Virus record (IMG/VR): IMGVR_UViG_3300046471_000128
Location: 43,510 to 107,509 of that record
Direction: 5' to 3' (one strand)
Origin: a virus
DNA length: 64,000 nucleotides
Shown here: positions 1 through 64,000 of the stretch, piece by piece
Position numbering within the stretch: the stretch's first letter is position 1
How the letters are laid out: the number at the start of each line of letters is the position of its first letter
Notes under the pieces: generated by a model
Told to the model about the DNA's origin: nothing
The model's input: only the letters and a program-made list of their open reading frames with translations
Databases searched by the model: none
Position numbers and translations under genes: made by a program

Positions 1-1241
1 CACTTGCTCACCTGCTGGCCCACGTAGCTGCCGTATTTCGCCATGACCGCGGCGCGCACGGTGTCGAGCACTATGCCGTTATCGGTCGAGATATTCAGGT
101 CCGTGATGACCTGCGTGGCGTCCCACTGGTAGTTCTCGCTGTCGTAGAGCGTGCCGGGCACGTTCCCCACGCCGATGCTCGTGATAGGCGTCACGCGCGC
201 GTTGACGTAGCGCGGCGCGGAGTTGGTGAACGGCGTCCAATCGCTGCTGCCCACCAGCCGGTAATCGGCTTCGAGCGCCACCGAGTTGTTCTCGAAGCTG
301 CCGCTTTTCGTGCTGACGGAATACAGGCCGCTCGGGAAGTTGAAGTCCACCCGCACGGCCTCGACGTTGCCCTGCGTGGCAAACGTAAGGTAGCTGCCGT
401 CCTTGGGCAGCTTCACTTGCTTCGAGTAGGGCGTGATGACGGAGCTGAACCAGTCGATCGGCGCCTGCATCGGGTCGCCAAGCCGGGTCTGCACCGAGAC
501 TTCCGAGAATTCGGAGAGGTCGCGGTCATTGATCTTGATGCCCGAGATGGACGCGATCGGCCCCTCCCCGGCATTGATCAACATGTAGAGGATCTGGTTG
601 TTGCCGTCGGCTTCGGTATGGACGCCGATTACGTTGCCGGCGGTGCGGAACGTGCCGTAGGCGACCGGCGTCGGGATCATTTCCGCCGCGGTGTTCTTCG
701 CGCCGTCGGCGCCGTAGGTGGAGCTGGCAGCCAGGCCGCTATTGGTGTTGACGGTGGCGACCGCCGGCGGCAGCACTGCGTTGAGCAGCATGGAGCCGGC
801 GATCGTGACGGCGGCGGCCACACCCGCCTGCACCATCGCGAAGGTGGTGCCCAGGCCCGCGGCGGCCGCTGCCGACGCACTGGCCGCACCCGTATAGGCG
901 GCCGCTGCCAGCCCGCCCGTGTAGACCGAGGCGACCGCAATCGCGATCATCCCGACGATCCGGAAGATGCCCTTGCCACCGCCGCCCTGCGGGACCGGGC
1001 AGATCACGATGAAATCGTTGGGCTGAAGACGCGTCTTGGCGAAGCGCTCGCGATCGATAGCGAGGCCGTTGAGCGACACAACCACATCGGTCGCTTCGCC
1101 CAGCGGCAGATAGCGATCAAGCGTGTAGGTCTTGCGCCACTTCCATTGCTCCTCGCGCACGTCGCGCATCGGCTCGAACGGGTTGGTGATCCGTCGAACC
1201 TTCACAAACTCCGCCGCCTTCTTACCCTTCGATGTATTCAT
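1..1241 (-). CDS. Tail-tip attachment protein J (partial, C-terminus outside window)
   Basis: The reading frame is open from an ATG at 1241 to the left edge. The start overlaps the end of the NlpC/P60 gene by 20 bp. The first ~85 residues (LNGLAIDRERF, then LQPNDFIVICPVPQGGGG) resemble the ubiquitin-like segment seen in lambda gpI or the N-terminus of J proteins. A long Ala/Gly-rich hydrophobic stretch (about residues 90-155) follows, then beta-rich sequence typical of central tail-tip J proteins. In lambda-like tails J caps the tail and contacts the host receptor. No separate gpI gene exists between K and J, so its role may be carried by this N-terminus. The receptor-binding C-terminus cannot be judged. 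Confidence 0.88.
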   Translation of the reverse strand, partial: MNTSKGKKAAEFVKVRRITNPFEPMRDVREEQWKWRKTYTLDRYLPLGEATDVVVSLNGLAIDRERFAKTRLQPNDFIVICPVPQGGGGKGIFRIVGMIAIAVASVYTGGLAAAAYTGAASASAAAAAGLGTTFAMVQAGVAAAVTIAGSMLLNAVLPPAVATVNTNSGLAASSTYGADGAKNTAAEMIPTPVAYGTFRTAGNVIGVHTEADGNNQILYMLINAGEGPIASISGIKINDRDLSEFSEVSVQTRLGDPMQAPIDWFSSVITPYSKQVKLPKDGSYLTFATQGNVEAVRVDFNFPSGLYSVSTKSGSFENNSVALEADYRLVGSSDWTPFTNSAPRYVNARVTPITSIGVGNVPGTLYDSENYQWDATQVITDLNISTDNGIVLDTVRAAVMAKYGSYVGQQVSK

Positions 1242-1614
1242 AGAACCCGTCGATCCGTTTTTCCCACTCCGAGAGCCGCTCGACCGTCACGCCGCCCGAT
1301 GGCTCCCACGCATGAATGAATAACCCGTTACTCACCGTATAGCCGACATGACACACCTCGCGGCCGATCTTGAAGAAGATCATCGAGCCGATCTTCGGGC
1401 CCGGCAGCCGGCGCCAGAACTCGCGCGAGGTAATCATCAGCGCGTGCGTCGCGCCGCTGTCGTTCGGCGTTTTATAGTCAGGCACAACCTGGCCCGTCGC
1501 GCGGTGGATCAGAAACTTGACGAGGCCGTAACAATCGAACTCGTCGGGGCCGCGGCCGCCGCGTTTGAACGGCGTGCCGATCAGGTCAACGTAGGTAACG
1601 GGTGACTTATCCAT
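1222..1614 (-). CDS. NlpC/P60-family tail assembly protein (lambda gpK-like)
   Basis: The protein has 130 residues. IGTPFKRGGR is followed by EFDCYGLV, where the Cys is the expected nucleophile of NlpC/P60 cysteine peptidases. A second motif, CHVGYT, supplies the catalytic His. Proteins of this family sit between gpL and gpI/gpJ in lambda-like tail modules and act as tail-tip assembly factors or peptidoglycan peptidases. The lambda K homologue has an extra Mov34 domain; this one is the NlpC/P60 domain alone. The ATG start lies inside a copy of the genome's recurrent dyad motif, and its first codons (ATGGATAAGTCACCC) are that motif. Confidence 0.88.
   Translation of the reverse strand: MDKSPVTYVDLIGTPFKRGGRGPDEFDCYGLVKFLIHRATGQVVPDYKTPNDSGATHALMITSREFWRRLPGPKIGSMIFFKIGREVCHVGYTVSNGLFIHAWEPSGGVTVERLSEWEKRIDGFYEYIEG
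1591..1612 (-). promoter_or_regulatory. Copy of the recurrent ATAAGTnAC/GTnAC dyad
   Basis: On the minus strand this reads GGATAAGTCACCCGTTACC, a match to the dyad seen at over 20 gene boundaries. It overlaps the start of the NlpC/P60 gene, so if it is a promoter or operator it would serve the J gene or act on transcript passage. Confidence 0.5.
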
Positions 1615-1615
1615 T

Positions 1616-2251
1616 TTACGCTACGACGAGGTTGCTTGAAACCAGATTTGGCGAGCCGCCGAAGTTGATGACGTTGTTGTGGGCGCGGCACCCCATCGCG
1701 CCGCCGAGCGTGCGGTCGCAGCTCGCGAGGCTACCGTTGTAGCGGCAGGTGCGCGCGTCCTTGTAGACCCACTGGCAGAAGTCGCGCCGTTGCAGGCGGC
1801 GCGGGAACTGCTTGGTGAGCGCATTCTCGGCACCGAGCGTCCACGAGGCGACGTAGTTGTCCACCGCCCCCGTGACGATGACGAAGTGCTCCTCGACGTC
1901 GGGCGCCTCGTTGAGGCCGCCGGCCTGACACACGCGAATCGTCACCGGAAAGTCGGTGCCGCCGTCGTGGTCGTTCATCAGCTTGATGAGCGCGCCCGCG
2001 TAGTCGATGAGCGACACGGTGATCTGCGGCGCGCTGCCGGCCACCGTCTTGAGGTCCAGCGAGAACTGCATCGGCTCGTAGGTGATGCCCTGCCGCACGA
2101 CCGACTCGGTGTTGTTCACGAGGTAACGCGTTTCGGTCACGGCGCCCGTGGTCGGATCGATCACCCCCATGTCGAGGAAGGCGAGATAGGGAACGTCAGA
2201 ACCGATCCGGTTCTTCTCGATGATGCTGGCAACGGAGATTTGAGCGGGCAT
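1616..2251 (-). CDS. Minor tail protein L-like (tail-tip, Cys-rich C-terminus)
   Basis: The protein has 211 residues and lies in the M-L-K order. The C-terminal third carries four Cys in the pattern FCQW, TCRY, SCDRTL and GCRAHNN, followed by INFGGSP. This is the arrangement of lambda gpL-type proteins, whose C-terminal Cys residues bind an iron-sulfur cluster. The N-terminal part is beta-rich and corresponds to the tail-ring part of gpL. The stop codon is two bases from the next ATG, so translation is coupled to the K-like gene. The family call rests on both the Cys pattern and gene order. Confidence 0.85.
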   Translation of the reverse strand: MPAQISVASIIEKNRIGSDVPYLAFLDMGVIDPTTGAVTETRYLVNNTESVVRQGITYEPMQFSLDLKTVAGSAPQITVSLIDYAGALIKLMNDHDGGTDFPVTIRVCQAGGLNEAPDVEEHFVIVTGAVDNYVASWTLGAENALTKQFPRRLQRRDFCQWVYKDARTCRYNGSLASCDRTLGGAMGCRAHNNVINFGGSPNLVSSNLVVA

Positions 2252-2620
2252 TTAAGCCTCCTGCAACTTGAAGGTGACGGACCAGAGCGCTACGCCGCCC
2301 GCGCCCGAGTAGGCCCACTGCAGCGTGGAGTCCTCGGTGAAGCGCACGAGCACGAGATCCTTCGAGACGGGGTGCGTGAAGTTGAAGATCGCACTGCCCC
2401 CGTGCATGGCGTCGAAGTGCGCATCGACGGCGGCGCGCTGGGCGTCGCTGAAGTCGGTGAACCCGCAGGTGAACGTGCGCCGCGGCTTGCGCGTGTGCTT
2501 CGGGCGCGAGACGACGTAGCCGCCGTCCATCTTGGCGACCATCGCGGGGTTTTCTTTCTCCTGCTGGAATTTGCTCGAGTCCAGCAGGTCGTTGAGTGGC
2601 AAATAGCTGTAGGTGGTCAT
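2252..2620 (-). CDS. Minor tail protein M-like (distal tail)
   Basis: The protein has 122 residues. It has the size, position (directly after the tape measure, before L) and sequence style of lambda gpM/HK97 gp17-type distal tail proteins: TFTCGFTDFSDAQRAAVDAHF, then FNFTHP, then WSVTFKLQEA at the C-terminus. It probably forms the ring joining tail tube and tail tip. The start ATG overlaps the tape-measure stop (ATGA), which indicates translational coupling. Confidence 0.84.
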   Translation of the reverse strand: MTTYSYLPLNDLLDSSKFQQEKENPAMVAKMDGGYVVSRPKHTRKPRRTFTCGFTDFSDAQRAAVDAHFDAMHGGSAIFNFTHPVSKDLVLVRFTEDSTLQWAYSGAGGVALWSVTFKLQEA

Positions 2621-5600
2621 TTCAGTGCGCCTTTCATACCGTCGCGGAAGGAACCCGGCTGGCTTGCCGCGGTGAGCACAACGTCAAGGATCATCTTCTG
2701 GCCGTCAAAGCGCGGCGACCCCTGCTGCTGACCCTGCACGCTCTGGCCGGTCTGGTTGATAACGTTCACGACTACGCCGCCGGCGCCGCCCGACTGCTGC
2801 TGTTGCTGGCCGCCGGTGATCGTCACGGGAATGCTGCGGCCGTCGGGCAACGGCACGAACGCCTCGTTCATCGAGCCTTCGCCGTAGACCGCGACCTGCG
2901 GGCTGTCGGCGATGCCGCCGTTCGCATACTTGCGCAGCGACATCGGGCCGAACTCGGTCATGATCCCGCCGTCGGCGAACTTGTATTGGCTGCTCATCTG
3001 GCCGCCGGTGTAGTTCCAGTTGCCGAGCGTGTTGGTGCCGCCCTGCACGCCCATCAGCGTCGACGGCGCCTGCATCGAGGCGGTCTGCGAGAGCATGCCC
3101 TCGGTGGCCGAACCGGCGCCACCGAAGTAGGCCGACGCGAGCGCGCCCGCGATCGAGCCGAGCGCACCGCCGATGCCACCGCCACCGCCCGAGGTTGCCT
3201 GGATCTGCGAGAGCGCGGCCGCGGCGTATTGCGCAGCCTGCCCGAGCGTCATCAGGGAGTTTTGGGTGGTCGTCTCGGTGGTCTGCACGACCATCAGGTT
3301 TTTCACGTTGTCTTCGAGGGTCGTGCTGTAGTGCTCGCCCGCGCCGAAGAGCTTCGTGAACATGCCCCCGACTGCATCGAGCGGACCCTTGAGCATCGCG
3401 GGGAGCGCGCTGCCGGCGCCCTCGGCGGCCGCGGTTGTGCCGCGCCCCTCGTTCTTGCCGTTGCCGCCGATTACCCCGACGAAACCCTTTGTGAGTCCGT
3501 CGAACATCTGCTGCAGGCCCCCGCCCATGCTCTTCTGGAGCGAAATCTTCAGCATGTCGGTGGCGATGCCTTCGAGCAGCTTGCCGAACTGCATCTTGCC
3601 GGTGGTCACCATCGAGACGAAGGTGTCGATGGTCGAGTTGGCCCAGCCGGTCGAGGCGTTCTCCATCTGATTGGTGGTGTCGCCCCACTTCTGCGCCAAT
3701 TGCTCCATCGGCGTTTCCATCTTCTTGAGCCAGCTCGCGTGCTCAACCGCACGGCGCTGTTCAATGATAGCTTGCTCGACATCAACCTTGCCGCCGAGCT
3801 TGCGCACCGCGTCGAGCCTTGCAGCGTCTTCCTTCTCCCACGCCTCGCGGGCAATGCGGAACTCCTCCTCCAGCTGGTCCCGCTTGTTCTGGATCAGCTG
3901 CGCGTTGATGGCGGCGGTGTCCTTGCCAAGCCCGCGCGTGTAGTCGACCAGATCCTTCGTCGGCGCGACCAGCAAGAGCTTGCGTTCTTCCTCGGTGATG
4001 CTCGCGACCGCCTTCGCCGCGTTAAGCCCCGTGACGTGGATCTTGTCGAGGTAGTTGAGCATTCGCTCGTTATTGGCGCCGGGCTTGGTCGTGTAGTCGC
4101 CCGAGGCAAGCAGGTCCAGCGAGCGCTTGAGCTCGTCCTCGGCCGGTGCGAGCTTCTTCTTGATCTGCGCGAGCTGCTCCTTCGCCTTGGTGACGATTTC
4201 GAGCGCCGTCTTGTCGTCGATGAGCTCCTGGACCCTCGGGTCGCTCATGCTCGGGCTGGACTTGCCACCGCCCTTGCCGTGCGTGACGTAATCGAGCTGG
4301 CCGGCGTCGACCATCTCCTTCACCTGGAGCTCGACGCCCTTGCGAAGTTGCTCGTAGTCGGTCGCGCCCGTCTGGATCTGACGCAGCTGCTCGGTGGCGC
4401 CCGCCAACTGCACCTTGACGTGATCGAGGCTCTTTTCGAGGAAGTCGGTCGGCGCCGCGGTGTGGCCGCCGTTGTTCTTTGGCGCGACGAACTCGTTCGG
4501 CGCGGCGAGCGCGACGCCCTGCCCCTGTGCGTTGGCGATCTCGTCGGTCAGGCGCTTTTGCTCGCGCGCGGCGGCGATAGCCTGCGCCTGAGCTTCCTTG
4601 CCCGTGCCGAACCCTGCGGCAATCGCTGCGTTGATCCTGTCGCGGCTGGCCGTGAGCACCTTCACGCGCTCATCGGTCGCGGTGATCTGCGCGGCGTGGT
4701 TGTCGGCCGTCAGTTGCTTTTGCAGCGCGATGTATTCGGCCGAGTCCTTCTTCATGCCGGCGGTGCGCTTCTCGAACGCCTGCTGGCGCTCAGCGTTGAG
4801 CTTCGACGAGTTCGCCGTGATGTTCGAGAGCGCGGCTTCCGAGTCCTGCTCGTATTTGCTCGCGAACTTGTTGGCGTTGAGCGCCGCGTTCTGCTGGTCA
4901 ACCGCACCCTGCGCCTGGTCGCGCGCAGCCTTCATGTCGCTGGCGCCCTTCTGCAGCAGCGCGATCTTTGCGCGCATCGCCTTGATCTCGGGGTCGTCCT
5001 CGCCCCGCGCGCCAATAAACTCGCCCTGCTCGTTGGCGCCCGACTTGCGCTGATTGATCTGCGACTCGAGGAGCGAAATCTCAGCCTGCTTGTTCTTCAG
5101 TGTGTCGTTGAGGTTGTCAACGGTCTTCTGGCTCGCGTCGCCCTTGGCGATGATGTTCTTGATGTTCGCGGCGTCGGCGGCGGCCTGCGCGGCGGCGCGC
5201 GCGTGGTCGCGATACTTGTCCCACAGCGCGATGCCGCCGATGATCGCCAGCGAGACGAGCCCGATCCAGCCACCCAGCGCGTTGAACGCGAACTGCAGGC
5301 CCATGATGCCGGTCTTGAGCGCCGCCGCGCCGAAGGTCATCTCCGTCATGTTGGCGATCGCGCGGCGCTCGGCGGCGATCTTGGCAGCCAGTGCGGCGTT
5401 CGCTTCGACGAGCGCGGCGTTTCCTGCGCTGGTCGCGACGTTGAGCTCCTGCTGGGCAGCGGTAGCGGCCGTCTCTTCGGCAATCGCCTGGCGCAGCAGG
5501 TTGTTTCGCTCGGTGAGCGCGACGGCTTCCTTCTCGAGCAGCGCGATTTCAGCCCGGAACGACACCAGCCCGCGCTCCATCTCTTCGGTGAGGCGCGCCT

Positions 5601-7092
5601 GCGCGGCATACTCTGCGGCGGTGGCTGAGTTCGACGCCATGCCCATCTGGGCGCGCTTGTATTGCTCGGCGAGCAGCGCTGCGCTGTAGCCCGCTTCGGC
5701 GGCCGTGAGCTCCTCGAAGAGAGCGATCTTCGCGGCGAGCACTTTCGCGTTGCCCTCGATCTCCTTCTGGTATTCCGCCTGGCGCGCGGCGTCGATCGCG
5801 GCGTAGCGCTTGTCGTTGGCGACCATGAGTTGCTGGTTCGCCGCGATTTCGCGGGCGAGCGCTTCCTGTCGCAATTCGCTTTCCATCGCGATCGAGTCGC
5901 GGCGCGCCTGGTCGGCGGCGAGGATCTGCTCGGTCACCGAGAGCTTCTTGGCGGCCACCACGCCCTCTGAGGCAATCGCATTCGCCGCATACTCGCGGTA
6001 AGCGGTCACGATGCCCGCGAGCGCGTTACGCGTGCCATTCAGCCAGCTCGCGACCACCGTCACGCTGAAGGCGGCGAGCACGACCTTGCCGAGCTCAAGC
6101 AGCTGCGGCAGGTATTCCTGCAGCGTGGTGCGTCCCTCATGGAAGAGGCCAATCATCGAGACGAACTGGTCGCTTAGGCCCTTGGCCCACTCGTGCGCCT
6201 GGGGCGTGCCGAAAAGCCCCATGATGTCGTTGAGCTCGTCCTTGGTCGCCTTGAAGAAGCCGGAATCGGCCACGTCCATCTTGAACAAGTCCCAGCGCGT
6301 GTTCAGCTTTTCGAGCGTCCCGAGCCACGTCTGCATCTGCGCCGCGCCCGCGCCCGCCGAGTCGTTGGCGAACACCGCGAGCATCTTCTTGATCGCCATT
6401 TCGGACGACACGGTGCCTTTGGAGATCGCCTTGGTGAGCTCGCCCATCGTCATGCCCATGCCCGTCGCCATCGCTTGCGCGGCGCCCGGCACGGCCTGGG
6501 AAAGCTGCATGCGCAGTTCTTGCAGCGAGACGACGCCCTTGCCGGCCATCTGCTGAATGGCGAGCGACGCGCTCTTCAACTGTTCGGAGCCACCGCCGTA
6601 TTTCGCCACTTCATTGAGCAGCGCCGTCATCGAGCCCTTCATCGGGTCGATGCCGACCGTCTTGAACTTGACGAAGGTGTCGGTGAGCGCCTGGAGCTTG
6701 AACGGAACGTTCTGCTCAAGGTTCAGGATGAAATTCTTGCCGAGTGTCGCGTCGGCGGCGCGCCCCGCGTCGGTAGCCGCCGACGAGAGCCCCTTCAACA
6801 CGACCTGAAGCTTCTCGATCTCGCCCGAGGTTTCGAGGATGGCTTTCGGGAGCGACAGGAAGACGCTATCGAGGTCCATCAGGGCGAACTTCACTGCCCC
6901 GATGGTGGTCACCCACTGGTGGAAGGTGACACCGGCCGAGTTGATCTTCGTCTCGATCGCCTTGACCGCCTGGCCGGTGCTCTCGAATTGTGCTTCGAGG
7001 GCCTTGAGCTGCGCGGAGCTTGCCTGCGCGGTGACCCGGAAGCCCGAGTCGTCAAGGATCAGGTTATAGCCAATGTTCTCGAGGGTGCTCAT
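2617..7092 (-). CDS. Tape measure protein
   Basis: This is the longest gene of the window at 1491 residues. Residues ~60-260 match the style of the phage tape-measure domain (KLQVVLKGL, then SLQELRMQLSQAVPGA). Long Ala/Glu/Gln-rich coiled coils fill most of the rest. A hydrophobic stretch lies at about residues 592-622 (LGGWIGLVSLAIIGGIALW). The Gly/Gln-rich C-terminus contains AVYGEGSMNEAFVPLPDGRSI, a motif common near tape-measure ends. The protein sets tail length and occupies the tail lumen until DNA ejection. At roughly 0.15 nm per helical residue it would predict a tail somewhat over 200 nm; this is inference. Confidence 0.96.
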   Translation of the reverse strand: MSTLENIGYNLILDDSGFRVTAQASSAQLKALEAQFESTGQAVKAIETKINSAGVTFHQWVTTIGAVKFALMDLDSVFLSLPKAILETSGEIEKLQVVLKGLSSAATDAGRAADATLGKNFILNLEQNVPFKLQALTDTFVKFKTVGIDPMKGSMTALLNEVAKYGGGSEQLKSASLAIQQMAGKGVVSLQELRMQLSQAVPGAAQAMATGMGMTMGELTKAISKGTVSSEMAIKKMLAVFANDSAGAGAAQMQTWLGTLEKLNTRWDLFKMDVADSGFFKATKDELNDIMGLFGTPQAHEWAKGLSDQFVSMIGLFHEGRTTLQEYLPQLLELGKVVLAAFSVTVVASWLNGTRNALAGIVTAYREYAANAIASEGVVAAKKLSVTEQILAADQARRDSIAMESELRQEALAREIAANQQLMVANDKRYAAIDAARQAEYQKEIEGNAKVLAAKIALFEELTAAEAGYSAALLAEQYKRAQMGMASNSATAAEYAAQARLTEEMERGLVSFRAEIALLEKEAVALTERNNLLRQAIAEETAATAAQQELNVATSAGNAALVEANAALAAKIAAERRAIANMTEMTFGAAALKTGIMGLQFAFNALGGWIGLVSLAIIGGIALWDKYRDHARAAAQAAADAANIKNIIAKGDASQKTVDNLNDTLKNKQAEISLLESQINQRKSGANEQGEFIGARGEDDPEIKAMRAKIALLQKGASDMKAARDQAQGAVDQQNAALNANKFASKYEQDSEAALSNITANSSKLNAERQQAFEKRTAGMKKDSAEYIALQKQLTADNHAAQITATDERVKVLTASRDRINAAIAAGFGTGKEAQAQAIAAAREQKRLTDEIANAQGQGVALAAPNEFVAPKNNGGHTAAPTDFLEKSLDHVKVQLAGATEQLRQIQTGATDYEQLRKGVELQVKEMVDAGQLDYVTHGKGGGKSSPSMSDPRVQELIDDKTALEIVTKAKEQLAQIKKKLAPAEDELKRSLDLLASGDYTTKPGANNERMLNYLDKIHVTGLNAAKAVASITEEERKLLLVAPTKDLVDYTRGLGKDTAAINAQLIQNKRDQLEEEFRIAREAWEKEDAARLDAVRKLGGKVDVEQAIIEQRRAVEHASWLKKMETPMEQLAQKWGDTTNQMENASTGWANSTIDTFVSMVTTGKMQFGKLLEGIATDMLKISLQKSMGGGLQQMFDGLTKGFVGVIGGNGKNEGRGTTAAAEGAGSALPAMLKGPLDAVGGMFTKLFGAGEHYSTTLEDNVKNLMVVQTTETTTQNSLMTLGQAAQYAAAALSQIQATSGGGGGIGGALGSIAGALASAYFGGAGSATEGMLSQTASMQAPSTLMGVQGGTNTLGNWNYTGGQMSSQYKFADGGIMTEFGPMSLRKYANGGIADSPQVAVYGEGSMNEAFVPLPDGRSIPVTITGGQQQQQSGGAGGVVVNVINQTGQSVQGQQQGSPRFDGQKMILDVVLTAASQPGSFRDGMKGALK

Positions 7093-7102
7093 CTTCGTCC
7101 TG

Positions 7103-7797
7103 TTACTCGGTTGGACGGGCCACCATCGCCTTCAGCTCTGCGAAGCCCGCTTCGTCTCGCTCCGCCTTCAGCGGGTCGATCACTTCATCTTTGGCCGGGA
7201 AAACCTCGGCTCGGAGCTTGGCTTCGTATGCCTGGCAGGCTTCGCCGCTCTGCCGGTTTACGTGCAACATCAGGGCACGGAGATCAGTCTCCGCGAGCAG
7301 CCGGTTGATGTTGCGGTTGAGGGTCCAGAAAGCGCGAATGGGAAGCTGCATCACTTCCCAATAGGTCATGCCGTAGTGCAGCTGGACCCGGGTAAAGATC
7401 AGCCCGAAGTCGAGTTCTTCGGGCTTTGCCTCACCAGCTGCGGTTACTTTTTTTCGTCACCCTCGGCGCCGGCCGACGCGTCTTTCGCGTCGGGATCGAA
7501 CATGCCGCGAATGAACGCGGTCAGGATGCCGAGCTTCTCGAGCGGCAGCTTGTTGAGCACGTCTTCCGGCACCTCCGGCACCGCGCGCTTGATCGAGGCG
7601 ATCATTTCGGCGAGTTGGATCTTCGGATCGGTCACCCCTTCGAGGCGCTCGGCCGCGAGGTTCGTTTCGATGAAGTCCTCGACATTCATTTCGCGCACGT
7701 CATATGAGACACCGCCCAGCGTGATCTGGCGTTGCGGGGCCTTCGTCGGCAGCGTGTCGAGGTTCAGAATCTTGATGTTTCCGGCATTCTTGGTCAT
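7103..7797 (-). CDS. Tail assembly chaperone GT fusion, made by -1 frameshift
   Basis: The zero-frame gene (7444-7797) ends GAA AAA AAG TAA. A -1 slip on A_AAA_AAG (7453-7447) enters a frame that stays open through GTA ACC GCA into MTYWEVMQLP and stops at 7103, giving a fusion of about 231 residues. This copies the lambda G/GT arrangement just upstream of the tape measure, where GT recruits tube protein onto the tape measure. The downstream part (88 residues from an internal ATG at 7369) has no clear ribosome binding site of its own, so the frameshift is the likely route of expression. Observed: heptamer, open frame and hairpin. Inferred: function. Confidence 0.87.
7401..7453 (-). promoter_or_regulatory. 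Programmed -1 ribosomal frameshift signal
   Basis: The slippery heptamer A_AAA_AAG lies at 7453-7447. It is followed after 21 nt by a perfect 9-bp stem with a 7-nt loop (7425-7417 pairs with 7409-7401; AGCCCGAAG against CTTCGGGCT). The zero-frame stop TAA is immediately after the heptamer. A_AAA_AAG is a classic bacterial -1 slip sequence, and tail chaperone genes are its best-known phage setting. Confidence 0.88.
7444..7797 (-). CDS. Tail assembly chaperone G (zero-frame product)
   Basis: The protein has 117 residues. It has a phage tail-chaperone style N-terminus (TLGGVSYDVREMNVEDFIE) and a helical middle that ends in an acidic, lysine-tailed C-terminus encoded by the slip site. It lies between the tail tube and tape measure genes, exactly where lambda gpG sits. 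It is the majority product; a minority of ribosomes shift to make the GT fusion. It should be absent from mature virions if it behaves like lambda gpG. Confidence 0.88.
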   Translation of the reverse strand: MTKNAGNIKILNLDTLPTKAPQRQITLGGVSYDVREMNVEDFIETNLAAERLEGVTDPKIQLAEMIASIKRAVPEVPEDVLNKLPLEKLGILTAFIRGMFDPDAKDASAGAEGDEKK

Positions 7798-7815
7798 GGT
7801 GTTCTCGATGTAGGC

Positions 7816-7836
7816 AGGCCGGCATTACGCCGGCCT
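7816..7836 (-). terminator. Hairpin between tail tube and chaperone genes
   Basis: A perfect 8-bp GC stem (AGGCCGGC/GCCGGCCT) with a 5-nt loop lies between the tube gene and the chaperone start. There is no U-tract, so it may be an mRNA-processing or attenuation hairpin rather than a full terminator. High tube expression relative to chaperone would fit. Confidence 0.5.
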
Positions 7837-7837
7837 T

Positions 7838-7859
7838 GATATGTCACCCGTAACTCATC
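7838..7859 (-). promoter_or_regulatory. Copy of the recurrent dyad upstream of the chaperone gene
   Basis: The minus strand reads GATGAGTTACGGGTGACATATC, a diverged copy of the ATAAGTnAC/GTnAC dyad, placed between the tube stop and the hairpin. Confidence 0.5.
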
Positions 7860-7872
7860 TACGGGGCAGAAC

Positions 7873-8388
7873 TTACGGCGTCGGGGCGCCGCCAATACCG
7901 AACAGCTCCTTCGTGGCCGGGTCCGGGTAACCGGTGAAGGTCACGTCGAAGATCCGTTCCTTTTCGACTTCGTAGGCGAAGTTCATGCCGCCCGACGTCG
8001 CCGCCAAGGGAATCACGAAGTCTTCGCTGTAGTCGGTCGCGTCCTTGCCGATCGGGTGCAGGCGCAGCTCGCCCGCGATCGACAGCAAGTCCACGCCGAT
8101 GCCCGAGGTCACGATCGCCTTCTTGTCGCTGCCCGTGCCCGTGATCGACGCGCCCGGCATCGTTGCCACCAGGTTGTCCAGCGTGGTTTCAGCCAACGGC
8201 ACCTTCACCGACACGTCGCGGGACATGATGATTTCGTTGACGGTCGACTTGCCGAACTGGTCGATGTTGACCTTGTGGGTCTGCGTCGCCACGGTCACCT
8301 GAACGCCACCTTGTGTGTAACCCAGGTCCACGCCCTTGTAGAAGACGGCGCACACGCCCAACTTCACGTTTTTTGTATCGCTTGCCAC
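7873..8388 (-). CDS. Major tail tube protein
   Basis: The protein has 171 residues. It lies directly upstream of the chaperone pair, the fixed place of the major tail protein in siphoviruses. The sequence is beta-rich with typical tube-protein turns (VTVATQTHKVNIDQFGKSTVNEI; RDVSVKVPLAETTLDNL) and a C-terminal RIFDVTFTGYPDP strand. The start is a GTG preceded by AAGGAG at good spacing. It should be the second most abundant virion protein. The family is inferred from position and strand pattern. Confidence 0.86.
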   Translation of the reverse strand: MASDTKNVKLGVCAVFYKGVDLGYTQGGVQVTVATQTHKVNIDQFGKSTVNEIIMSRDVSVKVPLAETTLDNLVATMPGASITGTGSDKKAIVTSGIGVDLLSIAGELRLHPIGKDATDYSEDFVIPLAATSGGMNFAYEVEKERIFDVTFTGYPDPATKELFGIGGAPTP

Positions 8389-8420
8389 TCAAAACTCCTT
8401 TGCAAAGAGGTCAGCGGCTA

Positions 8421-8443
8421 CAGTAAGTAACCGGTGCCTTATC
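8421..8443 (-). promoter_or_regulatory. Recurrent dyad upstream of the tail tube gene
   Basis: The minus strand reads GATAAGGCACCGGTTACTTAC, followed by TGTAG. It starts just after the upstream gene's stop codon and about 35 bp before the tube GTG, a suitable place for a promoter or operator. Confidence 0.55.
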
Positions 8444-8824
8444 TTACGGGAGGACGAACGCGCAGTCAATGTTCGCCACGAACTCCACCATGCCAGCGGG
8501 CGGGATCGGGTAGCCCACCGGCAGCGTGCGCGGGCGCAGATACTTGATGAGCATCGGACCGACCTGCGACTCCAGCGTGATCGTGAGCACCTGCATGGCT
8601 GCGTCGATCTGCGCCTTGGTCGCGGTGTAGCCCTTGCCGCGCGCGACGAGCGCGAACTCGGCCTTGTAATAGCCCGGCAGCTCGTAGTTGATCCGGGTGC
8701 CCTTGTAGCTCGCCTTGAGCAAAAGCCCGGCGTCGCCCGCGCGCATTTCGTTGATGAAAATCGTCTTGCCCTTCACGCCACAGCCATTCTGCTCGAGGAG
8801 CGTGGCAATCGGTTCGAGATCCAT
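8444..8824 (-). CDS. Tail terminator (lambda gpU-like), putative
   Basis: The protein has 126 residues and sits between a gp10-like gene and the tail tube gene, the usual place of the tail terminator/tail completion protein. It contains an alternating alpha/beta pattern (AQIDAAMQVLTITLESQVGPMLIKYLRPRTLPVGYP), consistent with the gpU fold. The ATG follows the upstream stop directly (TAAATG). The role of forming the hexameric ring that ends tail polymerisation is inferred from order; no diagnostic residues are visible. Confidence 0.68.
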   Translation of the reverse strand: MDLEPIATLLEQNGCGVKGKTIFINEMRAGDAGLLLKASYKGTRINYELPGYYKAEFALVARGKGYTATKAQIDAAMQVLTITLESQVGPMLIKYLRPRTLPVGYPIPPAGMVEFVANIDCAFVLP

Positions 8825-9283
8825 TTACGTCGACTCCTTCACAATCTGTTTCACACGCTTGCCCATTTCACCGATCCGGGTGTTCATTGCGCGCTCCATG
8901 AACTTGCCGCCCACCTTGCCCGAGCCGCCGTCTTTCGCGATCGACCCTTCGTCGAGGTTGAAGGCGCCCGTGCCGTAGGGTGCGAGCGCCTCGTGCATGA
9001 CCCGCGCGTATTCGACCACCGGCTTGCCTTCCTTGTCGATGGCGCTCGGGTCCACCTGCACGGTCACCTGCACGCGGTTGTTGATGCCGCCGCGGTCCTC
9101 GACCACCTGGATCGCCTCTTCGAGATCGCCGTCCTTGTAAGGCGCGTTCTCGCGCGCGAGCCCGGCGATCGTGTCGCCCTCCTCCCGCATCACGCCCAGA
9201 ATGCGGCGCGCGGCGACGTCGCCCATCCGGTTGACCTTCAGCGCGAGCAGCTCCGGGTTGAAGTTGTTCTTGACTAGACCCAC
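8825..9283 (-). CDS. HK97 gp10-like neck/tail completion protein
   Basis: The protein has 152 residues, starting at GTG 9283 and overlapping the upstream gene by 10 bp. A longer upstream-extended frame exists but runs fully through the preceding gene. The pattern AARRILGVMREEGDTIAGLARENAPYKDGDLEEAIQV followed by VEYARVMHEALAPY is characteristic of the HK97 gp10 family ('tail component'), which lies between head-closure and terminator genes. KVGGKFMERAM near the C-terminus also fits that family. Confidence 0.78.
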   Translation of the reverse strand: MGLVKNNFNPELLALKVNRMGDVAARRILGVMREEGDTIAGLARENAPYKDGDLEEAIQVVEDRGGINNRVQVTVQVDPSAIDKEGKPVVEYARVMHEALAPYGTGAFNLDEGSIAKDGGSGKVGGKFMERAMNTRIGEMGKRVKQIVKEST

Positions 9284-9615
9284 GGCGAACCCCCGACGAG
9301 ATAGTGATCGAGGACGCCCGACGTGTTGAACTGTGGCGTGATCGCAACGATGCGCAGTTCGATCCCCGCCACCGTCAGCTTGTCGCCGAGCTTCGCCGCG
9401 CTTTTGGCGGTCAGCATCAGCTCCGCGGTGATCGCGAGATCCTCGGCGTGCGTCTGCGAGCCGGAGAGTTGCGCGCGCGAGTTGGTCGCCTGGGCGGCCG
9501 ACTTCAACTCGACGATGGAGCACCCCTCGCGAACTGGCATACCCGGCTGATCCTCGCCGTAAAGGTTGCGCCCGGTGTTGGGCGCGATCCAGCAGAACAT
9601 GTTGGGCTTGAACAT
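9274..9615 (-). CDS. Putative head-tail connector/head closure protein
   Basis: The protein has 113 residues from ATG 9615 (a GTG three bases upstream is an alternative). It is predicted to be a small beta-rich protein: GRNLYGEDQPGMPVREGCSIVELK, then AKLGDKLTVAGIELRIVAITPQFNTSG. Its place between the gp10-like gene and the upstream connector genes matches head-closure (stopper) proteins, and the SPP1 gp16/HK97 gp9-type beta-barrel would fit its size. The function is by position only. Confidence 0.6.
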   Translation of the reverse strand: MFKPNMFCWIAPNTGRNLYGEDQPGMPVREGCSIVELKSAAQATNSRAQLSGSQTHAEDLAITAELMLTAKSAAKLGDKLTVAGIELRIVAITPQFNTSGVLDHYLVGGSPWV

Positions 9616-9618
9616 CAC

Positions 9619-10353
9619 TTACTCCGGTCGCACGAGCGTCGCGCTCGAGTTCGGGTGGAACACCTCGTCGCGCAGCGACAGGTAAGACGGGTGCGCGTCG
9701 CCCGTGAGCGATACCCGCTGCCCGTGGCCCTCGTGCGCGGGGTCCGGGTAACGCACCTCAAGCGTGGTCACACCCTCTGCTGCGGCGGCGCGCACCACCG
9801 CGTCGGCGTAGAGGCCCTGCAGCGCGCCCTTGACGGTCGCCGCGGCGAACACCGACGCCTTCCACTTGCGGCCGGCCACGTCAAACTGATGGTAGCTGAT
9901 CGGCTCGCGCGTCTCGGCGATGCGGGCCGCCTCCACCGCGGCGCTGTAGCGGCGGCGCGAGGTCTGCATCAGCATGTCCACACGCAGCGAAAAGTCGCGC
10001 AGGCGCTTGACGGCCGTGATTACGTCCCGGTGCATGGCCGCGGCGAGCGTGCCGAGTGCGGCGGCCCGCTGGGCGTGCGCGTCGTTCATCAGGAGCTCGC
10101 CCAACGCGTCGCTGGCAGCGGGCGCGGCGTTCGCGAGCAGGTCGACGATGGCCGAGTCCATCAGGCCCGCGATCGTCGTGAGCACGTTGCCTTGCAGCTG
10201 CATCATCGCGGCGGTGGTCTGCGCGCGGGCGTGCGGGCCGGTCGGGCCGCGCCCGGACATGGCGTCGGCCGTCATCGCGGTGAGTGCGAGCAGGAAGGCG
10301 CGGTAGTGCGCCTCGACGGCCTGGCCGACCGTATCGATCAGGTGGTTTTTCAT
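9619..10353 (-). CDS. Structural protein with MuF-like C-terminal end, putative
   Basis: The protein has 244 residues: a long Ala-rich helical N-terminal part, then a C-terminal segment ending VFHPNSSATLVRPE. The HPN-x-x-x-x-LV-P ending resembles the end of Mu gpF/SPP1 gp7-type minor head proteins (HPNCRHTLVP in typical members), but here the Cys/Arg positions are not conserved. MuF proteins usually follow the portal; this gene lies among the connector genes instead. The start overlaps the upstream stop (ATGA). Confidence 0.5.
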   Translation of the reverse strand: MKNHLIDTVGQAVEAHYRAFLLALTAMTADAMSGRGPTGPHARAQTTAAMMQLQGNVLTTIAGLMDSAIVDLLANAAPAASDALGELLMNDAHAQRAAALGTLAAAMHRDVITAVKRLRDFSLRVDMLMQTSRRRYSAAVEAARIAETREPISYHQFDVAGRKWKASVFAAATVKGALQGLYADAVVRAAAAEGVTTLEVRYPDPAHEGHGQRVSLTGDAHPSYLSLRDEVFHPNSSATLVRPE

Positions 10354-11138
10354 GTGCGGGAAAGCCGAATGCGTTTGACGACGTAGCGGCCGAGCTCGTG
10401 CATGGCGCGTGCGCAGATCAGCTGGCGTGCCGGGCGCACCTGGCCGAACATGGTGGTCGAGCCGCCGACGGTTTCGGAGACGATGCCCTGCGCGCGCTTG
10501 GCGAGCACCGGGTCACCGCCGAGCAGGTCGTCCGCCTCCATGATCTGGGCGCGCTCGACCGCCTGGCGAAAGTCGATCGGCAGCGTCAGGTATTGCGCCT
10601 GAGTCATCTGGATGATCGAGTAGAGGCCGAACTCGGGCTGGATGTAGTTCTGCCAGTCCTGCGACCAGCGGTAGCGGTAGGACATCTGGCCGATGTTCAG
10701 CCGCGCCTGGATGAGTGCGGCGACCCGCTCGTCACGCGAGGCGTTGCCCCACGACGGCAGATTCGGGATGTCGAGCGCGATGAGCTCGGCCTTGTTGATG
10801 GTCTGGAATGAGTTGGTGCCGGGCACGAGCGGCTCGCTCGCCTCGATCACGTAGTTCTGGATCAGCAGGCGCGAGCCCGCGTCCGTCTTTGCCAGCACTT
10901 CGACCGTGCGCAGCGCGCGCATCGAACCGGCAGGCAGCGCGTTTTCACCGGCCCCCACCAGGATCGACACGGGGGCGCCGCCCGGGTCCAGCCACGGCAC
11001 CGGAATCGTGTCGATCAGCACGGTGCCGTCTTCGTCGAGCACGCGGTAGCTCGCCGAGGATGGCGTGAACGCGTTGCCCGAACTGTCCACGAACGGGATC
11101 GTCACGGTGACGTCTGCCCCGGCGAGATACTTTTCCAT
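10350..11138 (-). CDS. Head-tail adaptor-like protein with N-terminal beta domain
   Basis: The protein has 262 residues. The first ~100 residues read as an Ig/FN3-like beta sandwich (ADVTVTIPFVDSSGNAFTPSSASYRVLDEDG). The C-terminal ~110 residues are helical (ALIQARLNIGQMSYRYRW, then ADDLLGGDPVLAKRAQGIVSETVGGSTTMF), with the style of head-tail connector adaptors that dock under the portal. A two-part arrangement is inferred. It lies between the capsid-proximal 148-residue protein and the MuF-like gene. Confidence 0.55.
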   Translation of the reverse strand: MEKYLAGADVTVTIPFVDSSGNAFTPSSASYRVLDEDGTVLIDTIPVPWLDPGGAPVSILVGAGENALPAGSMRALRTVEVLAKTDAGSRLLIQNYVIEASEPLVPGTNSFQTINKAELIALDIPNLPSWGNASRDERVAALIQARLNIGQMSYRYRWSQDWQNYIQPEFGLYSIIQMTQAQYLTLPIDFRQAVERAQIMEADDLLGGDPVLAKRAQGIVSETVGGSTTMFGQVRPARQLICARAMHELGRYVVKRIRLSRT

Positions 11139-11141
11139 GCT

Positions 11142-11588
11142 TTACTCCGCAGCTTGCGTGGTGACGGCAGCCTCGGCAGGCGCAGCGGGTGCGACCGGTG
11201 CGACTTCAACCGGCGCCTGGGCAGCGAGGATCAACGCGATCAGGTCAGCGATGCCGCTTGCCTTTACGCCCAGCGGGTCGCCCACCACGCGCAGCGCCTT
11301 GATGCCACCCGTGCCGGCGATCTCTTCGAGCTCATCCTGCGTATAGGCGGCGCGCGGGGCCGGCGCGGGTTCTTCACCTTGCACCTGCATTGGCGTGCAC
11401 TTGCTGTCGAGGTCCTGCTGTGAGGCGCTCGGGTTCGTGCCGTCGAGCTGCTCGATCTGCACGATGTTCGCAAGGCGCGACGCCTCGCGCGGCAGCACAT
11501 CGGCGATCGATGTGCCGTCAGCGAACTCGACGCCGCCGAAGTTGCCCGTGTAGGTTTCCCAGCCGGCCTGAATCATTCGAATCTTCAT
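11142..11588 (-). CDS. Capsid-proximal protein with HeH/LEM-like segment
   Basis: The protein has 148 residues and lies immediately after the major capsid gene, separated by a terminator hairpin. The middle (YTQDELEEIAGTGGIKALR, then VGDPLGVKASGIADLIALIL) resembles the small helix-extended-helix (HeH/LEM-like) modules found in phage proteins next to capsid genes. The tail is Ala/Pro/Val-rich and probably disordered. A head-decoration or accessory role is possible but unproved. Confidence 0.55.
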   Translation of the reverse strand: MKIRMIQAGWETYTGNFGGVEFADGTSIADVLPREASRLANIVQIEQLDGTNPSASQQDLDSKCTPMQVQGEEPAPAPRAAYTQDELEEIAGTGGIKALRVVGDPLGVKASGIADLIALILAAQAPVEVAPVAPAAPAEAAVTTQAAE

Positions 11589-11601
11589 ATCGTTCTCTCA
11601 T

Positions 11602-11634
11602 GGAAAAAGGGCATGAACCGAAGTCCATGCCCTT
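11602..11634 (-). terminator. Rho-independent terminator after the major capsid gene
   Basis: A perfect 9-bp stem (AAGGGCATG/CATGCCCTT) with a 10-nt loop is followed on the minus strand by TTTTTCC. It lies between the capsid gene and the next structural gene, so it could lower downstream neck-gene expression relative to capsid. Confidence 0.82.
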
Positions 11635-11647
11635 CATTTTAAAGCAG

Positions 11648-11669
11648 AATAAGTCACGGATGACTTATT
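11648..11669 (-). promoter_or_regulatory. Most symmetric copy of the recurrent dyad
   Basis: A near-perfect palindrome on both strands: AATAAGTCA, TCC, then GTGACTTATT. It lies just after the major capsid stop and before the terminator. Its symmetry is the best evidence that the repeated motif binds a dimeric protein. Confidence 0.65.
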
Positions 11670-11676
11670 GTCCGCC

Positions 11677-12579
11677 TTAAACGTTGGTGATGCCGCGCAG
11701 ACGTGCCAGCGAGCGCGTGGACTTCAGCGCCGAGCCGCAATACCACTTCACGCGGATACGGTCGGCGTCCTTGTTCTGGACCGTGCCGATGTCTTCCACG
11801 CGGATGCCCGCGTCCTTGCCGCCCCACAGACCGTGGAAGCCGTCGAGCTCGTTCAGGCGAACCGCGTAGACCGAGCACGTATTCAGATTCGTGCCCATGT
11901 CTTCGTCACCTGCGAGCCAGTCGTTGCGCAGAATCGGAATCCCGTTGTGGCCGAGCACTGCCTGGCCGAAGTTGGGGATCTCGATCATCGCCGGCTGGAT
12001 GCCGCCGGTTGCATACAGCAACGAGCGATATGCGCGAATCGTGCCCGCGCGCATCACGAACGCGTCAGCGCCGTTGATCACCGCGTCGGCCAGTTGGTCG
12101 AGCATGTTCAGCGTGAGCGCTGAACCGTTCACACCCGCGTCGAGCGTCATCGGGGCCGACACCAGCTGCGGCAGGCCGTCGAATTCCTTCGTGTTCACGG
12201 AGCTGTTGCCCTGTGCGATGGTCTTCTTGAACTTGCGTGCGACTGCCTTGGCCTTCAGACCGATCTGCGTTGCGCGCTGATCGTTCGTGTCCGACTCGGT
12301 TTCTTGCAGGAACTTGTCGACGTCCACGTCACCCGCGAGGATGCGCAGCTTCGACACGACTTCCGTGAACGTGCCGGCCGATTCGTTCACCGTGTCGTTC
12401 GGCGACAGGAAGTCGGCGTCCGGCAGGGTGTTTTCACGGTCATACACATACGCTTTGCCGTTGATACCCACGAACGGCAGAAGGGCGAAGAGCTCATCCT
12501 TTTCGATGATTTCCTCGATGACGCCGGCGACCAGCTGGTTATTACTCAGCTTGTCCGCTTCGACTTGCAGCAATGGCAT
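11677..12579 (-). CDS. Major capsid protein (HK97 fold, putative)
   Basis: The protein has 300 residues and a strong ribosome binding site (AAAGGA). The N-terminus (LQVEADKLSNNQLVAGVIEEIIEKDELFALLPF) followed by a strand-rich domain, GNSSVNTKEFDGLPQLV, and IPNFGQAVLGHNGIPILRNDW has the style of small HK97-fold capsid proteins found after scaffold genes. The C-terminal 'VKWYCGSALKSTRSLARLRGI' suits the P-domain strand end. There is no N-terminal delta domain; the separate coiled-coil gene upstream would serve as scaffold. Confidence 0.88.
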   Translation of the reverse strand: MPLLQVEADKLSNNQLVAGVIEEIIEKDELFALLPFVGINGKAYVYDRENTLPDADFLSPNDTVNESAGTFTEVVSKLRILAGDVDVDKFLQETESDTNDQRATQIGLKAKAVARKFKKTIAQGNSSVNTKEFDGLPQLVSAPMTLDAGVNGSALTLNMLDQLADAVINGADAFVMRAGTIRAYRSLLYATGGIQPAMIEIPNFGQAVLGHNGIPILRNDWLAGDEDMGTNLNTCSVYAVRLNELDGFHGLWGGKDAGIRVEDIGTVQNKDADRIRVKWYCGSALKSTRSLARLRGITNV

Positions 12580-12604
12580 GGCTTTTTCCTTTCGAAAGAA
12601 TCGG

Positions 12605-12632
12605 GATATAGTAACCCGTCACTTACTTTATC
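12605..12632 (-). promoter_or_regulatory. Promoter/operator-like dyad before the capsid gene
   Basis: The minus strand reads GATAAAGTAAGTGACGGGTTACTATATC, combining the recurrent dyad with a TACTAT -10-like box about 25 bp before the capsid start. A second partial copy (CCCGTCACC) lies a few bases upstream. This is a good candidate for the capsid promoter. Confidence 0.62.
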
Positions 12633-12664
12633 AGGAAGGTGACGGGTTTACAAGCAAAACAGCC

Positions 12665-13549
12665 TTACTTCAGGCCCGCCTTAGCCAGCCCTGCGGCGAT
12701 CTTCGAGCGACCCGTGCCGACGGTTGCCGAGTTGGGCTTCGCGCCCGGCACCGAGGCCGCGTTCGTGATCGAACCGGCGCCCGCTTTGAGCTTCGACTTG
12801 CGCAGGGTGTCCTTGTCCGGGTCCAGCTCGACCAGCTTCTCGATCGCGGCTTCGAACGCGAGCGGCTCGCCCTTGCTATCGACCAGCACGTTGCGGTCTT
12901 TCGAACCCGCAGGCTTGTCGAACGCGACGACCCCACCGTCCTTGAACTCGAAGTGGCTACCGTAGACCCGGCGGGCCTTAGCAACAGAGAGAGTGAGCTC
13001 CTCGGCGATGAACTTGGAGGTGCCAAAGGCGTTGCCCACCGTCAGTTCTGCGATCTGCGAAGCCAGCTCGACTACACGCTGCTCGGCGGCGCTCTTGCCG
13101 TCGCGTTCAGCCTGCAGTTCCTTGCCGTGTTGCTCGACCATCTGGGCCTTCAACGAGTCCCATTGGCCCTTCGCTTCCAGCTGCGCGATTTCGGCGTCTT
13201 TCTTTGCCTGCACCAGCGCTCGCAGTTCCTTCGGGTCCAGACCATCGAATTCCTTCAGGCGAGCATTCGCTTGCTCGAGCTGAGTGGCGGTGGCCCTGAG
13301 CTTGTCCTTCTTATCCATCACTTCGCGCAGCAACGCGGCCTCTTCGTCGCTCGGCTTCTTGCCGCGAACACGCTCGGCCTCGGCGCGTTCAGCTTCAGCG
13401 CGCTCAGCCTCCTTGGCTGCCGCCGCAAGTTTCGCCGCTTCGTCGTCACCGCCCGACGCGCCGCCTACGCCACCGCCACCAGAGCCGCCTTCGCCCTCGG
13501 GTGCCATGTAGCCGCCGCGCATCATCAAATGCATCAGGAACTTGTTCAT
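12665..13549 (-). CDS. Capsid scaffold-like coiled-coil protein
   Basis: The protein has 294 residues between portal and capsid genes. It has a Gly-rich N-terminus, an EAERAEAERAEAERVRGKK repeat, a long charged coiled coil to about residue 165, then a compact segment (FGTSKFIAEELTLSVAKARRVYGSHFEFKDG) and a low-complexity basic C-terminus. Scaffolds typically show this highly charged helical make-up and basic capsid-binding C-terminus. No protease motif is visible. It may be removed from mature heads. Confidence 0.75.
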   Translation of the reverse strand: MNKFLMHLMMRGGYMAPEGEGGSGGGGVGGASGGDDEAAKLAAAAKEAERAEAERAEAERVRGKKPSDEEAALLREVMDKKDKLRATATQLEQANARLKEFDGLDPKELRALVQAKKDAEIAQLEAKGQWDSLKAQMVEQHGKELQAERDGKSAAEQRVVELASQIAELTVGNAFGTSKFIAEELTLSVAKARRVYGSHFEFKDGGVVAFDKPAGSKDRNVLVDSKGEPLAFEAAIEKLVELDPDKDTLRKSKLKAGAGSITNAASVPGAKPNSATVGTGRSKIAAGLAKAGLK

Positions 13550-13625
13550 CTCTTTGCTGCCTTTACGTGTGAGCGTTCTCTCGCTCGGGTTGTGTCAGTG
13601 AGGCCGTTCACTTGGCCCGGTCGTG

Positions 13626-15191
13626 TTACGTGGACTTCAACATCTGATTCGCGACGGTTTTGCCACCCATCTTCTGAATCTCGGCGCTAGACATAGGCGA
13701 CTGTCCCGCGCCAGGTGCAGCCAGTGCGTCCACCGGCGGCCAGCTTTTCAACTCGCCTTTCATCTTCGTGATCAGGTCTTCCTTGAGCATCGGGAAGAGC
13801 TTGTCGATCACCGAGTCCATCTGCTGACGACGCACGCCCTCGGGCGCTTCAATCATCGCGAGGCGCGCGGCGATATCGAACTCGTCATACAGCCCGCGAA
13901 CATCGAAGTTCTTCGGGTAGGCGACCATCTGCTTCGTCACGTCGGTGGCGGTCGCATCGGGCGCCGTGTCAATCGGCTGGCCGTTGTAGAGCGCGACCAG
14001 TTGACAGAGCTTGCGTTCGACCTGTTCCAGCGCGTCGGCCTTGGCCGCCAGCAACGAATTCACTCGCTCGAAGTCGTATGCCTTTGCCACGCCGGAGCTG
14101 TTGTCGATGCCCTGCGAGTTGTCTTCCTTGGTGCGCTCGCCGGCGAGGCCGATCGAGTGGTAAATCTCGTTGATGATCTTGGAGATCACCTTGACGATCA
14201 GGTCCGCCTGCTTGACGTCCGGACTGATGAACCCGGGTTTGTCGCCGCCCGAGGCGTCGTAGGTGAAAATCCGCTTGGTGCCCATCTCCACCAGCTTGTC
14301 GTGCGCCTCGTCGCCGGCGGTGAGTGCCTGCGCGGGGATCACCAGCTGGCTGAAGGTCTGGTCCTGAATGATCGCGTCGAGGTTCGACAGGTAGTTCGCG
14401 ACCGCGCGGTCCAGATACGCGGCGTCGGCGATCAGCGCGGGCGACGTGTAGGGGTCGTCGGAGATCACGTTGTCGGCGGCGAACACCGGCACCACGCCCA
14501 GCCCGTGCACGATCGGATCGTTCACGACGATGGTCTTCTTGCCCTTCGAATCCACATCGACCTGGAACATCTGCGAGAAATCGCGCGTCCACAGGCGGTA
14601 GCGGTCGATCAGCTTGCCGCTTGACTCCATCGGGTCGGCGTCATCGCGTGCCGTCTCGTAGATCAGAATCCACTGCAGCTTCGCCAGGTCGTCATAGCTC
14701 ATGTCGAGCACATGCTGGGGCTTGACGATGTAGGCGTAGACGCGCGCGTCGGCGGCCTTCTCGTCGGCCTTGGTGGTGATGTCGGCGGTCTTCGTCGAAT
14801 CGACCACGATCCACGGCCGGCCGTAGGTTGACGCTCGGTTGCTCACGCGCTTCATGAAGTCGTCGATGGGCGACTCATTGAGTGTGGCGCGCTTCCAGAA
14901 GCTCTTGATGCACTCGGGCGCGTCGTCGTTGCGCTTGATGTCGATCTTGAACACGTATTTGTCCAACAGATCGACCACTTCGCGCGTGTGATTGAAGCGG
15001 TAGGCCCGCTGCAGCCGATGGCGATACTCCTGCTCGCCCTCTTTCACGTATTTGTGCAGGTTTTGCTTAAACCACGCCCGGCCACCCTCGTAAGTGGATT
15101 CCAGGAAGTCCCAATGCGCTTCCATCTCGGCAAACACCGGGTGGCGACGCTTGATGAACTGTTCGAGCTTCTTCTGCTGACTGAGTGCCAT
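13626..15191 (-). CDS. Portal protein
   Basis: The protein has 521 residues from ATG 15191; a GTG 36 bases upstream would place the start inside a dyad operator and is less likely. It begins with a helical N-terminus, then KRVSNRASTYGRPWIVVD, YVIKP-type sequence (AYIVKPQHVLDMSYDD), GLGVVPVF, and a long stem helix (SSGVAKAYDFERVNSLLAAKADALEQVERK). This is the pattern of DUF4055-like portal proteins. It forms the dodecameric DNA gate at the capsid vertex and docks the terminase. It follows TerL directly, as expected. Confidence 0.88.
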   Translation of the reverse strand: MALSQQKKLEQFIKRRHPVFAEMEAHWDFLESTYEGGRAWFKQNLHKYVKEGEQEYRHRLQRAYRFNHTREVVDLLDKYVFKIDIKRNDDAPECIKSFWKRATLNESPIDDFMKRVSNRASTYGRPWIVVDSTKTADITTKADEKAADARVYAYIVKPQHVLDMSYDDLAKLQWILIYETARDDADPMESSGKLIDRYRLWTRDFSQMFQVDVDSKGKKTIVVNDPIVHGLGVVPVFAADNVISDDPYTSPALIADAAYLDRAVANYLSNLDAIIQDQTFSQLVIPAQALTAGDEAHDKLVEMGTKRIFTYDASGGDKPGFISPDVKQADLIVKVISKIINEIYHSIGLAGERTKEDNSQGIDNSSGVAKAYDFERVNSLLAAKADALEQVERKLCQLVALYNGQPIDTAPDATATDVTKQMVAYPKNFDVRGLYDEFDIAARLAMIEAPEGVRRQQMDSVIDKLFPMLKEDLITKMKGELKSWPPVDALAAPGAGQSPMSSAEIQKMGGKTVANQMLKST

Positions 15192-15210
15192 ATATGCCTG
15201 TGCGTGAAAA

Positions 15211-15242
15211 ACAGGTGACAAAGTCACCTGTTACTTATTTTA
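15211..15242 (-). promoter_or_regulatory. Recurrent dyad plus perfect inverted repeat before the portal gene
   Basis: The minus strand holds AATAAGTAACAGGTGAC. It runs into a perfect 9-bp inverted repeat (ACAGGTGAC, TTT, GTCACCTGT; 15211-15231). The two arrangements share one half-site, so two dimers could bind alternatively. Confidence 0.6.
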
Positions 15243-15245
15243 AGA

Positions 15246-16532
15246 TCAAATGGATACGCCTGCAATCGTTACTTCGCGCACCGGGAACATGTATTGGATC
15301 GGGTAGCCGAGCGCATCGCCCATGTGATCCACGCCCATGCTCTTGTCGACCTCGCGGCCGCCCTCCTCATAAATCGTCTGTTCGAGCGCGCGGATCACCT
15401 CCTTGCACGGCTTGTTGACCTTCAGCTTGATCTTGCCGTCGGCCGCGCGCAGCATGCGGTTCACCGCGTTCACCCGGTCAGCCACTGGCGGGTGCTTCTT
15501 GTGATAGACGATGTGCTTGAAGCCCTTTTCCTTGAAGATGTCCAGGTCCGACTCGCCGCGTGCGTGCTGGCGATAGCCGCCGGCCGGGTCAGGGAAGATC
15601 GTCGTGCGCTTCATGAGCTTCCAGTAGAGGCGCTCGAGCTCGTTGCTGACCTCCTCGGTGTTCGAGGACTTGAGCGACAGCTCGTGCACCACCCACACCT
15701 CGCCGTTTTCCTGCGGCTGCAAGATGCAGGAGCTCATCGGGTCGATGTTAAAGTCCTGCCCCACCCAGATCGGCAGGGCCGGATTGAACGGGAAGTCGCC
15801 AACGTGCGTCTTCCGGTCGAACGGGTAATAGACCCGGCCGCTCATCGTCTCGAACGAAGCCTCAAATTCCTGCTTGAACGACTTCTCGTCCATGTCGGCG
15901 CGCGCAGCCTCGATTTCAGAGGCCGGGATGAACGGCGACGTGATGGTCGGGAACTGCCAGCTCTTCCAGCGGCCGAGGATCTGGTTCTTCGGGTCCTGCC
16001 CGAGCGCATACAGGTCGTAGAGGAAGTTGTAGGACTTCGGCGTGCCGATGAAGAGAGCGTGGCCGCCGGTTGACGCGAGCGTCGGGCGCAGCACCTTCTT
16101 CCAGGCTTCCGGGTTGATGTCCTGCACCTCGTCCATGACGAGAAAGTGCACGCCCACGCCGCGCAGCGAGTCAGGGTTGTCCGCGCCCTTCAGTTCGATC
16201 CGGGTGCCGTTGACCAGGATGATCGTGAGGGTCGTCTCGTTGACCTTTCGAATCCAGCGCTTTGGGATCGACGCGAGCAGGTCCGGCCACATGATCTGCT
16301 TTGCCATCCGGTAAGACGGCGCCACATACCACACGAGGCGCTTGGGCACTTTCGCGTATTTGATGAGCGAGACTTTGGCGAGGACCGTTTTGCCCCAGCG
16401 TCGCCCCGCCACGACCACGCGAAAGCGGTGCGGCGAGCGAAACACCTCCATCTGCTTCGGATGGAGGAAAATCGTCTGCAACTCACTCGCGATCGCCGAG
16501 ATGGTCGGCAGTCCGGGCTCACGCAGGCGCAT
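15246..16532 (-). CDS. terL: Terminase large subunit
   Basis: The protein has 428 residues from ATG 16532, overlapping the small-subunit stop. The ATPase has a Walker A-like AGRRWGKT at about residues 42-49 and Walker B FLVMDEVQD; the coupling motif is LFIGTPKS. The C-terminal nuclease carries the acidic residues of an RNase H-like fold: VGQDFNIDPMS and DHMGDALGYPI. It packages DNA into proheads through the portal and cuts concatemers. The choice between cos and headful cutting cannot be made from this sequence alone. Confidence 0.96.
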   Translation of the reverse strand: MRLREPGLPTISAIASELQTIFLHPKQMEVFRSPHRFRVVVAGRRWGKTVLAKVSLIKYAKVPKRLVWYVAPSYRMAKQIMWPDLLASIPKRWIRKVNETTLTIILVNGTRIELKGADNPDSLRGVGVHFLVMDEVQDINPEAWKKVLRPTLASTGGHALFIGTPKSYNFLYDLYALGQDPKNQILGRWKSWQFPTITSPFIPASEIEAARADMDEKSFKQEFEASFETMSGRVYYPFDRKTHVGDFPFNPALPIWVGQDFNIDPMSSCILQPQENGEVWVVHELSLKSSNTEEVSNELERLYWKLMKRTTIFPDPAGGYRQHARGESDLDIFKEKGFKHIVYHKKHPPVADRVNAVNRMLRAADGKIKLKVNKPCKEVIRALEQTIYEEGGREVDKSMGVDHMGDALGYPIQYMFPVREVTIAGVSI

Positions 16533-17187
16533 CGTCGTCCTCGTCGTCGAGGCTGCCCTCACCCGGGCCCGGCAGCGCCGCCATCACCTCCGCGTCGCCC
16601 ATGTCGAGGCCGGAGTCTTCCTGACGCTGCTGCATCTCGAGGATCTGGTCCGCGGTCATCTCCTGGATGCCCAGCTCCGGAAGCTCGTCTTCGTCGTTCT
16701 TCTCGCCGTCGGCGATGCCCAGCAGGATGAAGCGCTCCTCGCGCAGCGTGGAGAGCGCCTCGGCCGCGAGCTTGAGCGTCTTGATCTCGTTCTGGACGGT
16801 GGCGAACGGGCGCTTGGTCTGCTGCGCCTCGAGCAACTGCTTCTGGATCAGCCCCGCGATCACCTTCGCCGCGTTGTAATGCGACTCCTTCGTCTCGCGA
16901 ATCCGCCCGGCAATCACGCCCGCGTCGCCCGTGAGTTGCTGGTGCACCTGCTGTTGAACCGCGGCATGCACTTGGGCGCGTTTAGAGCCCTTCTCAGCGC
17001 CCGCCTTCGCGAACATGAAGCTCAGCGCGCGCGGGGTGCGGTGGAAGCGCTTGGAGAGGTCGTCAAGCGTCACCTCGCCCGATTCCCAGAGCGCGATGAT
17101 CTCCGCCTTCTGCTTCTCGGTGAGCGACTTGCTGCCGACCGTGCGACCCCCGCCTTTCTTCGGGGGCGTCTTCGTCTGTTCCGTCAC
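16519..17187 (-). CDS. Terminase small subunit
   Basis: The protein has 222 residues with a GTG start. The N-terminal ~60 residues form a helix-turn-helix (LTEKQKAEIIALWESGEVTLDDLSKRFHRTPRALSFMFAKAG), fitting DNA recognition of the packaging site. A helical oligomerisation middle is followed by a very acidic tail ending SLDDEDDDAPA. It lies upstream of and overlaps TerL. The AT-rich inverted-repeat region and terminator just upstream may contain its binding site. Confidence 0.85.
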   Translation of the reverse strand: MTEQTKTPPKKGGGRTVGSKSLTEKQKAEIIALWESGEVTLDDLSKRFHRTPRALSFMFAKAGAEKGSKRAQVHAAVQQQVHQQLTGDAGVIAGRIRETKESHYNAAKVIAGLIQKQLLEAQQTKRPFATVQNEIKTLKLAAEALSTLREERFILLGIADGEKNDEDELPELGIQEMTADQILEMQQRQEDSGLDMGDAEVMAALPGPGEGSLDDEDDDAPA

Positions 17188-17201
17188 GATTCGATTCCCG
17201 C

Positions 17202-17234
17202 AAAAAAAATGGGGCAGCCGTGTCGGTCTGCCCC
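17202..17234 (-). terminator. Rho-independent terminator of the 17.5-22.7 kb operon
   Basis: A perfect 7-bp stem GGGGCAG/CTGCCCC with a 10-nt loop is followed on the minus strand by ATTTTTTTTG. It separates the modification/defence operon from the terminase operon. Confidence 0.9.
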
Positions 17235-17393
17235 TTGGAGGTGTTGCTTGAGGAGCAAACTATAACCCGGCCGCAGCCTTGTGTAAATAACCCATAACTT
17301 ATTTTGTGGGCCAGTCTTTCCCACCCGCGTCCTGCTACTCATGCTTCATCGTCCTTTTCCCGAGCCGGGGTCTACCTGACAGAAACCTTACTT

Positions 17394-17495
17394 ACTTATC
17401 ACTTTTTGGGGGTTCCCATAGTTTTTAAAATGTAATTAGTAGTTGTTTTTAAAAAAGGGGATATATATAGAGGGAACCCCCAAAAAGTGATAAGT
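17394..17495. repeat. 24-bp perfect inverted repeat framing AT-rich DNA
   Basis: The arms 17394-17417 and 17472-17495 are exact reverse complements over 24 bp. Each carries ACTTATCAC, TTTTT, GGGGG and TTCCC. The 54-bp centre is almost all A/T with TTTTTAAAA blocks and ATATATATAG. Each arm holds an ACTTATCAC half-site related to the genome-wide dyad. Candidates are a replication origin, a packaging-site element, a two-sided regulatory region or a bidirectional terminator; nothing in the sequence decides between them. Confidence 0.85.
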
Positions 17496-17523
17496 GGTAA
17501 AAACTACAAAATTTGCTTACTTT

Positions 17524-17961
17524 TTAATCAAAAACGATCTCTTCGAGAGAAATCTCCGGCTCGGGAAAAGAAAGCTCCGGGAGAGAAACCAGCTGCGGCT
17601 CGGGTAAGTTATGGCTTAGTTCCTGAGCCTCGACTTCCACAGTGACCTGCGGCTCGGGAAGAATTTCGGCCGAACCCACCGCGGCTCCCGGACCCGGTGC
17701 CGGCCGACCGGTGCCGCCGACCACGGCCCGTCCGAGATCCGTCGGCCGAACCAGACGTCGCAGGCGGCCGCGCCGGTGCTCGGCGAAGCTGCGGTCGATC
17801 AGACCGTGCCGCTCGATCGCGCGCAGGCTGAACTGCAGGCTCTCCTTGGTCGTCTTGTAGGTGAGGCGCTCAAGAAGCTGGTCGAGGTCAACCGCGGCGC
17901 CCTCAGAGGCCCCGGCGACGACCACCTTCATGATCTCGATCTGCTTGATGGTCAGATTCAT
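17524..17961 (-). CDS. Winged-helix DNA-binding protein, last gene of the operon
   Basis: The protein has 145 residues from ATG 17961, which overlaps the upstream stop as ATGA. Residues 1-80 (LTIKQIEIMKVVVAGASEGAAVDLDQLLERL, then SLQFSLRAIERHGLID, then RRLVRPTDLGRAVV) read as a winged helix of the MarR/ArsR type with a C-terminal 'wing to T-D-L-G' strand. The rest is a Pro/Glu-rich repeat (LPEPQ, LPEL, FPEPE) and is probably disordered. It lies beside the 24-bp inverted repeat, so local DNA binding or autoregulation is plausible but untested. Confidence 0.72.
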   Translation of the reverse strand: MNLTIKQIEIMKVVVAGASEGAAVDLDQLLERLTYKTTKESLQFSLRAIERHGLIDRSFAEHRRGRLRRLVRPTDLGRAVVGGTGRPAPGPGAAVGSAEILPEPQVTVEVEAQELSHNLPEPQLVSLPELSFPEPEISLEEIVFD

Positions 17962-18179
17962 CGCGGCCGGCAGCACCAGAAGTGATCGCCCTGCTCCGAG
18001 TGCGCGAGCGCCCGGCTGACCGTCGCGTATTCGTCCGCGCTGGGCGTGCGCACCCAGATCACGAAGTCATAGGCGCGGCCGCGGGCCTGGTCGGCCTCGT
18101 CGATCGATTCCATCGTCCAGGGCGAGAGGGCGCCCTTCGTGCCCACGATAGCGAGCGTCTTGGCGGTCGTCTTGATCAT
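17958..18179 (-). CDS. Hypothetical protein, operon member
   Basis: The protein has 73 residues and is tightly coupled on both sides (its ATG overlaps the GNAT gene stop; its stop overlaps the winged-helix ATG). It begins with a basic strand (TTAKTLAIVGTKGALSP), then an acidic helix (SIDEADQARGRAYDFVIWVRTP) and ends GDHFWCCRPR with two adjacent Cys. No family was recognised. The overlap pattern makes it a real gene and ties it to the operon's task. Confidence 0.7.
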   Translation of the reverse strand: MIKTTAKTLAIVGTKGALSPWTMESIDEADQARGRAYDFVIWVRTPSADEYATVSRALAHSEQGDHFWCCRPR

Positions 18180-19165
18180 GCTGTCTCCTGAGTGGCGAGT
18201 AAGTCGAGGCGCAACGGTTCGTCGACGCCTTGGTTTTCGAAAGCGGCGAGCGGGATGCGCGCCGGCAGCGGGCGCATCGCCTGTGTGTTCGGATCCCAGT
18301 CGGGGTTGGTCCAGGCGGCATACACGGTCGCGCCGAACACGAGCTGCTGGGTCTGTTTGAGGAGATACCCGAGCTCCATCGTCTCGACGCGGCTGGTGCC
18401 GTTTAGCCGGTTGTCGCCCGACTTCTCCATCGAGCTGTTGCGGTAATAGAAGGCTCGGAGCTCCTTCAACGTGTGCTCGCGCAGGTAATCGGGCATCGCC
18501 TCGATCTCCGCCTTGATCGCCACGTAGTCGTAGGCCGGGCTCTTGAAGTGGCGCGCGAAGAACGCCAGGCCCGACTCGAACGCCGGCGCCGACTTCGGCT
18601 TCACGAAGCGCATGCCGGCCTTGATCGAGAACGGGTTGTAGCGGCTCATCGAGCTGCGGCTCTCCACATACCGGAAGCCCATCAGCCGGTAGCCGATGTT
18701 CTTGAAGCGGTAGGCAATGCCGCCGCCCCGATACATCGTGTCGAGCACCGTGCGTGAGGACAGGATCAGGTTCTTGTTGATCCAGGCCATGCGCTGCACG
18801 TTGATGAGACGCGTGTCGCGGCCGTTCTGGTTCGGCCGCATGTGCGGGAACACCTGATTGCGCCCGGAATCGAGCGGCTTGGGCACCGTGAACACCATCA
18901 CGCCGATCGTGAGCGGCGGATTCTCGCCGTCGTCGATCACCAGGCGCACGTAGCGCGGGCCGATGCCGTTCTGGCTCGCCTTGTAGTGGAGCTCATGCAA
19001 GAGCTGCCAGTCCTCCAGCGTGCCGCGCTCGACATACATGTGCTTCACGAGCGACAGGGGGCGCGTGCCGGCCGCCGGGTCACGCCAGGCGATGATCGGG
19101 CTGTCCGGATCGTCCGAGGCCGTGATCGGCCCGGCAAGGTTCAGGGCGGAGGCCGGCGCGTTCAT
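18176..19165 (-). CDS. GNAT/Mom-like acyltransferase-type protein
   Basis: The protein has 329 residues from ATG 19165 (ATGA overlap with the thioredoxin gene). A GNAT-like core is suggested by LHELHYKASQNG, TIGVMVFTVPKP, LINVQRMAWINKN, and MYRGGGIAYRFKNIGYRLMGFRYVESRS, where R-x-G-G-G-I-A resembles an acyl-CoA phosphate-binding turn. The layout is similar to phage Mu Mom and to the acetyltransferase half of COG2401 proteins, in which an ABC ATPase is fused to a GNAT domain. Here the ABC ATPase is two genes upstream. A role in nucleobase modification is inference. Confidence 0.62.
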   Translation of the reverse strand: MNAPASALNLAGPITASDDPDSPIIAWRDPAAGTRPLSLVKHMYVERGTLEDWQLLHELHYKASQNGIGPRYVRLVIDDGENPPLTIGVMVFTVPKPLDSGRNQVFPHMRPNQNGRDTRLINVQRMAWINKNLILSSRTVLDTMYRGGGIAYRFKNIGYRLMGFRYVESRSSMSRYNPFSIKAGMRFVKPKSAPAFESGLAFFARHFKSPAYDYVAIKAEIEAMPDYLREHTLKELRAFYYRNSSMEKSGDNRLNGTSRVETMELGYLLKQTQQLVFGATVYAAWTNPDWDPNTQAMRPLPARIPLAAFENQGVDEPLRLDLLATQETA

Positions 19166-19491
19166 TCGAAATCCAGCCCGTCGGTGATGACGTAGTTGGC
19201 CGCGAGCCACTCCTTGATCTGCGCCTTGGTGCGTGCCCCGACGAACTGGCTCCTGACGACGGTGTTCTGGAGCACCCGCACGTTCGGCACGTTGCGCACG
19301 CCAAGCGTCTGCAGCTCGGCTTCCGAGAAGTCGGTCACGCAAAGCTCGTGGTAGCCGAAGCCATAGTCGGCCTTGAGCGCCTGGAGCGCGGGCTTCACCA
19401 CCTTGCAGGGGCCGCACCACGGCGCCGTGAAGATCACGACCTGCGGGCGGTGGGAGGAATCAACGAGTGCTGCGTCGTATTGCGGTTTCAT
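19162..19491 (-). CDS. Thioredoxin-like protein
   Basis: The protein has 109 residues. VIFTAPWCGPCKVVKPAL contains the WCGPC active site, and VRNVPNVRVLQN supplies the cis-Pro region of the thioredoxin fold. It is inserted between the ABC ATPase and the GNAT-like gene with overlaps of a few bases, so it is probably co-translated. It could provide reducing power to a partner enzyme in the same operon (ParB/sulfiredoxin-fold proteins are nearby) or to the phage NrdA. The former is favoured by gene order; both are inference. Confidence 0.9.
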   Translation of the reverse strand: MKPQYDAALVDSSHRPQVVIFTAPWCGPCKVVKPALQALKADYGFGYHELCVTDFSEAELQTLGVRNVPNVRVLQNTVVRSQFVGARTKAQIKEWLAANYVITDGLDFE

Positions 19492-20207
19492 CAGGCCATC
19501 CGTTTCAAAAGTTCAAATGCTTCGTCGCGAGTCATCGCGCGATGCCCCTCTGCCGCGTCAGCAAGCTCGCGGTGGGCTTCGATGCGTAACTTCTCCCGGT
19601 AACGCTTCTCGATGTAGAGAGACGGCTGGAGGTCTTCCACGAGGTCGAGGTGGGTCGTTGCGACGATCACCGTCGCATTGACCTTGCGGGCGGTCTTCTG
19701 CAGCGCGAACGCGATCACCTTGGCGGCGGTCCGGTCAAGCACCGCCATGAACTCGTCGGCGACCCAGACGTCGGCCTGGCTCTCGATGGCTTTGGCGAGC
19801 TTGAAGCGGTAGCGCTGGCCGTCAGAGAGCTCGCCGGGCTTACGAATGAAGAGGTAGGCGTCGTTGAGGCCGGCGATCGACAGGAGGCGAATCGCGTCGT
19901 TGGTCGAGGTGCCGATCTGGTCGATCAGCGGCAGGTCGGGGTCGAGCGCCACCTCGTCGAGGTTGGCGACCTTCTGCCCTTCGGCAGCCATCTGGTGCGC
20001 GAGCTCGCGCAGGAGCAGCGACTTGCCCGAGCCCGACTGGCCGGTGATGTAGACGACATCGCCCCGCACCACGTCGAGGTCGAGCTTGTCGAAGATCACG
20101 AATTCCTTGTCGTCCAGGCCCAGGCCGAACGCTTCAGCGACTTCGACGACGCGCTGGCTGCGGGCCACGCGCGTGTGGAATCGCTTGTCGATGGTGTAGA
20201 TGCTCAT
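19491..20207 (-). CDS. Soluble ABC-type ATPase (COG2401-like)
   Basis: The protein has 238 residues and no membrane segments. Motifs: Walker A GQSGSGKS (about residues 55-62), a Q-loop region IDQIG, signature LSDGQRYRFKLAKAI, Walker B VWVADEF, and H-loop ATTHLDL. Lack of a permease gene and presence of a GNAT-like gene in the same operon recall COG2401, an ABC ATPase fused to a predicted acetyltransferase. The ATPase may power or gate a DNA-acting enzyme rather than transport. Its stop overlaps the thioredoxin start. Confidence 0.85.
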   Translation of the reverse strand: MSIYTIDKRFHTRVARSQRVVEVAEAFGLGLDDKEFVIFDKLDLDVVRGDVVYITGQSGSGKSLLLRELAHQMAAEGQKVANLDEVALDPDLPLIDQIGTSTNDAIRLLSIAGLNDAYLFIRKPGELSDGQRYRFKLAKAIESQADVWVADEFMAVLDRTAAKVIAFALQKTARKVNATVIVATTHLDLVEDLQPSLYIEKRYREKLRIEAHRELADAAEGHRAMTRDEAFELLKRMA

Positions 20208-20572
20208 GCTGGGTATGTCGGGTAGTGGCTATTGAGGCGGGAGAACCAGTCCCAGTAGCCGAGGTTGTCTTGCCAGAAGGCGCACAGGCCGTTTGCCGTG
20301 AGCGTGGTGAAGTCCTCTTCCGTGCTGGAGTTCTCCAGCCCGTAGACCCAATGGATCGCGTGCAGGCACTCGTGCAGGAAGGTGTTCGCGAGCTTCTGGG
20401 GCGTCATGCCGGGCTGCAGTCGGATGCGCTGGCCGATCGTGTTGCAGTGGCCGAACTCACGGTTGCCCTCGGCGTCGTGCTGGCTCATCAGCTCCACGAC
20501 GAACCAGTAGTTGCCTACGCGCACCGCGCGGGGCATGTCCTTGTAAGGATCAAAAACGGCGATATCAGTCAC
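20204..20572 (-). CDS. HExxH zincin-like protein
   Basis: The protein has 122 residues if the GTG at 20572 is used; the longer frame runs through the upstream gene. FLHECLHAIHWVYGLE contains HEcLH with a downstream Glu, the SprT/minigluzincin arrangement for a Zn site. The beginning (VFDPYKDMPRAVRVGNYWFVVELM) and WQDNLGYWDWFSRL near the end are conserved-looking. It is probably a small metallopeptidase or a zinc-bound structural module; no substrate can be named. The GTG lies inside a dyad motif. Confidence 0.75.
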   Translation of the reverse strand: MTDIAVFDPYKDMPRAVRVGNYWFVVELMSQHDAEGNREFGHCNTIGQRIRLQPGMTPQKLANTFLHECLHAIHWVYGLENSSTEEDFTTLTANGLCAFWQDNLGYWDWFSRLNSHYPTYPA

Positions 20573-20586
20573 GGGTAACTTATTCC
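20561..20586 (-). promoter_or_regulatory. Recurrent dyad inside the operon
   Basis: The minus strand reads GGAATAAGTTACCCGTGACTGATATC. The stop codon TAA of the upstream ParB gene and the GTG start of the zincin gene both lie within the motif, showing that motif and coding ends share bases. Confidence 0.5.
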
Positions 20587-21221
20587 AAGGTTTGGAGGAA
20601 GGTGGACAGCGCGTCGGCGCCGGCAAGCCCGGTGACAGCCTGGGCGCGCGCCATGAAGCGCACGATGTGGATCTCGTCGGCGCCTGAGACGTCCTTGAAG
20701 CCGAACACCTTCGCGAGCGGCACGCGGCGCGCGCTCACCTCGTCGGCTTTGGCGTGCGCGGCCTCTTCCTGCATCTCGACGGCGACCGCGACGTCCGGCA
20801 CGAAGGCCGCGTCGTTCAGCTCGCCGAGGTCGGCCATCGAGAACTCGAGCTCCTTCACATCGAAAATGCCGCTCAGCAGGCCCTCAATGCCCTCGATCTC
20901 GTCGCGGAACATCATCGTGTCGATGCCGCCCTCGTTCGTGCGGTTGTCCGCCAGGCGCAGCGCCCGCTTCTGCTCATCGGTCAGGCCCGACAGCACGACC
21001 ACCGGCACTTCGGTGATTGAGAGCTTGATCGCCGCCAGGCGCCGGCCGTGGCCGGCGATGATCTCGTTGTTCTCATCGATCACGATCGGCTGGGTCCAGC
21101 CGAACTGCTGGATCGACTCGACGATCTTGGCGACCTGCGCGTCGTCGTGTTTCTTGACGTTCTTCGCGTAGGGCACGAGCGCGGCGACGGCGCGTCGCTC
21201 TTCGGTGCGGGCGGGATTCAT
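20580..21221 (-). CDS. ParB-fold nuclease-like protein (second copy)
   Basis: The protein has 213 residues from ATG 21221 (ATGA overlap). N-terminal ParB/Srx domain: PYAKNVKKHDDAQVAKIVESIQQFGWTQPIVID, then IIAGHGRRLAAIKL (the ParB phosphate-binding loop, with AGHGRR replacing GERR), then VPVVVLSGLTDEQKRALRLADN. Phage proteins of this type are often annotated as ParB-like nucleases and found with methyltransferases or other modification enzymes. The C-terminal ~100 residues are family-specific. It is the second ParB-like gene in the operon, with low similarity to the first. Confidence 0.85.
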   Translation of the reverse strand: MNPARTEERRAVAALVPYAKNVKKHDDAQVAKIVESIQQFGWTQPIVIDENNEIIAGHGRRLAAIKLSITEVPVVVLSGLTDEQKRALRLADNRTNEGGIDTMMFRDEIEGIEGLLSGIFDVKELEFSMADLGELNDAAFVPDVAVAVEMQEEAAHAKADEVSARRVPLAKVFGFKDVSGADEIHIVRFMARAQAVTGLAGADALSTFLQTLE

Positions 21222-21436
21222 GCGGCCTCCGGGTGTTCGAAGCGCACGCACGCGGCGGTCTTGTGGACCTTGAACCCGCCGATCCCGCAGCGCAGGTTCG
21301 TCTGGTTGACGTAGACGCTGCCACCGAAGGCGGCCTTAACCGTCACTTCCTCGAACTCGAAATGGCGGCAGCTGCCGCAGTTGTTCGGCGCGCGGCTGTA
21401 GTGCTGCGCGGCCTTGGCTTCGCTTTGTTTGCTCAT
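21218..21436 (-). CDS. Small four-Cys protein (putative zinc binder)
   Basis: The protein has 72 residues. NNCGSCRHFEFEE (CxxC-x-HF) is followed by LRCGIGGF and TAACVRFE, giving four spaced Cys as in small zinc-ribbon phage proteins. Its ATG overlaps the upstream stop, and its stop overlaps the ParB start. The function is unknown; it could be a redox or zinc partner in the operon. Confidence 0.75.
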   Translation of the reverse strand: MSKQSEAKAAQHYSRAPNNCGSCRHFEFEEVTVKAAFGGSVYVNQTNLRCGIGGFKVHKTAACVRFEHPEAA

Positions 21437-21708
21437 GCTGCTTGCAGCTCCTTCTCTTCAATGGCTGGCTCAAGTGCGTCAGGAATGCACTCGGCAGGCA
21501 GCGGGGTTTGGATCTTGCGGAAAAACCGCACGACGGCGGCCTTGCGCTGGGAAAGCTTGTCGTCGAGGTCGTCATCCGGCTCGTATTCGTCGCCGTTGTC
21601 GCAGTTCTCGCAGATGGCTGGCTCCCGGTTGTGGAAGTAGCAGCTCTGGCACTCTGGGAAAAGGAACTCGGAGCGCGGGATGCGCGCAAAACCCGTCGGG
21701 CGTGTCAT
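21433..21708 (-). CDS. Small CxxC-CxxC protein
   Basis: The protein has 91 residues from ATG 21708 (ATGA overlap with the Tad2-like gene). PECQSCYFHNREPAICENC gives two CxxC pairs, a zinc-ribbon pattern. An acidic stretch (DEYEPDDDLDDK) and a charged tail follow. With its neighbour it makes a tandem of Cys-motif proteins between the Tad2-like gene and the second ParB gene. No family was recognised. Confidence 0.75.
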   Translation of the reverse strand: MTRPTGFARIPRSEFLFPECQSCYFHNREPAICENCDNGDEYEPDDDLDDKLSQRKAAVVRFFRKIQTPLPAECIPDALEPAIEEKELQAA

Positions 21709-22067
21709 ACCGTGATCCAGTCGTCCGCGAGCATGTCGAGGTTGGTCGGAAACCAGCCCGACCAGCTGGCGCCGTCCGTCTCGCACTTGAACAACCCATC
21801 GACGATCGCCAGTGTGTAGGTGCGCGTGAAGCCCGTTTTCCAGCCCACGCGAGAGACGCGCAGGCCCGTCTTCAATGCCTCCAGCGCCATGCCGAAGCTC
21901 ATGCCGACGGCCGGCCGGTAGGCTTTCTCGAAGACCGCCTTGGGTGACCAGCTGATGTAGCCGTCCTCGTAGCGAACTGAGTAGCCCTCTTCGGCGTTGC
22001 CCGTGACCGGGTTGATCGCGGCGAGGGGCTCCGCGTGGATGATCTTGCTGCCGATGTATCGGTTCAT
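21705..22067 (-). CDS. Tad2-like (DUF2829) anti-Thoeris protein
   Basis: The protein has 120 residues. The C-terminal half (MSFGMALEALKTGLRVSRVGW, then NLDMLADDWITV) matches the DUF2829/Tad2 signature M-[ST]-F-G-x-A-L-x-x-[LM]-K-x-G to D-x-L-A-x-D-W. The N-terminal half (YIGSKIIHAEPLAAI, then EDGYISWSPKAVFEKAY) is a common phage module seen fused to Tad2. Tad2 proteins sequester the TIR-made cyclic ADP-ribose signal of Thoeris defence. It sits in the same locus as a phage-borne TIR protein (24.5 kb). Confidence 0.82.
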   Translation of the reverse strand: MNRYIGSKIIHAEPLAAINPVTGNAEEGYSVRYEDGYISWSPKAVFEKAYRPAVGMSFGMALEALKTGLRVSRVGWKTGFTRTYTLAIVDGLFKCETDGASWSGWFPTNLDMLADDWITV

Positions 22068-22726
22068 TTGTATGCCTTCATGAGATCGACGAAGGCGTTG
22101 CCCGCGTTCGTCATGGAGTCTTCGGTGGTGAACCCTTGCTCGCGCTGGCGGCGCTCGATCGCGGAGGTGATCCAGGCGACGTCTTCGACCGGCACCTTGA
22201 AGCGCATCACCTGATGGGTGGCGCCCAGGCCCGCGCCGGACAGATCAGGCATTTCGGTCTGATCCAGCTGGTCAAGCTCGTCGATGTCTATACTTGACGC
22301 TGCCAGAATCGTTTCGAGTTCGGTGTCGGTGTAAGGCATGAACAGGGCGATGTCTTCGGTGCCGAGTTCCTTGAGCAAGCGCGAGAGCGCAAGCGTGTCG
22401 TCTTCGCCGTAGCGGCCGTTGTCGACCAGGCCGATCTCCTTCGCCGTGGTGTCCGAGATCGGTCCCACATCGACGATGGGCACTTCGGTGTAGCCAAGGC
22501 GCTGCGCGGCTTCCCAGCGGTGCTGACCGCCGAGGATCTGGTAACCGGTGCCGTCTGGGTGCGGGCGCACGACGATCGGCTTGTAAACGCCGAACCGCTT
22601 GATACTGATGTCCAACTTGTCCTCATTTTCGGGAGCGACATAGTTGGTGTTCCAAGGGTTCGGGCGCAGACTTGCAACTGACACCTTGCCCTGTGCGGGG
22701 TAGATCGAGGATGGCGAAGCAGCCAT
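22064..22726 (-). CDS. ParB-fold nuclease-like protein (first copy), operon head
   Basis: The protein has 220 residues. The ParB N-terminal domain reads VSVASLRPNPWNTNYV, KLDISIKRFGVYKPIVVRPHP, and ILGGQHRWEAAQRLGYTEVPIVDVG (GGQHRWEAA is the ParB loop). The C-terminal part contains acidic DIDELDQLDQTEMPDL. It is the first gene of a run of 11 overlapping genes. The stop overlaps the Tad2-like start (ATGA). In phages such proteins are usually linked with DNA modification or host DNA handling rather than partition. Confidence 0.88.
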   Translation of the reverse strand: MAASPSSIYPAQGKVSVASLRPNPWNTNYVAPENEDKLDISIKRFGVYKPIVVRPHPDGTGYQILGGQHRWEAAQRLGYTEVPIVDVGPISDTTAKEIGLVDNGRYGEDDTLALSRLLKELGTEDIALFMPYTDTELETILAASSIDIDELDQLDQTEMPDLSGAGLGATHQVMRFKVPVEDVAWITSAIERRQREQGFTTEDSMTNAGNAFVDLMKAYK

Positions 22727-22740
22727 AATGCACTCACACG

Positions 22741-22763
22741 TAATAAGTTACCGCTTACTATAG
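22741..22763 (+). promoter_or_regulatory. Divergent promoter/operator between ParB operon and helicase
   Basis: The sequence TAATAAGTTACCGCTTACTATAG combines the recurrent dyad with a TACTATAG -10-like box about 25 bp before the helicase ATG on the plus strand. Because the dyad is symmetric, it could also control the divergent minus-strand ParB operon that starts at 22726. Confidence 0.65.
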
Positions 22764-22788
22764 CGATGGAACTCCTATAAGGCAAGAA

Positions 22789-24519
22789 ATGACGACTCCC
22801 ATTACCCTCGCCGCAGGTGCGGTGAACGCCAAACTGATCGGCGCGCCGCGCGAAGCGGCGCTGCTCGTGCGCGACAAGCTCTCCTACCTGGTGGACGGCG
22901 CGAGCTACTCGCAGGCGTTCAAGGGCACCTCGTGGGACGGCACGTCAAGCTTCTACGACTTCTCGACCGGCATGTTTCCGGCGGGTTTCGTCTACAAGGT
23001 CTATTCGACGCTGCTGAAAGCCGGCTACCGGGTCAACCTCGTGAGGAAGGAAGCACCGCCGCCGCTGGGCCCGGAGCGCCCCGTGGTCGACAGCTTCGGC
23101 TACGACCCGCGCTACGCCTATCAGCCCGAGGTGGCCGACAAGCTCGTCAAGCACCGGCAGGTGATCGCCCGCGTCGCGACGGGCGGGGGTAAATCCCGGA
23201 TTGCCCGCATCTGCTACAAGCGCATCGACCGGCCGACGCTCTTTCTGACCACCCGGGGCATCCTGATGTATCAGATGGGCGAAGCCGTCGAAGAGAACCT
23301 CGGCGAGCGCGTGGGCGTCGTGGGCGACAGCCAGCGGGACTTCTCCCGCAAGTTTACGCTCGGGATGGTGCAGACGATTAGCCAGGCGATCGACAAGTGG
23401 ACCGACGACGGGGAGCTCCTCGCCTACATCAAGAACCGGGATGCGGCCGAAGACCGCGAGGTCGTGAAGCTGCAGACGCGGCTCAAGAAGCAAAAGCTGC
23501 CGCTCGGCCAGGTCGCCGACGCCACCACCGCGCTCAGGAAGACGCTCGAAGCGCAGCGCCCCGCCGACGCGCAGGTCGTGGCCGACATCCAGGCGAAGGT
23601 GCGGGATCACAACCGCAAGCGCGAGGAAATGATCGCCTTCCTGGCGAAAATTGAATTCGTTATTCTCGAGGAAGCGCATGAGGCGTCCGGCGAGGGCTTC
23701 TACGAGATCATGCGGCACTGCGTGAACGCCCACTACCGGTTGGCACTCACCGCCACGCCGTTCATGAAAGACAGCCCCGAAGCGAACATGCGGCTCGAGG
23801 CGTGCTCCGGGCCCGTGGCGATCACGGTCACTGAGAAGCAGCTGATCGACCTCGGCGTGCTTGCGCGGCCGTTCTTCAAGTTCGTGCGGCTGCAGAACGC
23901 GGCGCCCTCGTATGTCGAGACGGTCGAGAGCAAGGGAATCACGCGCCAAGTCACGCACCGGCTGTTCCGCTCGACCCCGTGGCCGAAATGCCTCGAGATC
24001 GGCGTGGTCCACAACGAGGAGCGCAACCGCGCGATCGTCTATGAGGTGAGCCGCGCGAAGCAATACGGGCTGCCGTCGATGATTCTGGTCGGCCGCCAGG
24101 AGCACGGCAAGAAGCTCGTGGAGATGCTCACGCAGGCGGGCGTGCGCTGCGCATTCATCTTCGGTGAGCACAACCAGAAGGAGCGCAAGGCCGCGCTCAA
24201 CGCGCTCGCACAGGGCAAGATCGACGCGCTGATCGGCTCGACCATCCTCGACGTGGGCGTCGATGTGCCCGCCGTCGGCATGATCGTGCTCGCGGGCGCG
24301 GGCAAAGCCGAGGTCCAGGCCCGCCAGCGCATCGGCCGGGGTCTGCGCGCGAAGAAGAAGGGGCCGAACGTTGCGTTCGTGGTCGATTTCATCGAAGCAG
24401 CCAACAGCACGCTGCGGGACCACCAGAACGAGCGCCTGTCGATCATTCAGAGCACGCCGGGCTTTGCCGAGAACATCGTGAGCGACTTCGACTACTCGAT
24501 TTTCAGGGAGGCGGCGTGA
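22789..24519 (+). CDS. SF2 DEAD/DEAH-type helicase (UvsW-like)
   Basis: The protein has 576 residues, one of the few plus-strand genes. Motifs: I RVATGGGKSRIA (about residue 133), Ia LTTRG, II VILEEAHE (DEAH variant EEAH), III LALTATPF, IV to VI with LIGSTILDVGVDVP and ARQRIGRGLRAKK. The order matches UvsW-like SF2 helicases of phages that unwind branched recombination intermediates. An N-terminal ~100-residue extension precedes the helicase core. Its stop is two bases from the convergent TIR gene's stop. Confidence 0.92.
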   Translation: MTTPITLAAGAVNAKLIGAPREAALLVRDKLSYLVDGASYSQAFKGTSWDGTSSFYDFSTGMFPAGFVYKVYSTLLKAGYRVNLVRKEAPPPLGPERPVVDSFGYDPRYAYQPEVADKLVKHRQVIARVATGGGKSRIARICYKRIDRPTLFLTTRGILMYQMGEAVEENLGERVGVVGDSQRDFSRKFTLGMVQTISQAIDKWTDDGELLAYIKNRDAAEDREVVKLQTRLKKQKLPLGQVADATTALRKTLEAQRPADAQVVADIQAKVRDHNRKREEMIAFLAKIEFVILEEAHEASGEGFYEIMRHCVNAHYRLALTATPFMKDSPEANMRLEACSGPVAITVTEKQLIDLGVLARPFFKFVRLQNAAPSYVETVESKGITRQVTHRLFRSTPWPKCLEIGVVHNEERNRAIVYEVSRAKQYGLPSMILVGRQEHGKKLVEMLTQAGVRCAFIFGEHNQKERKAALNALAQGKIDALIGSTILDVGVDVPAVGMIVLAGAGKAEVQARQRIGRGLRAKKKGPNVAFVVDFIEAANSTLRDHQNERLSIIQSTPGFAENIVSDFDYSIFREAA

Positions 24520-24521
24520 TG

Positions 24522-25295
24522 TTAAGTCCAGTTTCGTTCCAGTGCCAACGCTTCTCCTTGCTTCGTCAAACCGAGTGTATCCACCGCATAACCCGGCAAT
24601 ACCGTAACGTAGCTAGCCAGCTTGTCGACAGAGTGAGCAAATCGCAGCTTCGACACCTTCAAGTCGCGCATAAGATCGACCGAAGCGATCGCTCCATAAT
24701 GGGCAAGCAGCCTGATCATTTTCTCCTCGACCGGTGAAAATGCATGCTCGGCAGGAGCTGCTGGCGTTGCGCGAGCGGCCGGCTCGGCGAAGTCAGTTTG
24801 CGCGGGAGCGGGCTGAACCTTATCGAACGCCTTCGCAACGCCGCCCTCCAGTCCCGTCCACCCTCGCTCGAAGCGTTCTCGCAACGCCGACTCCTTTTCT
24901 GGGGCTTCGTTGGCAGTGTTGATCGCTATGACCAGGGCGAGAAAGTCCTCTTTCTCGAACACCGTAGCTTGGAACTGTGCAAGCGGGGAGGGCAATCTGC
25001 TCTTGTCGACGCGAAGGCACAGTGGATGGATCGCCGCGTTAGCCATTGACTTTGAGAGCGCGCCCGCTTCGAAATGAAGCCACGGTTCCTGCATGTTGTC
25101 CTGCGTGACGCATATGATGCCGACGTTCGTGCTGTCGAGTTCCTGCGCGAGTTGCAGCCCCCACCGCCGCCCCTTCTGAAGATCGGCATCAGACACCCAA
25201 ACGTCGGCCGTGCGAAGCGTCATTTCGAGAAAGTGCTTCAGCTCCACAGCGATCGTTTTCGCCGGCTCTTTGGACCAGCTTACGAATATCTTCAT
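24522..25295 (-). CDS. TIR-domain protein with C-terminal winged helix
   Basis: The protein has 257 residues from ATG 25295 (an in-frame ATG nine bases upstream is possible). The TIR core begins MKIFVSWSKEP, with DVWVSDADLQKGRRWGLQLAQEL, VGIICVTQDN, and WLHFEAGALSKS, where the Glu (residue 76) is in the place of the catalytic Glu of NAD-cleaving TIRs. A Pro/Ala linker leads to SPVEEKMIRLLAHYGAIASVDLM and RFAHSVDKLASYVTVLPGYAVDTLGLTKQG, a winged-helix-like end. A phage gene with a TIR domain is unusual; it may block superinfecting phages or host defence. Confidence 0.8.
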   Translation of the reverse strand: MKIFVSWSKEPAKTIAVELKHFLEMTLRTADVWVSDADLQKGRRWGLQLAQELDSTNVGIICVTQDNMQEPWLHFEAGALSKSMANAAIHPLCLRVDKSRLPSPLAQFQATVFEKEDFLALVIAINTANEAPEKESALRERFERGWTGLEGGVAKAFDKVQPAPAQTDFAEPAARATPAAPAEHAFSPVEEKMIRLLAHYGAIASVDLMRDLKVSKLRFAHSVDKLASYVTVLPGYAVDTLGLTKQGEALALERNWT

Positions 25296-25386
25296 GGACC
25301 CCATCCGAACGATTAATGCGGCAATATTCGGATTATACCGGCCACTGACCGCCGTTCTTATGTGGTGTCATTCGGCGGCTTCGGAT

Positions 25387-25408
25387 AAAGTAAGCTATAG
25401 CTTACTTT
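25387..25408. promoter_or_regulatory. Perfect 22-bp palindrome before a small membrane gene
   Basis: The half-site AAAGTAAGCTA is repeated exactly as its reverse complement with no spacer. It is followed by AAAGGAG (ribosome binding site) and the ATG at 25421. The GTAAGC/GCTTAC halves are related to the recurrent dyad, with TATAG at the centre. It is probably an operator controlling this gene, and perhaps the divergent TIR gene starting at 25295. Confidence 0.7.
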
Positions 25409-25420
25409 AAAGGAGAAGCC

Positions 25421-25651
25421 ATGTTCCCCTCGCGCGTTCCGGTGCTGTATCTGTTTCACATCGCCTGCGTCATCGGCATCATCGCGCTCGTGGTCATCTG
25501 GACCAGCAACCCTCTGGCCCTGCTCGCGCTGAACTTCCTGCCCGACGTGCCGCTCATGCAAGACCCCGAGCAGGTCGCCCGTATTGGAGCCATCGAGCGT
25601 GAGCTCGAGGATGCCGACGGCGGCTCTGGGAATCCGATTGGGTTCATGTAG
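25421..25651 (+). CDS. Small single-span membrane protein
   Basis: The protein has 76 residues with a strong ribosome binding site (AAAGGAG, 6 bp spacing). One hydrophobic segment (LYLFHIACVIGIIALVVIW, residues ~9-27) is followed by a short acidic tail (EQVARIGAIERELEDADG). It has its own palindromic operator upstream and its own terminator downstream, so it is a stand-alone transcription unit beside the TIR gene. A role in membrane-based exclusion is possible but there is no direct evidence. Confidence 0.75.
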   Translation: MFPSRVPVLYLFHIACVIGIIALVVIWTSNPLALLALNFLPDVPLMQDPEQVARIGAIERELEDADGGSGNPIGFM

Positions 25652-25671
25652 CCCAAGCCCCACCCTTCCCG

Positions 25672-25700
25672 AACGGCGCGCAATGCGCCGTTTTTCGTTT
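25672..25700 (+). terminator. Rho-independent terminator
   Basis: Perfect 8-bp stem AACGGCGC/GCGCCGTT with loop GCAAT and a following TTTTTCGTTT on the plus strand, just after the small membrane gene. Confidence 0.88.
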
Positions 25701-25757
25701 GGATCTGCCGCGTTGCCTATAATTATAAATATGACATAACCATAGGGTCGCATAACA

Positions 25758-26042
25758 ATGACCGATCGCCTTCGCACCGCCATCGCCCTCACCGACACCT
25801 CGCGGGAGCGCCTCGCACGGATGGCCGAGGTCGCCGGGCTCTCCCAGAACGCCACTCTCGAGTCGATTATCCTCGGCATCACCGACGACGAACTGCGCAC
25901 GATTGCCGCCCGGGGCAACGTCGTGGTGAAGGCAGAGAAACGGGAGCGTCTCGCCCAGAAGCGGGCCATTCGCGAGAAGCTCGCCGCGCTCACGCCGGCC
26001 GAGCAGGAGCGTCTTTTCAAACTAGCCAAGGACGAAAAATGA
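25758..26042 (+). CDS. Hypothetical helical protein, possibly DNA-binding
   Basis: The protein has 94 residues. It is preceded by AT-rich DNA with TATAATTATAAATATGACAT, which may contain its promoter. The N-terminus (RLRTAIALTDTSRERLARMAEVAGLSQNATLESIILG) has the strand-helix-helix look of ribbon-helix-helix regulators, and the rest is a basic helix. The stop overlaps the next ATG (ATGA). Function unknown; the RHH suggestion is weak. Confidence 0.68.
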   Translation: MTDRLRTAIALTDTSRERLARMAEVAGLSQNATLESIILGITDDELRTIAARGNVVVKAEKRERLAQKRAIREKLAALTPAEQERLFKLAKDEK

Positions 26043-26542
26043 GCCTTTATTCCGAGGTGATGGACTACGCGAAGGCCAACCTGCCCGAGATCGCGGGTGA
26101 CATCGACGTCACCAGTTACATCGTCGCGGTGGCCGAGCTGATGCGCCGGATCAACTACTGCCCGAACGCCGCGGACCTGGGCGACACGCACAAGTCTTGG
26201 GCCTGGCAGTTGAAGGAGCCGATCAAAGACCCGAAGGCGGCGCGGCGCACGTATCGGCGGTTCGCCGAGGCGATGAACGCGGACATGGTGAAAGCGCTCA
26301 AGCACACGCTGGAGCTGCGCGCGGCGAAGAACGCGGGCCTGCCGCCGCCGGCACCGCCTGTCCGGTTGGGTGAGGATGGCGACACCGCGCTGCCAGTGCT
26401 AAGCCCGGCAGGGGCGCTCGAACACACGGTGGATGACGGGCCGGTGATGGTGGTCGCGCCCGTCGATGAGGCGATTGAGGCGATCGTGGGCAGGTTGCTC
26501 GACGAGCAGCCGCTCGACAATGAGGCGTGGGCCGCGTGGTGA
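26039..26542 (+). CDS. Hypothetical protein
   Basis: The protein has 167 residues and is coupled to the preceding gene by ATGA. The N-terminal 100 residues are helical and charged (VMDYAKANLPEIAG, then KDPKAARRTYRRFAEAMNADMVKALKHTLELR); the C-terminal part is Pro/Ala/Val-rich and acidic. No family was recognised. Co-transcription with the RHH-like gene suggests a shared task. Confidence 0.68.
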   Translation: MSLYSEVMDYAKANLPEIAGDIDVTSYIVAVAELMRRINYCPNAADLGDTHKSWAWQLKEPIKDPKAARRTYRRFAEAMNADMVKALKHTLELRAAKNAGLPPPAPPVRLGEDGDTALPVLSPAGALEHTVDDGPVMVVAPVDEAIEAIVGRLLDEQPLDNEAWAAW

Positions 26543-26578
26543 GATAGAATCGCGCACCAATCATCGGGGGAATCAAAA

Positions 26579-26893
26579 ATGAAGAAATGGGGAATGATGC
26601 TGTTGCTGGCGGTCGCAGGTAGCGCGCATGCGTATTCAGAAGGGTCGGCGGAGGAGCTCACGAAGCGCGTTCGCGTGTGCAAGGTCTACGCCGACCTCGG
26701 CGATCTGTATTACCGGATGGCGCTGCAGGGGAAGAAGCCGACCGCGCAGAAGGACGACTGGGCCGAGCCGATGCGCCAGCACATCGAGGATGAGATTTTC
26801 GGGAACGTTGCCTCGTATGACCGGCAGTCGGCAGCAGAGATGGCAGGCACTTACTGCCTTGACAACATCGTGCGCCTGTCGCACGGCGCTTGA
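26579..26893 (+). CDS. Exported protein with signal peptide
   Basis: The protein has 104 residues. MKKWGMMLLLAVAGSAHAYS is a classic Sec signal peptide with an AHA cleavage site. The mature part is helical with two Cys (VRVCKVYADLGDLYYRMAL and GTYCLDNIVRL) that could form a disulfide in the periplasm. The start is preceded by GGGGAATCAAAA. It is one of several exported proteins in this phage; the function is not known. Confidence 0.78.
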   Translation: MKKWGMMLLLAVAGSAHAYSEGSAEELTKRVRVCKVYADLGDLYYRMALQGKKPTAQKDDWAEPMRQHIEDEIFGNVASYDRQSAAEMAGTYCLDNIVRLSHGA

Positions 26894-27262
26894 TCGACGG
26901 GCACGGACGGTAGCTGCGGGGCGCGCCAGCGCCCCTAGCGCCGTCTGCCTGGGCCCGCAGGGCCGCGAGGGTGCGATTCCCCATGTGGACACACTCAAAG
27001 CCCCACAGCCCCTTCCCCACGTCCCACCTTCCACTTTCCCGCTGCCCCACTCCCCGCTTTGCCACGGCCCTATAAGGATCTCGGATTCGCCGAGGCCCGG
27101 CTGTATAAGGATCGGGTCTGGATCGGAAAAAAATTTCCAACGAGGCCCCACCACTATTGCGCGCCGTTCTAAGACCACCGACGTGCCGCATGGTCGGTGA
27201 TCAGTGGGCGGGGCGGGGTCGGTGCGTCCGCCCATCGTTAGATGGGCGAACTATGACGATAG
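26894..27262. other. Gene-free stretch with hairpin and direct repeats
   Basis: No convincing gene. Features: a perfect hairpin GGGGCGC-gcca-GCGCCCC at 26918-26935 just after the exported-protein stop (a terminator without U-tract), a C/T-rich run near 27000-27060, and two copies of TATAAGGATC at 27071 and 27114. The first of these belongs to a 14-mer, CCCTATAAGGATCT, that is repeated on the minus strand at 48949-48962. Confidence 0.6.
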
Positions 27263-27451
27263 TTAGGTTAGCGTATCAATCGACAGACTGAACCGGTCGA
27301 TTGCATGCGCGTGCATATCGCTCTGTTCGTAAGCGCGCGAATCGTAGCGCGTGGGTTGAAACACTGCATCGAATGCATCGAAGGTTTCACTGTGCGCACG
27401 TTCCCCGTGCTGGGCAATGCGGGCAAAATGAGCGCTCTGCAAGGTTTTCAT
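27263..27451 (-). CDS. Possible small protein
   Basis: A 62-residue reading frame (begins MKTLQSAHFARIAQHGERAH) in otherwise gene-poor DNA. It lacks a clear ribosome binding site and resembles no family. It is listed because the codon pattern is not obviously a shadow of another gene and no gene overlaps it. Confidence 0.3.
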   Translation of the reverse strand: MKTLQSAHFARIAQHGERAHSETFDAFDAVFQPTRYDSRAYEQSDMHAHAIDRFSLSIDTLT

Positions 27452-27485
27452 GGTCTGGTAGGTCGTCAGGTAGCAGGTAGAGAAC

Positions 27486-27506
27486 GCGGGCGCTTTGTGC
27501 GCCCGC
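27486..27506 (-). terminator. GC hairpin
   Basis: Perfect 8-bp stem GCGGGCGC/GCGCCCGC with a 5-nt loop, placed ten bases after the stop of a small membrane-protein frame. There is no U-tract. It is one of many 'GGGCGC' hairpins following genes in this region. Confidence 0.5.
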
Positions 27507-27515
27507 TATGCGCGT

Positions 27516-27686
27516 TTAGCGCGACGCGTTCAAGTGAGCACGGGCACGCGCGCGACGCATGCGGGCACGCGTTGCCCGTGTGCGGTGCGGTGCGTTATTG
27601 ATGGGTTCGGGCAATGCGTGAAAAGCGAGCACGACAGCAAGCGCGACCAGCAAGACAGACAGCAAGGGTAAAAGGTATTGATTCAT
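27516..27686 (-). CDS. Possible small single-span membrane protein
   Basis: The frame has 56 residues from ATG 27686. MNQYLLPLLSVLLVALAVVL is a convincing transmembrane helix, followed by a strongly basic tail (RATRARMRRARARAH) that would face the cytoplasm. The ribosome binding site is weak. A GC hairpin follows the stop. It resembles the other short membrane proteins at 29.4 and 30.6 kb in size and layout, which supports it. Confidence 0.45.
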   Translation of the reverse strand: MNQYLLPLLSVLLVALAVVLAFHALPEPINNAPHRTRATRARMRRARARAHLNASR

Positions 27687-27714
27687 CGTTAGCATCAATC
27701 GAAGGGTTAGAAAC

Positions 27715-27735
27715 CCGGGCGCACCGTGCGCCCGG
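27715..27735 (-). terminator. Terminator-like hairpin after gene 27753-28424
   Basis: Perfect 8-bp stem CCGGGCGC/GCGCCCGG, loop of five, followed on the minus strand by GTTTCT. It lies just beyond a recurrent-dyad copy. Confidence 0.6.
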
Positions 27736-27738
27736 TAA

Positions 27739-27758
27739 AAGTCACAGGTTCCTTATTC
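27739..27758 (-). promoter_or_regulatory. Recurrent dyad copy
   Basis: The minus strand reads GAATAAGGAACCTGTGACTT. The TAA is the stop codon of the upstream gene, the same sharing seen at 20.6, 45.8, 62.7 and 63.2 kb. Confidence 0.45.
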
Positions 27759-28424
27759 TTTCTTCGCGCCCTTTACGAGTGAGAGGGTATCGCTAGAAGC
27801 TTGTTCTACCATCTTTGCAATTGCAGCGACAAAGGGAGATTTAGCATTCACTTCGAGCACTGCGCTTTTACCCTTAACCTTAACCATTTGACCCATATTG
27901 AGATACTTACAGAAACCATTCACACCGAACGAGCGTGAAACCTTGGTTTCTTCGCTAGTAACACCGACGCCCGGTATCACGCGACGCAGTTTCGAAACCA
28001 GCGACAGGTCTTTAACGATATCGCTAGTCGATTCGTCTCCCTTGCCCGTGTTAGCAAAGTAAAGCGCTTCGCGCGACACTGCGCCCGCATGCACTGCGCT
28101 AAGCAGGGAAAGCGCGGTAACACCGTCAAGCTTGCTGTAGTCTTTCGCATGCAGACAAGCGAAAAATTCTGATACGCGCTTGCAAGCTTTCACGCCCATG
28201 TTATCTGCAATGGTTGCAAGAAACGTTGTTTCGTCAATGCGCGCTTTTTTCAGCATGCCCGAAGCGAAAACACAAAGCGCGTCATCCCAATATGCGAGAG
28301 CGGTTTTGATATCGTCTTGCAAGTGAGCGCTGCCCGTCTTTGTGTTGTAACGATCGTTTGCGCGGTTGAATGCGATTGAAACATTTTCGAGCGTGAAAAT
28401 CGTTTCTTTAACTTGTGCGTTCAT
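27753..28424 (-). CDS. Hypothetical protein with atypical composition
   Basis: The protein has 223 residues from ATG 28424 with ribosome binding site AAAGGT. Codon use is visibly richer in A/T at third positions than in neighbours (for example runs of GAA, AAA, ACT, GTT), suggesting recent acquisition. It is a helical, Ala/Lys/Ser-rich cytoplasmic protein (IKTALAYWDDALCVFASGM; LDGVTALSLLSAVHAG). No domain was recognised. It is flanked by repeats and hairpins and forms its own unit. Confidence 0.8.
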   Translation of the reverse strand: MNAQVKETIFTLENVSIAFNRANDRYNTKTGSAHLQDDIKTALAYWDDALCVFASGMLKKARIDETTFLATIADNMGVKACKRVSEFFACLHAKDYSKLDGVTALSLLSAVHAGAVSREALYFANTGKGDESTSDIVKDLSLVSKLRRVIPGVGVTSEETKVSRSFGVNGFCKYLNMGQMVKVKGKSAVLEVNAKSPFVAAIAKMVEQASSDTLSLVKGAKKE

Positions 28425-28750
28425 TTTGATTACCTTTGATTGAGTGTTGGTCTGTTTGCCCGGTCTCGCTGAACCGGTAGAGAAATAGTAACCGCACACC
28501 TAGCCCGGTGCAATAAGTATGCGAAAAAAAACGTATGGCTTTTCTATTCGCGTTGTTTTTCAGAGGAGTGCTTGAAAGGTGTTTTTGACTGTGCTATTTG
28601 CGCGGGCGCACCTGCATGCATGCTCAATAGGGAGCGCGCATATCGAATGCTTAGATAGGGATACGATGTATCGTGGATCTGATTAATCGATCATAGGGAG
28701 TTCGAACTATGTGATTGTTCGTGGACCCGATTAACCGGTCGTTAGCGGAG

Positions 28751-28810
28751 CGACGCTTCGTGGCCCGACGCTTCGTGGCCCGATGCTTCGTGGAGCGATG
28801 ATTCGTGGAA
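28751..28810. repeat. Four tandem 15-bp repeats
   Basis: Units CGACGCTTCGTGGCC (28751 and 28766, identical), CGATGCTTCGTGGAG (28781) and CGATGATTCGTGGAA (28796) run head to tail with a partial unit (CCGATGACC) after. Degenerate relatives lie 30-90 bp to the left. Iteron-like spacing close to 1.5 helical turns suggests protein binding; an origin or regulator array is possible. Confidence 0.85.
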
Positions 28811-29025
28811 CCGATGACCACGGCGCCCAGCGGGCGCCGGTGCCCGAACCGCGCCATCCCTGCCCTGCCCGCAGCCGGTGCCGGTTTCTGCCAATCCGCC
28901 CTTACCTGGCCCGGGTTTTTCCAAAAATTGCCACGGATTTGAACGGAACCCGGGCGCCCGCCCCACAGCAAGCCACGGCACGCCATCCGAGCGCTTACGG
29001 GCACCCAGCCACGGCAGTGTAGAAC

Positions 29026-29058
29026 GAAAAAAGGGCTGGCACCCGAAGGTGGCAGCCC
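29026..29058 (-). terminator. Strong rho-independent terminator
   Basis: An 11-bp stem with one mismatch closes a UUCG-type tetraloop (ACC-ttcg-GGT on the minus strand) and is followed by TTTTTTCG. It lies downstream of minus-strand gene 29120-29287. Confidence 0.88.
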
Positions 29059-29119
29059 AAAAGTCTTACGTATCACAGTAGGACTCACTCAGGTAAATCG
29101 AGGCGAAGCATACAGCAGG

Positions 29120-29287
29120 TCAGTCCCAGCGTGCGCGCTCTTCAACAAACGGACGACGGCGGCGCGTGGTGAGCGTGCGGAGTTCCCGCTGCTCTTCGAA
29201 TTCTTGGAAAAGCTCCAGCTCCGTGAGCTCCGCATCGAGGTGGTCATCGGACAGCAACGATTCGACATGGATCTGACGGACTTGCAT
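29120..29287 (-). CDS. Small acidic/basic hypothetical protein
   Basis: The protein has 55 residues from ATG 29287, preceded by CAGGAGAGAACC (strong ribosome binding site). An acidic helix (DAELTELELFQEFEEQREL) is followed by an Arg-rich tail (TRRRRPFVEERARWD). It has its own terminator. No family was recognised; the charged helix could bind a protein partner. Confidence 0.68.
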   Translation of the reverse strand: MQVRQIHVESLLSDDHLDAELTELELFQEFEEQRELRTLTTRRRRPFVEERARWD

Positions 29288-29447
29288 GGTTCTCTCCTGG
29301 GTAGGTCGGTGCAGCGCTCGTTGCGCTGCGACAGAAGAGAGTTTGACGGGCAAGTCTTGGATCACGCGTGCTGCGCTGCAGGCTCTTTATAGCCCCGCCA
29401 CGGCCCCTGCAAGCAGCAGGTGCGCGTGAGCACACCCGCTGGCCCTG

Positions 29448-29612
29448 CTAGGGCGACCGATGGCGTCGACGCGCTTCGACACTGCGGCGGTGCTTTGCAC
29501 GGCTCAGACGACAGACGAATGAATCAAGGAACAACACGAGCAGGAAGATCAAGATAAACAGCGCACCGTGGATCGGAATCAGCCACAGCCCGCCTTCATA
29601 GAGCAGCTTCAT
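29448..29612 (-). CDS. Small single-span membrane protein
   Basis: The protein has 54 residues. ATG 29612 is preceded by CAGGGACC. The sequence MKLLYEGGLWLIPIHGALFI continues into LILLVLFLD-type hydrophobic residues (about residues 10-30), then a basic tail rich in Arg/His ending RRHRSP. The shape (short N-terminus, one span, basic C-terminus) matches the two other short membrane proteins in this region. Function unknown. Confidence 0.65.
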   Translation of the reverse strand: MKLLYEGGLWLIPIHGALFILIFLLVLFLDSFVCRLSRAKHRRSVEARRRHRSP

Positions 29613-29682
29613 GGCTGGTCCCTGTGAGTGGTCAAGTGATTATCGTATTGACGCACTCACGGACCCGGGCGCTAGGAAGTCA

Positions 29683-30072
29683 TCAGGCCAGGTGGATCAG
29701 GTGTCCAAGGGCCGGCATCAGCTTGGCGACGTGGTGCGAGAGGCTCATCACGGAGAACCCGTCATCGAAGCCGATCACCGCAAGGGCCAGCGCACCGAAG
29801 GCGGCGCCCCGCTCGATCAGCTTGCCGCCGCGGCCCGCCATCCACTGCAGCGCCGCGTTCGAGACGGTCGGCTGCTTGCGCTCCGGCGCATACAGATTAA
29901 CGTCTACCACCACCTCTTCAATGCGCGTCGCCGAGATCACCTCGATGCCATCGCGTTTATATGCCTGCACCATTGCCGCTACTACCCCTTCGATGGCCGC
30001 ATTGTCGGAGCTCGTCGACACCGTAAATAGCTCGCCTTCCTGGTCTACACACTCGAATGTGATCCTGCTCAT
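29683..30072 (-). CDS. Hypothetical protein
   Basis: The protein has 129 residues. It begins with a beta-rich part (MSRITFECVDQEGELFTVST) and contains IEVISATRIEEVVVDVNLYAPER, then a Gly/Ala-rich hydrophobic stretch (GAAFGALALAVIGFDDGF). No family was recognised. It stands at the head of a small minus-strand group with the membrane protein just downstream. Confidence 0.68.
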   Translation of the reverse strand: MSRITFECVDQEGELFTVSTSSDNAAIEGVVAAMVQAYKRDGIEVISATRIEEVVVDVNLYAPERKQPTVSNAALQWMAGRGGKLIERGAAFGALALAVIGFDDGFSVMSLSHHVAKLMPALGHLIHLA

Positions 30073-30383
30073 TTCCCTACGACTCCAGATTCTTATTGAT
30101 GAAGTGCCGATTGGATGCGGAGACGTTGGTGTCCCCTGCGCATGGGTCGAGATTGTCCATCAAACGTTTGCTGTCCAACAGATCAGGATTCAGCGTCATC
30201 TGCTAAGCAATCTTTTCCGATTCCTTATCTGGCAAGGGTTTTCACTGACATAAGTGTCAGATACATCGCTCCGCCATCGGTAAAAAATGTTAAAAAGGTA
30301 ACATTTTGTAGCCGGAGGGCAACACTTAGTCGGTAAAAAGACCGGGATACCCAATTTGGCAGTAGATATCCCTTGCGTCCGCG
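30073..30383. other. Gene-free stretch with two inverted repeats
   Basis: About 311 bp. It holds the perfect inverted repeat CTGACA-taag-TGTCAG (30246-30261) and a second, AAAATGTTA-aaaagg-TAACATTTT (30284-30307). Both are AT-rich for this genome and suggest operators for gene 29683-30072 or a terminator/promoter pair for the upstream genes. No gene seen. Confidence 0.6.
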
Positions 30384-30548
30384 TTAGAAGTGGTGTCGGC
30401 GTGCGCGTCGCTCTTCAGCCCGTTGCGTCTGACGCGCCATGCGATACGCTTCCCGCGGCTCAGCCCCTGCCGAGCGTGCACCCAGATAGACCGCCCGCTC
30501 GATGAACGTGCGCAGCGTCCCGGCAGCGTAGTGTGTGGTTGCTGGCAT
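30384..30548 (-). CDS. Small basic hypothetical protein
   Basis: The protein has 54 residues, one base after the stop of the upstream membrane-protein gene. MPATTHYAAGTLRTFIERAV is followed by an Arg/Ala-rich helix (EAYRMARQTQRAEERRARRH). It is strongly basic and may bind nucleic acid, or be the soluble partner of the membrane protein. No family was recognised. Confidence 0.58.
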   Translation of the reverse strand: MPATTHYAAGTLRTFIERAVYLGARSAGAEPREAYRMARQTQRAEERRARRHHF

Positions 30549-30549
30549 C

Positions 30550-30726
30550 TCAGTGACCCCGCATCAGGTTGGCGATACGCTTGGGCATCGCACAGCGCTT
30601 CAGACGGGCGGCGCGCTTCAGACCACCCGTGAAGAGGTCGATCAAGAACCAGAATGCGGCACCTATCACGACCGCGGCGAGAATCACGAGCAGCACGGCA
30701 AAGAACCACTGCAACTGTTCGAACAT
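30550..30726 (-). CDS. Small single-span membrane protein
   Basis: The protein has 58 residues. ATG 30726 follows GAGGTGTCCC, a good ribosome binding site. MFEQLQWFFAVLLVILAAVV continues hydrophobic to about residue 30, then a basic C-terminus (KRAARLKRCAMPKRIANLM). It follows the recurrent hairpin-leader element (30736-30765). It overlaps no other plausible gene. Confidence 0.7.
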   Translation of the reverse strand: MFEQLQWFFAVLLVILAAVVIGAAFWFLIDLFTGGLKRAARLKRCAMPKRIANLMRGH

Positions 30727-30735
30727 GGGACACCT

Positions 30736-30765
30736 CGTTGATGGGAGAGACTTCAGTCTCCCGAC
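30736..30765 (-). promoter_or_regulatory. Hairpin-leader element (variant)
   Basis: The inverted repeat GGGAGA-gacttcag-TCTCCC precedes the membrane-protein gene. The minus-strand TCGGGAGACTGAAGTC matches the CGGGAnAnTGA core of the leader element seen at 34.6, 36.0, 37.9, 39.6, 45.1 and 48.5 kb. Confidence 0.5.
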
Positions 30766-30885
30766 GAGGCTTCGGATGACACCCGGATACGTTTGCCCTC
30801 ACGTGGCCGTGTGATATCACCTGGCCGTGGTAACCCAGGCTGCTTTCGGTCCTCCGATACACTATCCGCACCGGGAGGGCCATCT

Positions 30886-31197
30886 ATGACGTTGCTCGAC
30901 TATCTGTCGATCGCCGCCACGCTTATAGGCTTTGCCATCTTTGTCACCCAACTTGTGCTGCTCGAACGCGAGCGCCGGATAACGCTTGCTCGATTGACCA
31001 AGTGGGCTTTGCTCCACGCATCGATTGTCGGCACCGGTCTGAGCGTCCTGATGCTCTCTAAATCATCTCCTTGGCTCATCGAAGATCCTGACGCCTCTTC
31101 TCCCGTGCGTCTAAACATGCTCTCCACGAAGGATTTCATCGCCTTTGCGGTCATCTATATCTTCGTCGCGTGGCGCTCGTTGAAGTCATTGGAGTAG
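30886..31197 (+). CDS. Multi-span membrane protein
   Basis: The protein has 103 residues from ATG 30886 (ribosome binding site GGGAGGG). Three hydrophobic segments are visible: LSIAATLIGFAIFVTQLVLL, ALLHASIVGTGLSVLML and FIAFAVIYIFVAW. The loop between the second and third is polar. It is plus-strand while its neighbours are minus-strand. Function unknown; a membrane-level effect on the host is possible. Confidence 0.68.
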   Translation: MTLLDYLSIAATLIGFAIFVTQLVLLERERRITLARLTKWALLHASIVGTGLSVLMLSKSSPWLIEDPDASSPVRLNMLSTKDFIAFAVIYIFVAWRSLKSLE

Positions 31198-31262
31198 GCA
31201 ATCCACGGCGTGCCACGGCAACGAGCACACAAAGAACAACGGGCACACGGCCCGTCATCGGA

Positions 31263-31547
31263 TCAACCGAGGTCGCTGAAGTCGTGCCCGGAGCAATCGA
31301 TGATCTCGACACGGCGCACCTGCGCAACCCGGCACTCACCGACGGGGATCATCATGAGGTGCGCCATCAGACGCCCGAACTGCGCTTCGGACAGAAAGAC
31401 AGGCGTCATGTGATACATCGAGCGGAGGTGCGCGTCGACAAAATCCTTCGACTCTTTGAGGCCCATCCCGGTGGTCGCACGGATCAGCTTGATGAGCGGA
31501 ATGCGATCGGTCGTGTTCGATTCGAGATAGGCTTTGATCTTCTTCAT
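31263..31547 (-). CDS. Protein with ribosomal L7/L12 C-terminal-like domain
   Basis: The protein has 94 residues with a strong ribosome binding site (AGGGAGCG). KIKAYLESNTTDRIPLIKLIR is followed by TTGMGLKESKDFVDAHL, the signature helix-turn of the L7/L12 C-terminal domain (GLKEAKDLVE in bacterial L12). That domain docks translation factors. A free-standing phage copy could compete for ribosome partners or be a fold reuse. It lies downstream of the TATAAG array. Confidence 0.7.
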   Translation of the reverse strand: MKKIKAYLESNTTDRIPLIKLIRATTGMGLKESKDFVDAHLRSMYHMTPVFLSEAQFGRLMAHLMMIPVGECRVAQVRRVEIIDCSGHDFSDLG

Positions 31548-32429
31548 GCTGCGCTCCCTGCGCTGGTTGGTGAGCTTCTATTTTCTCGACCAACACATGG
31601 CCCAGACTTGGATACTTATAGGGCGCCAAGGGACTACTTTCCATAGGGCCACCGTCCGCGGCGGGCCAATCTTATACGTGGCAGGTGCCTATACTTATAC
31701 GTAGCACGGGCCAATCTTATAGAGCGCCAGCCGATACTTATACGAGCCACGGCGCGCCTTACGGGCCTGCAGCCACGGCAATTTGGCCAAGGATTTGAAC
31801 GGATTCTGGGAGGGTGGCACGCCGCGGCCCTTGCTGGGCTTGGCTTTGAGCGAACATGGCTCGGGTTGGCTTGGCGAGTTCCCATAAGAAAATTCTGTGG
31901 CGTGTCGATTGAAAGACAATGAAGCGCCGCAACAGCATGGAGCTCTTATAGAGCCGAAGCGTATGTCTTGTGTCTCCATACCGGATCATCTATGTGCATG
32001 AGTGTCGTTTAGGGCTTCCCTAGCCGTGATCTCTCTTACGGGATTGTCGTCCTCGGCGTTTCCGCCACAAGCATCATTCTTTCCTTTCTCTCTACTGGTA
32101 AAAGGGTTTGCGCCCGATCTGGTGGTTCGGACTCTAGCGTTGCGCTTCTCAGATCGCTTGGCATCGGGCTTGTTTGCGTTGCGGGTTGTCTGCTTACCTG
32201 TCGGGAAATGGAACGCTCGGCGCGGGCTTAGCGTTCTCTCTGGGCGGGCGTAATGGCGCTGCAATTGGGTCGAAAGTGCGGGCCTTACGGAAATACGCTA
32301 ATACTGTTTACTATCAATGACTTACGGGCGTTTCGATCCGTGGCTGTCTCGGGGACGAAATAACACCCTGTATTTCCTAGTTTTCGTGCCGTTATCATGC
32401 GTGCGAATCGGATAACTAGAGGAACGAGA
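31548..32429. other. Long gene-poor stretch
   Basis: About 880 bp. The left part carries the TATAAG array (31615-31742). The right part has several frames of 80-95 codons on both strands (for example a TTG-start minus frame 31986-32264) with no ribosome binding site and no recognisable domain; they are not called. An IR-like CTCTTATAGAG sits near 31943-31953. The ~60 bp before 32430 should contain the promoter of the exported-protein gene. Confidence 0.6.
31615..31742. repeat. Array of CTTATA/TATAAG sites at ~22-bp spacing
   Basis: CTTATA occurs at 31615, 31671, 31694, 31716 and 31737; the last four are 23, 22 and 21 bp apart, two helical turns. Flanks alternate between CCAAT-CTTATA and GATA-CTTATAC, so units share about 10 bp. 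On the minus strand each reads TATAAG, and the array lies upstream of the L7/L12-like gene. Confidence 0.75.
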
Positions 32430-32813
32430 ATGCTGAGGAAATGGGTGGTTTGCGGCGCGCTCGCGTGTGCGGCTAGCAGCGCGTCCGCTGCGAATTGGGT
32501 CGTCTTGGATCGACAACCGGATATCACGAAAAGCGTGGATCTCTCTACCGTTGTCGTCAACGGCATCTATCGCAAGGTGTGGGTGCGATCCGACTACACG
32601 AACGGGTTGAAGATGCCAGGCGGGCAGAACATTGGGCAAATATTCTTGCGCTACACGCTGCGCTGCTCGGATCGTGAGTATGCGTCAGGTCAGCTCATTG
32701 CCTATGACCGTGGTGGGCAAATGGTGCATTCGGAAGACGGCGACCCGAACAAGTTCGAGGAAGCGGTGCCGGGCTCATTTGGGGAAGCCATGCTTATCTC
32801 TCAATGCAAATGA
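32430..32813 (+). CDS. Exported surface-adhesin-E-like protein
   Basis: The protein has 127 residues from ATG 32430 (ribosome binding site AGAGGAACGAGA). The signal peptide MLRKWVVCGALACAASSASA ends in ASA. The mature part reads NWVVLDRQPDITKSVDLSTVVVNG, KVWVRSDY, and PGSFGEAMLISQC, with two Cys. This is the layout of the short 'surface-adhesin protein E' family frequent in Burkholderiales chromosomes. It may be a host-derived moron altering the envelope of infected cells. Confidence 0.75.
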   Translation: MLRKWVVCGALACAASSASAANWVVLDRQPDITKSVDLSTVVVNGIYRKVWVRSDYTNGLKMPGGQNIGQIFLRYTLRCSDREYASGQLIAYDRGGQMVHSEDGDPNKFEEAVPGSFGEAMLISQCK

Positions 32814-32826
32814 GACGGCACCGTCG

Positions 32827-33474
32827 CTAGCGCGTGCGGCCCCATCCGAGCGCTGCTGGCCGGCTGTAGTCGGCGAACTTCACCTTGAGCCAATCCTTTG
32901 AGCGACCGCGCTGATACGGCGCGTCGAGTCGCTTGCCTACCATCCCTTCAAAGTCGTGCTGTTTCACCTGATCGAACACCCATGCCCCTGCCGAGACGAC
33001 TCCGGTCACGTAGACGAGCACGGCGGTGTTCTCGAATGAGTCGCGCAACAGCTCTTTTCGTTCGACGAGTGGCAGCTGCCTAATGTCGCGCTCACCATCG
33101 GCGAGCATGTCGAACACGTAGAGACGCGCCGGGTGCAGCTTCATGGCGGCGCGCACGCGTGTTGCGACCGATGTGCGGGCACGGATCTGCAGACGCTCGA
33201 ACGAGGACTGGCCGGTTGGCTCGTCGACCGTGAGCTCCGCATCCCACACGAAGTTGCCATACACGTTCTCGACCGCCGCGACCACATCAGGAAACGAGCG
33301 ATTCATGAGGTTGCCCTGCCGCGAGATCAGCTCGACCCGCGAGCCGACCTTGCGCACCAGACAGCGGAACCCGTCGTATTTAAGTTCGAACAGCCAATCC
33401 TCACGGGAAAACGGCGCGCGGTTGAGCGTGGCGAGCATCAGGTCGCCCGCGTCGATCAGCGGGATGGCACTCAC
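32827..33474 (-). CDS. Short ATP-dependent DNA ligase
   Basis: The protein has 215 residues with a GTG start. The nucleotidyltransferase domain shows motif I ELKYDGFR (Lys32 would be adenylated), motif III VWDAEL, motif IV DFEGMVGKR and motif V KDWLKVKF. The usual C-terminal OB-fold is missing, so the enzyme is about half the size of typical phage ligases. It may be a minimal ligase or need a partner. The GTG overlaps the upstream stop (GTGA). Confidence 0.85.
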   Translation of the reverse strand: MSAIPLIDAGDLMLATLNRAPFSREDWLFELKYDGFRCLVRKVGSRVELISRQGNLMNRSFPDVVAAVENVYGNFVWDAELTVDEPTGQSSFERLQIRARTSVATRVRAAMKLHPARLYVFDMLADGERDIRQLPLVERKELLRDSFENTAVLVYVTGVVSAGAWVFDQVKQHDFEGMVGKRLDAPYQRGRSKDWLKVKFADYSRPAALGWGRTR

Positions 33475-33671
33475 AACTTTGAGATCCGCGCGCTGACGAA
33501 GGCGAGCTTCGCCCAGGCATAGGCTTGGGCGCTAACTTCACTGCGATTGCAGCCCGAGTAGGCGCAGAAGTGGTCGAAGTCGTCGAGCACCGTGTGGCCG
33601 TGCTCGTCCGGTGTCAGCGGGCGCGCAGCAAGGATGTCGGCGAGCATTTCGTCTGGATTTCCATAGCACAT
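33471..33671 (-). CDS. Small hypothetical protein coupled to the ligase
   Basis: The protein has 66 residues with ribosome binding site GGAGG. Contains FDHFCAYSGCNRSEVSAQAYAW with two Cys and an acidic N-terminus (NPDEMLADILAARPLTPDEHG). Its stop overlaps the ligase GTG. No family was recognised; coupling suggests it acts with, or controls, the ligase. Confidence 0.68.
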   Translation of the reverse strand: MCYGNPDEMLADILAARPLTPDEHGHTVLDDFDHFCAYSGCNRSEVSAQAYAWAKLAFVSARISKL

Positions 33672-33711
33672 GGGAGCCTCCGTGGAGTGTCAAACCCTTG
33701 AGCATAAAGGA

Positions 33712-33733
33712 TTCCCGGTCGCTGGACCGGGAA
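33712..33733 (-). terminator. Hairpin between genes
   Basis: Perfect 9-bp stem TTCCCGGTC/GACCGGGAA with a GCTG loop. The following minus-strand CCTTTATGCTCAAGG has no U-tract. It is the same type as the other leader hairpins in this region. Confidence 0.55.
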
Positions 33734-33742
33734 GCTGGCGCG

Positions 33743-34042
33743 TTACCAGTCGTATTGCGGCAGGTCCGCGACCACGCTCTGATCACAGTCCATGCGCAAC
33801 CACTTGAGGTTGTGCCGGTTGCCCCACTCCATCACTTCGCGCAGGTCCGCCGGCAGGTTCAGTTCGTCGAGCAGGTCGCTCGGCTGCACCCAGAGGAACC
33901 AGCCGTGCTCATACGCGGCGACGATCGTCCACGGGCATTGAGCGTCGCCCTTGTCCAGTTGCTCCGCCGTCTCTCTCGTGACGTGGCACGTCGAGATCGC
34001 TGGGATGATGTCCACGTTGAAAATTTCTACGTTGCTGCTCAT
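33743..34042 (-). CDS. DUF5983-like protein
   Basis: The protein has 99 residues from ATG 34042 (ribosome binding site TTGGAGAAG). The pattern ISTCHVTRETAEQLD, AAYEHGWFLWV, NLKWLRMDCDQSVVADLPQYDW closely follows the style of the DUF5983 family found in phages and integrative elements. Function unknown. The C-terminal YDW and the STCH motif are the most conserved-looking parts. Confidence 0.78.
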   Translation of the reverse strand: MSSNVEIFNVDIIPAISTCHVTRETAEQLDKGDAQCPWTIVAAYEHGWFLWVQPSDLLDELNLPADLREVMEWGNRHNLKWLRMDCDQSVVADLPQYDW

Positions 34043-34087
34043 GTGCTTCTCCAAGCTGCGCCCGGGCGCTCGGCCCGGGCTGTGGTG

Positions 34088-34603
34088 TTATTCGGGCAGG
34101 AGCTCGTCGCTCAGCATTTCGAGCAGCGTCTCGCTGTCATGGCACACCAGCGTGGTGATGTCGTCATCGACCGGCACGCCCGCGTCGCGCAGAATCTTGA
34201 GCACGGTTTGCGCGCGCGCAACGACGTCGGCATCGACCTCATCGTCATCGACGTGTCCGTCTTGCGTCTCGACCAGGCGACGCGCAAAGCACACGGCCCA
34301 CTCTTCGGGCGTGGCGCAGGTGTATTCCCACGGTGACGCACCTGCGGCGCCCATATCGCCCGACAGGTCGAAAACCCACTTGTGGTCAGGACCGCGCCCG
34401 ATGATGACCTTCGCGGCTGCGTAGACCATCGAGACGGACTCGACGCAGATCGCGTGTTTGTGGAACTGGTCGATCACGAACCCGTAGGCGTCGAGATACA
34501 GGTTGTCGAGCGTCTGGTTGGACTCTTGCACGAGCTGCTCGGCGGAGGGCTTGAACTCGGACGTGTCGACAGTCGCGAGGATTTCTTCGTAGGTGATGGA
34601 CAT
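34088..34603 (-). CDS. Hypothetical protein
   Basis: The protein has 171 residues from ATG 34603; an in-frame ATG 36 bases upstream lies inside the leader element and is less likely. SITYEEILATVDTSEF is followed by LDAYGFVIDQFHKHAICVE, HKWVFDLSGDMGAAG, and a C-terminal acidic helix ending SETLLEMLSDELLPE. No family was recognised. It is soluble and acidic. Confidence 0.7.
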   Translation of the reverse strand: MSITYEEILATVDTSEFKPSAEQLVQESNQTLDNLYLDAYGFVIDQFHKHAICVESVSMVYAAAKVIIGRGPDHKWVFDLSGDMGAAGASPWEYTCATPEEWAVCFARRLVETQDGHVDDDEVDADVVARAQTVLKILRDAGVPVDDDITTLVCHDSETLLEMLSDELLPE

Positions 34604-34624
34604 GGTGTGTCTGGGTGGTTGTGG

Positions 34625-34664
34625 TTGCGATGAAGTCATTCTCCCGACCCGGGTGTGGCCCGGG
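34625..34664 (-). promoter_or_regulatory. Hairpin-leader element
   Basis: Plus strand TTGCGATGAAGTCATTCTCC leads into a CCCGGG-tgtgg-CCCGGG hairpin (34648-34664). In transcription order the hairpin comes first, then GGGAGAATGACTTCATCGCA, then the gene. Confidence 0.6.
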
Positions 34665-34678
34665 CCCGGATCGGTTGA

Positions 34679-35071
34679 TCAGTGGGCGGACGTAAGCATT
34701 TCGGGAATGACCATCGGCAAGCTGGTCGAGCACGGCTCGTCGAGATTCAGAATGTCGAACGCTTCGGCGACAGGGCGGCCCGGGTGCGCGTAGGCGTTCA
34801 GCGTCGCGGTCACGCACGCTTCAAGGTGGTCGGCGTCACGGTAGTGCGGCGACACGCCCGCGTCGAAGGATTCGACGATCACCGTGTTCCCGTGCAGGAT
34901 CACCTTACCGACGCACGGGATCGGCCCGGTGTGGTCAGGATGCTCGAACTTCACGACCAGGACGACACCACCGTCGGCACGGGTGCGCAGACGGTAAAGG
35001 CGCGTGTGGTGCACGTTGCGGTAGGCGTGAGCATGGGCACGGCGCTGCTCGGGATTCAGGTTGAGGCTCAT
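34679..35071 (-). CDS. Hypothetical protein
   Basis: The protein has 130 residues from ATG 35071. The basic His-rich N-terminus (NPEQRRAHAHAYRNVHHTRLYRL) is followed by beta strands (GGVVLVVKFEHPDH; GKVILHGNTVIVESFD). The C-terminus is acidic. No family was recognised. It is preceded by a leader element variant at 35091-35112. Confidence 0.68.
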   Translation of the reverse strand: MSLNLNPEQRRAHAHAYRNVHHTRLYRLRTRADGGVVLVVKFEHPDHTGPIPCVGKVILHGNTVIVESFDAGVSPHYRDADHLEACVTATLNAYAHPGRPVAEAFDILNLDEPCSTSLPMVIPEMLTSAH

Positions 35072-35090
35072 GATGTTTCTCATGTGTCGT

Positions 35091-35112
35091 TTCGATAGAC
35101 ACAGTTTCCCGA
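35091..35112 (-). promoter_or_regulatory. Hairpin-leader element (diverged)
   Basis: Plus strand TTCGATAGACACAGTTTCCC matches the leader core TTGCGATnnAnTCAnTnTCCC with changes; placed between genes 35113-35409 and 34679-35071. Confidence 0.4.
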
Positions 35113-35409
35113 TCACGCACTGGCGCGCTGTCGGATCGTTTGTGCGGTGTGCGGCACCGGGTAGCGGGCGACCAGCCACTCGGTGAACTGCTGTTGTTCG
35201 GCGAACCCCATCTCTGCTCGGACCGTTGCGTGCACATCGCACCAGAGCTTCGCCTGGTGGCCGATCCAGTAGACATAGGGCCGCGTGTGGTGCGTGCCGT
35301 AGCGCGCCATGTCCTTCGCAAGCTGCTCCGCCGGCGACCCTGCCCCGTGCGCGATACAGTAGGCGGCGTAGCGCGGCGTCGCGCCCTTGAACGGGCCGCG
35401 CGCGATCAC
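35113..35409 (-). CDS. Hypothetical protein
   Basis: The protein has 98 residues with a GTG start overlapping the upstream stop (GTGA). It contains YAAYCIAHGAGSPAEQLAKDM, then RPYVYWIGHQAKLWCDVHATV, and a helical basic end. It is soluble. No family was recognised; it is the last of a coupled trio (35959 to 35113). Confidence 0.65.
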   Translation of the reverse strand: MIARGPFKGATPRYAAYCIAHGAGSPAEQLAKDMARYGTHHTRPYVYWIGHQAKLWCDVHATVRAEMGFAEQQQFTEWLVARYPVPHTAQTIRQRASA

Positions 35410-35672
35410 CAGCAGACCTCGATCTGTTCCACCTGCTCGGGGTCGATGAGGACATGGCGCCCGGTGGGTGCGAGATCGGCATCAGGGCGGGGCTCCCACA
35501 GCTCCAGCTCCAGCAGCAGCCCGCCTTTGTGCACGCGCATTTCGCCGCCGTAGACCGAGCCGTGCACCTGCCGACCCGAGCGCAGCCACAGGTTCACGGT
35601 GTAGCCGTTCCCGTCGTTCTTCTCGTCGTTCGCGTCAGCGAGCGCGTAGGCAACGATCGTGCGCCCGCTCAT
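35406..35672 (-). CDS. Hypothetical beta-rich protein
   Basis: The protein has 88 residues and is coupled on both sides by overlapping start/stop codons. The sequence alternates strands (YTVNLWLRSGRQVHGSVY; LLLELELWEPR; RHVLIDPEQVEQIEVCW), suggesting a small beta-barrel or PH-like fold. No family was recognised. Confidence 0.65.
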   Translation of the reverse strand: MSGRTIVAYALADANDEKNDGNGYTVNLWLRSGRQVHGSVYGGEMRVHKGGLLLELELWEPRPDADLAPTGRHVLIDPEQVEQIEVCW

Positions 35673-35959
35673 CGTTGGCTATCCTTCACCGCTGCGTCGA
35701 GCTCGCGCACGGCGGCCGCCAGCCCGCTGCTGCCCTCTTCTATCGCGCCCACGACCTTAATCGCGGCGGCGCGCAGGTTGTCCAGTTTGTCGCCCTGCTT
35801 GTTCATCTTCAGGACCGCATCGAACGGTGCTTCGGAAAGCTGCGCTTGGATGCCCTGATTGTTGAACTCGTTCGAGAGGAACGAGAACATGTCGAATTCC
35901 CGGTCCTGCCCGTAGTTCGTGTCGGCGGGGCGAATGAGGATGGTGTGAATCTTGGGCAT
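35669..35959 (-). CDS. Hypothetical helical protein
   Basis: The protein has 96 residues. An N-terminal strand (KIHTILIRPADTNYGQDREFD) is followed by helices (FSFLSNEFNNQGIQAQLSEA; DNLRAAAIKVVGAIEEG). First gene of a three-gene coupled set, preceded by a leader element. No family was recognised. Confidence 0.65.
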   Translation of the reverse strand: MPKIHTILIRPADTNYGQDREFDMFSFLSNEFNNQGIQAQLSEAPFDAVLKMNKQGDKLDNLRAAAIKVVGAIEEGSSGLAAAVRELDAAVKDSQR

Positions 35960-35975
35960 GGTTGGTGTCCCGTGG

Positions 35976-36017
35976 TTGCGATGTGTTCAGTGTCCCGACC
36001 GATCGTTGGACCGGTCG
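35976..36017 (-). promoter_or_regulatory. Hairpin-leader element
   Basis: Plus strand TTGCGATGTGTTCAGTGTCC then CCGACCGATCGTTGGACCGG. Read on the minus strand, a CGACCG/CGGTCG hairpin precedes GGGACACTGAACACATCGCAACC and the gene at 35959. Confidence 0.58.
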
Positions 36018-36024
36018 CGGCTTT

Positions 36025-36044
36025 CGTTACGGGTGACTTATTCG
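36025..36044 (-). promoter_or_regulatory. Recurrent dyad copy next to a leader element
   Basis: Minus strand CGAATAAGTCACCCGTAACG. It lies between the stop of gene 36050-36562 and the leader element, so both element families occur in one spacer: dyad first, hairpin-leader second. Confidence 0.55.
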
Positions 36045-36049
36045 CCCGC

Positions 36050-36562
36050 TTATTGCGCGCCCCCGAGCCCGATGGCGATCGAGATACGCTCGTCGGACAC
36101 CAGCGCGCGAATCCGCTTGGCGACCATATCGGGCGTGACGAGCGGAATGCCGTCGTCAAACATGACATCTGGCTCGTCATCGTATGATTCCGCGTTGAAC
36201 AGGTATTGAGCCCATGAGTCATTCAGACCGAAGAAGTTCTCGATGGCGGCCCAGCCCTCACGGCCCTCGTAAAATGGCTGCGCGTGCCGCGCGCCCCAGA
36301 CCGGAACGACCAGCTTGAGCCCTTGGGATTGGAACTCGGGCATCAAGGCGGCGTGCCCGCACGCGCACGCGGCGGCACCACACTGCACCTTGACGGGATC
36401 GACCACGATGGACTTGGCACCACCGAGCAGCTGGACAACTTCTCCCGTGGAGGGCAGATCCGCAGGCGCTTTCAACCAGTGGTCGAGGTGGAATGCGGCG
36501 GGCGCTGCGAATGTCTGCTGCTCAAGCACAGTGGCGAGCAGCTCAAGGCGTTCGATGTTCAT
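36050..36562 (-). CDS. Hypothetical protein, paralogue of 48061-48468
   Basis: The protein has 170 residues. The core CGAAACACGHAALMPEFQSQGLKL and GWAAIENFFGLNDSWAQYLFN parallels CGTVACTIGWLTLHPKFQAL and GYAALEKLFGINSTIAWALF in the gene at 48.1 kb, so the two are diverged paralogues. The shared Cys-x-x-x-Cys-x-x-Gly could be a metal site. Preceded by a partial leader element. Such proteins are widespread in phages without known function. Confidence 0.75.
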   Translation of the reverse strand: MNIERLELLATVLEQQTFAAPAAFHLDHWLKAPADLPSTGEVVQLLGGAKSIVVDPVKVQCGAAACACGHAALMPEFQSQGLKLVVPVWGARHAQPFYEGREGWAAIENFFGLNDSWAQYLFNAESYDDEPDVMFDDGIPLVTPDMVAKRIRALVSDERISIAIGLGGAQ

Positions 36563-36590
36563 GTTTGTGTGTGTGGTTGGTTGCGACAGG

Positions 36591-37004
36591 TCAATTGTCG
36601 TGATCGTCTGCTGGCGTGTGCACGTCGGTGCGTGGATGGTTTTCGAAAATCTGCTGCGGCGTGCCGCGGTAGTCGTCGAAGCGGCTAATCTCGCGACGGC
36701 AGTCCGAGCAGTAGAAGGCGCGCATCGGGCGGTTCCACCACTTCACGTCCTCACCGCGCGTCTCACATGCCGTGACGTTGCACTTGCCGCCGAACTGGCC
36801 CTTGCCGGTCTGATCGATGTGCCCATACGGATCGTCGGGCAGCTCGCGCGGCGCACGGAGAACGTCCGCGACCGCCTGGATCTGTTCCCGCGACGGCATG
36901 CGGCCGCGCGCACCGGGATAGACGCGATTCAAGGACACGCGCTGCGTCGTGTTCAGGGACGGTGCCGTCTTCATGAGACGGCGTTCTTTCTTGGTCAGGT
37001 GCAT
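36591..37004 (-). CDS. Hypothetical protein with four-Cys zinc-ribbon-like segment
   Basis: The protein has 137 residues from ATG 37004 (GGAG at good spacing; an ATG 12 bases upstream is possible). A basic N-terminus (HLTKKERRLMKTAPSLN) precedes GRMPSREQIQAVADVLRAP. GGKCNVTACETRGEDV and FYCSDCRREI give two Cys pairs, the pattern of a treble-clef/zinc ribbon that might bind nucleic acid. The start overlaps the upstream gene end by 10 bp. Confidence 0.7.
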   Translation of the reverse strand: MHLTKKERRLMKTAPSLNTTQRVSLNRVYPGARGRMPSREQIQAVADVLRAPRELPDDPYGHIDQTGKGQFGGKCNVTACETRGEDVKWWNRPMRAFYCSDCRREISRFDDYRGTPQQIFENHPRTDVHTPADDHDN

Positions 37005-37195
37005 CGAGCGCTCCATCCCCGCCCGTCGAATCCGAGCGAGTCGTCAAAGTAGTTATCGTCCACGAAGCGCACAGCGGCGAACCACTGCGCGTCCGATTCG
37101 AGGTGGACCGTGTTGCCGAAGTCATCGACCGTCGTGCCGCTTAGCGCGATGGCGAACGGCATGGGTCGTGCGGAATTGAAGTGAATCAGGCGCAT
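36995..37195 (-). CDS. Small hypothetical protein
   Basis: The protein has 66 residues from ATG 37195, overlapping the upstream gene by 10 bp. MRLIHFNSARPMPFAIALSG is followed by FGNTVHLESDAQWFAAVRFVDD. Beta-rich. Other in-frame upstream starts run through the neighbour and are not used. No family was recognised. Confidence 0.6.
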   Translation of the reverse strand: MRLIHFNSARPMPFAIALSGTTVDDFGNTVHLESDAQWFAAVRFVDDNYFDDSLGFDGRGWSARCT

Positions 37196-37500
37196 GGCGC
37201 GCTCCAGTTGATGTTGGAGTAGCCCTCGCCGAACATCGCGACCAGGCGGTCGTGTTGCTCTTCGTCGAGCGGCAGCTTCCAGCGCATCACCGCCGTCAGA
37301 TAAATCTCCTGCGCGTTCTCGGTCATTTCCTCGAAGCACGAACCCATGCTCGGGCGGAACTGGATTCGATGGAGCTGCACGCCGCACGACTCGCGGCGGC
37401 GCTGATTGCTCGGGCGCTCCCGCAACCAGCCGCCCATGTTGTAGTCCGACTCGAGGATCGAGTAGGCTTCGCAGATGTCAAAGCGATCCCAAGTCGCCAT
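37186..37500 (-). CDS. Small hypothetical protein
   Basis: The protein has 104 residues from ATG 37500 (TGATG overlap). Contains DICEAYSILESDYNMGGWLRERPSNQRRR, then QFRPSMGSCFEEMTENAQEIYL and LDEEQHDRLVAMFGEGY. The N-terminal segment resembles short phage proteins that begin 'RFDICEAYYLFFSEYHGGQWS', which are common and uncharacterised. Function unknown. Confidence 0.7.
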   Translation of the reverse strand: MATWDRFDICEAYSILESDYNMGGWLRERPSNQRRRESCGVQLHRIQFRPSMGSCFEEMTENAQEIYLTAVMRWKLPLDEEQHDRLVAMFGEGYSNINWSAPCA

Positions 37501-37832
37501 CAGAGCGTCTCCCACTTCGTGTCGCCAACCTTCCGATACTGCATGGTCGTGCAGCCCGCGTGCCCTTCGGCCCAATCGAGCGGCTCGAACGCCGTTTCTT
37601 GAATAGCGTCGTGCAGGTCAACACAGCGGCCCGTGTAGTAGAGCTCGGCGTCGTCATCGAGCAACTGGAACTCGAAGTTGAAGCGCTCGCTGTGGAGCGT
37701 GATGAATTGGTCAACCGCGTCGCGGCGCCGCAGCGGATCGCGGATCGCAACCAGCGGCGAGTTGCGGTTGTCGTAGCGGCCCGTGCCCACCTGGCCGTCG
37801 GAGATGTGGTCCTTTGTGATGATCCACTGCAT
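37500..37832 (-). CDS. Hypothetical protein
   Basis: The protein has 110 residues from ATG 37832 with ribosome binding site AGGGAG. MQWIITKDHI, then a helical part (RRRDAVDQFITLHSERFNFEFQLLDDDAELYYTGRC) and DWAEGHAGCTTMQYRKVGDTKWETL at the end. The 'lddD-e-lYytG' pattern appears in other uncharacterised phage proteins. Its leader element is just upstream. Confidence 0.7.
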   Translation of the reverse strand: MQWIITKDHISDGQVGTGRYDNRNSPLVAIRDPLRRRDAVDQFITLHSERFNFEFQLLDDDAELYYTGRCVDLHDAIQETAFEPLDWAEGHAGCTTMQYRKVGDTKWETL

Positions 37833-37851
37833 GTTGCGCTCCCTGTGCGCG

Positions 37852-37893
37852 TTGTCGATATGAAGATTGTCCCGACCGGGCATTGGCGCCCGG
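37852..37893 (-). promoter_or_regulatory. Hairpin-leader element
   Basis: Plus strand TTGTCGATATGAAGATTGTC then CCGACCGGGCATTGGCGCCC. The CCGGGC-attggc-GCCCGG hairpin (37876-37893) is followed on the minus strand by TCGGGACAATCTTCATATCG. Confidence 0.6.
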
Positions 37894-37898
37894 TTGGA

Positions 37899-38105
37899 TT
37901 AGTCACTGCCCCACTTGCGATCCTCTGCGATCTCCGCGAGGGCCATCTCCTGCACGCGATCAAGATCGGCTTGCAGGGCGCGACGCCGGCGACGGGCGCG
38001 CAGGATCATGCGCAAGATGTTCTTGGCGTGGGCCTCAGTCATATCGTCAACCGCGATGCGACGGCCGTCTTGACAGCGCCAGATTTCGTCGGGTGGCGTG
38101 CTCAT
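37899..38105 (-). CDS. Small basic helical protein
   Basis: The protein has 68 residues from ATG 38105 (ATGA overlap). MSTPPDEIWRCQDGRRIAVD is followed by a long Arg-rich helix (AHAKNILRMILRARRRRRAL). It may bind nucleic acid. The N-terminal 'P-D-E-I-W-R-x-x-D-G-R-x-I-x-V-x-D-M-t-x-x-H' motif with the following helix is common in small phage and plasmid proteins of unknown role. Confidence 0.68.
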   Translation of the reverse strand: MSTPPDEIWRCQDGRRIAVDDMTEAHAKNILRMILRARRRRRALQADLDRVQEMALAEIAEDRKWGSD

Positions 38106-38575
38106 GCCGGCACGCTGACGGGCCAATGCCATTCGCCCGAGGTCACCGCGGCGGGATTCGGGGCGTTCCGCTCATTCTTGAGAATGTCGCGCATCCTGTC
38201 GCCGAAGCTGAAAAGGCTATAGGCGCGGTTCGACAGGAAGTCGAAGTCGCTCTGGATCACGCGGGCGACGCCGATCTCCAACCCTGTCATGGCTTCGAAG
38301 TTTTCAGGACCGATCGCGTGCGCCAGCCCGTGAACGTCCAGTCTGTTGTAGCGGGCGTTCACGATTTGATCCAACTGCTCATCGGTGAAGAACGTGCCGA
38401 TCGCGCACACGCACGTCGAAATGGTTGGGGTGACCCGGGCGCTGCGATAGCGCCCGTGTGCCCGGGTGCCGATGCGGCCCGTCGAGAGGTCGTGCAGGAT
38501 CTTCTTGATGGCGTCGTGACGCGTGGCGGGCACGACGAAACCATTGACGCGGATCAGGTTGTAAGGACGGGTCAT
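38102..38575 (-). CDS. Hypothetical protein
   Basis: The protein has 157 residues, coupled on both sides. It begins TRPYNLIRVNGFVVPATRHDAIKKILHDL, followed by TISTCVCAIGTFFTDEQLDQIVNARYN and LAHAIGPENFEAMTGLEIG. The Cys-V-Cys-A-I-G segment is loosely like the CxxxCxxG of the 36.0/48.1 kb paralogues but the rest differs. No family was recognised. Confidence 0.68.
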   Translation of the reverse strand: MTRPYNLIRVNGFVVPATRHDAIKKILHDLSTGRIGTRAHGRYRSARVTPTISTCVCAIGTFFTDEQLDQIVNARYNRLDVHGLAHAIGPENFEAMTGLEIGVARVIQSDFDFLSNRAYSLFSFGDRMRDILKNERNAPNPAAVTSGEWHWPVSVPA

Positions 38576-38766
38576 TGCTGTCTCATGTTCAGACTGTTCG
38601 ATGACGGGAGCACGTAGCCCCCGAGCTTTTCCATTGCCTTGTAGGCGTCGTCGGACGTGTGGAACCGCTCGACCGAGGTGAGGCGCCCGGGCGCGTCATC
38701 GACGCGCGTCCACAGCGTGTCGTGCCACAGGGGCATCGGGTTCTGCTGCTGGTGCCAGGTGCTCAT
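38572..38766 (-). CDS. Small hypothetical protein
   Basis: The protein has 64 residues from ATG 38766 (ATGA overlap). TWHQQQNPMPLWHDTLWTRVDD, then SVERFHTSDDAYKAMEKLGG. Rich in His/Trp/Gln. Coupled at both ends in a chain of five genes (39544 to 37899). Function unknown. Confidence 0.65.
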   Translation of the reverse strand: MSTWHQQQNPMPLWHDTLWTRVDDAPGRLTSVERFHTSDDAYKAMEKLGGYVLPSSNSLNMRQQ

Positions 38767-39002
38767 GTGCCACCCGACTTGAACGACCAGCAGGACCAGC
38801 CCTTGCCGTCGGTCATCTGCACGATCACGCGGCCCGCATCGGCGCGCGTGAACGCGTAGCTCCGATGGTTGTGCCCGAGGTAGTGCAGCCGCGTCGCGCC
38901 CGCGTCGTCGGCTTCGACCTCGAACTCTTGGTGGAAGGTGGTCGAATAGCCACCCCATGCGTTGCGCGCGACGACGCGCGTCGGCTCGGTGAGCTTTCTC
39001 AT
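38763..39002 (-). CDS. Small beta-rich hypothetical protein
   Basis: The protein has 79 residues and is coupled at both ends. Alternating strands (TTFHQEFEVEADD; RLHYLGHNHRSYAFTR; RVIVQMTDGKGWSCWSFKSG) suggest a small beta fold. No family was recognised. Confidence 0.65.
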   Translation of the reverse strand: MRKLTEPTRVVARNAWGGYSTTFHQEFEVEADDAGATRLHYLGHNHRSYAFTRADAGRVIVQMTDGKGWSCWSFKSGGT

Positions 39003-39544
39003 GCCGTCTCCTTCTGCTTGCCGCGCTTCTTGAGAGTGTCGGCGACCAGATCCCCGATCACGTCGAGGAAGCGCGCGCCCTGCTTCGGATCGAGTTGCGG
39101 CAGCCCGAAGATCCCGTCCGCGAGCAGGTCACCGTCGCGGTCGCGCGGCCCTTGGTTGAACGTGCGCTCAGCGAACACCGTGCGAATGCCCGATGCGACC
39201 AGCACCCGGCGCGCGAACTCGGCGAAGTTGTTGTCGGGCACATAGCCGAGCTCGAGCTCCATCTTCTTGAGCTTGCGGGCAATGCCGGTCATCACCTTCA
39301 TCGTGGCTTCGAGCTCGTCCATCTCGACGTAAGGACCGGGCTCGCGCATGGCGAACTTGGTGGCGTAGCTGTAGTCCCATTCACCGTTGACCGAGGTGCG
39401 GATCACAAGGTCGGTGGAGAAGAGATACCCTTGCGCGCTCTTGACCAGGCGGCGCAGCTGGATCTCGATGTGTGCGTAGCCCGGCGTGCTCTCACGAGCG
39501 CAGGCGTAGGCATACGGGGCATCGTTCTTAGCGGTCGGAAACAT
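38999..39544 (-). CDS. Hypothetical protein
   Basis: The protein has 181 residues from ATG 39544; the upstream in-frame ATG lies in the leader element. A beta-rich N-terminal half (YAHIEIQLRRLVKSAQGYLF; TDLVIRTSVNGEWDYSYAT) is followed by helices (MKVMTGIARKLKKMELELG) and a C-terminal FGLPQLDPKQGARFLDVIGD. First gene of a five-gene coupled chain. No family was recognised. Confidence 0.7.
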   Translation of the reverse strand: MFPTAKNDAPYAYACARESTPGYAHIEIQLRRLVKSAQGYLFSTDLVIRTSVNGEWDYSYATKFAMREPGPYVEMDELEATMKVMTGIARKLKKMELELGYVPDNNFAEFARRVLVASGIRTVFAERTFNQGPRDRDGDLLADGIFGLPQLDPKQGARFLDVIGDLVADTLKKRGKQKETA

Positions 39545-39562
39545 GGTCGTTTCTCTGTGTGG

Positions 39563-39599
39563 TTGCGATGAATTCATTTTCCCGAGCGCCCGTAGGCGC
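39563..39599 (-). promoter_or_regulatory. Hairpin-leader element
   Basis: Plus strand TTGCGATGAATTCATTTTCC, then CCGAGCGCCCGTAGGCGC with a GCGCC/GGCGC hairpin. In the minus orientation it precedes ATG 39544 by about 20 bp. Confidence 0.6.
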
Positions 39600-39676
39600 A
39601 TCGGTGGACTTATTTCGCATGGGTTTTACTGGCTGGTTGCGGTGAAGTAAATTGTGCTCGCGCCCCTTTGGCAAGC

Positions 39677-39704
39677 TAAGTTACCGCTTATTTATCCATT
39701 ATAG
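39677..39704 (-). promoter_or_regulatory. Recurrent dyad with TATAAT box
   Basis: The minus strand reads CTATAATGGATAAATAAGCG followed by GTAACTTA. A TATAAT hexamer lies directly before the dyad, the reverse order of the copies at 53.9 and 62.7 kb, suggesting an operator placed over or after the start site. Confidence 0.6.
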
Positions 39705-39881
39705 CCACGCGGAAAGATCGGGCGCGTGAAAACGTGCAAGATGTTGCGCGATTTGTGCAACTTTTTACCGGGGGTGCCGAACCCTTGCCTACCCGTAGAT
39801 AGACGGTCGGTGCTGTGGGAAGGGTAATTTTGGGCGCGGTGGCCCGCCCGAGGGCGCCGTGGCAGCGCGCGGGCACGAACA

Positions 39882-39901
39882 AAGCGGGCCGAAGCCCGCT
39901 T
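39882..39901 (-). terminator. UUCG-loop hairpin after gene 39911-40996
   Basis: Perfect 8-bp stem AAGCGGGC/GCCCGCTT around a ttcg loop on the minus strand, then TTGTTCGTG. Short U-tract, so a moderate terminator. Confidence 0.68.
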
Positions 39902-39910
39902 CGCTGACGG

Positions 39911-40996
39911 TCATTCAGCCGCCGTCGTTTCTTCCGCCGTCACTTCTTCGACGACCGGCTCTTCAACCGTCGGCTCTTCAACCGTCGGCTCTTCAACCGT
40001 CGGCTCGACGGTCGGTTCTTCCGCAACCGGTTCTTCGGGCAGCGGTTCGCTTGCCGGGTTCATCGCTTGCTGCGCCATCATGAGGAACAGCGAGTTCGGG
40101 TTGGGAACAAATTCGCCCTTGCCCGTCTGGACGATCATCTTCGTCTTCTCCATCACCGTCACCGTGTTGCGGCCCATCGCGCGCGCAGCGCTCGGGCTAT
40201 ACGGCTTGCTCAGCAGGTTCTTGTGGAGGTTCCCGTTGTCGCCCGTCTGGATCTTCCCGTCGGCGGCGAGCACGTCGAGGGCACGCTTGAAAATCTCGTT
40301 CGGCTTGTTCGTTTTGCCCGACAACCAGTCCATCAGGAGCGAGGCGCGATTCTTGACCTTGACGGACATCGCGTCGATCACCGCGAGCGTCTCGTCCTGC
40401 TTCGCTTTCAGCGCATCGCCCTCCAGCCCAGCGTCAGCGATCTCCAGCACGAGGTAGTCACCGAGCGACGCACCCAGGCGCGCTACGATGCGATCCGTCT
40501 TGTTCTGGTAGTGCGTGCGCGGGGCGCGGACCTTCTTCGCTGCTGCGGCGGTGGGCTCTGCTGCGCTCATTTCGGTCGCAAGCGCTTCTTCGGCGAGCAG
40601 ACGCTCTTTCTCGGCTTCTTCGTCCGTGACGCCCTCGTGGGCAGGCGCATCAGCGGGCACCAGCGCGTAGGCTTCTTGCACTTCGATGTTGGCGAGCGCA
40701 GCTTCGAGCGCTTCCCCGTGCGCTTCTTCGGACGGGAGTGCGGACTCGGCTGCGACTTCGAGCAACGGCGGCACGTCGAGAACTTCGACCGTCCCGGAGT
40801 CGAGCAGGACTTCTTCGCTCGATTCGACCAGTGCGGCGACCGACGCTTCGAACGTCTCGACCGGCGCTGCGCCCATGTTCGGCTCGCCCAGCACATCGAG
40901 GAGCGCTGCGAGTTCGGGGTCCATCGGGGCTGCTTCGCTCGCGCCCAGCATGTTGATGTTGAGGACGGCTGCGACTGCGTTTTTCTTGGCGTTCAT
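39911..40996 (-). CDS. Large acidic protein with EEPTV repeats
   Basis: The protein has 361 residues from ATG 40996 (ribosome binding site CAGGAG). Three parts: an acidic Ala/Glu/Pro-rich N-terminal ~165 residues, a basic structured middle (VRAPRTHYQNKTDRIVARLGAS; KPNEIFKRALDVLAADGKIQTG; ARAMGRNTVTVMEKTKMIVQTG), and a C-terminal repeat of EEPTV/EPTVE units. The middle could bind nucleic acid, the acidic arms being disordered. The DNA repeat unit is about 15 bp. Function unknown. Confidence 0.78.
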   Translation of the reverse strand: MNAKKNAVAAVLNINMLGASEAAPMDPELAALLDVLGEPNMGAAPVETFEASVAALVESSEEVLLDSGTVEVLDVPPLLEVAAESALPSEEAHGEALEAALANIEVQEAYALVPADAPAHEGVTDEEAEKERLLAEEALATEMSAAEPTAAAAKKVRAPRTHYQNKTDRIVARLGASLGDYLVLEIADAGLEGDALKAKQDETLAVIDAMSVKVKNRASLLMDWLSGKTNKPNEIFKRALDVLAADGKIQTGDNGNLHKNLLSKPYSPSAARAMGRNTVTVMEKTKMIVQTGKGEFVPNPNSLFLMMAQQAMNPASEPLPEEPVAEEPTVEPTVEEPTVEEPTVEEPVVEEVTAEETTAAE

Positions 40997-41255
40997 GATG
41001 CTCTCCTGAGTGAGATTGGGTAACGCGTTCATCGCGTCAGATTCAATTTTGTCGATCAGGTAGAGGCGCGTATCGCATGAGTCAGGATCGTTTCTCTGCC
41101 CGGTCTGGGTGTCGTGCACTGCATCGACTAGAGAAATTCTAGGGAGCGGGTTGTGGCGTAAATCCTGTGCGTTTGGATATGTGCTTGCTAGAAAGAAAGG
41201 TGCGCGCGCCCGCGCGAATAGCACCGGGCTTCTGGCTCGGGCCCGGAAAATAGAA

Positions 41256-41275
41256 AGGGCGCCCGAAGGCGCCCT
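41256..41275 (-). terminator. Rho-independent terminator in spacer 40997-41294
   Basis: Perfect 8-bp stem AGGGCGCC/GGCGCCCT with a ttcg loop on the minus strand, then TTTCTATTTTCC. It ends the minus-strand set starting near 43.1 kb or 42.5 kb. The rest of the 298-bp spacer should hold the promoter for gene 39911-40996; no dyad copy was seen there. Confidence 0.82.
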
Positions 41276-41294
41276 GTCATGGGGTTGGAGGCTA

Positions 41295-41543
41295 TCACCA
41301 GCTACCCGCCAATTCGCTGCCAATCTCCGCGATCCGTGCCCGCGACTTGCGGTCGTCCACTTCCTCACTTGAGTTCTGGTAAAGGGCTTCGGCGACGTTC
41401 GAACGGATCACGGCCGTCACCCCGGGCATCTCCGCGCACACGAAGCGCTCGGCGGCGTAGTGACTCAGTTCTCGCTCCTCTGCGGCGAGCCATGCGAAGA
41501 AGGCGTCCCGCATCGTCGCTGCCAATTCATCGCACTCCGTCAT
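41295..41543 (-). CDS. Small hypothetical protein
   Basis: The protein has 82 residues from ATG 41543 (TGATG overlap with the upstream stop). It is helical (DELAATMRDAFFAWLAAEERELSHYAAERF), with two Cys. It ends ELAGSW, almost the same as the DLAGSW ending of the upstream gene, a likely partial duplication. Function unknown. Confidence 0.65.
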   Translation of the reverse strand: MTECDELAATMRDAFFAWLAAEERELSHYAAERFVCAEMPGVTAVIRSNVAEALYQNSSEEVDDRKSRARIAEIGSELAGSW

Positions 41544-42019
41544 CACCAGCTCCCCGCCAGGTCTGCAATGTCCTCGTCCATCCCGCGTGTGTCGGGCACA
41601 TCGGGCGGGGGTGGCACGAGAATGTTGCCCTTCTCGACGAACTGGCGCCCGCTCTCACCCCTGCTTGAGGGCAGCCATTCGCAGTCGGCGTAGCGCACGA
41701 GGATGTCCTCGTAGGCGTCGATCGCCTCCTGCTCGGTGCGAAACTCGCGCGTCGCCTGCGGATCGGGTGAGCGCCGCGGTGCGTCGAGCGGACGGCCCTC
41801 GCCATCGGTCGTGACGATGTTCTCGACGTCCAGACGGTAGAGCTTCCAGTGCTGCTTCGGAATCGTTTTGGCGTTCTTCTGGAAGCCAAGCCACTCGCAG
41901 GTGACGCGGATCTTTTCGTTCTCGAACTCCCGGAAGAACCGGTAGGCGTGATTTTTTTGCAGCGCTACCCACGCTGCCTGCGTGATCGAGCCGCCATCTC
42001 TGTTGACGAATGCGAGCAT
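41543..42019 (-). CDS. Hypothetical protein
   Basis: The protein has 158 residues with ribosome binding site GGAG. ITQAAWVALQKNHAYRFFREFENEKIRVTCEWLGF is followed by RLDVENIVTTDGEGRPL and a C-terminal ...DLAGSW. No family was recognised. Coupled to the downstream 82-residue protein by TGATG and separated from the zinc-ribbon gene upstream by three bases. Confidence 0.68.
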   Translation of the reverse strand: MLAFVNRDGGSITQAAWVALQKNHAYRFFREFENEKIRVTCEWLGFQKNAKTIPKQHWKLYRLDVENIVTTDGEGRPLDAPRRSPDPQATREFRTEQEAIDAYEDILVRYADCEWLPSSRGESGRQFVEKGNILVPPPPDVPDTRGMDEDIADLAGSW

Positions 42020-42022
42020 GTC

Positions 42023-42190
42023 CTACTCCTGAAAGACGTTGAATCGCTGTCCACAGGCCGGCCGCAGACATTGCTCTTCGGTGTGATCCTCATGGGACGC
42101 GAGCCAGTCGGTGCGCGCGCCACAAAACGAGCAGGTTGTCGGCTGCTCGTCGGCGATAAGGTTGATCGGTGGTTCGTTTTCTCGGCTCAT
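42023..42190 (-). CDS. Small zinc-ribbon protein
   Basis: The protein has 55 residues. TTCSFCGARTDWLASHEDH and CLRPACGQRFNVF give CxxC and CxxxxC pairs (Cys20, 23, 41, 46), a compact zinc ribbon. ATG 42190 overlaps the SLOG gene stop (ATGA). Too short for most gene finders; codon use and coupling support it. Confidence 0.68.
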   Translation of the reverse strand: MSRENEPPINLIADEQPTTCSFCGARTDWLASHEDHTEEQCLRPACGQRFNVFQE

Positions 42191-42537
42191 AGTCCTTTGG
42201 CGAACGTGACGGGCACGCCCGCTTCCTTTGCTTGTCCCACCATGTTGAGGGTGCCCCGTCCACCGGGCAGCGCGAACACATGGTCGGGTTTGCCCTCGCG
42301 GAGCATCTGCGCATTGCGTGTCGGCCCAGCGGCGTTACGCAAGCGCGACCAGTCGGCGGGGAACCGCACAAATTCGATTCCCCGCGCGACTGCCCATTCT
42401 TCCCCGATGGTGTCGGCACCGCGCGCTGCACCGTGGATCACGAGGGTCACGGTGTGCGCACGGGCGAACCGATCGAGCTTGGCGAACGCCCACTCCCGCT
42501 CGTCGAAGTCTCGGCCGCCGCAGATCAGTAGACGCAT
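42187..42537 (-). CDS. SLOG-domain protein (DUF2493/YspA-like)
   Basis: The protein has 116 residues. MRLLICGGRDFDEREW, VIHGAARGADTIGEEWA, RNAQMLREGKPDHVFALPGGRGTLNMV form the Rossmann-like SLOG fold with the GGRDF and PGGxGT nucleotide-binding motifs. YspA-like SLOG proteins are thought to bind nucleotide-derived ligands and occur often in phages and in conflict systems. The ligand is unknown. Confidence 0.88.
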   Translation of the reverse strand: MRLLICGGRDFDEREWAFAKLDRFARAHTVTLVIHGAARGADTIGEEWAVARGIEFVRFPADWSRLRNAAGPTRNAQMLREGKPDHVFALPGGRGTLNMVGQAKEAGVPVTFAKGL

Positions 42538-42546
42538 GGTCGCTCC

Positions 42547-43098
42547 TTACTTCGCCGCGACGCGCAGGCTCGGCGGCTGCTCGCCCACCGTGCCCGACGG
42601 ATCGATCTGCGCCATCGCCTCGCCCTTCACGAGCCGGTGGCGCGTGAGGATGATGCGGACCTTCGGATCGACTTCGGCCAGGATCTCGAGCGCGGCGGCG
42701 CGCAGCTCGGCGGCGTTAGCCGGGTCCGATGCAGCGGCTTGCTGGACGCGCTCGAACGTGCGCAGGAATCGGCAGGTGTCGTCGAACTTCGGCGCACCGC
42801 CCGATACCGAGAAGCCCGGCCCGCCTACCGCGACCCCAGCCGTCCCGCCGCAATAGTCCGACGAGAACGAGCCCGCGAACCCGCTGACGACCGCCTGACC
42901 CGTCGTGCGCGCGGTGTAGGAGCCAGAGTAGTGCTGGTCGCCCGGATTGTTGAACACGATCTGCTGCGCATTCCCGGCGTTGTTCGCGCCCGCAGTGGAT
43001 GCGGTGCTCGCCAAGCTGGTCGAGTCCACTGCGGTCTGTGCGTGTGCCGAGACAGCGGCGACCAGGAGCAGCGATGCAAAGACTGCCTTTAGTTTCAT
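42547..43098 (-). CDS. Exported protein
   Basis: The protein has 183 residues. MKLKAVFASLLLVAAVSAHA is a Sec signal peptide with an AHA site. The mature N-terminal half is Gly/Ser/Thr/Asn-rich with two Cys (SSDYCGGTAGVAVGG; FDDTCRFLRTFERVQQAA). The C-terminal half is helical (ELRAAALEILAEVDPKVRIIL). Similar layout (Sec signal plus G/S-rich strand repeats, then a helical domain) occurs in other phage periplasmic proteins of unknown role. It forms a pair with the gene upstream. Confidence 0.78.
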   Translation of the reverse strand: MKLKAVFASLLLVAAVSAHAQTAVDSTSLASTASTAGANNAGNAQQIVFNNPGDQHYSGSYTARTTGQAVVSGFAGSFSSDYCGGTAGVAVGGPGFSVSGGAPKFDDTCRFLRTFERVQQAAASDPANAAELRAAALEILAEVDPKVRIILTRHRLVKGEAMAQIDPSGTVGEQPPSLRVAAK

Positions 43099-43122
43099 GG
43101 AATCAAGCTCCTCAAAAAGATT

Positions 43123-43142
43123 GCCCCGGCCGAAGCCGGGGC
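43123..43142 (-). terminator. Terminator between the two exported-protein genes
   Basis: Perfect 8-bp stem GCCCCGGC/GCCGGGGC with ttcg loop, then AATCTTTTTGAGG on the minus strand. The Ts also precede the GAGGAG ribosome binding site of the next gene. Confidence 0.75.
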
Positions 43143-43175
43143 TCTTGTTATGTGACGGCCCCCTTCGCGCTGCTC

Positions 43176-43658
43176 TTAGAAGCGCGTGCTACCGATCGCT
43201 GCGACGCCGCCGATGCCCGCGACACCACCGACTGCCGTCGCACCGAAGGTGGCACCGACCGCGGCCGCGTTGTCGACCTTGCCGAAGCCGGTCGTGCCGT
43301 TCACGATCGAGTCGCCGTCCTTCCCCGGAGCGTTGCCGGTCGTGGTCCCGTAGCTGTGGATCTCCGACAGCTGCGAGGTTTGGCTGCCCACCGTCGCACC
43401 GTGCAGGTTGATGTTGCCGCCGACGCTCGCGCTGCCCTGCGAGAGTCCGTCGGTGTGCTGGAACGACGTGCCGTTGCCGATCACCTCGGTCGTGCTGATG
43501 GCGTTGCCCGTGCTGATGCTCGACGCGCTGCCGTTGATCGTGCCGCCGTAGGTGTTTGCGAAGCCGCCGACGACTGCGCCGCCGCCTACTGCTGCACCAC
43601 TTGCGAAAGCTGCCGATGCGCCCAATGCCAGGATTGCTGCGATGATGGTCTTTTTCAT
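43176..43658 (-). CDS. Exported Gly-rich protein
   Basis: The protein has 160 residues. MKKTIIAAILALGASAAFAS is a Sec signal peptide. The mature protein is made of short Gly/Ser/Asn/Thr beta repeats (GGGAVVGGFANTYGGTINGS; SASVGGNINLHGATVG) and ends in a hydrophobic GATAVGGVAGIGGVAAIG. It looks like a secreted adhesin-like or amyloid-like protein. It is adjacent to and possibly co-acting with gene 42547-43098. Confidence 0.78.
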   Translation of the reverse strand: MKKTIIAAILALGASAAFASGAAVGGGAVVGGFANTYGGTINGSASSISTGNAISTTEVIGNGTSFQHTDGLSQGSASVGGNINLHGATVGSQTSQLSEIHSYGTTTGNAPGKDGDSIVNGTTGFGKVDNAAAVGATFGATAVGGVAGIGGVAAIGSTRF

Positions 43659-43812
43659 GTTTTAGAACTCCTCAATTTGTATGTCCGGAACCCGCCGGAC
43701 GCGGTTTGTTTAAACCTGCCCGGTATCGCTTCGTTTTCTGCGTTGCGTTACCGTATTAGTATTCTGACTTGCGATTCTTGGCGTCGTTTTGGATCATTGC
43801 GACGCGTTCAAA

Positions 43813-44070
43813 TCACGTCAGGATCGGGACCGGCGCGTTCATGATGCGCACGGCGGTCGGATCGTAGATTGCGCCACCCTTGATGTCATGGTCGATCGGG
43901 CCGAACTGGACCTGGAGCGCGACCGTGTTCTTCAGCAGCTTCTTCGCGTCCTCTTCGCACTGGAGATAGATGCGCTCCGCAAGCTTCTTGTTGCCGTCGG
44001 TGAGCGCCGCATGCAGCTGGCTCCCCGGCGCGGCCCATGTGTCCTTGTATCGGATGCATCTGCGGTTCAT
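43813..44070 (-). CDS. Hypothetical protein
   Basis: The protein has 85 residues from ATG 44070 (ATGA overlap). MNRRCIRYKDTWAAPGSQLH is followed by DGNKKLAERIYLQCEEDAKKLL and FGPIDHDIKGGAIYDPTAVRI. Two Cys. Last gene of a coupled chain (45741 to 43813). No family was recognised. Confidence 0.65.
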   Translation of the reverse strand: MNRRCIRYKDTWAAPGSQLHAALTDGNKKLAERIYLQCEEDAKKLLKNTVALQVQFGPIDHDIKGGAIYDPTAVRIMNAPVPILT

Positions 44071-44261
44071 TCCTTCTCCTTTGTTACGGCGGGCACCCAC
44101 TCGTAGCGGGGTTTCCCGCCCGTGCAGTCCCACCCGATGATGTTCCCGTGAAAGTCTCGGACCCTCTTGAACTTTCGAACGTGCACCACGCCACCGATCA
44201 GCTTCCGATCGCCGACCTGTGGCTTCGGCCGGCGCGGCGCGGTCGTGATGGTGATCCTCAC
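44067..44261 (-). CDS. Small basic hypothetical protein
   Basis: The protein has 64 residues with a GTG start overlapping the upstream stop (GTGA). Beta-rich and basic (RITITTAPRRPKPQVGDRKL; VHVRKFKRVRDFHGNIIGWDCTGG), perhaps a small nucleic-acid-binding barrel. Coupled at both ends. Confidence 0.63.
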   Translation of the reverse strand: MRITITTAPRRPKPQVGDRKLIGGVVHVRKFKRVRDFHGNIIGWDCTGGKPRYEWVPAVTKEKE

Positions 44262-44548
44262 CGCGGCACCCCGCGCGCGGCACGCACTTTCGCGACGAGA
44301 CGCTCGGCCTCGTCCGAAAGACAGCCGAGCTCCTTCAGCCGCGTGGTGAAGAACTCATCCACCGCTTTAAGCGCCTCGCCCTGCACCTCCGCGTGCATCA
44401 GGAGCCGCCGCACGTCGCGCTGTGGATCGCCTTTCCCGCCCAGATAGGCGAGCTTGTTGAGGTGCTCGATCTCGGCGTCGGTCAGGACTTTAGGCACGCG
44501 TATCTCCCACGGTGGCTGCGAGGTGCGCTTCATATGCTTCTGCGCCAT
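44258..44548 (-). CDS. Hypothetical protein
   Basis: The protein has 96 residues from ATG 44548 (GGAG), starting inside the end of the upstream gene (59-bp overlap in another frame). WEIRVPKVLTDAEIEHLNKLAYLGG is followed by VRRLLMHAEVQGEALKAVDEFF and a charged helix. Helical; no family was recognised. Confidence 0.62.
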   Translation of the reverse strand: MAQKHMKRTSQPPWEIRVPKVLTDAEIEHLNKLAYLGGKGDPQRDVRRLLMHAEVQGEALKAVDEFFTTRLKELGCLSDEAERLVAKVRAARGVPR

Positions 44549-45053
44549 CGAACTCCGGCGAGCCGGGCTGTGTTGCCGGGTCATACGCCCCGTCTACGGT
44601 GGCCGTCATGAGCGCCCACGCTTCGGTGAACGCTCGGTATTCCGGAAATTGCGAGGTGTCCACGTCGAAGACGCGGCGCATGAAGATCGCTGCGCCCTCA
44701 TTGCCGAGCCGGTGCTTGTCAGCGGCGTTGGTGCCCGCATCGACCACCGCCATCGCGATGTTGCAGTGCCAGGACCACGCATACGCGTCGCCACCTTTGA
44801 GGGCGGCCTTCAACGCGTCGAGTGCCGCAGGCGCCTGCTGGGCTTCGTGGAGCTTCACCAGCAGGTGGCCCACGAGATCGATCAGATCGGACTTCGCGTG
44901 ACGCTCACCCACGAGAATCGCGGCCGCGTCGAACGCCGGGTAGTGCGGGAAAAGGTTCACGCCGCTCGGGTGCGACGCCAAAATCGTCTCTTGATCGACG
45001 TAAAATTGCTGAGCCCGCGGCGCGAGGTGATGCTTGTGATTCGGAATGGTCAT
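44490..45053 (-). CDS. Hypothetical protein
   Basis: The protein has 187 residues from ATG 45053. Contains QQFYVDQETILASHPSGVNLFPHYPAF, ALKAALKGGDAYAWSWHCNIAMAVVDAG, and ADKHRLGNEGAAIFMRRVFDVD. The WSWHCNIAMA-x-x-D segment is shared with many uncharacterised phage proteins of this size. Preceded by a leader element at 45072-45096. Function unknown. Confidence 0.75.
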   Translation of the reverse strand: MTIPNHKHHLAPRAQQFYVDQETILASHPSGVNLFPHYPAFDAAAILVGERHAKSDLIDLVGHLLVKLHEAQQAPAALDALKAALKGGDAYAWSWHCNIAMAVVDAGTNAADKHRLGNEGAAIFMRRVFDVDTSQFPEYRAFTEAWALMTATVDGAYDPATQPGSPEFDGAEAYEAHLAATVGDTRA

Positions 45054-45520
45054 GCTTGGTTCCCCGTGTTTTTGCATTGATTTGATTGTCCCGACGCACT
45101 CTCGGCGGTGCGCTGGATCTCTTCGACCGTGTAACCGCACTTGCATGCGATGCTCGCTTTGGCGCTGCTGTGCACGACGTATTGGCGCCCGTTCGGCTGC
45201 GTGATGAGCCATTCGCCTTCGAGCGTGGGCGGCACTTGCACCACCTGAGCGGCTTCGAGAAAGCGCCGCTGCATCTCTTCGCCCTGTTTCCAACGCGTGC
45301 CGAGCGCCCTCTCGATCGCTCTTAGCGCATTACTCGCAGCCGCAGCGCCGTGCGCGCGCAGGTCGAGCGCGAGGTGGTAGTCGCCAATCGCCTGACGAAT
45401 GGCAGCCAACTGCTCGTCTGGGCGGTGCGAATTCGCGATTTCGGTGATCGCGAATATCGGCACTTCGATAGCTTTTTGCTTTTCAGGCAGAGGATTTATC
45501 AGTCTCTCAATATTTTTCAA
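45050..45520 (-). CDS. Hypothetical protein
   Basis: The protein has 156 residues with a TTG start overlapping the upstream stop. The N-terminal helical half (EQLAAIRQAIGDYHLALDL; AAAASNALRAIERALG) is followed by GEWLITQPNGRQYVVHSSAKASIACKCGYTVEEIQRTAE, where two Cys and a beta hairpin may form a small zinc element. The leader element 45072-45096 lies inside its last codons, so element and coding end overlap. Confidence 0.65.
   Translation of the reverse strand: MKNIERLINPLPEKQKAIEVPIFAITEIANSHRPDEQLAAIRQAIGDYHLALDLRAHGAAAASNALRAIERALGTRWKQGEEMQRRFLEAAQVVQVPPTLEGEWLITQPNGRQYVVHSSAKASIACKCGYTVEEIQRTAESASGQSNQCKNTGNQA
45072..45096 (-). promoter_or_regulatory. Hairpin-leader element (overlaps coding end)
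   Basis: Plus strand TTGCATTGATTTGATTGTCC then CGACG matches the leader core. In transcription order it lies in the last codons of gene 45050-45520 and 20-40 bp before ATG 45053. Confidence 0.5.
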
Positions 45521-45741
45521 TCCAACTTCTCCCTCAATTCAAAGATCCAGCCAGGCTTATCAAGCTTTAGCTGCTCACATTTGGCTTTTAACCGGCTAAC
45601 CTGCGATTCGGTCCTAGCCCAATAAACTGTGGCTTTACTTAACTGTGTTACCTGGACCATATGATCCATGTCCATCGCCTTGAAACGCTTCTCCCTCGGG
45701 GCTCTACCGTAAATCCGGTAGTCCTTCAGACGCGTGCTCAT
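45517..45741 (-). CDS. Small hypothetical protein, possibly DNA-binding
   Basis: The protein has 74 residues with ribosome binding site AGGAG. STRLKDYRIYGRAPREKRFKAMDMDHMVQVTQLSKATVYWART: the second part (QLSKATVYWA) resembles a recognition helix with an S-x-x-T-V-Y pattern. Basic overall. It heads the coupled chain down to 43813 and follows a promoter-like dyad at 45755-45784. Confidence 0.65.
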   Translation of the reverse strand: MSTRLKDYRIYGRAPREKRFKAMDMDHMVQVTQLSKATVYWARTESQVSRLKAKCEQLKLDKPGWIFELREKLD

Positions 45742-45754
45742 CGGCCTCTCCTTT

Positions 45755-45784
45755 GATTATAGGATGAGTTACCTCTTACTTATG
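45755..45784 (-). promoter_or_regulatory. Dyad plus TATAAT promoter
   Basis: The minus strand reads CATAAGTAAGAGGTAACTCA then TCCTATAATC. The TATAAT lies 10 bp after the dyad and 10 bp before the AGGAG of the next gene. Good promoter candidate. Confidence 0.65.
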
Positions 45785-45830
45785 TTGAAGGACTAAAAAA
45801 AAGCGCCCTTCTCCCGCCCTGCTGCTTTTC

Positions 45831-45851
45831 AGATTACCGATCACTTATTGG
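45831..45851 (-). promoter_or_regulatory. Recurrent dyad copy sharing a stop codon
   Basis: Minus strand CCAATAAGTGATCGGTAATCT. The TAA is the stop of gene 45845-46126. A run of eight T residues (minus strand) lies 30 bp further on. Confidence 0.5.
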
Positions 45852-46126
45852 ACCGACTTCAATCTCTTTGCGAGCTCCTCGATTGTCACGTTCTCCGAGG
45901 TCACACCGCCCAGCAAACCAAGAATCGGTAACTTAATCAGGAGACTGATAGTCGACCAGAGCCGATATAGAAGCGTCGATGGACGCGCGAGACTCGGAAT
46001 GATCAGATTAAACAGCAGAATCTCAGGCAAGGTCAGGAATGCCCATACCGACCCGAGCCACAAGCTGTTCAGCCGGTTCTTGTTCTTCCCAAGGCGGTAT
46101 TGATGAAAGCCGGGGGTCCATAACAT
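45845..46126 (-). CDS. Membrane protein overlapping RNase H gene
   Basis: The protein has 93 residues from ATG 46126, preceded by AGAGGAG. It contains two or three hydrophobic segments (LWLGSVWAFLTLPEILLFNLII; LYRLWSTISLLIKLPILGLLGG) and ends in a charged helix. The first 104 bp overlap the RNase H C-terminus in another frame. Strong ribosome binding site and clear membrane segments support it despite the overlap. Function unknown. Confidence 0.62.
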   Translation of the reverse strand: MLWTPGFHQYRLGKNKNRLNSLWLGSVWAFLTLPEILLFNLIIPSLARPSTLLYRLWSTISLLIKLPILGLLGGVTSENVTIEELAKRLKSVQ

Positions 46127-46736
46127 AGTTGTTCCACTCCTCTTCATTGAAGCCAAACGCGAACGTGCGCCTGTTGTTCTGGTCGAGCATCCTATCCGCT
46201 TTCCGCGATTCTCGCTTTTTCGAGCATTCGTCTGCGCTAGGCTTAGGGCGCTTAGGGCGCGTGAAAAGCTCGGGCAGCGGCTCTACACGGGCCTGTGCGC
46301 GTGCCTCGCGCATTCCCATCTTAGCTAGGTGATCGCATTGATTATTGACCCACAGACGCGGCTGCTCCCCGTTTGTGTGCCCTTTGACGTGCTTCCAACG
46401 CACGGTTGCGTTTTTGATCTGAAGGAGTGCGACCAACCCGTCAACGATAATCCTCTCGTCTTCCTGCAGGATACGCTTTCGCTCGAAGGCTGCAATAGCC
46501 GCGGTGCAGTCGGTCTGAATGAGTATCGTGTCGCCCGGCCATGCAATCAAGTGCACGAATGTCATGTGCAGAGCGTTTAGACACGCCATCATTTCCGCGA
46601 TGCCGCTGTTACGGGCAAGGGACTTAAAAGGCCCGCCTCCCGAGTGTTGCCCGCGCAAGGACTTCGACCAGTAGCCAAAGCCGCCCGCGCGAGTTTCAGG
46701 ATCGAACGACGCGTCGGCGAATACGCTTACGAGCAT
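46023..46736 (-). CDS. RNase H (type 1)
   Basis: The protein has 237 residues from ATG 46736. Catalytic acidic residues of the RNase H fold: VFADASFD (Asp8), NSGIAEMMAC (Glu), IQTDCTAAI (Asp) and WVNNQCDHLA (Asp); the RWKHVKGHTNG stretch carries the conserved His. It would remove RNA primers or R-loops during phage replication. About 85 residues after the domain are basic and extra to the family core; the last part overlaps a membrane-protein gene. Confidence 0.9.
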   Translation of the reverse strand: MLVSVFADASFDPETRAGGFGYWSKSLRGQHSGGGPFKSLARNSGIAEMMACLNALHMTFVHLIAWPGDTILIQTDCTAAIAAFERKRILQEDERIIVDGLVALLQIKNATVRWKHVKGHTNGEQPRLWVNNQCDHLAKMGMREARAQARVEPLPELFTRPKRPKPSADECSKKRESRKADRMLDQNNRRTFAFGFNEEEWNNYVMDPRLSSIPPWEEQEPAEQLVARVGMGIPDLA

Positions 46737-46915
46737 GCGCAGCCCTCCCTGATCCCGCCAACCGCCTTGATGTGATCCGCATACTGGATCGGCAGCCCAA
46801 GCTCCCTTGAGATCCGCGCGTGCAGGTGCGTGTCGTCGTCCCACGGTTTTTCCGTGATGTGTTCAAGCGCCTCGCGCAGCAGCCCCCGAAGGCGGTCTTC
46901 GGTCGCGGTGCTCAT
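46727..46915 (-). CDS. Small hypothetical protein
   Basis: The protein has 62 residues coupled at both ends. RLRGLLREALEHITEKPWDDDTHLHARI is helical; the end is GIREGCACS with two Cys. It overlaps the RNase H start by 10 bp. Function unknown. Confidence 0.65.
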   Translation of the reverse strand: MSTATEDRLRGLLREALEHITEKPWDDDTHLHARISRELGLPIQYADHIKAVGGIREGCACS

Positions 46916-47397
46916 GCGGGCACCTTGCGCTTCGTCGGCGGGATATGCCCGTTCCCGTTGGGGGTGAAGCGCTCGTAGACTTCGAGGAATGCCTCTGCGG
47001 CCGCGAGCGGTGACTTTCGCGCGATGCGGGCGCGCTCCTCACCCTCGGGTTGCCGACCCCAGCACCAGAAGTAATAGAGGCCGTCCTTCTCGTGCATCGG
47101 TAGCCCCGTCATGCGCCGCCCGCGGTGCTCCTGCACCAACGTCCACTCCTCGTCGGTGATGGCGCGCTCGGTCGCTTTGTCGGGCTCTGCCACCTCGACG
47201 CGCGGCTCTTGCACGACCTTGATCTTCACGCGATGGCCCATGCCGCTATAGACCACGCCGTTGCCCGCGCGCAGCGCATCAAGGCTATCGACATTGATCT
47301 TCGCGCCCGCACGGTCGAGCGTGTGGAGGATCGCTTCTGCGACACGGTGATGCCCGGAACCGACCTGACCCTTCACGATGACTTTGATTTTGCTCAT
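46912..47397 (-). CDS. Hypothetical protein with degenerate P-loop
   Basis: The protein has 161 residues. KVIVKGQVGSGHHRVAEAILHTLDRAG looks like a P-loop start (GxxGSGKS/T) in which Lys-Ser/Thr is replaced by His-His, so ATP hydrolysis is unlikely. The C-terminal half (GLPMHEKDGLYYFWCWGRQPEGEE) reads like a small beta domain. The stop and start overlap with neighbours, placing it between the exonuclease and RNase H genes. Confidence 0.68.
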   Translation of the reverse strand: MSKIKVIVKGQVGSGHHRVAEAILHTLDRAGAKINVDSLDALRAGNGVVYSGMGHRVKIKVVQEPRVEVAEPDKATERAITDEEWTLVQEHRGRRMTGLPMHEKDGLYYFWCWGRQPEGEERARIARKSPLAAAEAFLEVYERFTPNGNGHIPPTKRKVPA

Positions 47398-47969
47398 GCT
47401 GCCTCCAGAACTGCGGGCACCGGCTGCACGATGTGCGGGCCGAAGAAGCCCATCGCGCGCGCAGCGAAGTAAGCCTGCATATTTACCGAAATATCGTATT
47501 CAGCGGCATGGGCCAGCGCCGGGTTGTAGTCCACGCCGCAGGCGAAGCACAACTCGCCCAAGTTCGGCAGCTTGCCGAGCGGGGTCGCCCAGCGCGCCTC
47601 TTCCATCGTGTCGATCAGTTCGAGCTTCGGCACGGCCATCCCGATGCGCTGGAACTCGCCCGACAGGAACGGCCAGTCGAACCCGCGCACGTTGTGCCCG
47701 CCCATGTATTGCGCCGCGGTGAGAATGCGATGCACGTTTGGAGCGACCTGCTCCCACGTCGGCTCATTCGCTAGCATGTCGAACGTGATCCCGTGCACCG
47801 CCTGGGCGGCTGCGTCAATCGGCCGTTGCGGATTCACGCGCTGCACGTATTTGCCCATGAAGCGCGCGGACTCGAGCTCATAGAGCAAGGCGGCAACTTC
47901 GATGATGCGGTGGCCGGCGGACTGGTCTAGCCCGGTCGTCTCTAAATCCAGACCTACAAGAAGGGTCAT
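47394..47969 (-). CDS. DnaQ-like 3'-5' exonuclease (DEDDh)
   Basis: The protein has 191 residues. Motif I VGLDLETTGL (Asp8, Glu10), motif II GHNVRGFDWPFL (Asp), motif III ALAHAAEYDISV (His, Asp) give the full DEDDh set. It could proofread, degrade host DNA or trim ends. The promoter-like dyad at 47992-48011 lies 20 bp upstream. It starts a coupled chain with the degenerate P-loop protein, a 62-residue protein and RNase H. Confidence 0.9.
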   Translation of the reverse strand: MTLLVGLDLETTGLDQSAGHRIIEVAALLYELESARFMGKYVQRVNPQRPIDAAAQAVHGITFDMLANEPTWEQVAPNVHRILTAAQYMGGHNVRGFDWPFLSGEFQRIGMAVPKLELIDTMEEARWATPLGKLPNLGELCFACGVDYNPALAHAAEYDISVNMQAYFAARAMGFFGPHIVQPVPAVLEAA

Positions 47970-47991
47970 AAGAACCTCACATTTAATAACT

Positions 47992-48011
47992 GTTCGCTTA
48001 CTTATTATAGC
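47992..48011 (-). promoter_or_regulatory. Dyad half-site with TATAAT box
   Basis: Minus strand GCTATAATAAGTAAGCGAAC: TATAAT merges directly into ATAAGTAAG. It lies about 25 bp before the exonuclease ATG. Confidence 0.58.
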
Positions 48012-48060
48012 GCCCGCTCTTTGGCGGGCACGTTTTAGAACTAATGGGCGATCTTGCGTT

Positions 48061-48468
48061 TCATGCGGCGGCCCACGCGGCGAGTTGACTCTTCAACTGC
48101 CCGTGCCTCGCCAGGAAGTCGCGAATGCGCTTGAGAGCGATCTTCTTGTGGCTCCGCTTCGTCGTGTGCGCCGGTCTGAACAGTGCCCACGCGATCGTAG
48201 AGTTGATTCCGAAGAGCTTTTCGAGCGCCGCGTAACCCCGCTCGTCGCCAACTGCGATCATGTCGTAGCCAGGCTGCGCTCCGTCATATCGCAGACCGAG
48301 CGCCTGGAACTTCGGGTGCAACGTCAGCCACCCGATCGTGCAGGCGACCGTGCCGCAGTTCATACCGTTGTCGCGCGCCCGCCAGTTGTCCAGGTCGATG
48401 TTCTCTGCGGGGATTCCGTCGATGATTTCGTAGGCGTCTTTCAACAGTTCGAAGTTCGGGCGTTGCAT
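48061..48468 (-). CDS. Hypothetical protein, paralogue of 36050-36562
   Basis: The protein has 135 residues with ribosome binding site CAGGAGAG. CGTVACTIGWLTLHPKFQALGL and GYAALEKLFGINSTIAWALFRP match the family core seen at 36.0 kb. DLDNWRARDNGMNCG before the Cys pair gives another possible ligand. The basic C-terminus differs. Preceded by the clearest hairpin-leader element of the genome. Confidence 0.78.
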   Translation of the reverse strand: MQRPNFELLKDAYEIIDGIPAENIDLDNWRARDNGMNCGTVACTIGWLTLHPKFQALGLRYDGAQPGYDMIAVGDERGYAALEKLFGINSTIAWALFRPAHTTKRSHKKIALKRIRDFLARHGQLKSQLAAWAAA

Positions 48469-48498
48469 GGGCTCTCCTGAATGGTCTCAATGCGACCG

Positions 48499-48542
48499 GG
48501 TTGCGATTGAGTCATTCTCCCGACCGCGCATTGGCGGTCGGG
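48499..48542 (-). promoter_or_regulatory. Hairpin-leader element (best copy)
   Basis: Plus strand TTGCGATTGAGTCATTCTCC is followed by a perfect 9-bp hairpin (CCCGACCGC-gcattg-GCGGTCGGG, 48519-48542). In transcription order hairpin, leader, then ribosome binding site and ATG 48468. No U-tract follows the hairpin. Confidence 0.7.
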
Positions 48543-48557
48543 CGGATACAGCGGGTG

Positions 48558-48941
48558 TTACGTGAGTGCGAGTTGGTGCTCGGCGGCGATAGGCGAACCC
48601 ACCTGCTCACCTTGCACCGGCTCCCCTGCGAGAGCAGCATCCAGCGCAGCGTCTTCCTCGGGCGTCATCGGTGCGGCGGCCGACTTCGCACGCTTCGGGA
48701 GGATCTCGCGCAGCGCGTCGGCGTTGTCCACGATGAAGCAGGCGACTTGGTTCACCGTCACCGCGTCGAGATACTGCATGCTGTCCTCGCTGTTCGGCAG
48801 CTGTGCAGCAACGAGCTCCATGACCTTGCGCACGCGGTCCAGGTCAGCCTGGTGCTTCATCGCGTCAACCTTGCTCTCGAAGGTTTGGCCGTCGCTGGTT
48901 TCGTATTGGGCCTTGACGATGCGCTTGATGAGGTTTGCCAT
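48558..48941 (-). CDS. Hypothetical protein
   Basis: The protein has 127 residues. An N-terminal basic strand (IKRIVKAQYETSDGQTFESKVDAMKHQADLD) is followed by helices (RVRKVMELVAAQLPNSED; DAVTVNQVACFIVDNADALREIL) and an acidic tail. The first 40 residues resemble small phage proteins that read a 'F+T.DGk.F.t..eA..HE..ld' pattern. AAGGA 10 bp upstream is the ribosome binding site and lies in the 14-mer CCCTATAAGGATCT repeated at 27068. Confidence 0.72.
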   Translation of the reverse strand: MANLIKRIVKAQYETSDGQTFESKVDAMKHQADLDRVRKVMELVAAQLPNSEDSMQYLDAVTVNQVACFIVDNADALREILPKRAKSAAAPMTPEEDAALDAALAGEPVQGEQVGSPIAAEHQLALT

Positions 48942-49008
48942 GATGTGTAGATCCTTATAGGGAGTGGAAAATCGGGTCCGCGCTGGCGCGGATTTCTCGG
49001 TTTGGGTT

Positions 49009-49476
49009 TTACAGCTTCACGCGGCCGGTTTCACGCAGGGTGTCGGCCAGTTGCAGCGTGGACATTTCGATCAGCAGCACGTCGCGGTTGCGGGCCGGGT
49101 CGAACTTGCGGAGCGAACTGGGCGCAGCGCCGTTCACGCGTTCGAGCGCTTCGACGAGCTCCTCGCGCAGGTGCAGCAGCGTGCGGGCTTCGGCGAGCAC
49201 CGGGTGCGGCGCGAACATGCAGGAGATGCTGTCCGTCTCCATCACGCCCGGAATGTATTCGACGATGTGGCCGGGGAAGTGCTTGCTCTCAAAGAGGATC
49301 ACCCCGCCGCCCCGGCGGGATTGCGCGAAGATCGCCTTCTTCTGTTCGTCGGTGCGGTTCTGAAGCTCCCCCAGGATGGTGTAGAGCTTGTCCTCGTCGC
49401 GAATGATCTGGATCTCGTTCGCACGGGCGACGAGATTGGCGACGTCAAGACGAATGGCTGAAATGGTGGTGCTCAT
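49009..49476 (-). CDS. Hypothetical protein
   Basis: The protein has 155 residues. Helical N-terminus (DVANLVARANEIQIIRDEDKLYTILGEL), a beta part (GGVILFESKHFPGHIVEYIPGVM), and a helical end (LREELVEALERVNG). No family was recognised. The inverted repeat 49501-49527 lies 25 bp upstream. Confidence 0.7.
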   Translation of the reverse strand: MSTTISAIRLDVANLVARANEIQIIRDEDKLYTILGELQNRTDEQKKAIFAQSRRGGGVILFESKHFPGHIVEYIPGVMETDSISCMFAPHPVLAEARTLLHLREELVEALERVNGAAPSSLRKFDPARNRDVLLIEMSTLQLADTLRETGRVKL

Positions 49477-49500
49477 GTTCCCTCAAAGGTTGTTAAGTTT

Positions 49501-49527
49501 CTCGTTACTAATCATTATAGTAACGAG
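49501..49527 (-). promoter_or_regulatory. Perfect 10-bp inverted repeat with TATAAT
   Basis: Arms CTCGTTACTA and TAGTAACGAG with a 7-bp centre; the minus strand contains TACTATAAT. It uses the GTTAC/GTAAC half-sites of the recurrent dyad but with inverted order, and lies before gene 49009-49476. Confidence 0.65.
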
Positions 49528-49540
49528 AAAAGATCGGCGA

Positions 49541-49843
49541 TCAGAACTGCTGCTTGATCGAATCCGCGAGCTTGTCGTAAGCGCGCAGGCGCGTGAGGAC
49601 GTGGTAGATCGAACGATCCGAAGTGCTGCTGTCCTTCATGCCGGCGATCAGCTCGTCGGCGTTCTCAGCCCACTGGAACTCCCCGCCGTGCGTGACGGTG
49701 AGAATCGACTGGTTGATTCCGCCGTAGAAGTGCACGCTCGGCTTCAGGAACTCGGGCGACAGCGTGAGAGTGCCGACGAACCCGTCATCGGGTGCTTGTG
49801 CGCCGCTCGGGGTGAGCGGCGGCACGTATTGACCGCTTTCCAT
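49541..49843 (-). CDS. Hypothetical protein
   Basis: The protein has 100 residues from ATG 49843 (GAGGAG). A loop-rich N-terminus (SGQYVPPLTPSGAQAPDDGF) precedes VGTLTLSPEFLKPSVHFYGGI and SILTVTHGGEFQW, then a helical end. The ribosome binding site lies within the end of the upstream gene. No family was recognised. Confidence 0.68.
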   Translation of the reverse strand: MESGQYVPPLTPSGAQAPDDGFVGTLTLSPEFLKPSVHFYGGINQSILTVTHGGEFQWAENADELIAGMKDSSTSDRSIYHVLTRLRAYDKLADSIKQQF

Positions 49844-49853
49844 CAGGTTCTCC

Positions 49854-50294
49854 TCAGAGGGCGATAGCGCCCGGTTGATCACGGAATTTCTTCGCGGTGG
49901 TCAGGAACAGGCGCAGCGCGGACGCGGAGGAGTCGTCCTCGACGCGGGTTTCCTTCGACACCAGCGCGACGCCCGGCTTCTTCAGGGTCGTCTCGACCGT
50001 CAGGCTGCCGACGAGCCACCGCACGACGACGACCACCTCGCCGATCACCGTGACCGAGCGCTGGACCTCGCTCACCCCGCCCAGATACTCCTTGCGGGCC
50101 GCGCTGATGATCTCCATCGACTCTTTGCTCACCAGGCCCGCCACACCGCCCCACAGCCCTTCGAGGGTCTGGTGGTAGGCGTAGCTGGTGATCTTGCCGG
50201 CGCGCACCGCCAAAAACGCGCGCTCGATCTCCTCGACGACCTTGCGTTCGAGCTCCTCGCGAATGGTCGGCGGCTCGCCGTTGAGCGTGCTCAT
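49854..50294 (-). CDS. Hypothetical protein
   Basis: The protein has 146 residues, its ATG overlapping the upstream stop. Helical charged N-terminus (REELERKVVEEIERAFLAV) with a hydrophobic middle (SVTVIGEVVVVVRWLVGSLTV) that is more likely a beta sheet core than a membrane span. No family was recognised. Coupled to the Nmad5-like gene. Confidence 0.68.
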   Translation of the reverse strand: MSTLNGEPPTIREELERKVVEEIERAFLAVRAGKITSYAYHQTLEGLWGGVAGLVSKESMEIISAARKEYLGGVSEVQRSVTVIGEVVVVVRWLVGSLTVETTLKKPGVALVSKETRVEDDSSASALRLFLTTAKKFRDQPGAIAL

Positions 50295-50923
50295 GCTGCG
50301 ACGGGAACGATGGCGAGGGCGGGCGCCGGCTTCGCGGGCTTGATTACGCCCACCTTGATGCCGGCGTCGCGCAGCGCCGCGTTCAGGTCATCGACCGGCA
50401 GCGCGGGCAGCATGGGCTTCGGGGCAGTCAGATCGGACGGGAGGAAGCCTTCGACCTCGGGCCACATTTCGATCAGCTTGTTGAGCGAGGACGTCGCATA
50501 GACGGTGAGCCGGATGCTTTCCGCAAGCTCACCGCGCTTCTTGTCCAGGGCGGCGCGCTCATCGTCGAGCGTGCGATAGGCGAGATACACGTCGCGGTCA
50601 TAGACCGACAAATAGCCGAGACTTTCGCGTGAGAAGAATGGCAGCGGCTTGGCTACCTCGACGCTTCGCTCGGTCTTGAGATGACTTTTCGTGTCCACGT
50701 CATAGAAGCGCAGCGTCAGGCTGTTGGTCAGACTGAGAAACTCTTCGGGCGCCTGACGCGCTGCCTTCTCCTTCGCGGCGGGCACCACCGAGCGGTAGCA
50801 GTCCATCGCGATCTTGGCGAGGCGCTTCTTGATGTCCGCATACTCTTTTTCGAAAGCGCCGCGCAGTGCATTGGAAATGATCTGGTCGCGGGCGTGGTTG
50901 GTCAGCTTAACGTTCTTCGTCAT
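50291..50923 (-). CDS. Possible Nmad5-like nucleotide-modification-associated protein
   Basis: The protein has 210 residues from ATG 50923 (AGAGGA). KLTNHARDQIISNALRGAFEKEY, AAKEKAARQAPEEFLSLTNSLTLRF, and a LPFFSR segment resemble the layout of the Nmad5 family (a short phage family linked by gene neighbourhood with nucleotide modification). The match is from memory of the pattern and is not strong. The C-terminal part is Ala/Pro-rich. If right, it adds to the ParB/GNAT operon as a modification-related gene. Confidence 0.5.
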   Translation of the reverse strand: MTKNVKLTNHARDQIISNALRGAFEKEYADIKKRLAKIAMDCYRSVVPAAKEKAARQAPEEFLSLTNSLTLRFYDVDTKSHLKTERSVEVAKPLPFFSRESLGYLSVYDRDVYLAYRTLDDERAALDKKRGELAESIRLTVYATSSLNKLIEMWPEVEGFLPSDLTAPKPMLPALPVDDLNAALRDAGIKVGVIKPAKPAPALAIVPVAA

Positions 50924-50997
50924 GGAGAAATCCTCTAATTGTTTGATTTGAAAGGGACAACCGACACTTAGAAGTGTAGTCGTCCCTGTTTGGCAAT

Positions 50998-51024
50998 TTG
51001 TAACCGGTGACTTATCGTAACCGG
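50998..51024 (-). promoter_or_regulatory. Recurrent dyad copy
   Basis: Minus strand CCGGTTACGATAAGTCACCG then GTTACAA. Three GTnAC half-sites within 27 bp. It lies after the kinase-like gene and before the Nmad5-like gene. Confidence 0.58.
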
Positions 51025-51029
51025 TTTTC

Positions 51030-51656
51030 CTAGTGCAGCACAAGGCCCGCTTCGTGCATCGACTGCATGGCGGCGTTGTGACGCACCGCGGACTTGCTCA
51101 CCCCGTGCGCCACCGCTGCGACGCGCTGCTTGAGATCCGTGCAGCTGCGCGGCATGCTGAAGTGGTCGCACTTGAGCGCCCCGCCCGCCATCAGGCCCAG
51201 CATCAGCGCGTTTAAATGCTCGACATACGCTGGGTTCGCCGGCGCCTTCCCTTCCGCGTCGACCAGCTGAATGCCCGGCTGCACGAGGATCAACGTGGTG
51301 AAGTGCCGGTTGGCGCATTCGTAGCAGTCGTGCATGTAGCGTTGCAAATCCGCGACAAGCGGCATGGGCACGTTTTCGCGCGTCACGTCGGCGAGCGTGT
51401 AGCCCAGCAGGTCGATCGGCGTGCGGTCGGTGATGAACTGCATGCCGCTCTTCTCGTAGAGCGTGTTCACGTCCTTGAGGATCTCCCGCTGGATCAGGAG
51501 GCGGGTTGCGAAGTCGTAGTCCTTCTTCGGGTCGAAGCCGAGGCGCTCGAAGGTCGCCGAAGCACCGGTCGCCACATACTTGACGCCCGAGTGCTCCGAA
51601 AACGCCCGTGCGAGGGTCGATTTGCCGGATCGATGCGAACCGCACAGGCCGAGCAT
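51030..51656 (-). CDS. P-loop ATPase/kinase-like protein
   Basis: The protein has 208 residues. Walker A GSHRSGKSTLA (residues ~6-16) at the N-terminus, FITDRTPIDLLGYTLADV (Walker B-like with the D-R-x-P of nucleotide kinases), and a basic helical LID-like region (RSCTDLKQRVAAVA). It resembles AAA_28/deoxynucleoside-kinase-like phage proteins. Placed next to MazG-like, ThyX and Nrd genes, a role in dNMP or nucleoside phosphorylation is likely but the substrate is unknown. Confidence 0.8.
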   Translation of the reverse strand: MLGLCGSHRSGKSTLARAFSEHSGVKYVATGASATFERLGFDPKKDYDFATRLLIQREILKDVNTLYEKSGMQFITDRTPIDLLGYTLADVTRENVPMPLVADLQRYMHDCYECANRHFTTLILVQPGIQLVDAEGKAPANPAYVEHLNALMLGLMAGGALKCDHFSMPRSCTDLKQRVAAVAHGVSKSAVRHNAAMQSMHEAGLVLH

Positions 51657-52324
51657 TACGCTGCTACCTGTTCAGCGCCGGCTTCTAGGAGCGTGCGCTC
51701 GGCGGCGACGTCACGCTGCACCGCGGCGTTCGGATCGAACGCGCCCGCCTGGTAGCGGCCCGCCTTCTTGTCCTTCAGCTTCTTGATGTTGGTGAAATTG
51801 CACTGCTCGCGGGTGTAGCCGAGCGCGTCGAGCGCGATCTCGCCATACCAGGAAGCGTCGCCCTGTTCTTCCAAAGCGTTCACCTTGTCGACCGGCTGGC
51901 CGAAGAACGTCGGGATCAGCGCGGCGACAAACTCCGTCGACTCGGTGAACTGACCGAGCGCCGCGTGCAAGAGCCGCACGTCCACGCCCTGCAGCGACAA
52001 CGCTTCGCGCGCTTCCTTCTCGATGCCGGGGAAGAAGTCGGCGTCGCGCTGGTCACGGTAGCGGCCGGTCGCGAGCGGGAACGTCAGATCCTTCATGATC
52101 CCGGGGATCGCCTGCAGAGCTTGGCCCGTGATCTGCGGGTCGAGGTCCTTGCCGTAGAACACGGCGCGCTTGACCTGATCGAGCAGGTTGCCGGCCTGGA
52201 CCGCGAGGTTCAGTGCCATCACGAGCGTGGCCGGGCCGAAGTTGATCGCGTCGGGCTTCGATTCCGTCGAGAGGACTTCGGTGCGGTAGGTGGCGTTGTC
52301 CATCGTGTTTTGTGCTTGCGTCAT
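51656..52324 (-). CDS. MazG-like nucleotide pyrophosphohydrolase
   Basis: The protein has 222 residues. LDQVKRAVFYGKDLD, GQFTESTEFVAAL and KVNALEEQGDASWYGEIALDALG give the E-x-x-E to E-x-x-D pattern of all-alpha NTP pyrophosphohydrolases; the end is NFTNIKKLKDKKAGRYQAGAFDP, typical of phage MazG-like proteins. It may adjust dNTP pools or ppGpp. The stop overlaps the kinase-like gene's ATG (TAATG). Confidence 0.82.
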   Translation of the reverse strand: MTQAQNTMDNATYRTEVLSTESKPDAINFGPATLVMALNLAVQAGNLLDQVKRAVFYGKDLDPQITGQALQAIPGIMKDLTFPLATGRYRDQRDADFFPGIEKEAREALSLQGVDVRLLHAALGQFTESTEFVAALIPTFFGQPVDKVNALEEQGDASWYGEIALDALGYTREQCNFTNIKKLKDKKAGRYQAGAFDPNAAVQRDVAAERTLLEAGAEQVAA

Positions 52325-52352
52325 GGTTCGTTACTCCTTGGTTTGGGTGGTC

Positions 52353-52384
52353 GATAAGTGTTCAATTACTTATCATTATAGTGA
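52353..52384 (-). promoter_or_regulatory. Palindromic dyad copy
   Basis: Plus strand GATAAGT-gttcaatt-ACTTATC then ATTATAG. On the minus strand TATAAT lies directly before the palindrome. The ThyX stop TAA is inside the TATAAT. It precedes the MazG-like gene. Confidence 0.6.
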
Positions 52385-53386
52385 GGCAAAAGGTTCAGTC
52401 AGACGTGAACTGCGACGGAGCGGACCTTTCTTCGCAACCGCCTCTGCTTCAGCCTGCTTCTTCGCGCGCTCGATGCGCAGCTCCACGTCGCCGCGAAACT
52501 GGTGCCAGCCGACGAAGTTCTTGTGCGTGTCCGTGCCGTTCTTGAGCGGCGCGGCGATGTGCTCGGTCGGACTGGCGTGCAGCGGTTCGGCGCCCACCAG
52601 GCGTTCGTAGAGCCCCATGTCCTTCTCGGGGTTCGGCGTATCACCGTCATGCGTCAGATACGACACGCGGGCATTACGGGCCGTCGAGAGGGCTTGCAGC
52701 ACGTCCAGACGGTAGAGCTTGCGCTCGGTGTCGAGCACATACGGCAGGTGCCACGCATAAGCGTCGCTCCAGTCGCCACCGCGCAGCACGGGGTCGGACT
52801 GTTCCATCGCTGCCTTCATGGTCGCGGCCAGGTCTTGAATTTCCGGCTGGGCGTCAGGGTGATTGCGCAACTGGAAGAAGTTCTCCCACTCCGTCGCGGT
52901 CACGATCACGCTGATGTATTGGAACGGCTCGAGGATTCGGTTGACCAGTTGTTTGTGGTAGCCGGCCGCGTTCATTGCTTCGGCCACTTCGGCCGCGTTA
53001 TGTGCCGCCTCTACCCATGCTTCCTGGATCGTGAACTCCTGGCTGAAGCCATCGAATAAGTTGTCGGTCGGCGCGCCAACGTTCGCATACTGGAACAGCG
53101 TAACCGGTGCGTCGTGCTGCTCGTTCGCCTGCATGCCGGGCTGGTTCTTTCCCCAATGGATCGGACCCGCCGGGTCGTTGCGCACCTGCTCGATCATTTT
53201 GGCGACGGGGATCGCACGCGAGGAGCTCGCGTTTCGACTGAGCATGCGGTGCGTGAGGAACTCGGCGTGGATCGCACGCCAGTAGCGCAGCTCCAGCGTC
53301 GTGATGCGCTTCCGGTTGGTGATGCCGTTCGCAATGCTGTCGGCGATCACGCGCACCCGACAGCCTGGTCCTTGCAGTTCGATCAT
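52376..53386 (-). CDS. thyX: Flavin-dependent thymidylate synthase
   Basis: The protein has 336 residues from ATG 53386 (CGGAGAAACAC). The ThyX motif H-R-x-x-S-R-N-x-S-S-S-R is present as THRMLSRNASSSR with the upstream LRYWRAIHAEF helix. It makes dTMP using FAD and methylenetetrahydrofolate. It is longer than typical cellular ThyX (about 230-250 residues), as in several phages. It acts with the adjacent NrdAB and MazG-like proteins in dTTP supply. Confidence 0.95.
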   Translation of the reverse strand: MIELQGPGCRVRVIADSIANGITNRKRITTLELRYWRAIHAEFLTHRMLSRNASSSRAIPVAKMIEQVRNDPAGPIHWGKNQPGMQANEQHDAPVTLFQYANVGAPTDNLFDGFSQEFTIQEAWVEAAHNAAEVAEAMNAAGYHKQLVNRILEPFQYISVIVTATEWENFFQLRNHPDAQPEIQDLAATMKAAMEQSDPVLRGGDWSDAYAWHLPYVLDTERKLYRLDVLQALSTARNARVSYLTHDGDTPNPEKDMGLYERLVGAEPLHASPTEHIAAPLKNGTDTHKNFVGWHQFRGDVELRIERAKKQAEAEAVAKKGPLRRSSRLTEPFASL

Positions 53387-53513
53387 GTGTTTCTCCGTGG
53401 TGAAAGATGTCATTGAGCTCGCCACCCGTCAGGTGTGCGACTTCAATGGCTACCTCTCGATTGGGTCGGGCATCGCGCCCGACCTGTATTCTCGAATCAG
53501 ACTTCTGGCCCGA

Positions 53514-53900
53514 CTACCTGCGCTTGAACGAGCCGAAGTTCGCGGGGCGCGACGGCGCCCGGTAGACGTAAGCGTTGGCGCGCGGAGCGGCGATCACCGC
53601 TTTGTTGACCGTGACATTCCGGGTGACCGACTGATTCACGACGGTCGTGTGCTGCACCGGCGCGTGATACCCACCGCCGCCACTCATCATGTGACCCATC
53701 AGGAGGCCCGTGAGCAGCCCGTCGTGGCTCGGGGCTGCCTGCACAACTGTTACGGGCGCGGGCGCCACCGCGAGCCCGGGAGCGGCTACCACGGCCGGTT
53801 GCGCATAGGCGATCGGGTCGTTGCGGTAGCAGCCGGTCACGATCGAGGCGAATATGGTCAGCGCAATCACGCCGAGCACGCAGAGCAAAGTCTTTTTCAT
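53514..53900 (-). CDS. Small lipoprotein
   Basis: The protein has 128 residues from ATG 53900 (AAGGAAG). MKKTLLCVLGVIALTIFASI is followed by VTGCY, a lipobox with Cys23 as the lipidation site. The mature part is Ala/Pro/Val-rich, with GLLMGHMMSGGGGYH and an Asn/Val-rich strand (VNQSVTRNVTVNKAVI). It may sit in the inner or outer membrane. It might be a superinfection-exclusion or lysis-related lipoprotein; no direct evidence. A promoter-like dyad with TATAAT lies 45 bp upstream. Confidence 0.78.
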   Translation of the reverse strand: MKKTLLCVLGVIALTIFASIVTGCYRNDPIAYAQPAVVAAPGLAVAPAPVTVVQAAPSHDGLLTGLLMGHMMSGGGGYHAPVQHTTVVNQSVTRNVTVNKAVIAAPRANAYVYRAPSRPANFGSFKRR

Positions 53901-53944
53901 CCTTCTTCCTTCAGTGAATGCCCGGTTTCCCGGGCGGTTATCGA

Positions 53945-53970
53945 CCATTATAGTAACGTGTGACTTATGG
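53945..53970 (-). promoter_or_regulatory. Best promoter-type dyad copy
   Basis: Minus strand CCATAAGTCACACGTTACTA then TAATGG. The dyad runs straight into TATAAT, and the outer CCAT/ATGG also pair. It lies 45 bp before the lipoprotein ATG and just after the nrdB stop. Confidence 0.7.
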
Positions 53971-53986
53971 TGGCGAATAAATCGGA

Positions 53987-54979
53987 TCAGTCCCAATCGC
54001 CGAGGGTGCCCGTCGCGTAGTCGCCGATCTTTGCTTCGAAGAAATTTGCCTCCTCTCCTTCCGAGAACGGCTTGAACCACGGCACCGGCGATTTCACGCC
54101 CGGATAAAGCGGCGCGAGGCCAATCTCGACCGCGTGTTCATTCGCCGTCGCCTCGAGGAAGCCCCGCACGATCGGTGGCGTGACGCCCAGCATGCCCTTG
54201 CTGACGATGTAGGCGCCCCACTGCGCCTCCAGGTCCACCGCACCGCGCAGGATGGCCCCTGCGTCCTCCCAGAACTGCGCGTCGTAAAGCTCCGGGCGCT
54301 CCTGCATCATCGTCTTGTGCATCTGCTTGAAGAGGCCCAAGTGCGTGCGCTCGTCGCGGTGGATCAACTTCACGCTGTCCGCCGAGCCCGTCATCTTCCC
54401 GTTGCGCGCGAGCGCGTAGAACACGAGGAACGCGCTGTAGAAGTAGATGCCCTCAAGCGCGACGTTGGCGACCAGCGACCGGGCGAACTGCGCGGGCGTT
54501 CGCTCACCCGCAAGAATGCGCGTTTGTTTGAGGATGTGCTCGTTCTTCGCTGCGAGCATGCCGTCCTTCTCGAAGCGCATGTAGACGGCCATCGGGTCTG
54601 AGGAAACCGTCTCGACCATTTCGCTGTAGGCATCGACGTGCAGCGCCTCTTCATACATTTGACGCTTGATGCACATCTCCACCTCGGGCGATGTGATGCA
54701 CGCCTCGATGTTGGACAGGCTGTGCAGCTGGAACCCGTCGAGGTTCGAGGCGAAGGCCAAGGCGCTGTCGTAAGCGAAGCGCTCGCCTTCCGTGAGGCGG
54801 TTGCGGTAGCACGGGCCGTCCTCGGTCAAATCAGTCTCGTGGAGATCCCACGTATTTGCTTTCATCTGCTTCCAGATTTCGCGCGCCCACTTGTGCTTTG
54901 CGGGCGAAATCGCCATCAGGTCTGATCGCGGGCCGAAGGCGAGTCGGCGGTCGTTGATGATCTGTGCGTAGTTGCTCAT
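53987..54979 (-). CDS. nrdB: Ribonucleotide reductase class I, beta subunit
   Basis: The protein has 330 residues. Iron ligands: FASNLDGFQ (Asp), MYEEALHVDAY (Glu, His and the radical Tyr at H+4), NVALEGIYFY (Glu), RDERTHLGLF (Glu, His). The C-terminus EANFFEAKIGDYATGTLGDWD is a typical R2 tail that binds R1. It provides the tyrosyl radical to NrdA. The start overlaps the upstream stop (ATGA). Supplies dNTPs for phage replication. Confidence 0.96.
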   Translation of the reverse strand: MSNYAQIINDRRLAFGPRSDLMAISPAKHKWAREIWKQMKANTWDLHETDLTEDGPCYRNRLTEGERFAYDSALAFASNLDGFQLHSLSNIEACITSPEVEMCIKRQMYEEALHVDAYSEMVETVSSDPMAVYMRFEKDGMLAAKNEHILKQTRILAGERTPAQFARSLVANVALEGIYFYSAFLVFYALARNGKMTGSADSVKLIHRDERTHLGLFKQMHKTMMQERPELYDAQFWEDAGAILRGAVDLEAQWGAYIVSKGMLGVTPPIVRGFLEATANEHAVEIGLAPLYPGVKSPVPWFKPFSEGEEANFFEAKIGDYATGTLGDWD

Positions 54980-55227
54980 TGCTGTGTCTCGGTGGAAAGG
55001 GAAAGAGCGCCGTCCATCGCCTGCAGGGCGGCTCTGGCGCGCGCCCCGTGGTCGAACCCCTGATTCGCATAGAAGGCGAGCGTTTGACCGACGAGGGAGT
55101 GTGCGAATCCAAACTGCGCAAAGTTCTGCTCGATCGTCTGCTCCATTGCTGCGGGGAGCGCGGGCACCGGTGCCGGTTCGGGTTTCTTGGCCGCGCGGCG
55201 CGCAGCGAGGCTGATGACATTGCTCAT
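54976..55227 (-). CDS. Small protein between nrdA and nrdB
   Basis: The protein has 83 residues. A basic start (SNVISLAARRAAKKPEPAPVPAL) precedes a helical part (MEQTIEQNFAQFGFAHSLVGQTLAFYANQGFDH). It is coupled to nrdB by ATGA and follows nrdA by about 38 bp. It has no CxxC, so it is not a glutaredoxin. A regulatory or structural partner of the reductase is possible. No family was recognised. Confidence 0.68.
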   Translation of the reverse strand: MSNVISLAARRAAKKPEPAPVPALPAAMEQTIEQNFAQFGFAHSLVGQTLAFYANQGFDHGARARAALQAMDGALSLSTETQQ

Positions 55228-55265
55228 AGTCGATTAGGGCCGGTTGCCCGGCCCTTCCTTGTTGG

Positions 55266-57512
55266 TTACTGGCAGGACTCGCACTCCGGGTTGGTGATGG
55301 AGCACATCGGGATCGCCTCCTCCATCACGTCAGCGACCGGTGCGGCCGCCTCCGCTACGGGCTGCTCGGCGGCCTTCGCGCTCTCGGTGCGCAGGTAGTA
55401 GGTCGTTTTCAGACCGCGCTTCCACGCTTCGATGTAAATCGCCGAGAGCACCTTGCCCGTCGTGCCGGCCTTGATCCAGATATTCGTGCTCTGGGCCTGA
55501 TCCAACCATTTCTGACGCGCGGCCGCCGCCTTCACGATCCACATCGGGTCGATCTCGAACGCCGTCTTGATCGTGTCCGCGTAGCGCAGCGACGGTGCGA
55601 TCACCAGGAACTTGCCGCCCATGTTCTTCTTCGAGTAGTGGCGCTCGAAGTTCGGCTCGATGCACGGCGACACGCCGATGATGTTGCTGATCGTCGCGGT
55701 CGGCGCAATCGCCATCGTGTTGCTGTTGCGCATGCCGAAGGTCATCACGCGGTGGCGCGTCTCGCCCCAATTGAGCGTCGCGCGCTGGTCGCGGGCCGTG
55801 TCGATCGGGAGGATGCCCTGATGCCATTTGGATCCGATGAACGTCGAATACGCCCCGCGCTCGATCGCCAGGTCCACCGACGCGTTGATCGCGGCGAACG
55901 ACAGGTGCTCGAAAATCTCGTCGTTAAAGCGCACGCACTGCTCCGACTCCCAATCGATGCCCCACTGCGCAAGCAGGTCCGACAGCCCCATCAGGCCCAG
56001 GCCGACCGGGCGGTGCCGCAGGTTGGCGGTCTTTGCGCGGTCGCTCGGGTAGAAATTGATGTCGATCACGTTGTCGAGCATGCGCATCGCCGTCTTGATC
56101 ACCCGCTTGAAGCGCGCCGGCTCCTCGAAGGGGTTCACTTCTGCGACGTTCACCGAGCCGAGGTTGCAGACGAAGGTTTCGTCGGCGGAATTGTTCAGCG
56201 CAATCTCCGTGCAGAGGTTCGTGTTGTGGATCACCCCGACGTGGCTCTGCGGGTTGCGACGATTCATTTCGTCCTTGAAGCAGATCCACGGGTTGCCCGT
56301 CTCGAACAAGGCGGTCAGCATCTTGCGCCACAGCTCGATCGCCTGAATCTCGCCCACGAATGCGCCCTGCGCTTCCAGCTCCTCGTAGCGGGCCTTGAAC
56401 GCGTCGCCGTGGAGCTCGTGGAGGTCCGGGTGGGCGTTCGGGTCGAACAGGTGCCACACACCACGCGCTTCGACGCGCTCCATGAAGAGGTCGGGAATCC
56501 AGTTGTTCGGGAAAATGTCGTGCGTGCGCTCGTGGTCGTCGCCGGTGTTCTTCTTGAGATCCAGGAAGGCGAGGATGTCCGGGTGCCAGGTTTCGAGGTT
56601 CGGCGAGAAGCTGCCCTTGCGCTTGCCGCCCTGATTCACCGCCACCGCGGTGTCGTTGTAGACCTTCAGGTAAGGGACCACGCCCGAGGACTTCCCGTTC
56701 GTGCCCTTGATGTGCGAGTTTTTCCCGCGCACCTTCGTCCAGTCGGTGCCGATGCCGCCCGCATACTTCGACAGGAGCGCGCACTCGGTGATCGCGCCAT
56801 AGATCGAGTCGTAGGGGTGCTCACCCGGTTCCGACACGATCTGGTCGCCCACCTGATTGCCGTAGCAGGACGACATCTGCTGGTGCAGCGTGGCGGAATT
56901 GAAGAGCGTCGGGGTGGAGTTGATGAACTCGTGGCGCGACAGCACGCCGTAGAACTCGATCGCGCGCTCGGTCGGGTTGTCCTCTCGCAGCGCCAGGCCC
57001 ATCGCGACACGCATGAAGAAGTGCTGCGGCATCTCCAGAATGCGGCCGTCCGGCGTCTCACGGATGAAGTAGCGGTCGGCGAGCGTTTGCAGGCCCAGAT
57101 AGTCGAACTTGTCGTCGCGGTCTGCCACGATCTCCGAATTCAGCGCGTCGATGTCGAACCGGCCATCGAGGAGCTCGGGCGTCAGGCGCCCTGCGCCGAC
57201 GGCAGCTGCGAGGTAGTCCCACAGATACGGATAGTCGATCGAGTTGACCGACTCCTTGAAAATCTGCTGCTTGAGCAGGCGCGCGGCGACGTAGGTGTAG
57301 TCGGGCGCGGCCAAGCTGATGAGCCCGCCGGCGGCGAGGATGGTCGCGCGGTGGATTTCAGCGGTGGTGATGCCGTCGAAGAACATCTGGCCGACGCTCG
57401 TTTCGAGCTCGGACTGCGAGACATTCAGGCCCTTACAGGCCCATTCGACGCACTTTTGGATCTTTTCGATGTTCAGCGGCTCGCTTGAGCCATCTCGCTT
57501 TACTACGTTCAT
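55266..57512 (-). CDS. nrdA: Ribonucleotide reductase class I, alpha subunit
   Basis: The protein has 748 residues. N-terminal ATP-cone (VVKRDGSSEPLNIEKIQKCV) at residues 3-85; active site NSATLHQQMSSCYGN, NTNLCTEIALN (Asn-x-Cys-x-Glu, the thiyl Cys), FVCNLGSVN (redox Cys partner); finger loop region NSNTMAIAPTATISNIIGVSPCIEPNF; C-terminal PECESCQ gives the CxxC that relays electrons from a thioredoxin/glutaredoxin. The phage thioredoxin at 19.3 kb could serve it. It reduces NDPs to dNDPs with NrdB. Confidence 0.97.
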   Translation of the reverse strand: MNVVKRDGSSEPLNIEKIQKCVEWACKGLNVSQSELETSVGQMFFDGITTAEIHRATILAAGGLISLAAPDYTYVAARLLKQQIFKESVNSIDYPYLWDYLAAAVGAGRLTPELLDGRFDIDALNSEIVADRDDKFDYLGLQTLADRYFIRETPDGRILEMPQHFFMRVAMGLALREDNPTERAIEFYGVLSRHEFINSTPTLFNSATLHQQMSSCYGNQVGDQIVSEPGEHPYDSIYGAITECALLSKYAGGIGTDWTKVRGKNSHIKGTNGKSSGVVPYLKVYNDTAVAVNQGGKRKGSFSPNLETWHPDILAFLDLKKNTGDDHERTHDIFPNNWIPDLFMERVEARGVWHLFDPNAHPDLHELHGDAFKARYEELEAQGAFVGEIQAIELWRKMLTALFETGNPWICFKDEMNRRNPQSHVGVIHNTNLCTEIALNNSADETFVCNLGSVNVAEVNPFEEPARFKRVIKTAMRMLDNVIDINFYPSDRAKTANLRHRPVGLGLMGLSDLLAQWGIDWESEQCVRFNDEIFEHLSFAAINASVDLAIERGAYSTFIGSKWHQGILPIDTARDQRATLNWGETRHRVMTFGMRNSNTMAIAPTATISNIIGVSPCIEPNFERHYSKKNMGGKFLVIAPSLRYADTIKTAFEIDPMWIVKAAAARQKWLDQAQSTNIWIKAGTTGKVLSAIYIEAWKRGLKTTYYLRTESAKAAEQPVAEAAAPVADVMEEAIPMCSITNPECESCQ

Positions 57513-57549
57513 GGATGCTTTCTCGGGTTCGGTTTCACAGGGGGAAAAG

Positions 57550-57576
57550 AGTATAAGTCACAGATTACTATTTTGC
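57550..57576 (-). promoter_or_regulatory. Dyad copy before nrdA
   Basis: Minus strand AATAGTAATCTGTGACTTAT then ACTC. A TATACT -10-like box lies 38 bp before nrdA ATG. A second TATACTGATAG occurs at about 57612-57622 upstream. Confidence 0.6.
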
Positions 57577-57673
57577 AGGGGCAAAATAAAAGCCGCGACT
57601 CAGCGACCCTCTATCTATCAGTATAGTGCGGCTACCAGCTTCCGAACCGTTCGTCGTTCGTCTTTGCCACATG

Positions 57674-58276
57674 TCAGGCCGCCTTCGCGAAACTCAGCAT
57701 GGCGACCGCTTGCTTGAACTGGTCGGTCAGAATGCCGGCTTCGGCGACCGCGACGGCATCGGCCAAGTGCTCGTTATCGTTCACTAGGTCGCCCACCTTC
57801 CACTCCTTGAAGCCGGTCTTTGTCTTGACACGCCCGTTCTTCTCGTGCCGCAGCCAGTTTGCGTTCGGGTATTTCGCGGCTGCCCACTCGATCATTTCTT
57901 CCTTCGCAGCCTGCCGGTGCCCGACCGCCGCCATCTTCACTTCGAGCGGGCTGACCTGAATGAGCGGCACAGGCAGGTTCGCAAGAATGCCGATGACCAT
58001 GCCAAACGCGAGTGCTGCCCGGGCGCTCTGGGCACCCATCGGGACTTCTGAGACGGCGAACAGCGCGCCGTCGCACGCTGCATGAACGCCCGTCACGACC
58101 TCGCGGGCGCGACGCAGATCGTCCGAGTTCTGTCGGACGGTCTTGCCCTTTTGGTTGTCGGTCACGATCAGTCGGAGTTCGGGCGCGGCAAACCTGCCCG
58201 TATCGATGTCATATTCCATTATCGCGATGCCCGTGTGGGTGAGGGACGGGTCGAGTCCTACCAGTTTTACTTTCAT
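57674..58276 (-). CDS. RuvC-like Holliday junction resolvase
   Basis: The protein has 200 residues. VGLDPSLTHTGIAI (Asp9), FAVSEVPMGAQSARAAL (Glu) and NEHLADAVAVAEAG (Asp) form the catalytic set of the RuvC/RNase H fold; IQVSPLEVKMAAVGHRQAAKEEMI is the typical DNA-binding loop. It resolves or debranches concatemeric DNA before packaging. It is slightly longer than bacterial RuvC, with extra sequence between the second and third catalytic parts. Confidence 0.85.
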   Translation of the reverse strand: MKVKLVGLDPSLTHTGIAIMEYDIDTGRFAAPELRLIVTDNQKGKTVRQNSDDLRRAREVVTGVHAACDGALFAVSEVPMGAQSARAALAFGMVIGILANLPVPLIQVSPLEVKMAAVGHRQAAKEEMIEWAAAKYPNANWLRHEKNGRVKTKTGFKEWKVGDLVNDNEHLADAVAVAEAGILTDQFKQAVAMLSFAKAA

Positions 58277-58290
58277 GTTCCTTCCTGTGG

Positions 58291-58794
58291 TTACCAGCTG
58301 GCGAATTCGGGGTCGGCAAGCATCGAATCGTGCTCGGCCGCCGCCGCTTGAGTCTTTTCCGTTTCGATCCCGGCCACAATCGTGTCGATGTCTGCGATAC
58401 CAAACGTCTGCATGTATTGTCTGAACCCGACCAGGCGATCCGGCGCTTCAGACAAGGGAATCTCGATGTAGGCGTAGTCGACCGGCAACCTGTTCTTGAA
58501 TACGAGGATCACACCGTCGCGCGAACCTGCATAGGCGCTTTGCAGCATCATCTCCTCGTCGCCCAGGAAGGCCTTCTTCTTGTATTGCGACTGGCGGGTC
58601 TTGATGGTCAGTTGCGCCGCGCCGCTCAGCTTGAACGCCTGAGCCGATCCGCTGCCGCCCTTCAGGAAATCGTTGATGTGCTGCGCCAGTTGCAGCGCTG
58701 CCTTGTGTTTTGCGTCATCCATAGTGTTTCGCTCCTCTTCAAATCGTGTGAACTGTGTGGCTGCTGCACGCAGCCCGTCCAAAACTCCACTCAT
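58291..58794 (-). CDS. Hypothetical protein following SbcC-like gene
   Basis: The protein has 167 residues if ATG 58794 is used (it overlaps the SbcC-like stop as ATGA) or 143 from ATG 58722, which has a stronger GAGGAG site. The core is HKAALQLAQHINDFLKGG, KLSGAAQLTIKTRQSQYKKKAFLGDEEMMLQSAYAG, VILVFKNRLPVDYAYIEIPL. No family was recognised; the position between SbcC-like and RuvC-like genes suggests DNA recombination. Confidence 0.7.
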   Translation of the reverse strand: MSGVLDGLRAAATQFTRFEEERNTMDDAKHKAALQLAQHINDFLKGGSGSAQAFKLSGAAQLTIKTRQSQYKKKAFLGDEEMMLQSAYAGSRDGVILVFKNRLPVDYAYIEIPLSEAPDRLVGFRQYMQTFGIADIDTIVAGIETEKTQAAAAEHDSMLADPEFASW

Positions 58795-60752
58795 GCGCTC
58801 AGCGCTCCCGTGACTGTGGACACCCCGCCCTCCTTCGTGACTGTGCAGATCTGGTCGACCCAATCTGCGAGACTTTCGTGGCTGATGATGAGCACCGTGC
58901 CCTTCTCACGCGCCTTCTGCTCCAGCACGGTCATGAGGCGCTCAAGGCCCGCACCGTCCAGCGCGTCGTCGATCTCGTCACCGACCCAGAGGGACATTGG
59001 CTTGGTCGCGCGGGACGCAACCAAGTCCTGCAGGGCGAGCATGGTCGCGAGCCGCACTTTGCGCTTCTCACCGCCCGACAGACCCCCGAAGGTTTTCGCC
59101 CCGGTGGCGTTCTCGACCTCGATGTTGAACTTCTCGCGGAGCTCTCCCTTCGTGGTGGTTGCAATGGTTGACCAGACGGCGCTGATGTTCCCGTCCGACA
59201 GGGCCGACAGATAGTCCGAGGTCCGGTCATTCAGGAACGGCGTCACGGTGTCGAGAATCTGCGCACGCACGCCACCGGGGCTGAACACCTTGACGACGCT
59301 CTCCGCGACCTCGACCGCCTTGATGAGCTCTTCGGCGCCCTTCTTGATCGAGGTGATCTGCTCCTCGATCTTGATGATCTGCTCGCGACCCATGTCGATC
59401 GCGGACTGGTGCGGGTTGAGCGCGGTGAGCGCCTTGTCCGCTTCAGCCTTCACGGCGTCGTGGTTCGCTTTCTGCGTCTGAATCAGCCCCTTGAGGCGCT
59501 GACACTCCTGCAATGAGCGCTGAACCTCGGCGAGCCGCGCGCTGGTGGCCGACACATCGGGAATCGTCGCGGTGAAGTCCTCGACAGCTTTGCCGGCGGC
59601 GGCCGCCTGGTTCTGCAGGTCGGTTACTTCAGCCTGAATCTGCCCCGCTTCAGCGGCCAGCTCCTTTGCGCGCTTGGTCTGGTGCGCTACGAAGTCGTTG
59701 AGCTCCTCCGGCGTGTGGGGCTTGCCGCACTCAGTGCAGGGCTTCGCCATCGCCTCGGGCGCGTTCTTGATCCCTTCGACTGCGGCGAGCATCTGCTTGC
59801 GCACCCGCTCGAAGTCATTCAGCCGGACCCGGTGTGCGGTGCCGGCCGCGCTCTCTGCCTTGATCAGCTCGTTGCGCTGCGCGTTGAACTTGCCGTGCTC
59901 CGCGAGGACGGCTACGAGCGAATCGCGCTCCTTCCCGAGCTCTGCCTCGTTGAGCGCCTTGTATGCTTCGAAGTTCGTCCGCAGCGCATCGGCGAAGCCG
60001 GTTGCCCGCGCCATCCATCCCGCCTGCTGGTTCGGGCGATCCGCCTCGAATGTGGCGTGGTTCGTCTCTGCCTGCGCCAGCGACACCTTCCAGTTGACGA
60101 TGTGCCCTTCCAGGTTCGCGATCTGCTTGGTGGACCCATCGACCGCTGCCACCGCGTCGTCGCGCTTGCGGCACGCGATGGTGTAGGCCGATTCGAGGCG
60201 CTCGATGCCTGATGCCTTCTCGATCAGCATCTTGAGCGGCTTGTCGGTCATCTTCGGCAGGTCGGGCATGTCCTCCTGACCCGCGTAGATGGCCGACTTG
60301 AACACGTCGTAGTTGCAGCCTACGATCTCGGTGATCTGGTTCTGGATCTCCTTCTCGGTGCCCTTCTCGATGCGATCGCCGACTGCTCCGTTGTGGAAAT
60401 TCTCGGCCGGGTTCCAGAGCGTGATCGTGGTCGCGTTCTTGAACTGCTTGTCCTTGCGGTGGCGGCGGATCTCATAGATCGACTCGCCGTCCTGCAGGAT
60501 CGCGGACACATAGGTGCCCTTCTTCGCCTTCTCGTTGACGATGGAGTCGCCCGACTCGCCCCGCGCGGTGGTGCCGAAGAGTGCCCAGCACAGCGCGTCG
60601 GCGATCGACGACTTGCCCGCGCCGTTCGACACGGTGGATGTGTCGTCCTTGTTGACCCCTTGAATCAGGATCAGCCCGCGGTCCTTGAGCGCCAGGTCGC
60701 CCGAGTCGCCGAGCGTCAGGAAGTTGACCGCCCTCAGTTTCAGAAAATCCAT
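58791..60752 (-). CDS. SbcC/Rad50-like recombination ATPase (T4 gp46-like)
   Basis: The protein has 653 residues. N-terminal Walker A SNGAGKSSIADAL (about residues 41-53); long coiled coils broken by CTECGKPHT, a zinc-hook CxxC; C-terminal signature LSGGEKRKVRLATML, Walker B LWVGDEIDDALD and H-loop ISHES. With the SbcD-like nuclease it forms a double-strand-end processing complex feeding recombination-dependent replication. Standard size for phage gp46. Confidence 0.95.
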   Translation of the reverse strand: MDFLKLRAVNFLTLGDSGDLALKDRGLILIQGVNKDDTSTVSNGAGKSSIADALCWALFGTTARGESGDSIVNEKAKKGTYVSAILQDGESIYEIRRHRKDKQFKNATTITLWNPAENFHNGAVGDRIEKGTEKEIQNQITEIVGCNYDVFKSAIYAGQEDMPDLPKMTDKPLKMLIEKASGIERLESAYTIACRKRDDAVAAVDGSTKQIANLEGHIVNWKVSLAQAETNHATFEADRPNQQAGWMARATGFADALRTNFEAYKALNEAELGKERDSLVAVLAEHGKFNAQRNELIKAESAAGTAHRVRLNDFERVRKQMLAAVEGIKNAPEAMAKPCTECGKPHTPEELNDFVAHQTKRAKELAAEAGQIQAEVTDLQNQAAAAGKAVEDFTATIPDVSATSARLAEVQRSLQECQRLKGLIQTQKANHDAVKAEADKALTALNPHQSAIDMGREQIIKIEEQITSIKKGAEELIKAVEVAESVVKVFSPGGVRAQILDTVTPFLNDRTSDYLSALSDGNISAVWSTIATTTKGELREKFNIEVENATGAKTFGGLSGGEKRKVRLATMLALQDLVASRATKPMSLWVGDEIDDALDGAGLERLMTVLEQKAREKGTVLIISHESLADWVDQICTVTKEGGVSTVTGALSA

Positions 60753-60935
60753 TTATTCCTCGATCCAGTAAGCCGTCACGTCGGCCGGGTTGATGTGGGT
60801 GGCGCGATAGCCTTCCTGCTTGCCGATTTTGATGCGTCGAAGGTCGCCCTCGAAGTTGTGGATGACCTCGATCGTTTCCGCAACGACGCGGAGCGGCGTC
60901 GGGTCGTGTCGAATGTAGAACGTGCCCTTAACCAT
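60753..60935 (-). CDS. Small protein between SbcC- and SbcD-like genes
   Basis: The protein has 60 residues from ATG 60935 (TGATG overlap). KGTFYIRHDPTPLRVVAETIEVIHN, then DLRRIKIGKQEGYRATHINP and AYWIEE. Beta-rich, like small phage proteins of unknown role; placed within the gp47-gp46 pair and likely co-translated. Confidence 0.68.
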   Translation of the reverse strand: MVKGTFYIRHDPTPLRVVAETIEVIHNFEGDLRRIKIGKQEGYRATHINPADVTAYWIEE

Positions 60936-62002
60936 CACGCCGCCTCCGCAAGCACCGCGATGGCGCCCTGCGCCACGAGCTCGGCATGCTCGAACCCGGC
61001 GCCCTTGATGTAGTCGGTCACTTGAACCTCAACCGATGCGCCCGCTTTTACTGTGCTCGTCGCTGCTCGGCCCGTCGATGCGGTTTTGACGACGTTCACG
61101 TTCACGCCGAGCGCGCCCTGCTTCATCAGGCCGTCGCGAATCGCGCTGACCTCAGACGGCTTGGCGTTGCTGACTTTGACGCGGACGTAATTGCCATCGC
61201 AGCGCAGCGTGACCTCGGTCGGGTCCATGCCGGCGTCGATGTCGACGAACTGCGGCGCGTGGGTGCTGTGCCACTTGACCTCGCTCTCGCTCACGACCAG
61301 GAAGCCCGCCTTGCTGCCGACGTCGCCCCATGTCTGGTGCGTCAAAGCGCCGATCGACCAGACCTTGCCGGGCGTGATTTCCTTATGGTTATGGTAGTGG
61401 CCGCTGAATACGCGCTTGAAGCCGAGCTCTGCGAGCCAGTCACCGGACAGCCCGTGGTCGGGCAAGCCCTCGATCACGCCGTCGATCGGCGCGTGGATGA
61501 TCAGATCGAACTCGCTCGGGTCGCCGTGCCCTGCGACCAGCAGGTTGTCGCGCTCCAGCGTGAGCGCCGCTTTCAAGTCCTCGACCCGCTCGATCCAGGG
61601 CACCTGCACCACCTTGTGCTCGTGGTGGATCTGCGTCTCGTGATCGACCTCAACCCACTCGCTCGCCATCGCCTCGACCGAATTGCCGACCTTGTGCGAG
61701 TGTTTGAATTCGAGATCGTGATTCCCCGGCAGCAGGCGGAACTTCACGCCGTGTGTCCGGTAGATGTGCTCGAACCGGGCGCGCGTCGGGTTCAGCACGC
61801 TCGGCTCGATCGAACCGCGAACGTGGAACAGGTCGCCCCCGTGATACACCGTGTCACCGCCCGCTTTCTTCGTCTCGACGGCGCACCGCTCGATCTCGTC
61901 GAGGATCATGGTGAGGCGCGTGTTGACCATATCCTCGCCCGTTGACGAGAAGGCTGACCACGAATGGCAATGTGTGTCTGACAAAAGCCCGTATGGCTTC
62001 AT
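60935..62002 (-). CDS. SbcD/Mre11-like nuclease (T4 gp47-like)
   Basis: The protein has 355 residues. Metallophosphoesterase motifs: LLSDTHCH (residues ~7-13), YHGGDLFHVRG, LPGNHDLEF, AGHGDP, FSGHYHNHKEI. The C-terminal ~100 residues (EVTLRCDGNYVRVKVSNAKPSEVSAIRDGL) correspond to the DNA-capping region of gp47-like proteins. Works with the SbcC-like ATPase, which follows with a 60-residue gene between them. Confidence 0.95.
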   Translation of the reverse strand: MKPYGLLSDTHCHSWSAFSSTGEDMVNTRLTMILDEIERCAVETKKAGGDTVYHGGDLFHVRGSIEPSVLNPTRARFEHIYRTHGVKFRLLPGNHDLEFKHSHKVGNSVEAMASEWVEVDHETQIHHEHKVVQVPWIERVEDLKAALTLERDNLLVAGHGDPSEFDLIIHAPIDGVIEGLPDHGLSGDWLAELGFKRVFSGHYHNHKEITPGKVWSIGALTHQTWGDVGSKAGFLVVSESEVKWHSTHAPQFVDIDAGMDPTEVTLRCDGNYVRVKVSNAKPSEVSAIRDGLMKQGALGVNVNVVKTASTGRAATSTVKAGASVEVQVTDYIKGAGFEHAELVAQGAIAVLAEAA

Positions 62003-62101
62003 GATTCCCCCGTTTGATTGCCCATATGAGCATTGTCACTGCTGATGTTTGGATACTGAACAGGGGCACTTGGCCCCTGTTTCTACTGCTGTGCGACGCG
62101 C

Positions 62102-62641
62102 TTATGCAGACGCGGCGATGTCCTTGCTCGTGAACGGGTAACCGAAGGCGGGGTCGCGCGCGGCGTTCGGGTTGACCTTCACTTCGAGCGTCGTGGCTTT
62201 GGGCGCCGGTTCGGCATGGCCGAGGTCTTCGTCGACCTGCTCCTGGTATTCGTCGAGCGACCGCGAAAGCGACCGCAGCATGGCCTCGATCTGACGCTCG
62301 GCCTGGCGAATCGAGGCGTAGGCCGAATAGACCATCGAGGCGGAGACAGCGAGCAGGAAGGCGGCAAAGAAGTGCGCATGCGAGGCGAGCGTCAAGACCA
62401 TCACCCAGCGCGAGACGTGAAATAGCAGGAACGCTGCGCGGCCCAGGCCCTTGCCGGGCACGTCGATCGACGACAACCCGCCATTGAGGAGGGTCGACAC
62501 GATGACGCTGAACGCCGAGAAGCCGATCACGAATACGAGCGCGTTCTCGATGCCGACCGCTTTCTGTTGGAAGGCGTAGAACAGCGCGAACCACAGCACA
62601 AAGTGCGTGAAGAACTTCGAGAGGAACGACAAGAATTTCAT
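62102..62641 (-). CDS. Membrane protein, possible holin
   Basis: The protein has 179 residues. Four hydrophobic segments lie in residues ~10-125 (FFTHFVLWFALFYAF; ALVFVIGFSAFSVIVSTLL; AAFLLFHVSRWVMVLTLASH; FFAAFLLAVSASMVYSAYA) followed by a charged coiled-coil cytoplasmic end. It lies next to a cell-wall hydrolase gene, so a holin or lysis-control role is possible, but it is long for a holin. It has its own dyad/TATAAT promoter (62696-62722). Confidence 0.7.
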   Translation of the reverse strand: MKFLSFLSKFFTHFVLWFALFYAFQQKAVGIENALVFVIGFSAFSVIVSTLLNGGLSSIDVPGKGLGRAAFLLFHVSRWVMVLTLASHAHFFAAFLLAVSASMVYSAYASIRQAERQIEAMLRSLSRSLDEYQEQVDEDLGHAEPAPKATTLEVKVNPNAARDPAFGYPFTSKDIAASA

Positions 62642-62695
62642 AGGGGTAACTCCGAGTGGGTTGAAGGGTGAAACGGGTTTTTATCGCTGCACGGT

Positions 62696-62722
62696 CAATT
62701 ATAGTAACGCGTCACTTATATG
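62696..62722 (-). promoter_or_regulatory. Promoter-type dyad copy
   Basis: Minus strand ATATAAGTGACGCGTTACTA then TAATTG. Dyad flows into TATAAT as at 53.9 kb. The TAA in ATAAGT is the stop codon of the hydrolase gene. Confidence 0.7.
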
Positions 62723-63123
62723 TAGCGATAAAAAATGTGATTGCCGATGGAAATCGCTCGCTCGACGTGGTGCCGCCATGCGGGCTTGACGCGCGTCGCG
62801 TGGTAGAAGGTCGCGCCGTGCGTGAGGTCGATCTTCTTGCCCGTGAGGGTGTTGTAGGCGATCTTGCTCGCGACCATCCAGGCGAAGTCATCCTTCGGCA
62901 CGCCGGCCGCCTTGAGCCGCCAGCCCTGGCGGTCGCGGGCGAGCTTGCTGGTGGTCCAGCTGAACTGATGCGGCGCGGTGACCACTTCACAGACCTTGGC
63001 GGGGTCATCCCCTGCCCGGTTCATGGTGACGGCGGCGACCGCATATTGCCCGAGGATGGGCTCGCCGCGAGCCTCGTTATAGACGTTGAGGCTTAAGCAC
63101 AAGAGTGCGCTGGCTAGAATCAT
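62716..63123 (-). CDS. SleB-type cell-wall hydrolase (probable endolysin)
   Basis: The protein has 135 residues. LNVYNEARGEPILGQYAVAAVTMNR is the signature of the Hydrolase_2/SleB family (catalytic Glu in NEARGE), with QFSWT, LTHGATFYHATRVKPAW. The first ~12 residues (MILASALLCLSL) are hydrophobic, suggesting a short signal or signal-arrest segment for export. It would cleave peptidoglycan at lysis or entry. The next gene encodes a membrane protein. Confidence 0.86.
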   Translation of the reverse strand: MILASALLCLSLNVYNEARGEPILGQYAVAAVTMNRAGDDPAKVCEVVTAPHQFSWTTSKLARDRQGWRLKAAGVPKDDFAWMVASKIAYNTLTGKKIDLTHGATFYHATRVKPAWRHHVERAISIGNHIFYRYI

Positions 63124-63154
63124 TGATTGGCCCCTTATTTCAGAACAGTCAATT

Positions 63155-63183
63155 GTAACCCATAGGTCACGGCTGACTTATCG
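63155..63183 (-). promoter_or_regulatory. Recurrent dyad copy before the hydrolase gene
   Basis: Minus strand CGATAAGTCAGCCGTGACCT then ATGGGTTAC. Three half-sites. The TAA is the stop of gene 63178-63621. It lies about 35 bp before ATG 63123. Confidence 0.58.
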
Positions 63184-63621
63184 ACGCCCTCGGATCTTCA
63201 TGAGCTCGATGGTCGTCTCAGGCGGCGCGAGTTGCTGCACGAACGCCGAGCGCGGGAGATACCACTGGCGCGCGCCGAGCTTGCCCCGGGCGCCGCGGTG
63301 CGCGCTGTAGTTGAGGACGACGGCGCCCTTGTCCTTGTCGGTCATCGTTTCGATGCGCGTCAGGTAGGTGTCGCCATTGGTCACGAGAATGCCGATGTGC
63401 GTGACGCGCCGACTCTTCATGACGGACACGGTTTCGGTATCGACCGCCCACGCGTCGAGCTCCACGAACACCTCGTCGGGCTTCCTGAAGGCCCAATAGA
63501 TCGTCGTGCCGTTCGGGTATTTGCGGATCTCGCCGTAAAGCGCGTGGCCCTTTTTGACCTTGGCGGCCTGGTATTTGCCGCAGGTCGAGGGCTTCCAGTC
63601 TTTGACCTTCAGTTCTGCCAT
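63178..63621 (-). CDS. Hypothetical protein
   Basis: The protein has 147 residues. AELKVKDWKPSTCGKYQAAKVKKGHALYGEI is followed by a beta-rich part (VFVELDAWAVDTETVSVMKSRRVTHIGILVTNG) and a basic end (RGARGKLGARQWYLPRSAFVQQL). Its ATG is one base into the stop of the upstream gene (TAATG). No family was recognised; basic charge suggests nucleic acid contact. Confidence 0.68.
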   Translation of the reverse strand: MAELKVKDWKPSTCGKYQAAKVKKGHALYGEIRKYPNGTTIYWAFRKPDEVFVELDAWAVDTETVSVMKSRRVTHIGILVTNGDTYLTRIETMTDKDKGAVVLNYSAHRGARGKLGARQWYLPRSAFVQQLAPPETTIELMKIRGRR

Positions 63622-63980
63622 TACTCGATCCTCTTCAGGTAAATGCAGGTTGTGAGTTTATTGTCTGTGATCAGGTGCGGCCCGTAGCGCTTTGTCATGT
63701 TGGCGATCAAACGATCCGCAGCGCCCGCCGTGTCAGGGTTCCCGGTCTGGTTGTGGTTGAACCGCGCGTGCGCTTCGGCGAGCTCCCTGAGCTTCCCCTT
63801 GTGCACGTCGCCGACCACCGCGCGCCCGAACACCTGCATCTTCTTCGACCACATGAGGAACACCTCGTCGCCCGTCTTGAGGCGCTCTGACCAGACGCGG
63901 CCCAGGCGGAAGGTGTTGAAAACAGAAACGCCGTCGAGCCCTTCGGCCGGCGGCGCAAATTCGATCACATGTTGTTCCAT
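63621..63980 (-). CDS. ASCH/PUA-like protein, putative
   Basis: The protein has 119 residues. FNTFRLGRVWSERLKTGDEVFLMWSKKMQVFGRAVVGDVHKGKL reads as the ASCH/PUA-type barrel, in which a G-D-x-v strand and a loop bind modified bases or RNA; then helical AEAHARFNHNQTG and a final YGPHLITDNKLTTCIYLKRIE. ASCH-like proteins are often found in phages near modification genes. Family call is from pattern only. Confidence 0.6.
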   Translation of the reverse strand: MEQHVIEFAPPAEGLDGVSVFNTFRLGRVWSERLKTGDEVFLMWSKKMQVFGRAVVGDVHKGKLRELAEAHARFNHNQTGNPDTAGAADRLIANMTKRYGPHLITDNKLTTCIYLKRIE

Positions 63981-64000
63981 CGTTGCCTCACTATTGGTTC

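Follow-up and report, generated by a model that had tools for sequence, protein, structure and literature searches.

A TIR-domain gene, probably for defence, carried alone in a variable cargo slot of an apparent phage-plasmid

The nearest tested relative of the TIR-domain protein described here is encoded by the P2-like phage AC1. E. coli C lysogenic for AC1 is protected from lambda and from LF82_P8, three cloned AC1 genes reproduce the protection and also block P2, and Rousset et al. (2022) proposed that the AC1 TIR protein makes a nucleotide signal for its associated membrane proteins (PMC9122126). SpbK, the TIR protein of the mobile element ICEBs1, is a single-gene abortive-infection system in which contact with a phage portal protein brings about the loss of NAD+ (PMC11984713). 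Phage mEp390 and an E. coli prophage (CP099174) each carry a solo TIR gene of the same clade as the one treated here, oriented opposite to its neighbours and placed between the Q and holin genes. The TIR fold is further shared by Thoeris ThsB, the TIR proteins of CBASS and Pycsar, and the TIR-APAZ protein of SPARTA.

The window analysed here, a stretch of 64,000 nucleotides, covers bases 43,510 to 107,509 of a virus record of 107,509 bp. The record combines phage genes (matches to a terminase and a major capsid protein) with plasmid genes, namely a Rep3 initiator (Rep3_N, E 4.9e-34) and a ParA-type ATPase. Structural genes and genes for plasmid replication and partition on one genome are the mark of a phage-plasmid, and the 107-kb phage appears to live as a plasmid. 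The core gene order of ABC ATPase, ParB/Srx, ParB and helicase is common to circular plasmids of Cupriavidus (107 kb) and Acinetobacter (114 kb), the nearest named plasmid found for the lineage being that of Cupriavidus (Burkholderiales). Outside the window, 29.8 kb before its start, an inverted repeat with arms of 15 bp each, AGGTATGTTGGTATC-AA-GATACCAACATACCT, lies at record positions 13697-13728; the ParA gene follows some 125 bp downstream, and the repeat is a candidate partition site or operator.

The TIR protein is encoded by an intact open reading frame of 260 amino acids at 24522-25304 on the minus strand. It is convergent with a DEAD/DEAH (UvsW-like) helicase gene at 22789-24519 on the plus strand, whose conserved gene flanks the slot described below on its left, and the two stop codons (24519 and 24522) lie 2 bp apart. 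An earlier note, written from the letters of the DNA, had already read a TIR gene convergent with the helicase at this place, and the intact frame together with matches to Pfam TIR_2 and PADLOC TIR-TM bears this out. Translation probably begins at the second ATG, at 25295, because nearly all homologues start at the position of M4; a GGATGGGG stretch precedes this ATG. Farther upstream, at 25332-25337 on the minus strand, a TATAAT hexamer that the consensus promoter scan missed can be read as a candidate -10 box, with no good -35.

Family matches are confined to the N-terminal 169 residues: Pfam TIR_2 matches at E 2.9e-8, above its cut-off, PADLOC TIR-TM at E 6.5e-49 over residues 4-169, and phrog_13899 at E 2.3e-45 over residues 4-165, the stretch that we take as the TIR domain. 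When the protein is aligned with relatives from bacterial and viral contigs (61 sequences in all), W10, G45, L56, G62, N70, W75, E79, G81 and P107 are invariant in every sequence. The protein carries the motifs of the AC1/TIR_2 clade, a SWSG-like start and WxxFEAGAL with its glutamate, and so belongs to that clade; E79, the glutamate of WxxxE, is presumably the catalytic residue expected of NAD-consuming TIR domains. AlphaFold predicts a confident TIR fold, with pLDDT mostly above 90 for residues 1-163, whose closest Foldseek matches are the TIR domains of SPARTA TIR-APAZ, plants and SARM1, with ThsB and SpbK also matched. Scanning viral contigs with the TIR protein as a single-sequence query returned no relatives, because the exact short peptides used are absent elsewhere, and it was alignment-based scans that supplied the 160 TIR loci compared here (80 + 80). 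Even the closest relatives reach only about 44% identity. A simple hydropathy scan finds a transmembrane segment in the C-terminus of just one of the 160 clade proteins, so the name TIR-TM should be taken as the label of a system; it does not imply that the TIR protein is anchored in the membrane.

The AC1 TIR protein is 37% identical over residues 2-164 and is likewise cargo in a temperate-phage hotspot, but the type of phage and the slot differ, and its C-terminus is unrelated to the one found here. The PADLOC TIR-TM profile is covered over positions 1-167 of 293 (165 bits) by the window's protein, against 1-286 (393 bits) by that of AC1. The AC1 proteins match PADLOC TIR-TM, 1TM-TIR and 2TM-TIR; homologues of the two membrane proteins are absent from the 107.5-kb record and present in just 2 of the 160 TIR loci (L128 and L129). 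With partial profile coverage and both membrane partners absent, membership of the AC1-type PADLOC system 2TM-1TM-TIR was rejected. The solo TIR proteins of mEp390 and CP099174 also differ, with about 30% identity, other C-termini and a lambdoid location. The likeness to SpbK is at the level of the fold (its TIR filament, 9phb, is matched with a TM-score of 0.70 by target). The TIR domain of SpbK is C-terminal; that of the window's protein is N-terminal and followed by an unrelated C-terminus. Profile matches to the CAP12/Pycsar TIR and to Thoeris ThcB4 are weak, all of them below curated cut-offs, and among the adjacent genes that were read no ThsA, cyclase or short Ago was noticed.

Comparison with relatives places the gene in a variable cargo slot that extends from the helicase stop codon to a palindrome (24520-25385). 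DNA similarity to the related loci L003 and L004 ends at 24517-24519 and resumes at 25384-25386; because it breaks at the helicase stop and returns at the palindrome, what differs is the TIR gene together with the region upstream of it. The right edge of the slot could be near 25357, as a resemblance to L011 and L013 begins roughly 30 bp before the palindrome. A first helicase scan of genome contigs found nothing; related loci were obtained with a helicase query (4), a helicase alignment query (12) and a query with the membrane gene that follows the palindrome (6), and the helicase and membrane gene searches, pooled, yielded nine slots, on eight contigs, that could be read from the helicase gene to the membrane gene or to whichever gene came next. 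In six of the nine the cargo is a YoeB-type toxin gene, in most cases alongside a YefM-like antitoxin, and the other three have no recognisable cargo. In L003 and L011 the slot holds a YoeB toxin (Pfam YoeB, E 2.6e-28 and 1.7e-33) together with a YefM-like antitoxin; in L005, L013, L016 and L206 it holds a YoeB toxin whose antitoxin is less clear or unrecognised (the L013 cargo being assigned solely through its resemblance to L011); and in L004, its near-twin L006, and L201 it holds nothing recognisable. None of the nine contains the TIR gene, which was also found nowhere in seven related phage records; matches to YoeB elsewhere in this genome are weak and short. The variable slot of this phage-plasmid thus carries the TIR gene as a cargo of one gene, and the GC3 of the TIR gene, 0.67, compares with 0.89 for the helicase gene and 0.83 for the membrane gene.

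Some of the related loci have features of their own. Between two cargo modules of the L016 slot lies a broken copy of the start of the membrane gene, with its palindrome, that shares 91% identity with the window's copy and is less close to the intact one of L016 itself; it is followed by what appear to be the last codons of a helicase gene. The arrangement resembles a scar left when recombination joined two slots by way of their flanking genes, with a small chance of an assembly artefact because the contig holds two related phage genomes. Contig IMGVR_UViG_3300046694_000296, of 215,656 bp, holds L014 and L016, two related but different phage copies about 107 kb apart, whose membrane genes are 66% and 61% identical to that of the window; the contig is either a co-integrate or an assembly chimera. 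Downstream of the slot, L003 (7933-8673) and L005 (7581-8282) carry an open reading frame with the motif MCGR.SRARQGL, not seen at that place in the window, which looks like another accessory gene, for an SOS-response-associated (YedK/SRAP-like) protein.

To the right of the slot stands a perfect palindrome of 24 bp, TAAAGTAAGCTATAGCTTACTTTA, at 25386-25409, which a script over the whole 107,509-bp record found to be its longest gap-free palindrome. The earlier note had recognised the element, as a 22-bp palindrome at 25387-25408; the element is real, and its size and position needed correction. Its left arm holds a -10-like box for the membrane gene, TAAAGT (TAAAGT or TAGAGT across relatives), and its outer half-sites AAGTAA/TTACTT are kept across relatives while the central bases vary, in L016 to the point that not all of them still pair. 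Such a pattern is more in keeping with a dyad to which protein binds than with the stem of an RNA, and the element is best described as a putative operator of the membrane gene, bound perhaps by a phage or host factor. Reading it as an RNA hairpin or terminator, as a T run after the palindrome in relatives might suggest, was set aside, since the half-sites are kept while the centre no longer pairs throughout in L016.

The gene that this putative operator adjoins, at 25421-25651 on the plus strand, is preceded by an AAGGAG ribosome site and encodes a protein of 76 amino acids with a hydrophobic N-terminal half; an intrinsic-terminator-like hairpin (25671-25693, plus strand) comes after it, and the small membrane gene with its terminator is as the earlier note had it. 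The protein was seen only in this phage lineage. In six of the nine related slots the membrane gene is present, immediately preceded by the palindrome and without a TIR gene, and the membrane gene stands beside a TIR gene in none of the 160 other TIR loci; its product matches no PADLOC model, 1TM-TIR and 2TM-TIR included. Relatives and profile searches thus mark it as a gene of the phage lineage and not a TIR partner; together with the palindrome it presumably does a separate job for the phage, unrelated to the TIR gene. It follows that of the moron cassette proposed for 24522-25700 only one part survives: the TIR gene by itself is moron-like, being absent from the seven related records, different in GC3 and bounded by a break in homology, but palindrome and membrane gene are kept by the lineage, and the cassette is not self-contained. 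A TIR gene with a transmembrane partner was a good lead from known systems that fails at this locus. The proposed autoregulation of the TIR gene through the palindrome is unlikely as well. Relatives that lack the TIR gene keep the element, which argues that the TIR protein is not the factor for which it evolved, and the element overlaps the -10-like box of the membrane gene; binding by the TIR protein is accordingly improbable on the present comparison.

Two further sets of putative control elements were noted. The 42 bp at 25716-25757, upstream of a gene of 94 amino acids that begins at 25758, are 93% identical to L003, above the level of the surrounding genes, and are possibly a conserved control region. 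Across the whole record, dyads of the form RTAAS-N6-STTAY occur in 16 copies against 0.1 expected under a first-order Markov model, 13 of the 16 between genes, and a spacing of 6 is sharply preferred; examples in the window lie at 8427, 12611, 17287, 22743, 47986, 53953 and 62704. Many directly adjoin a TATAAT box, the longer copies read ATAAGTNACSSGTNACTTAT, and the family looks like a set of phage promoters under the control of an activator or a repressor. The 24-bp palindrome fits the loose pattern of this family but differs in its inner bases and in the spacing of its half-sites.

We consider it reasonably likely that the TIR gene is a single-gene abortive-infection moron, swapped into the phage-plasmid slot, that protects the lysogen from rival phages. 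We read it as cargo of this kind because of the phage-plasmid context, the solo TIR genes of the same clade in lambdoid phages and the example of SpbK, which acts alone; against it counts that the closest tested system, AC1, was cloned with membrane genes that are absent here. The gene would have been swapped in between the helicase gene and the lineage-conserved operator with its small membrane gene. The C-terminal region of its product would sense an infecting rival phage, the TIR domain would then consume NAD+ or make a signal from it, and the host cell would be stopped or killed before the rival multiplies, so that other lysogens would be protected. NADase activity, sensing and defence are what we infer for the protein, whose use to the phage could also be a different one, for example in plasmid maintenance or counter-defence.

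The proposed sensor or regulatory domain is the C-terminal region (residues 181-260; 24525-24764, minus strand), and since it has no homologue the sensor role is a guess. For about residues 166 to 260, the 160 TIR proteins yielded no relative below an E of 0.1, Pfam gave no match and plasmids no relative, and 274 genomes, all from one class and searched at E 1e-4 without a positive control, gave none either. The C-terminus is clearly modular within the TIR clade. A different account takes this region for a DNA-binding winged helix, which would make the protein a TIR-linked regulator or a DNA-sensing effector; it may bind its own promoter or invading DNA, and the binding would switch the TIR domain on. 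AlphaFold predicts three helices in HTH-like order, with pLDDT mostly 45-80 in context and a mean of 52 for the region alone; the best NCBIfam match is MntR, over residues 197-256 at E 0.026, far below its cut-off, and for another clade member from a virus, the TIR protein of L114, the C-terminus gives better but still weak matches to transcriptional-regulator and winged-helix models. The window's own protein has no significant profile match, however, Foldseek with the low-confidence C-terminal model returned no fold match (a result that is meaningless at such confidence), and the occurrence of the palindrome in relatives without a TIR gene means that it did not arise as a TIR operator. A winged helix is possible and weakly suggested, and the account built upon it seems to us unlikely. 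A narrower version, in which one protein senses DNA or a DNA-bound phage regulator through a C-terminal winged helix and triggers the destruction of NAD+, carried in a slot dedicated to defence and toxin cargo that the lineage exchanges by recombination between the flanking genes, is distinctly improbable. The viral protein just mentioned, present in L114 and L115 (5001-5759), is a better candidate for a TIR protein with a winged helix than that of the window; in L114 its C-terminus is matched by phrog_2440 (E 0.0024), Penicillinase_R (E 0.03) and a CARF-family profile (E 0.001).

That the TIR gene replaces the YefM/YoeB pair in function as well as in place, either keeping the plasmid state stable as an addiction module does or blocking superinfecting relatives, is an account that we regard with considerable doubt. 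The slot otherwise holds YoeB-type toxins, usually with YefM-like antitoxins, and the genome has Rep3 and ParA, both of which speak for the account. But the TIR gene stands alone, with no antitoxin, and TIR NADases are normally silent until triggered; toxin-antitoxin pairs, moreover, may be defence cargo themselves, so that sharing a slot with them does not discriminate. It is very improbable that TIR and membrane genes form a two-gene defence unit under shared palindromic control, in which a nucleotide signal opens or triggers the membrane protein, for although the two genes lie side by side in divergent orientation, the membrane protein is small and hydrophobic in its N-terminal half, and AC1 works with transmembrane genes, the membrane gene occurs without the TIR gene in relatives, in none of the other TIR loci and outside the 1TM-TIR and 2TM-TIR models, and its GC3 is unlike that of the TIR gene.

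Single-gene defence cargo thus remains the reading that we prefer; the find is probably a fairly ordinary example of it, and the gene a TIR defence gene. With the parts that belong to the TIR gene told apart from those that belong to the phage, the membrane gene is not the first-choice candidate for a partner. The replaced C-terminus suggests that one clade of TIR proteins may be re-wired to different triggers. For a little-studied lineage of phage-plasmids, the comparison reveals a cargo hotspot in which a TIR gene and YefM/YoeB-type modules replace each other, and the slot is a place to look for further defence genes of these elements.
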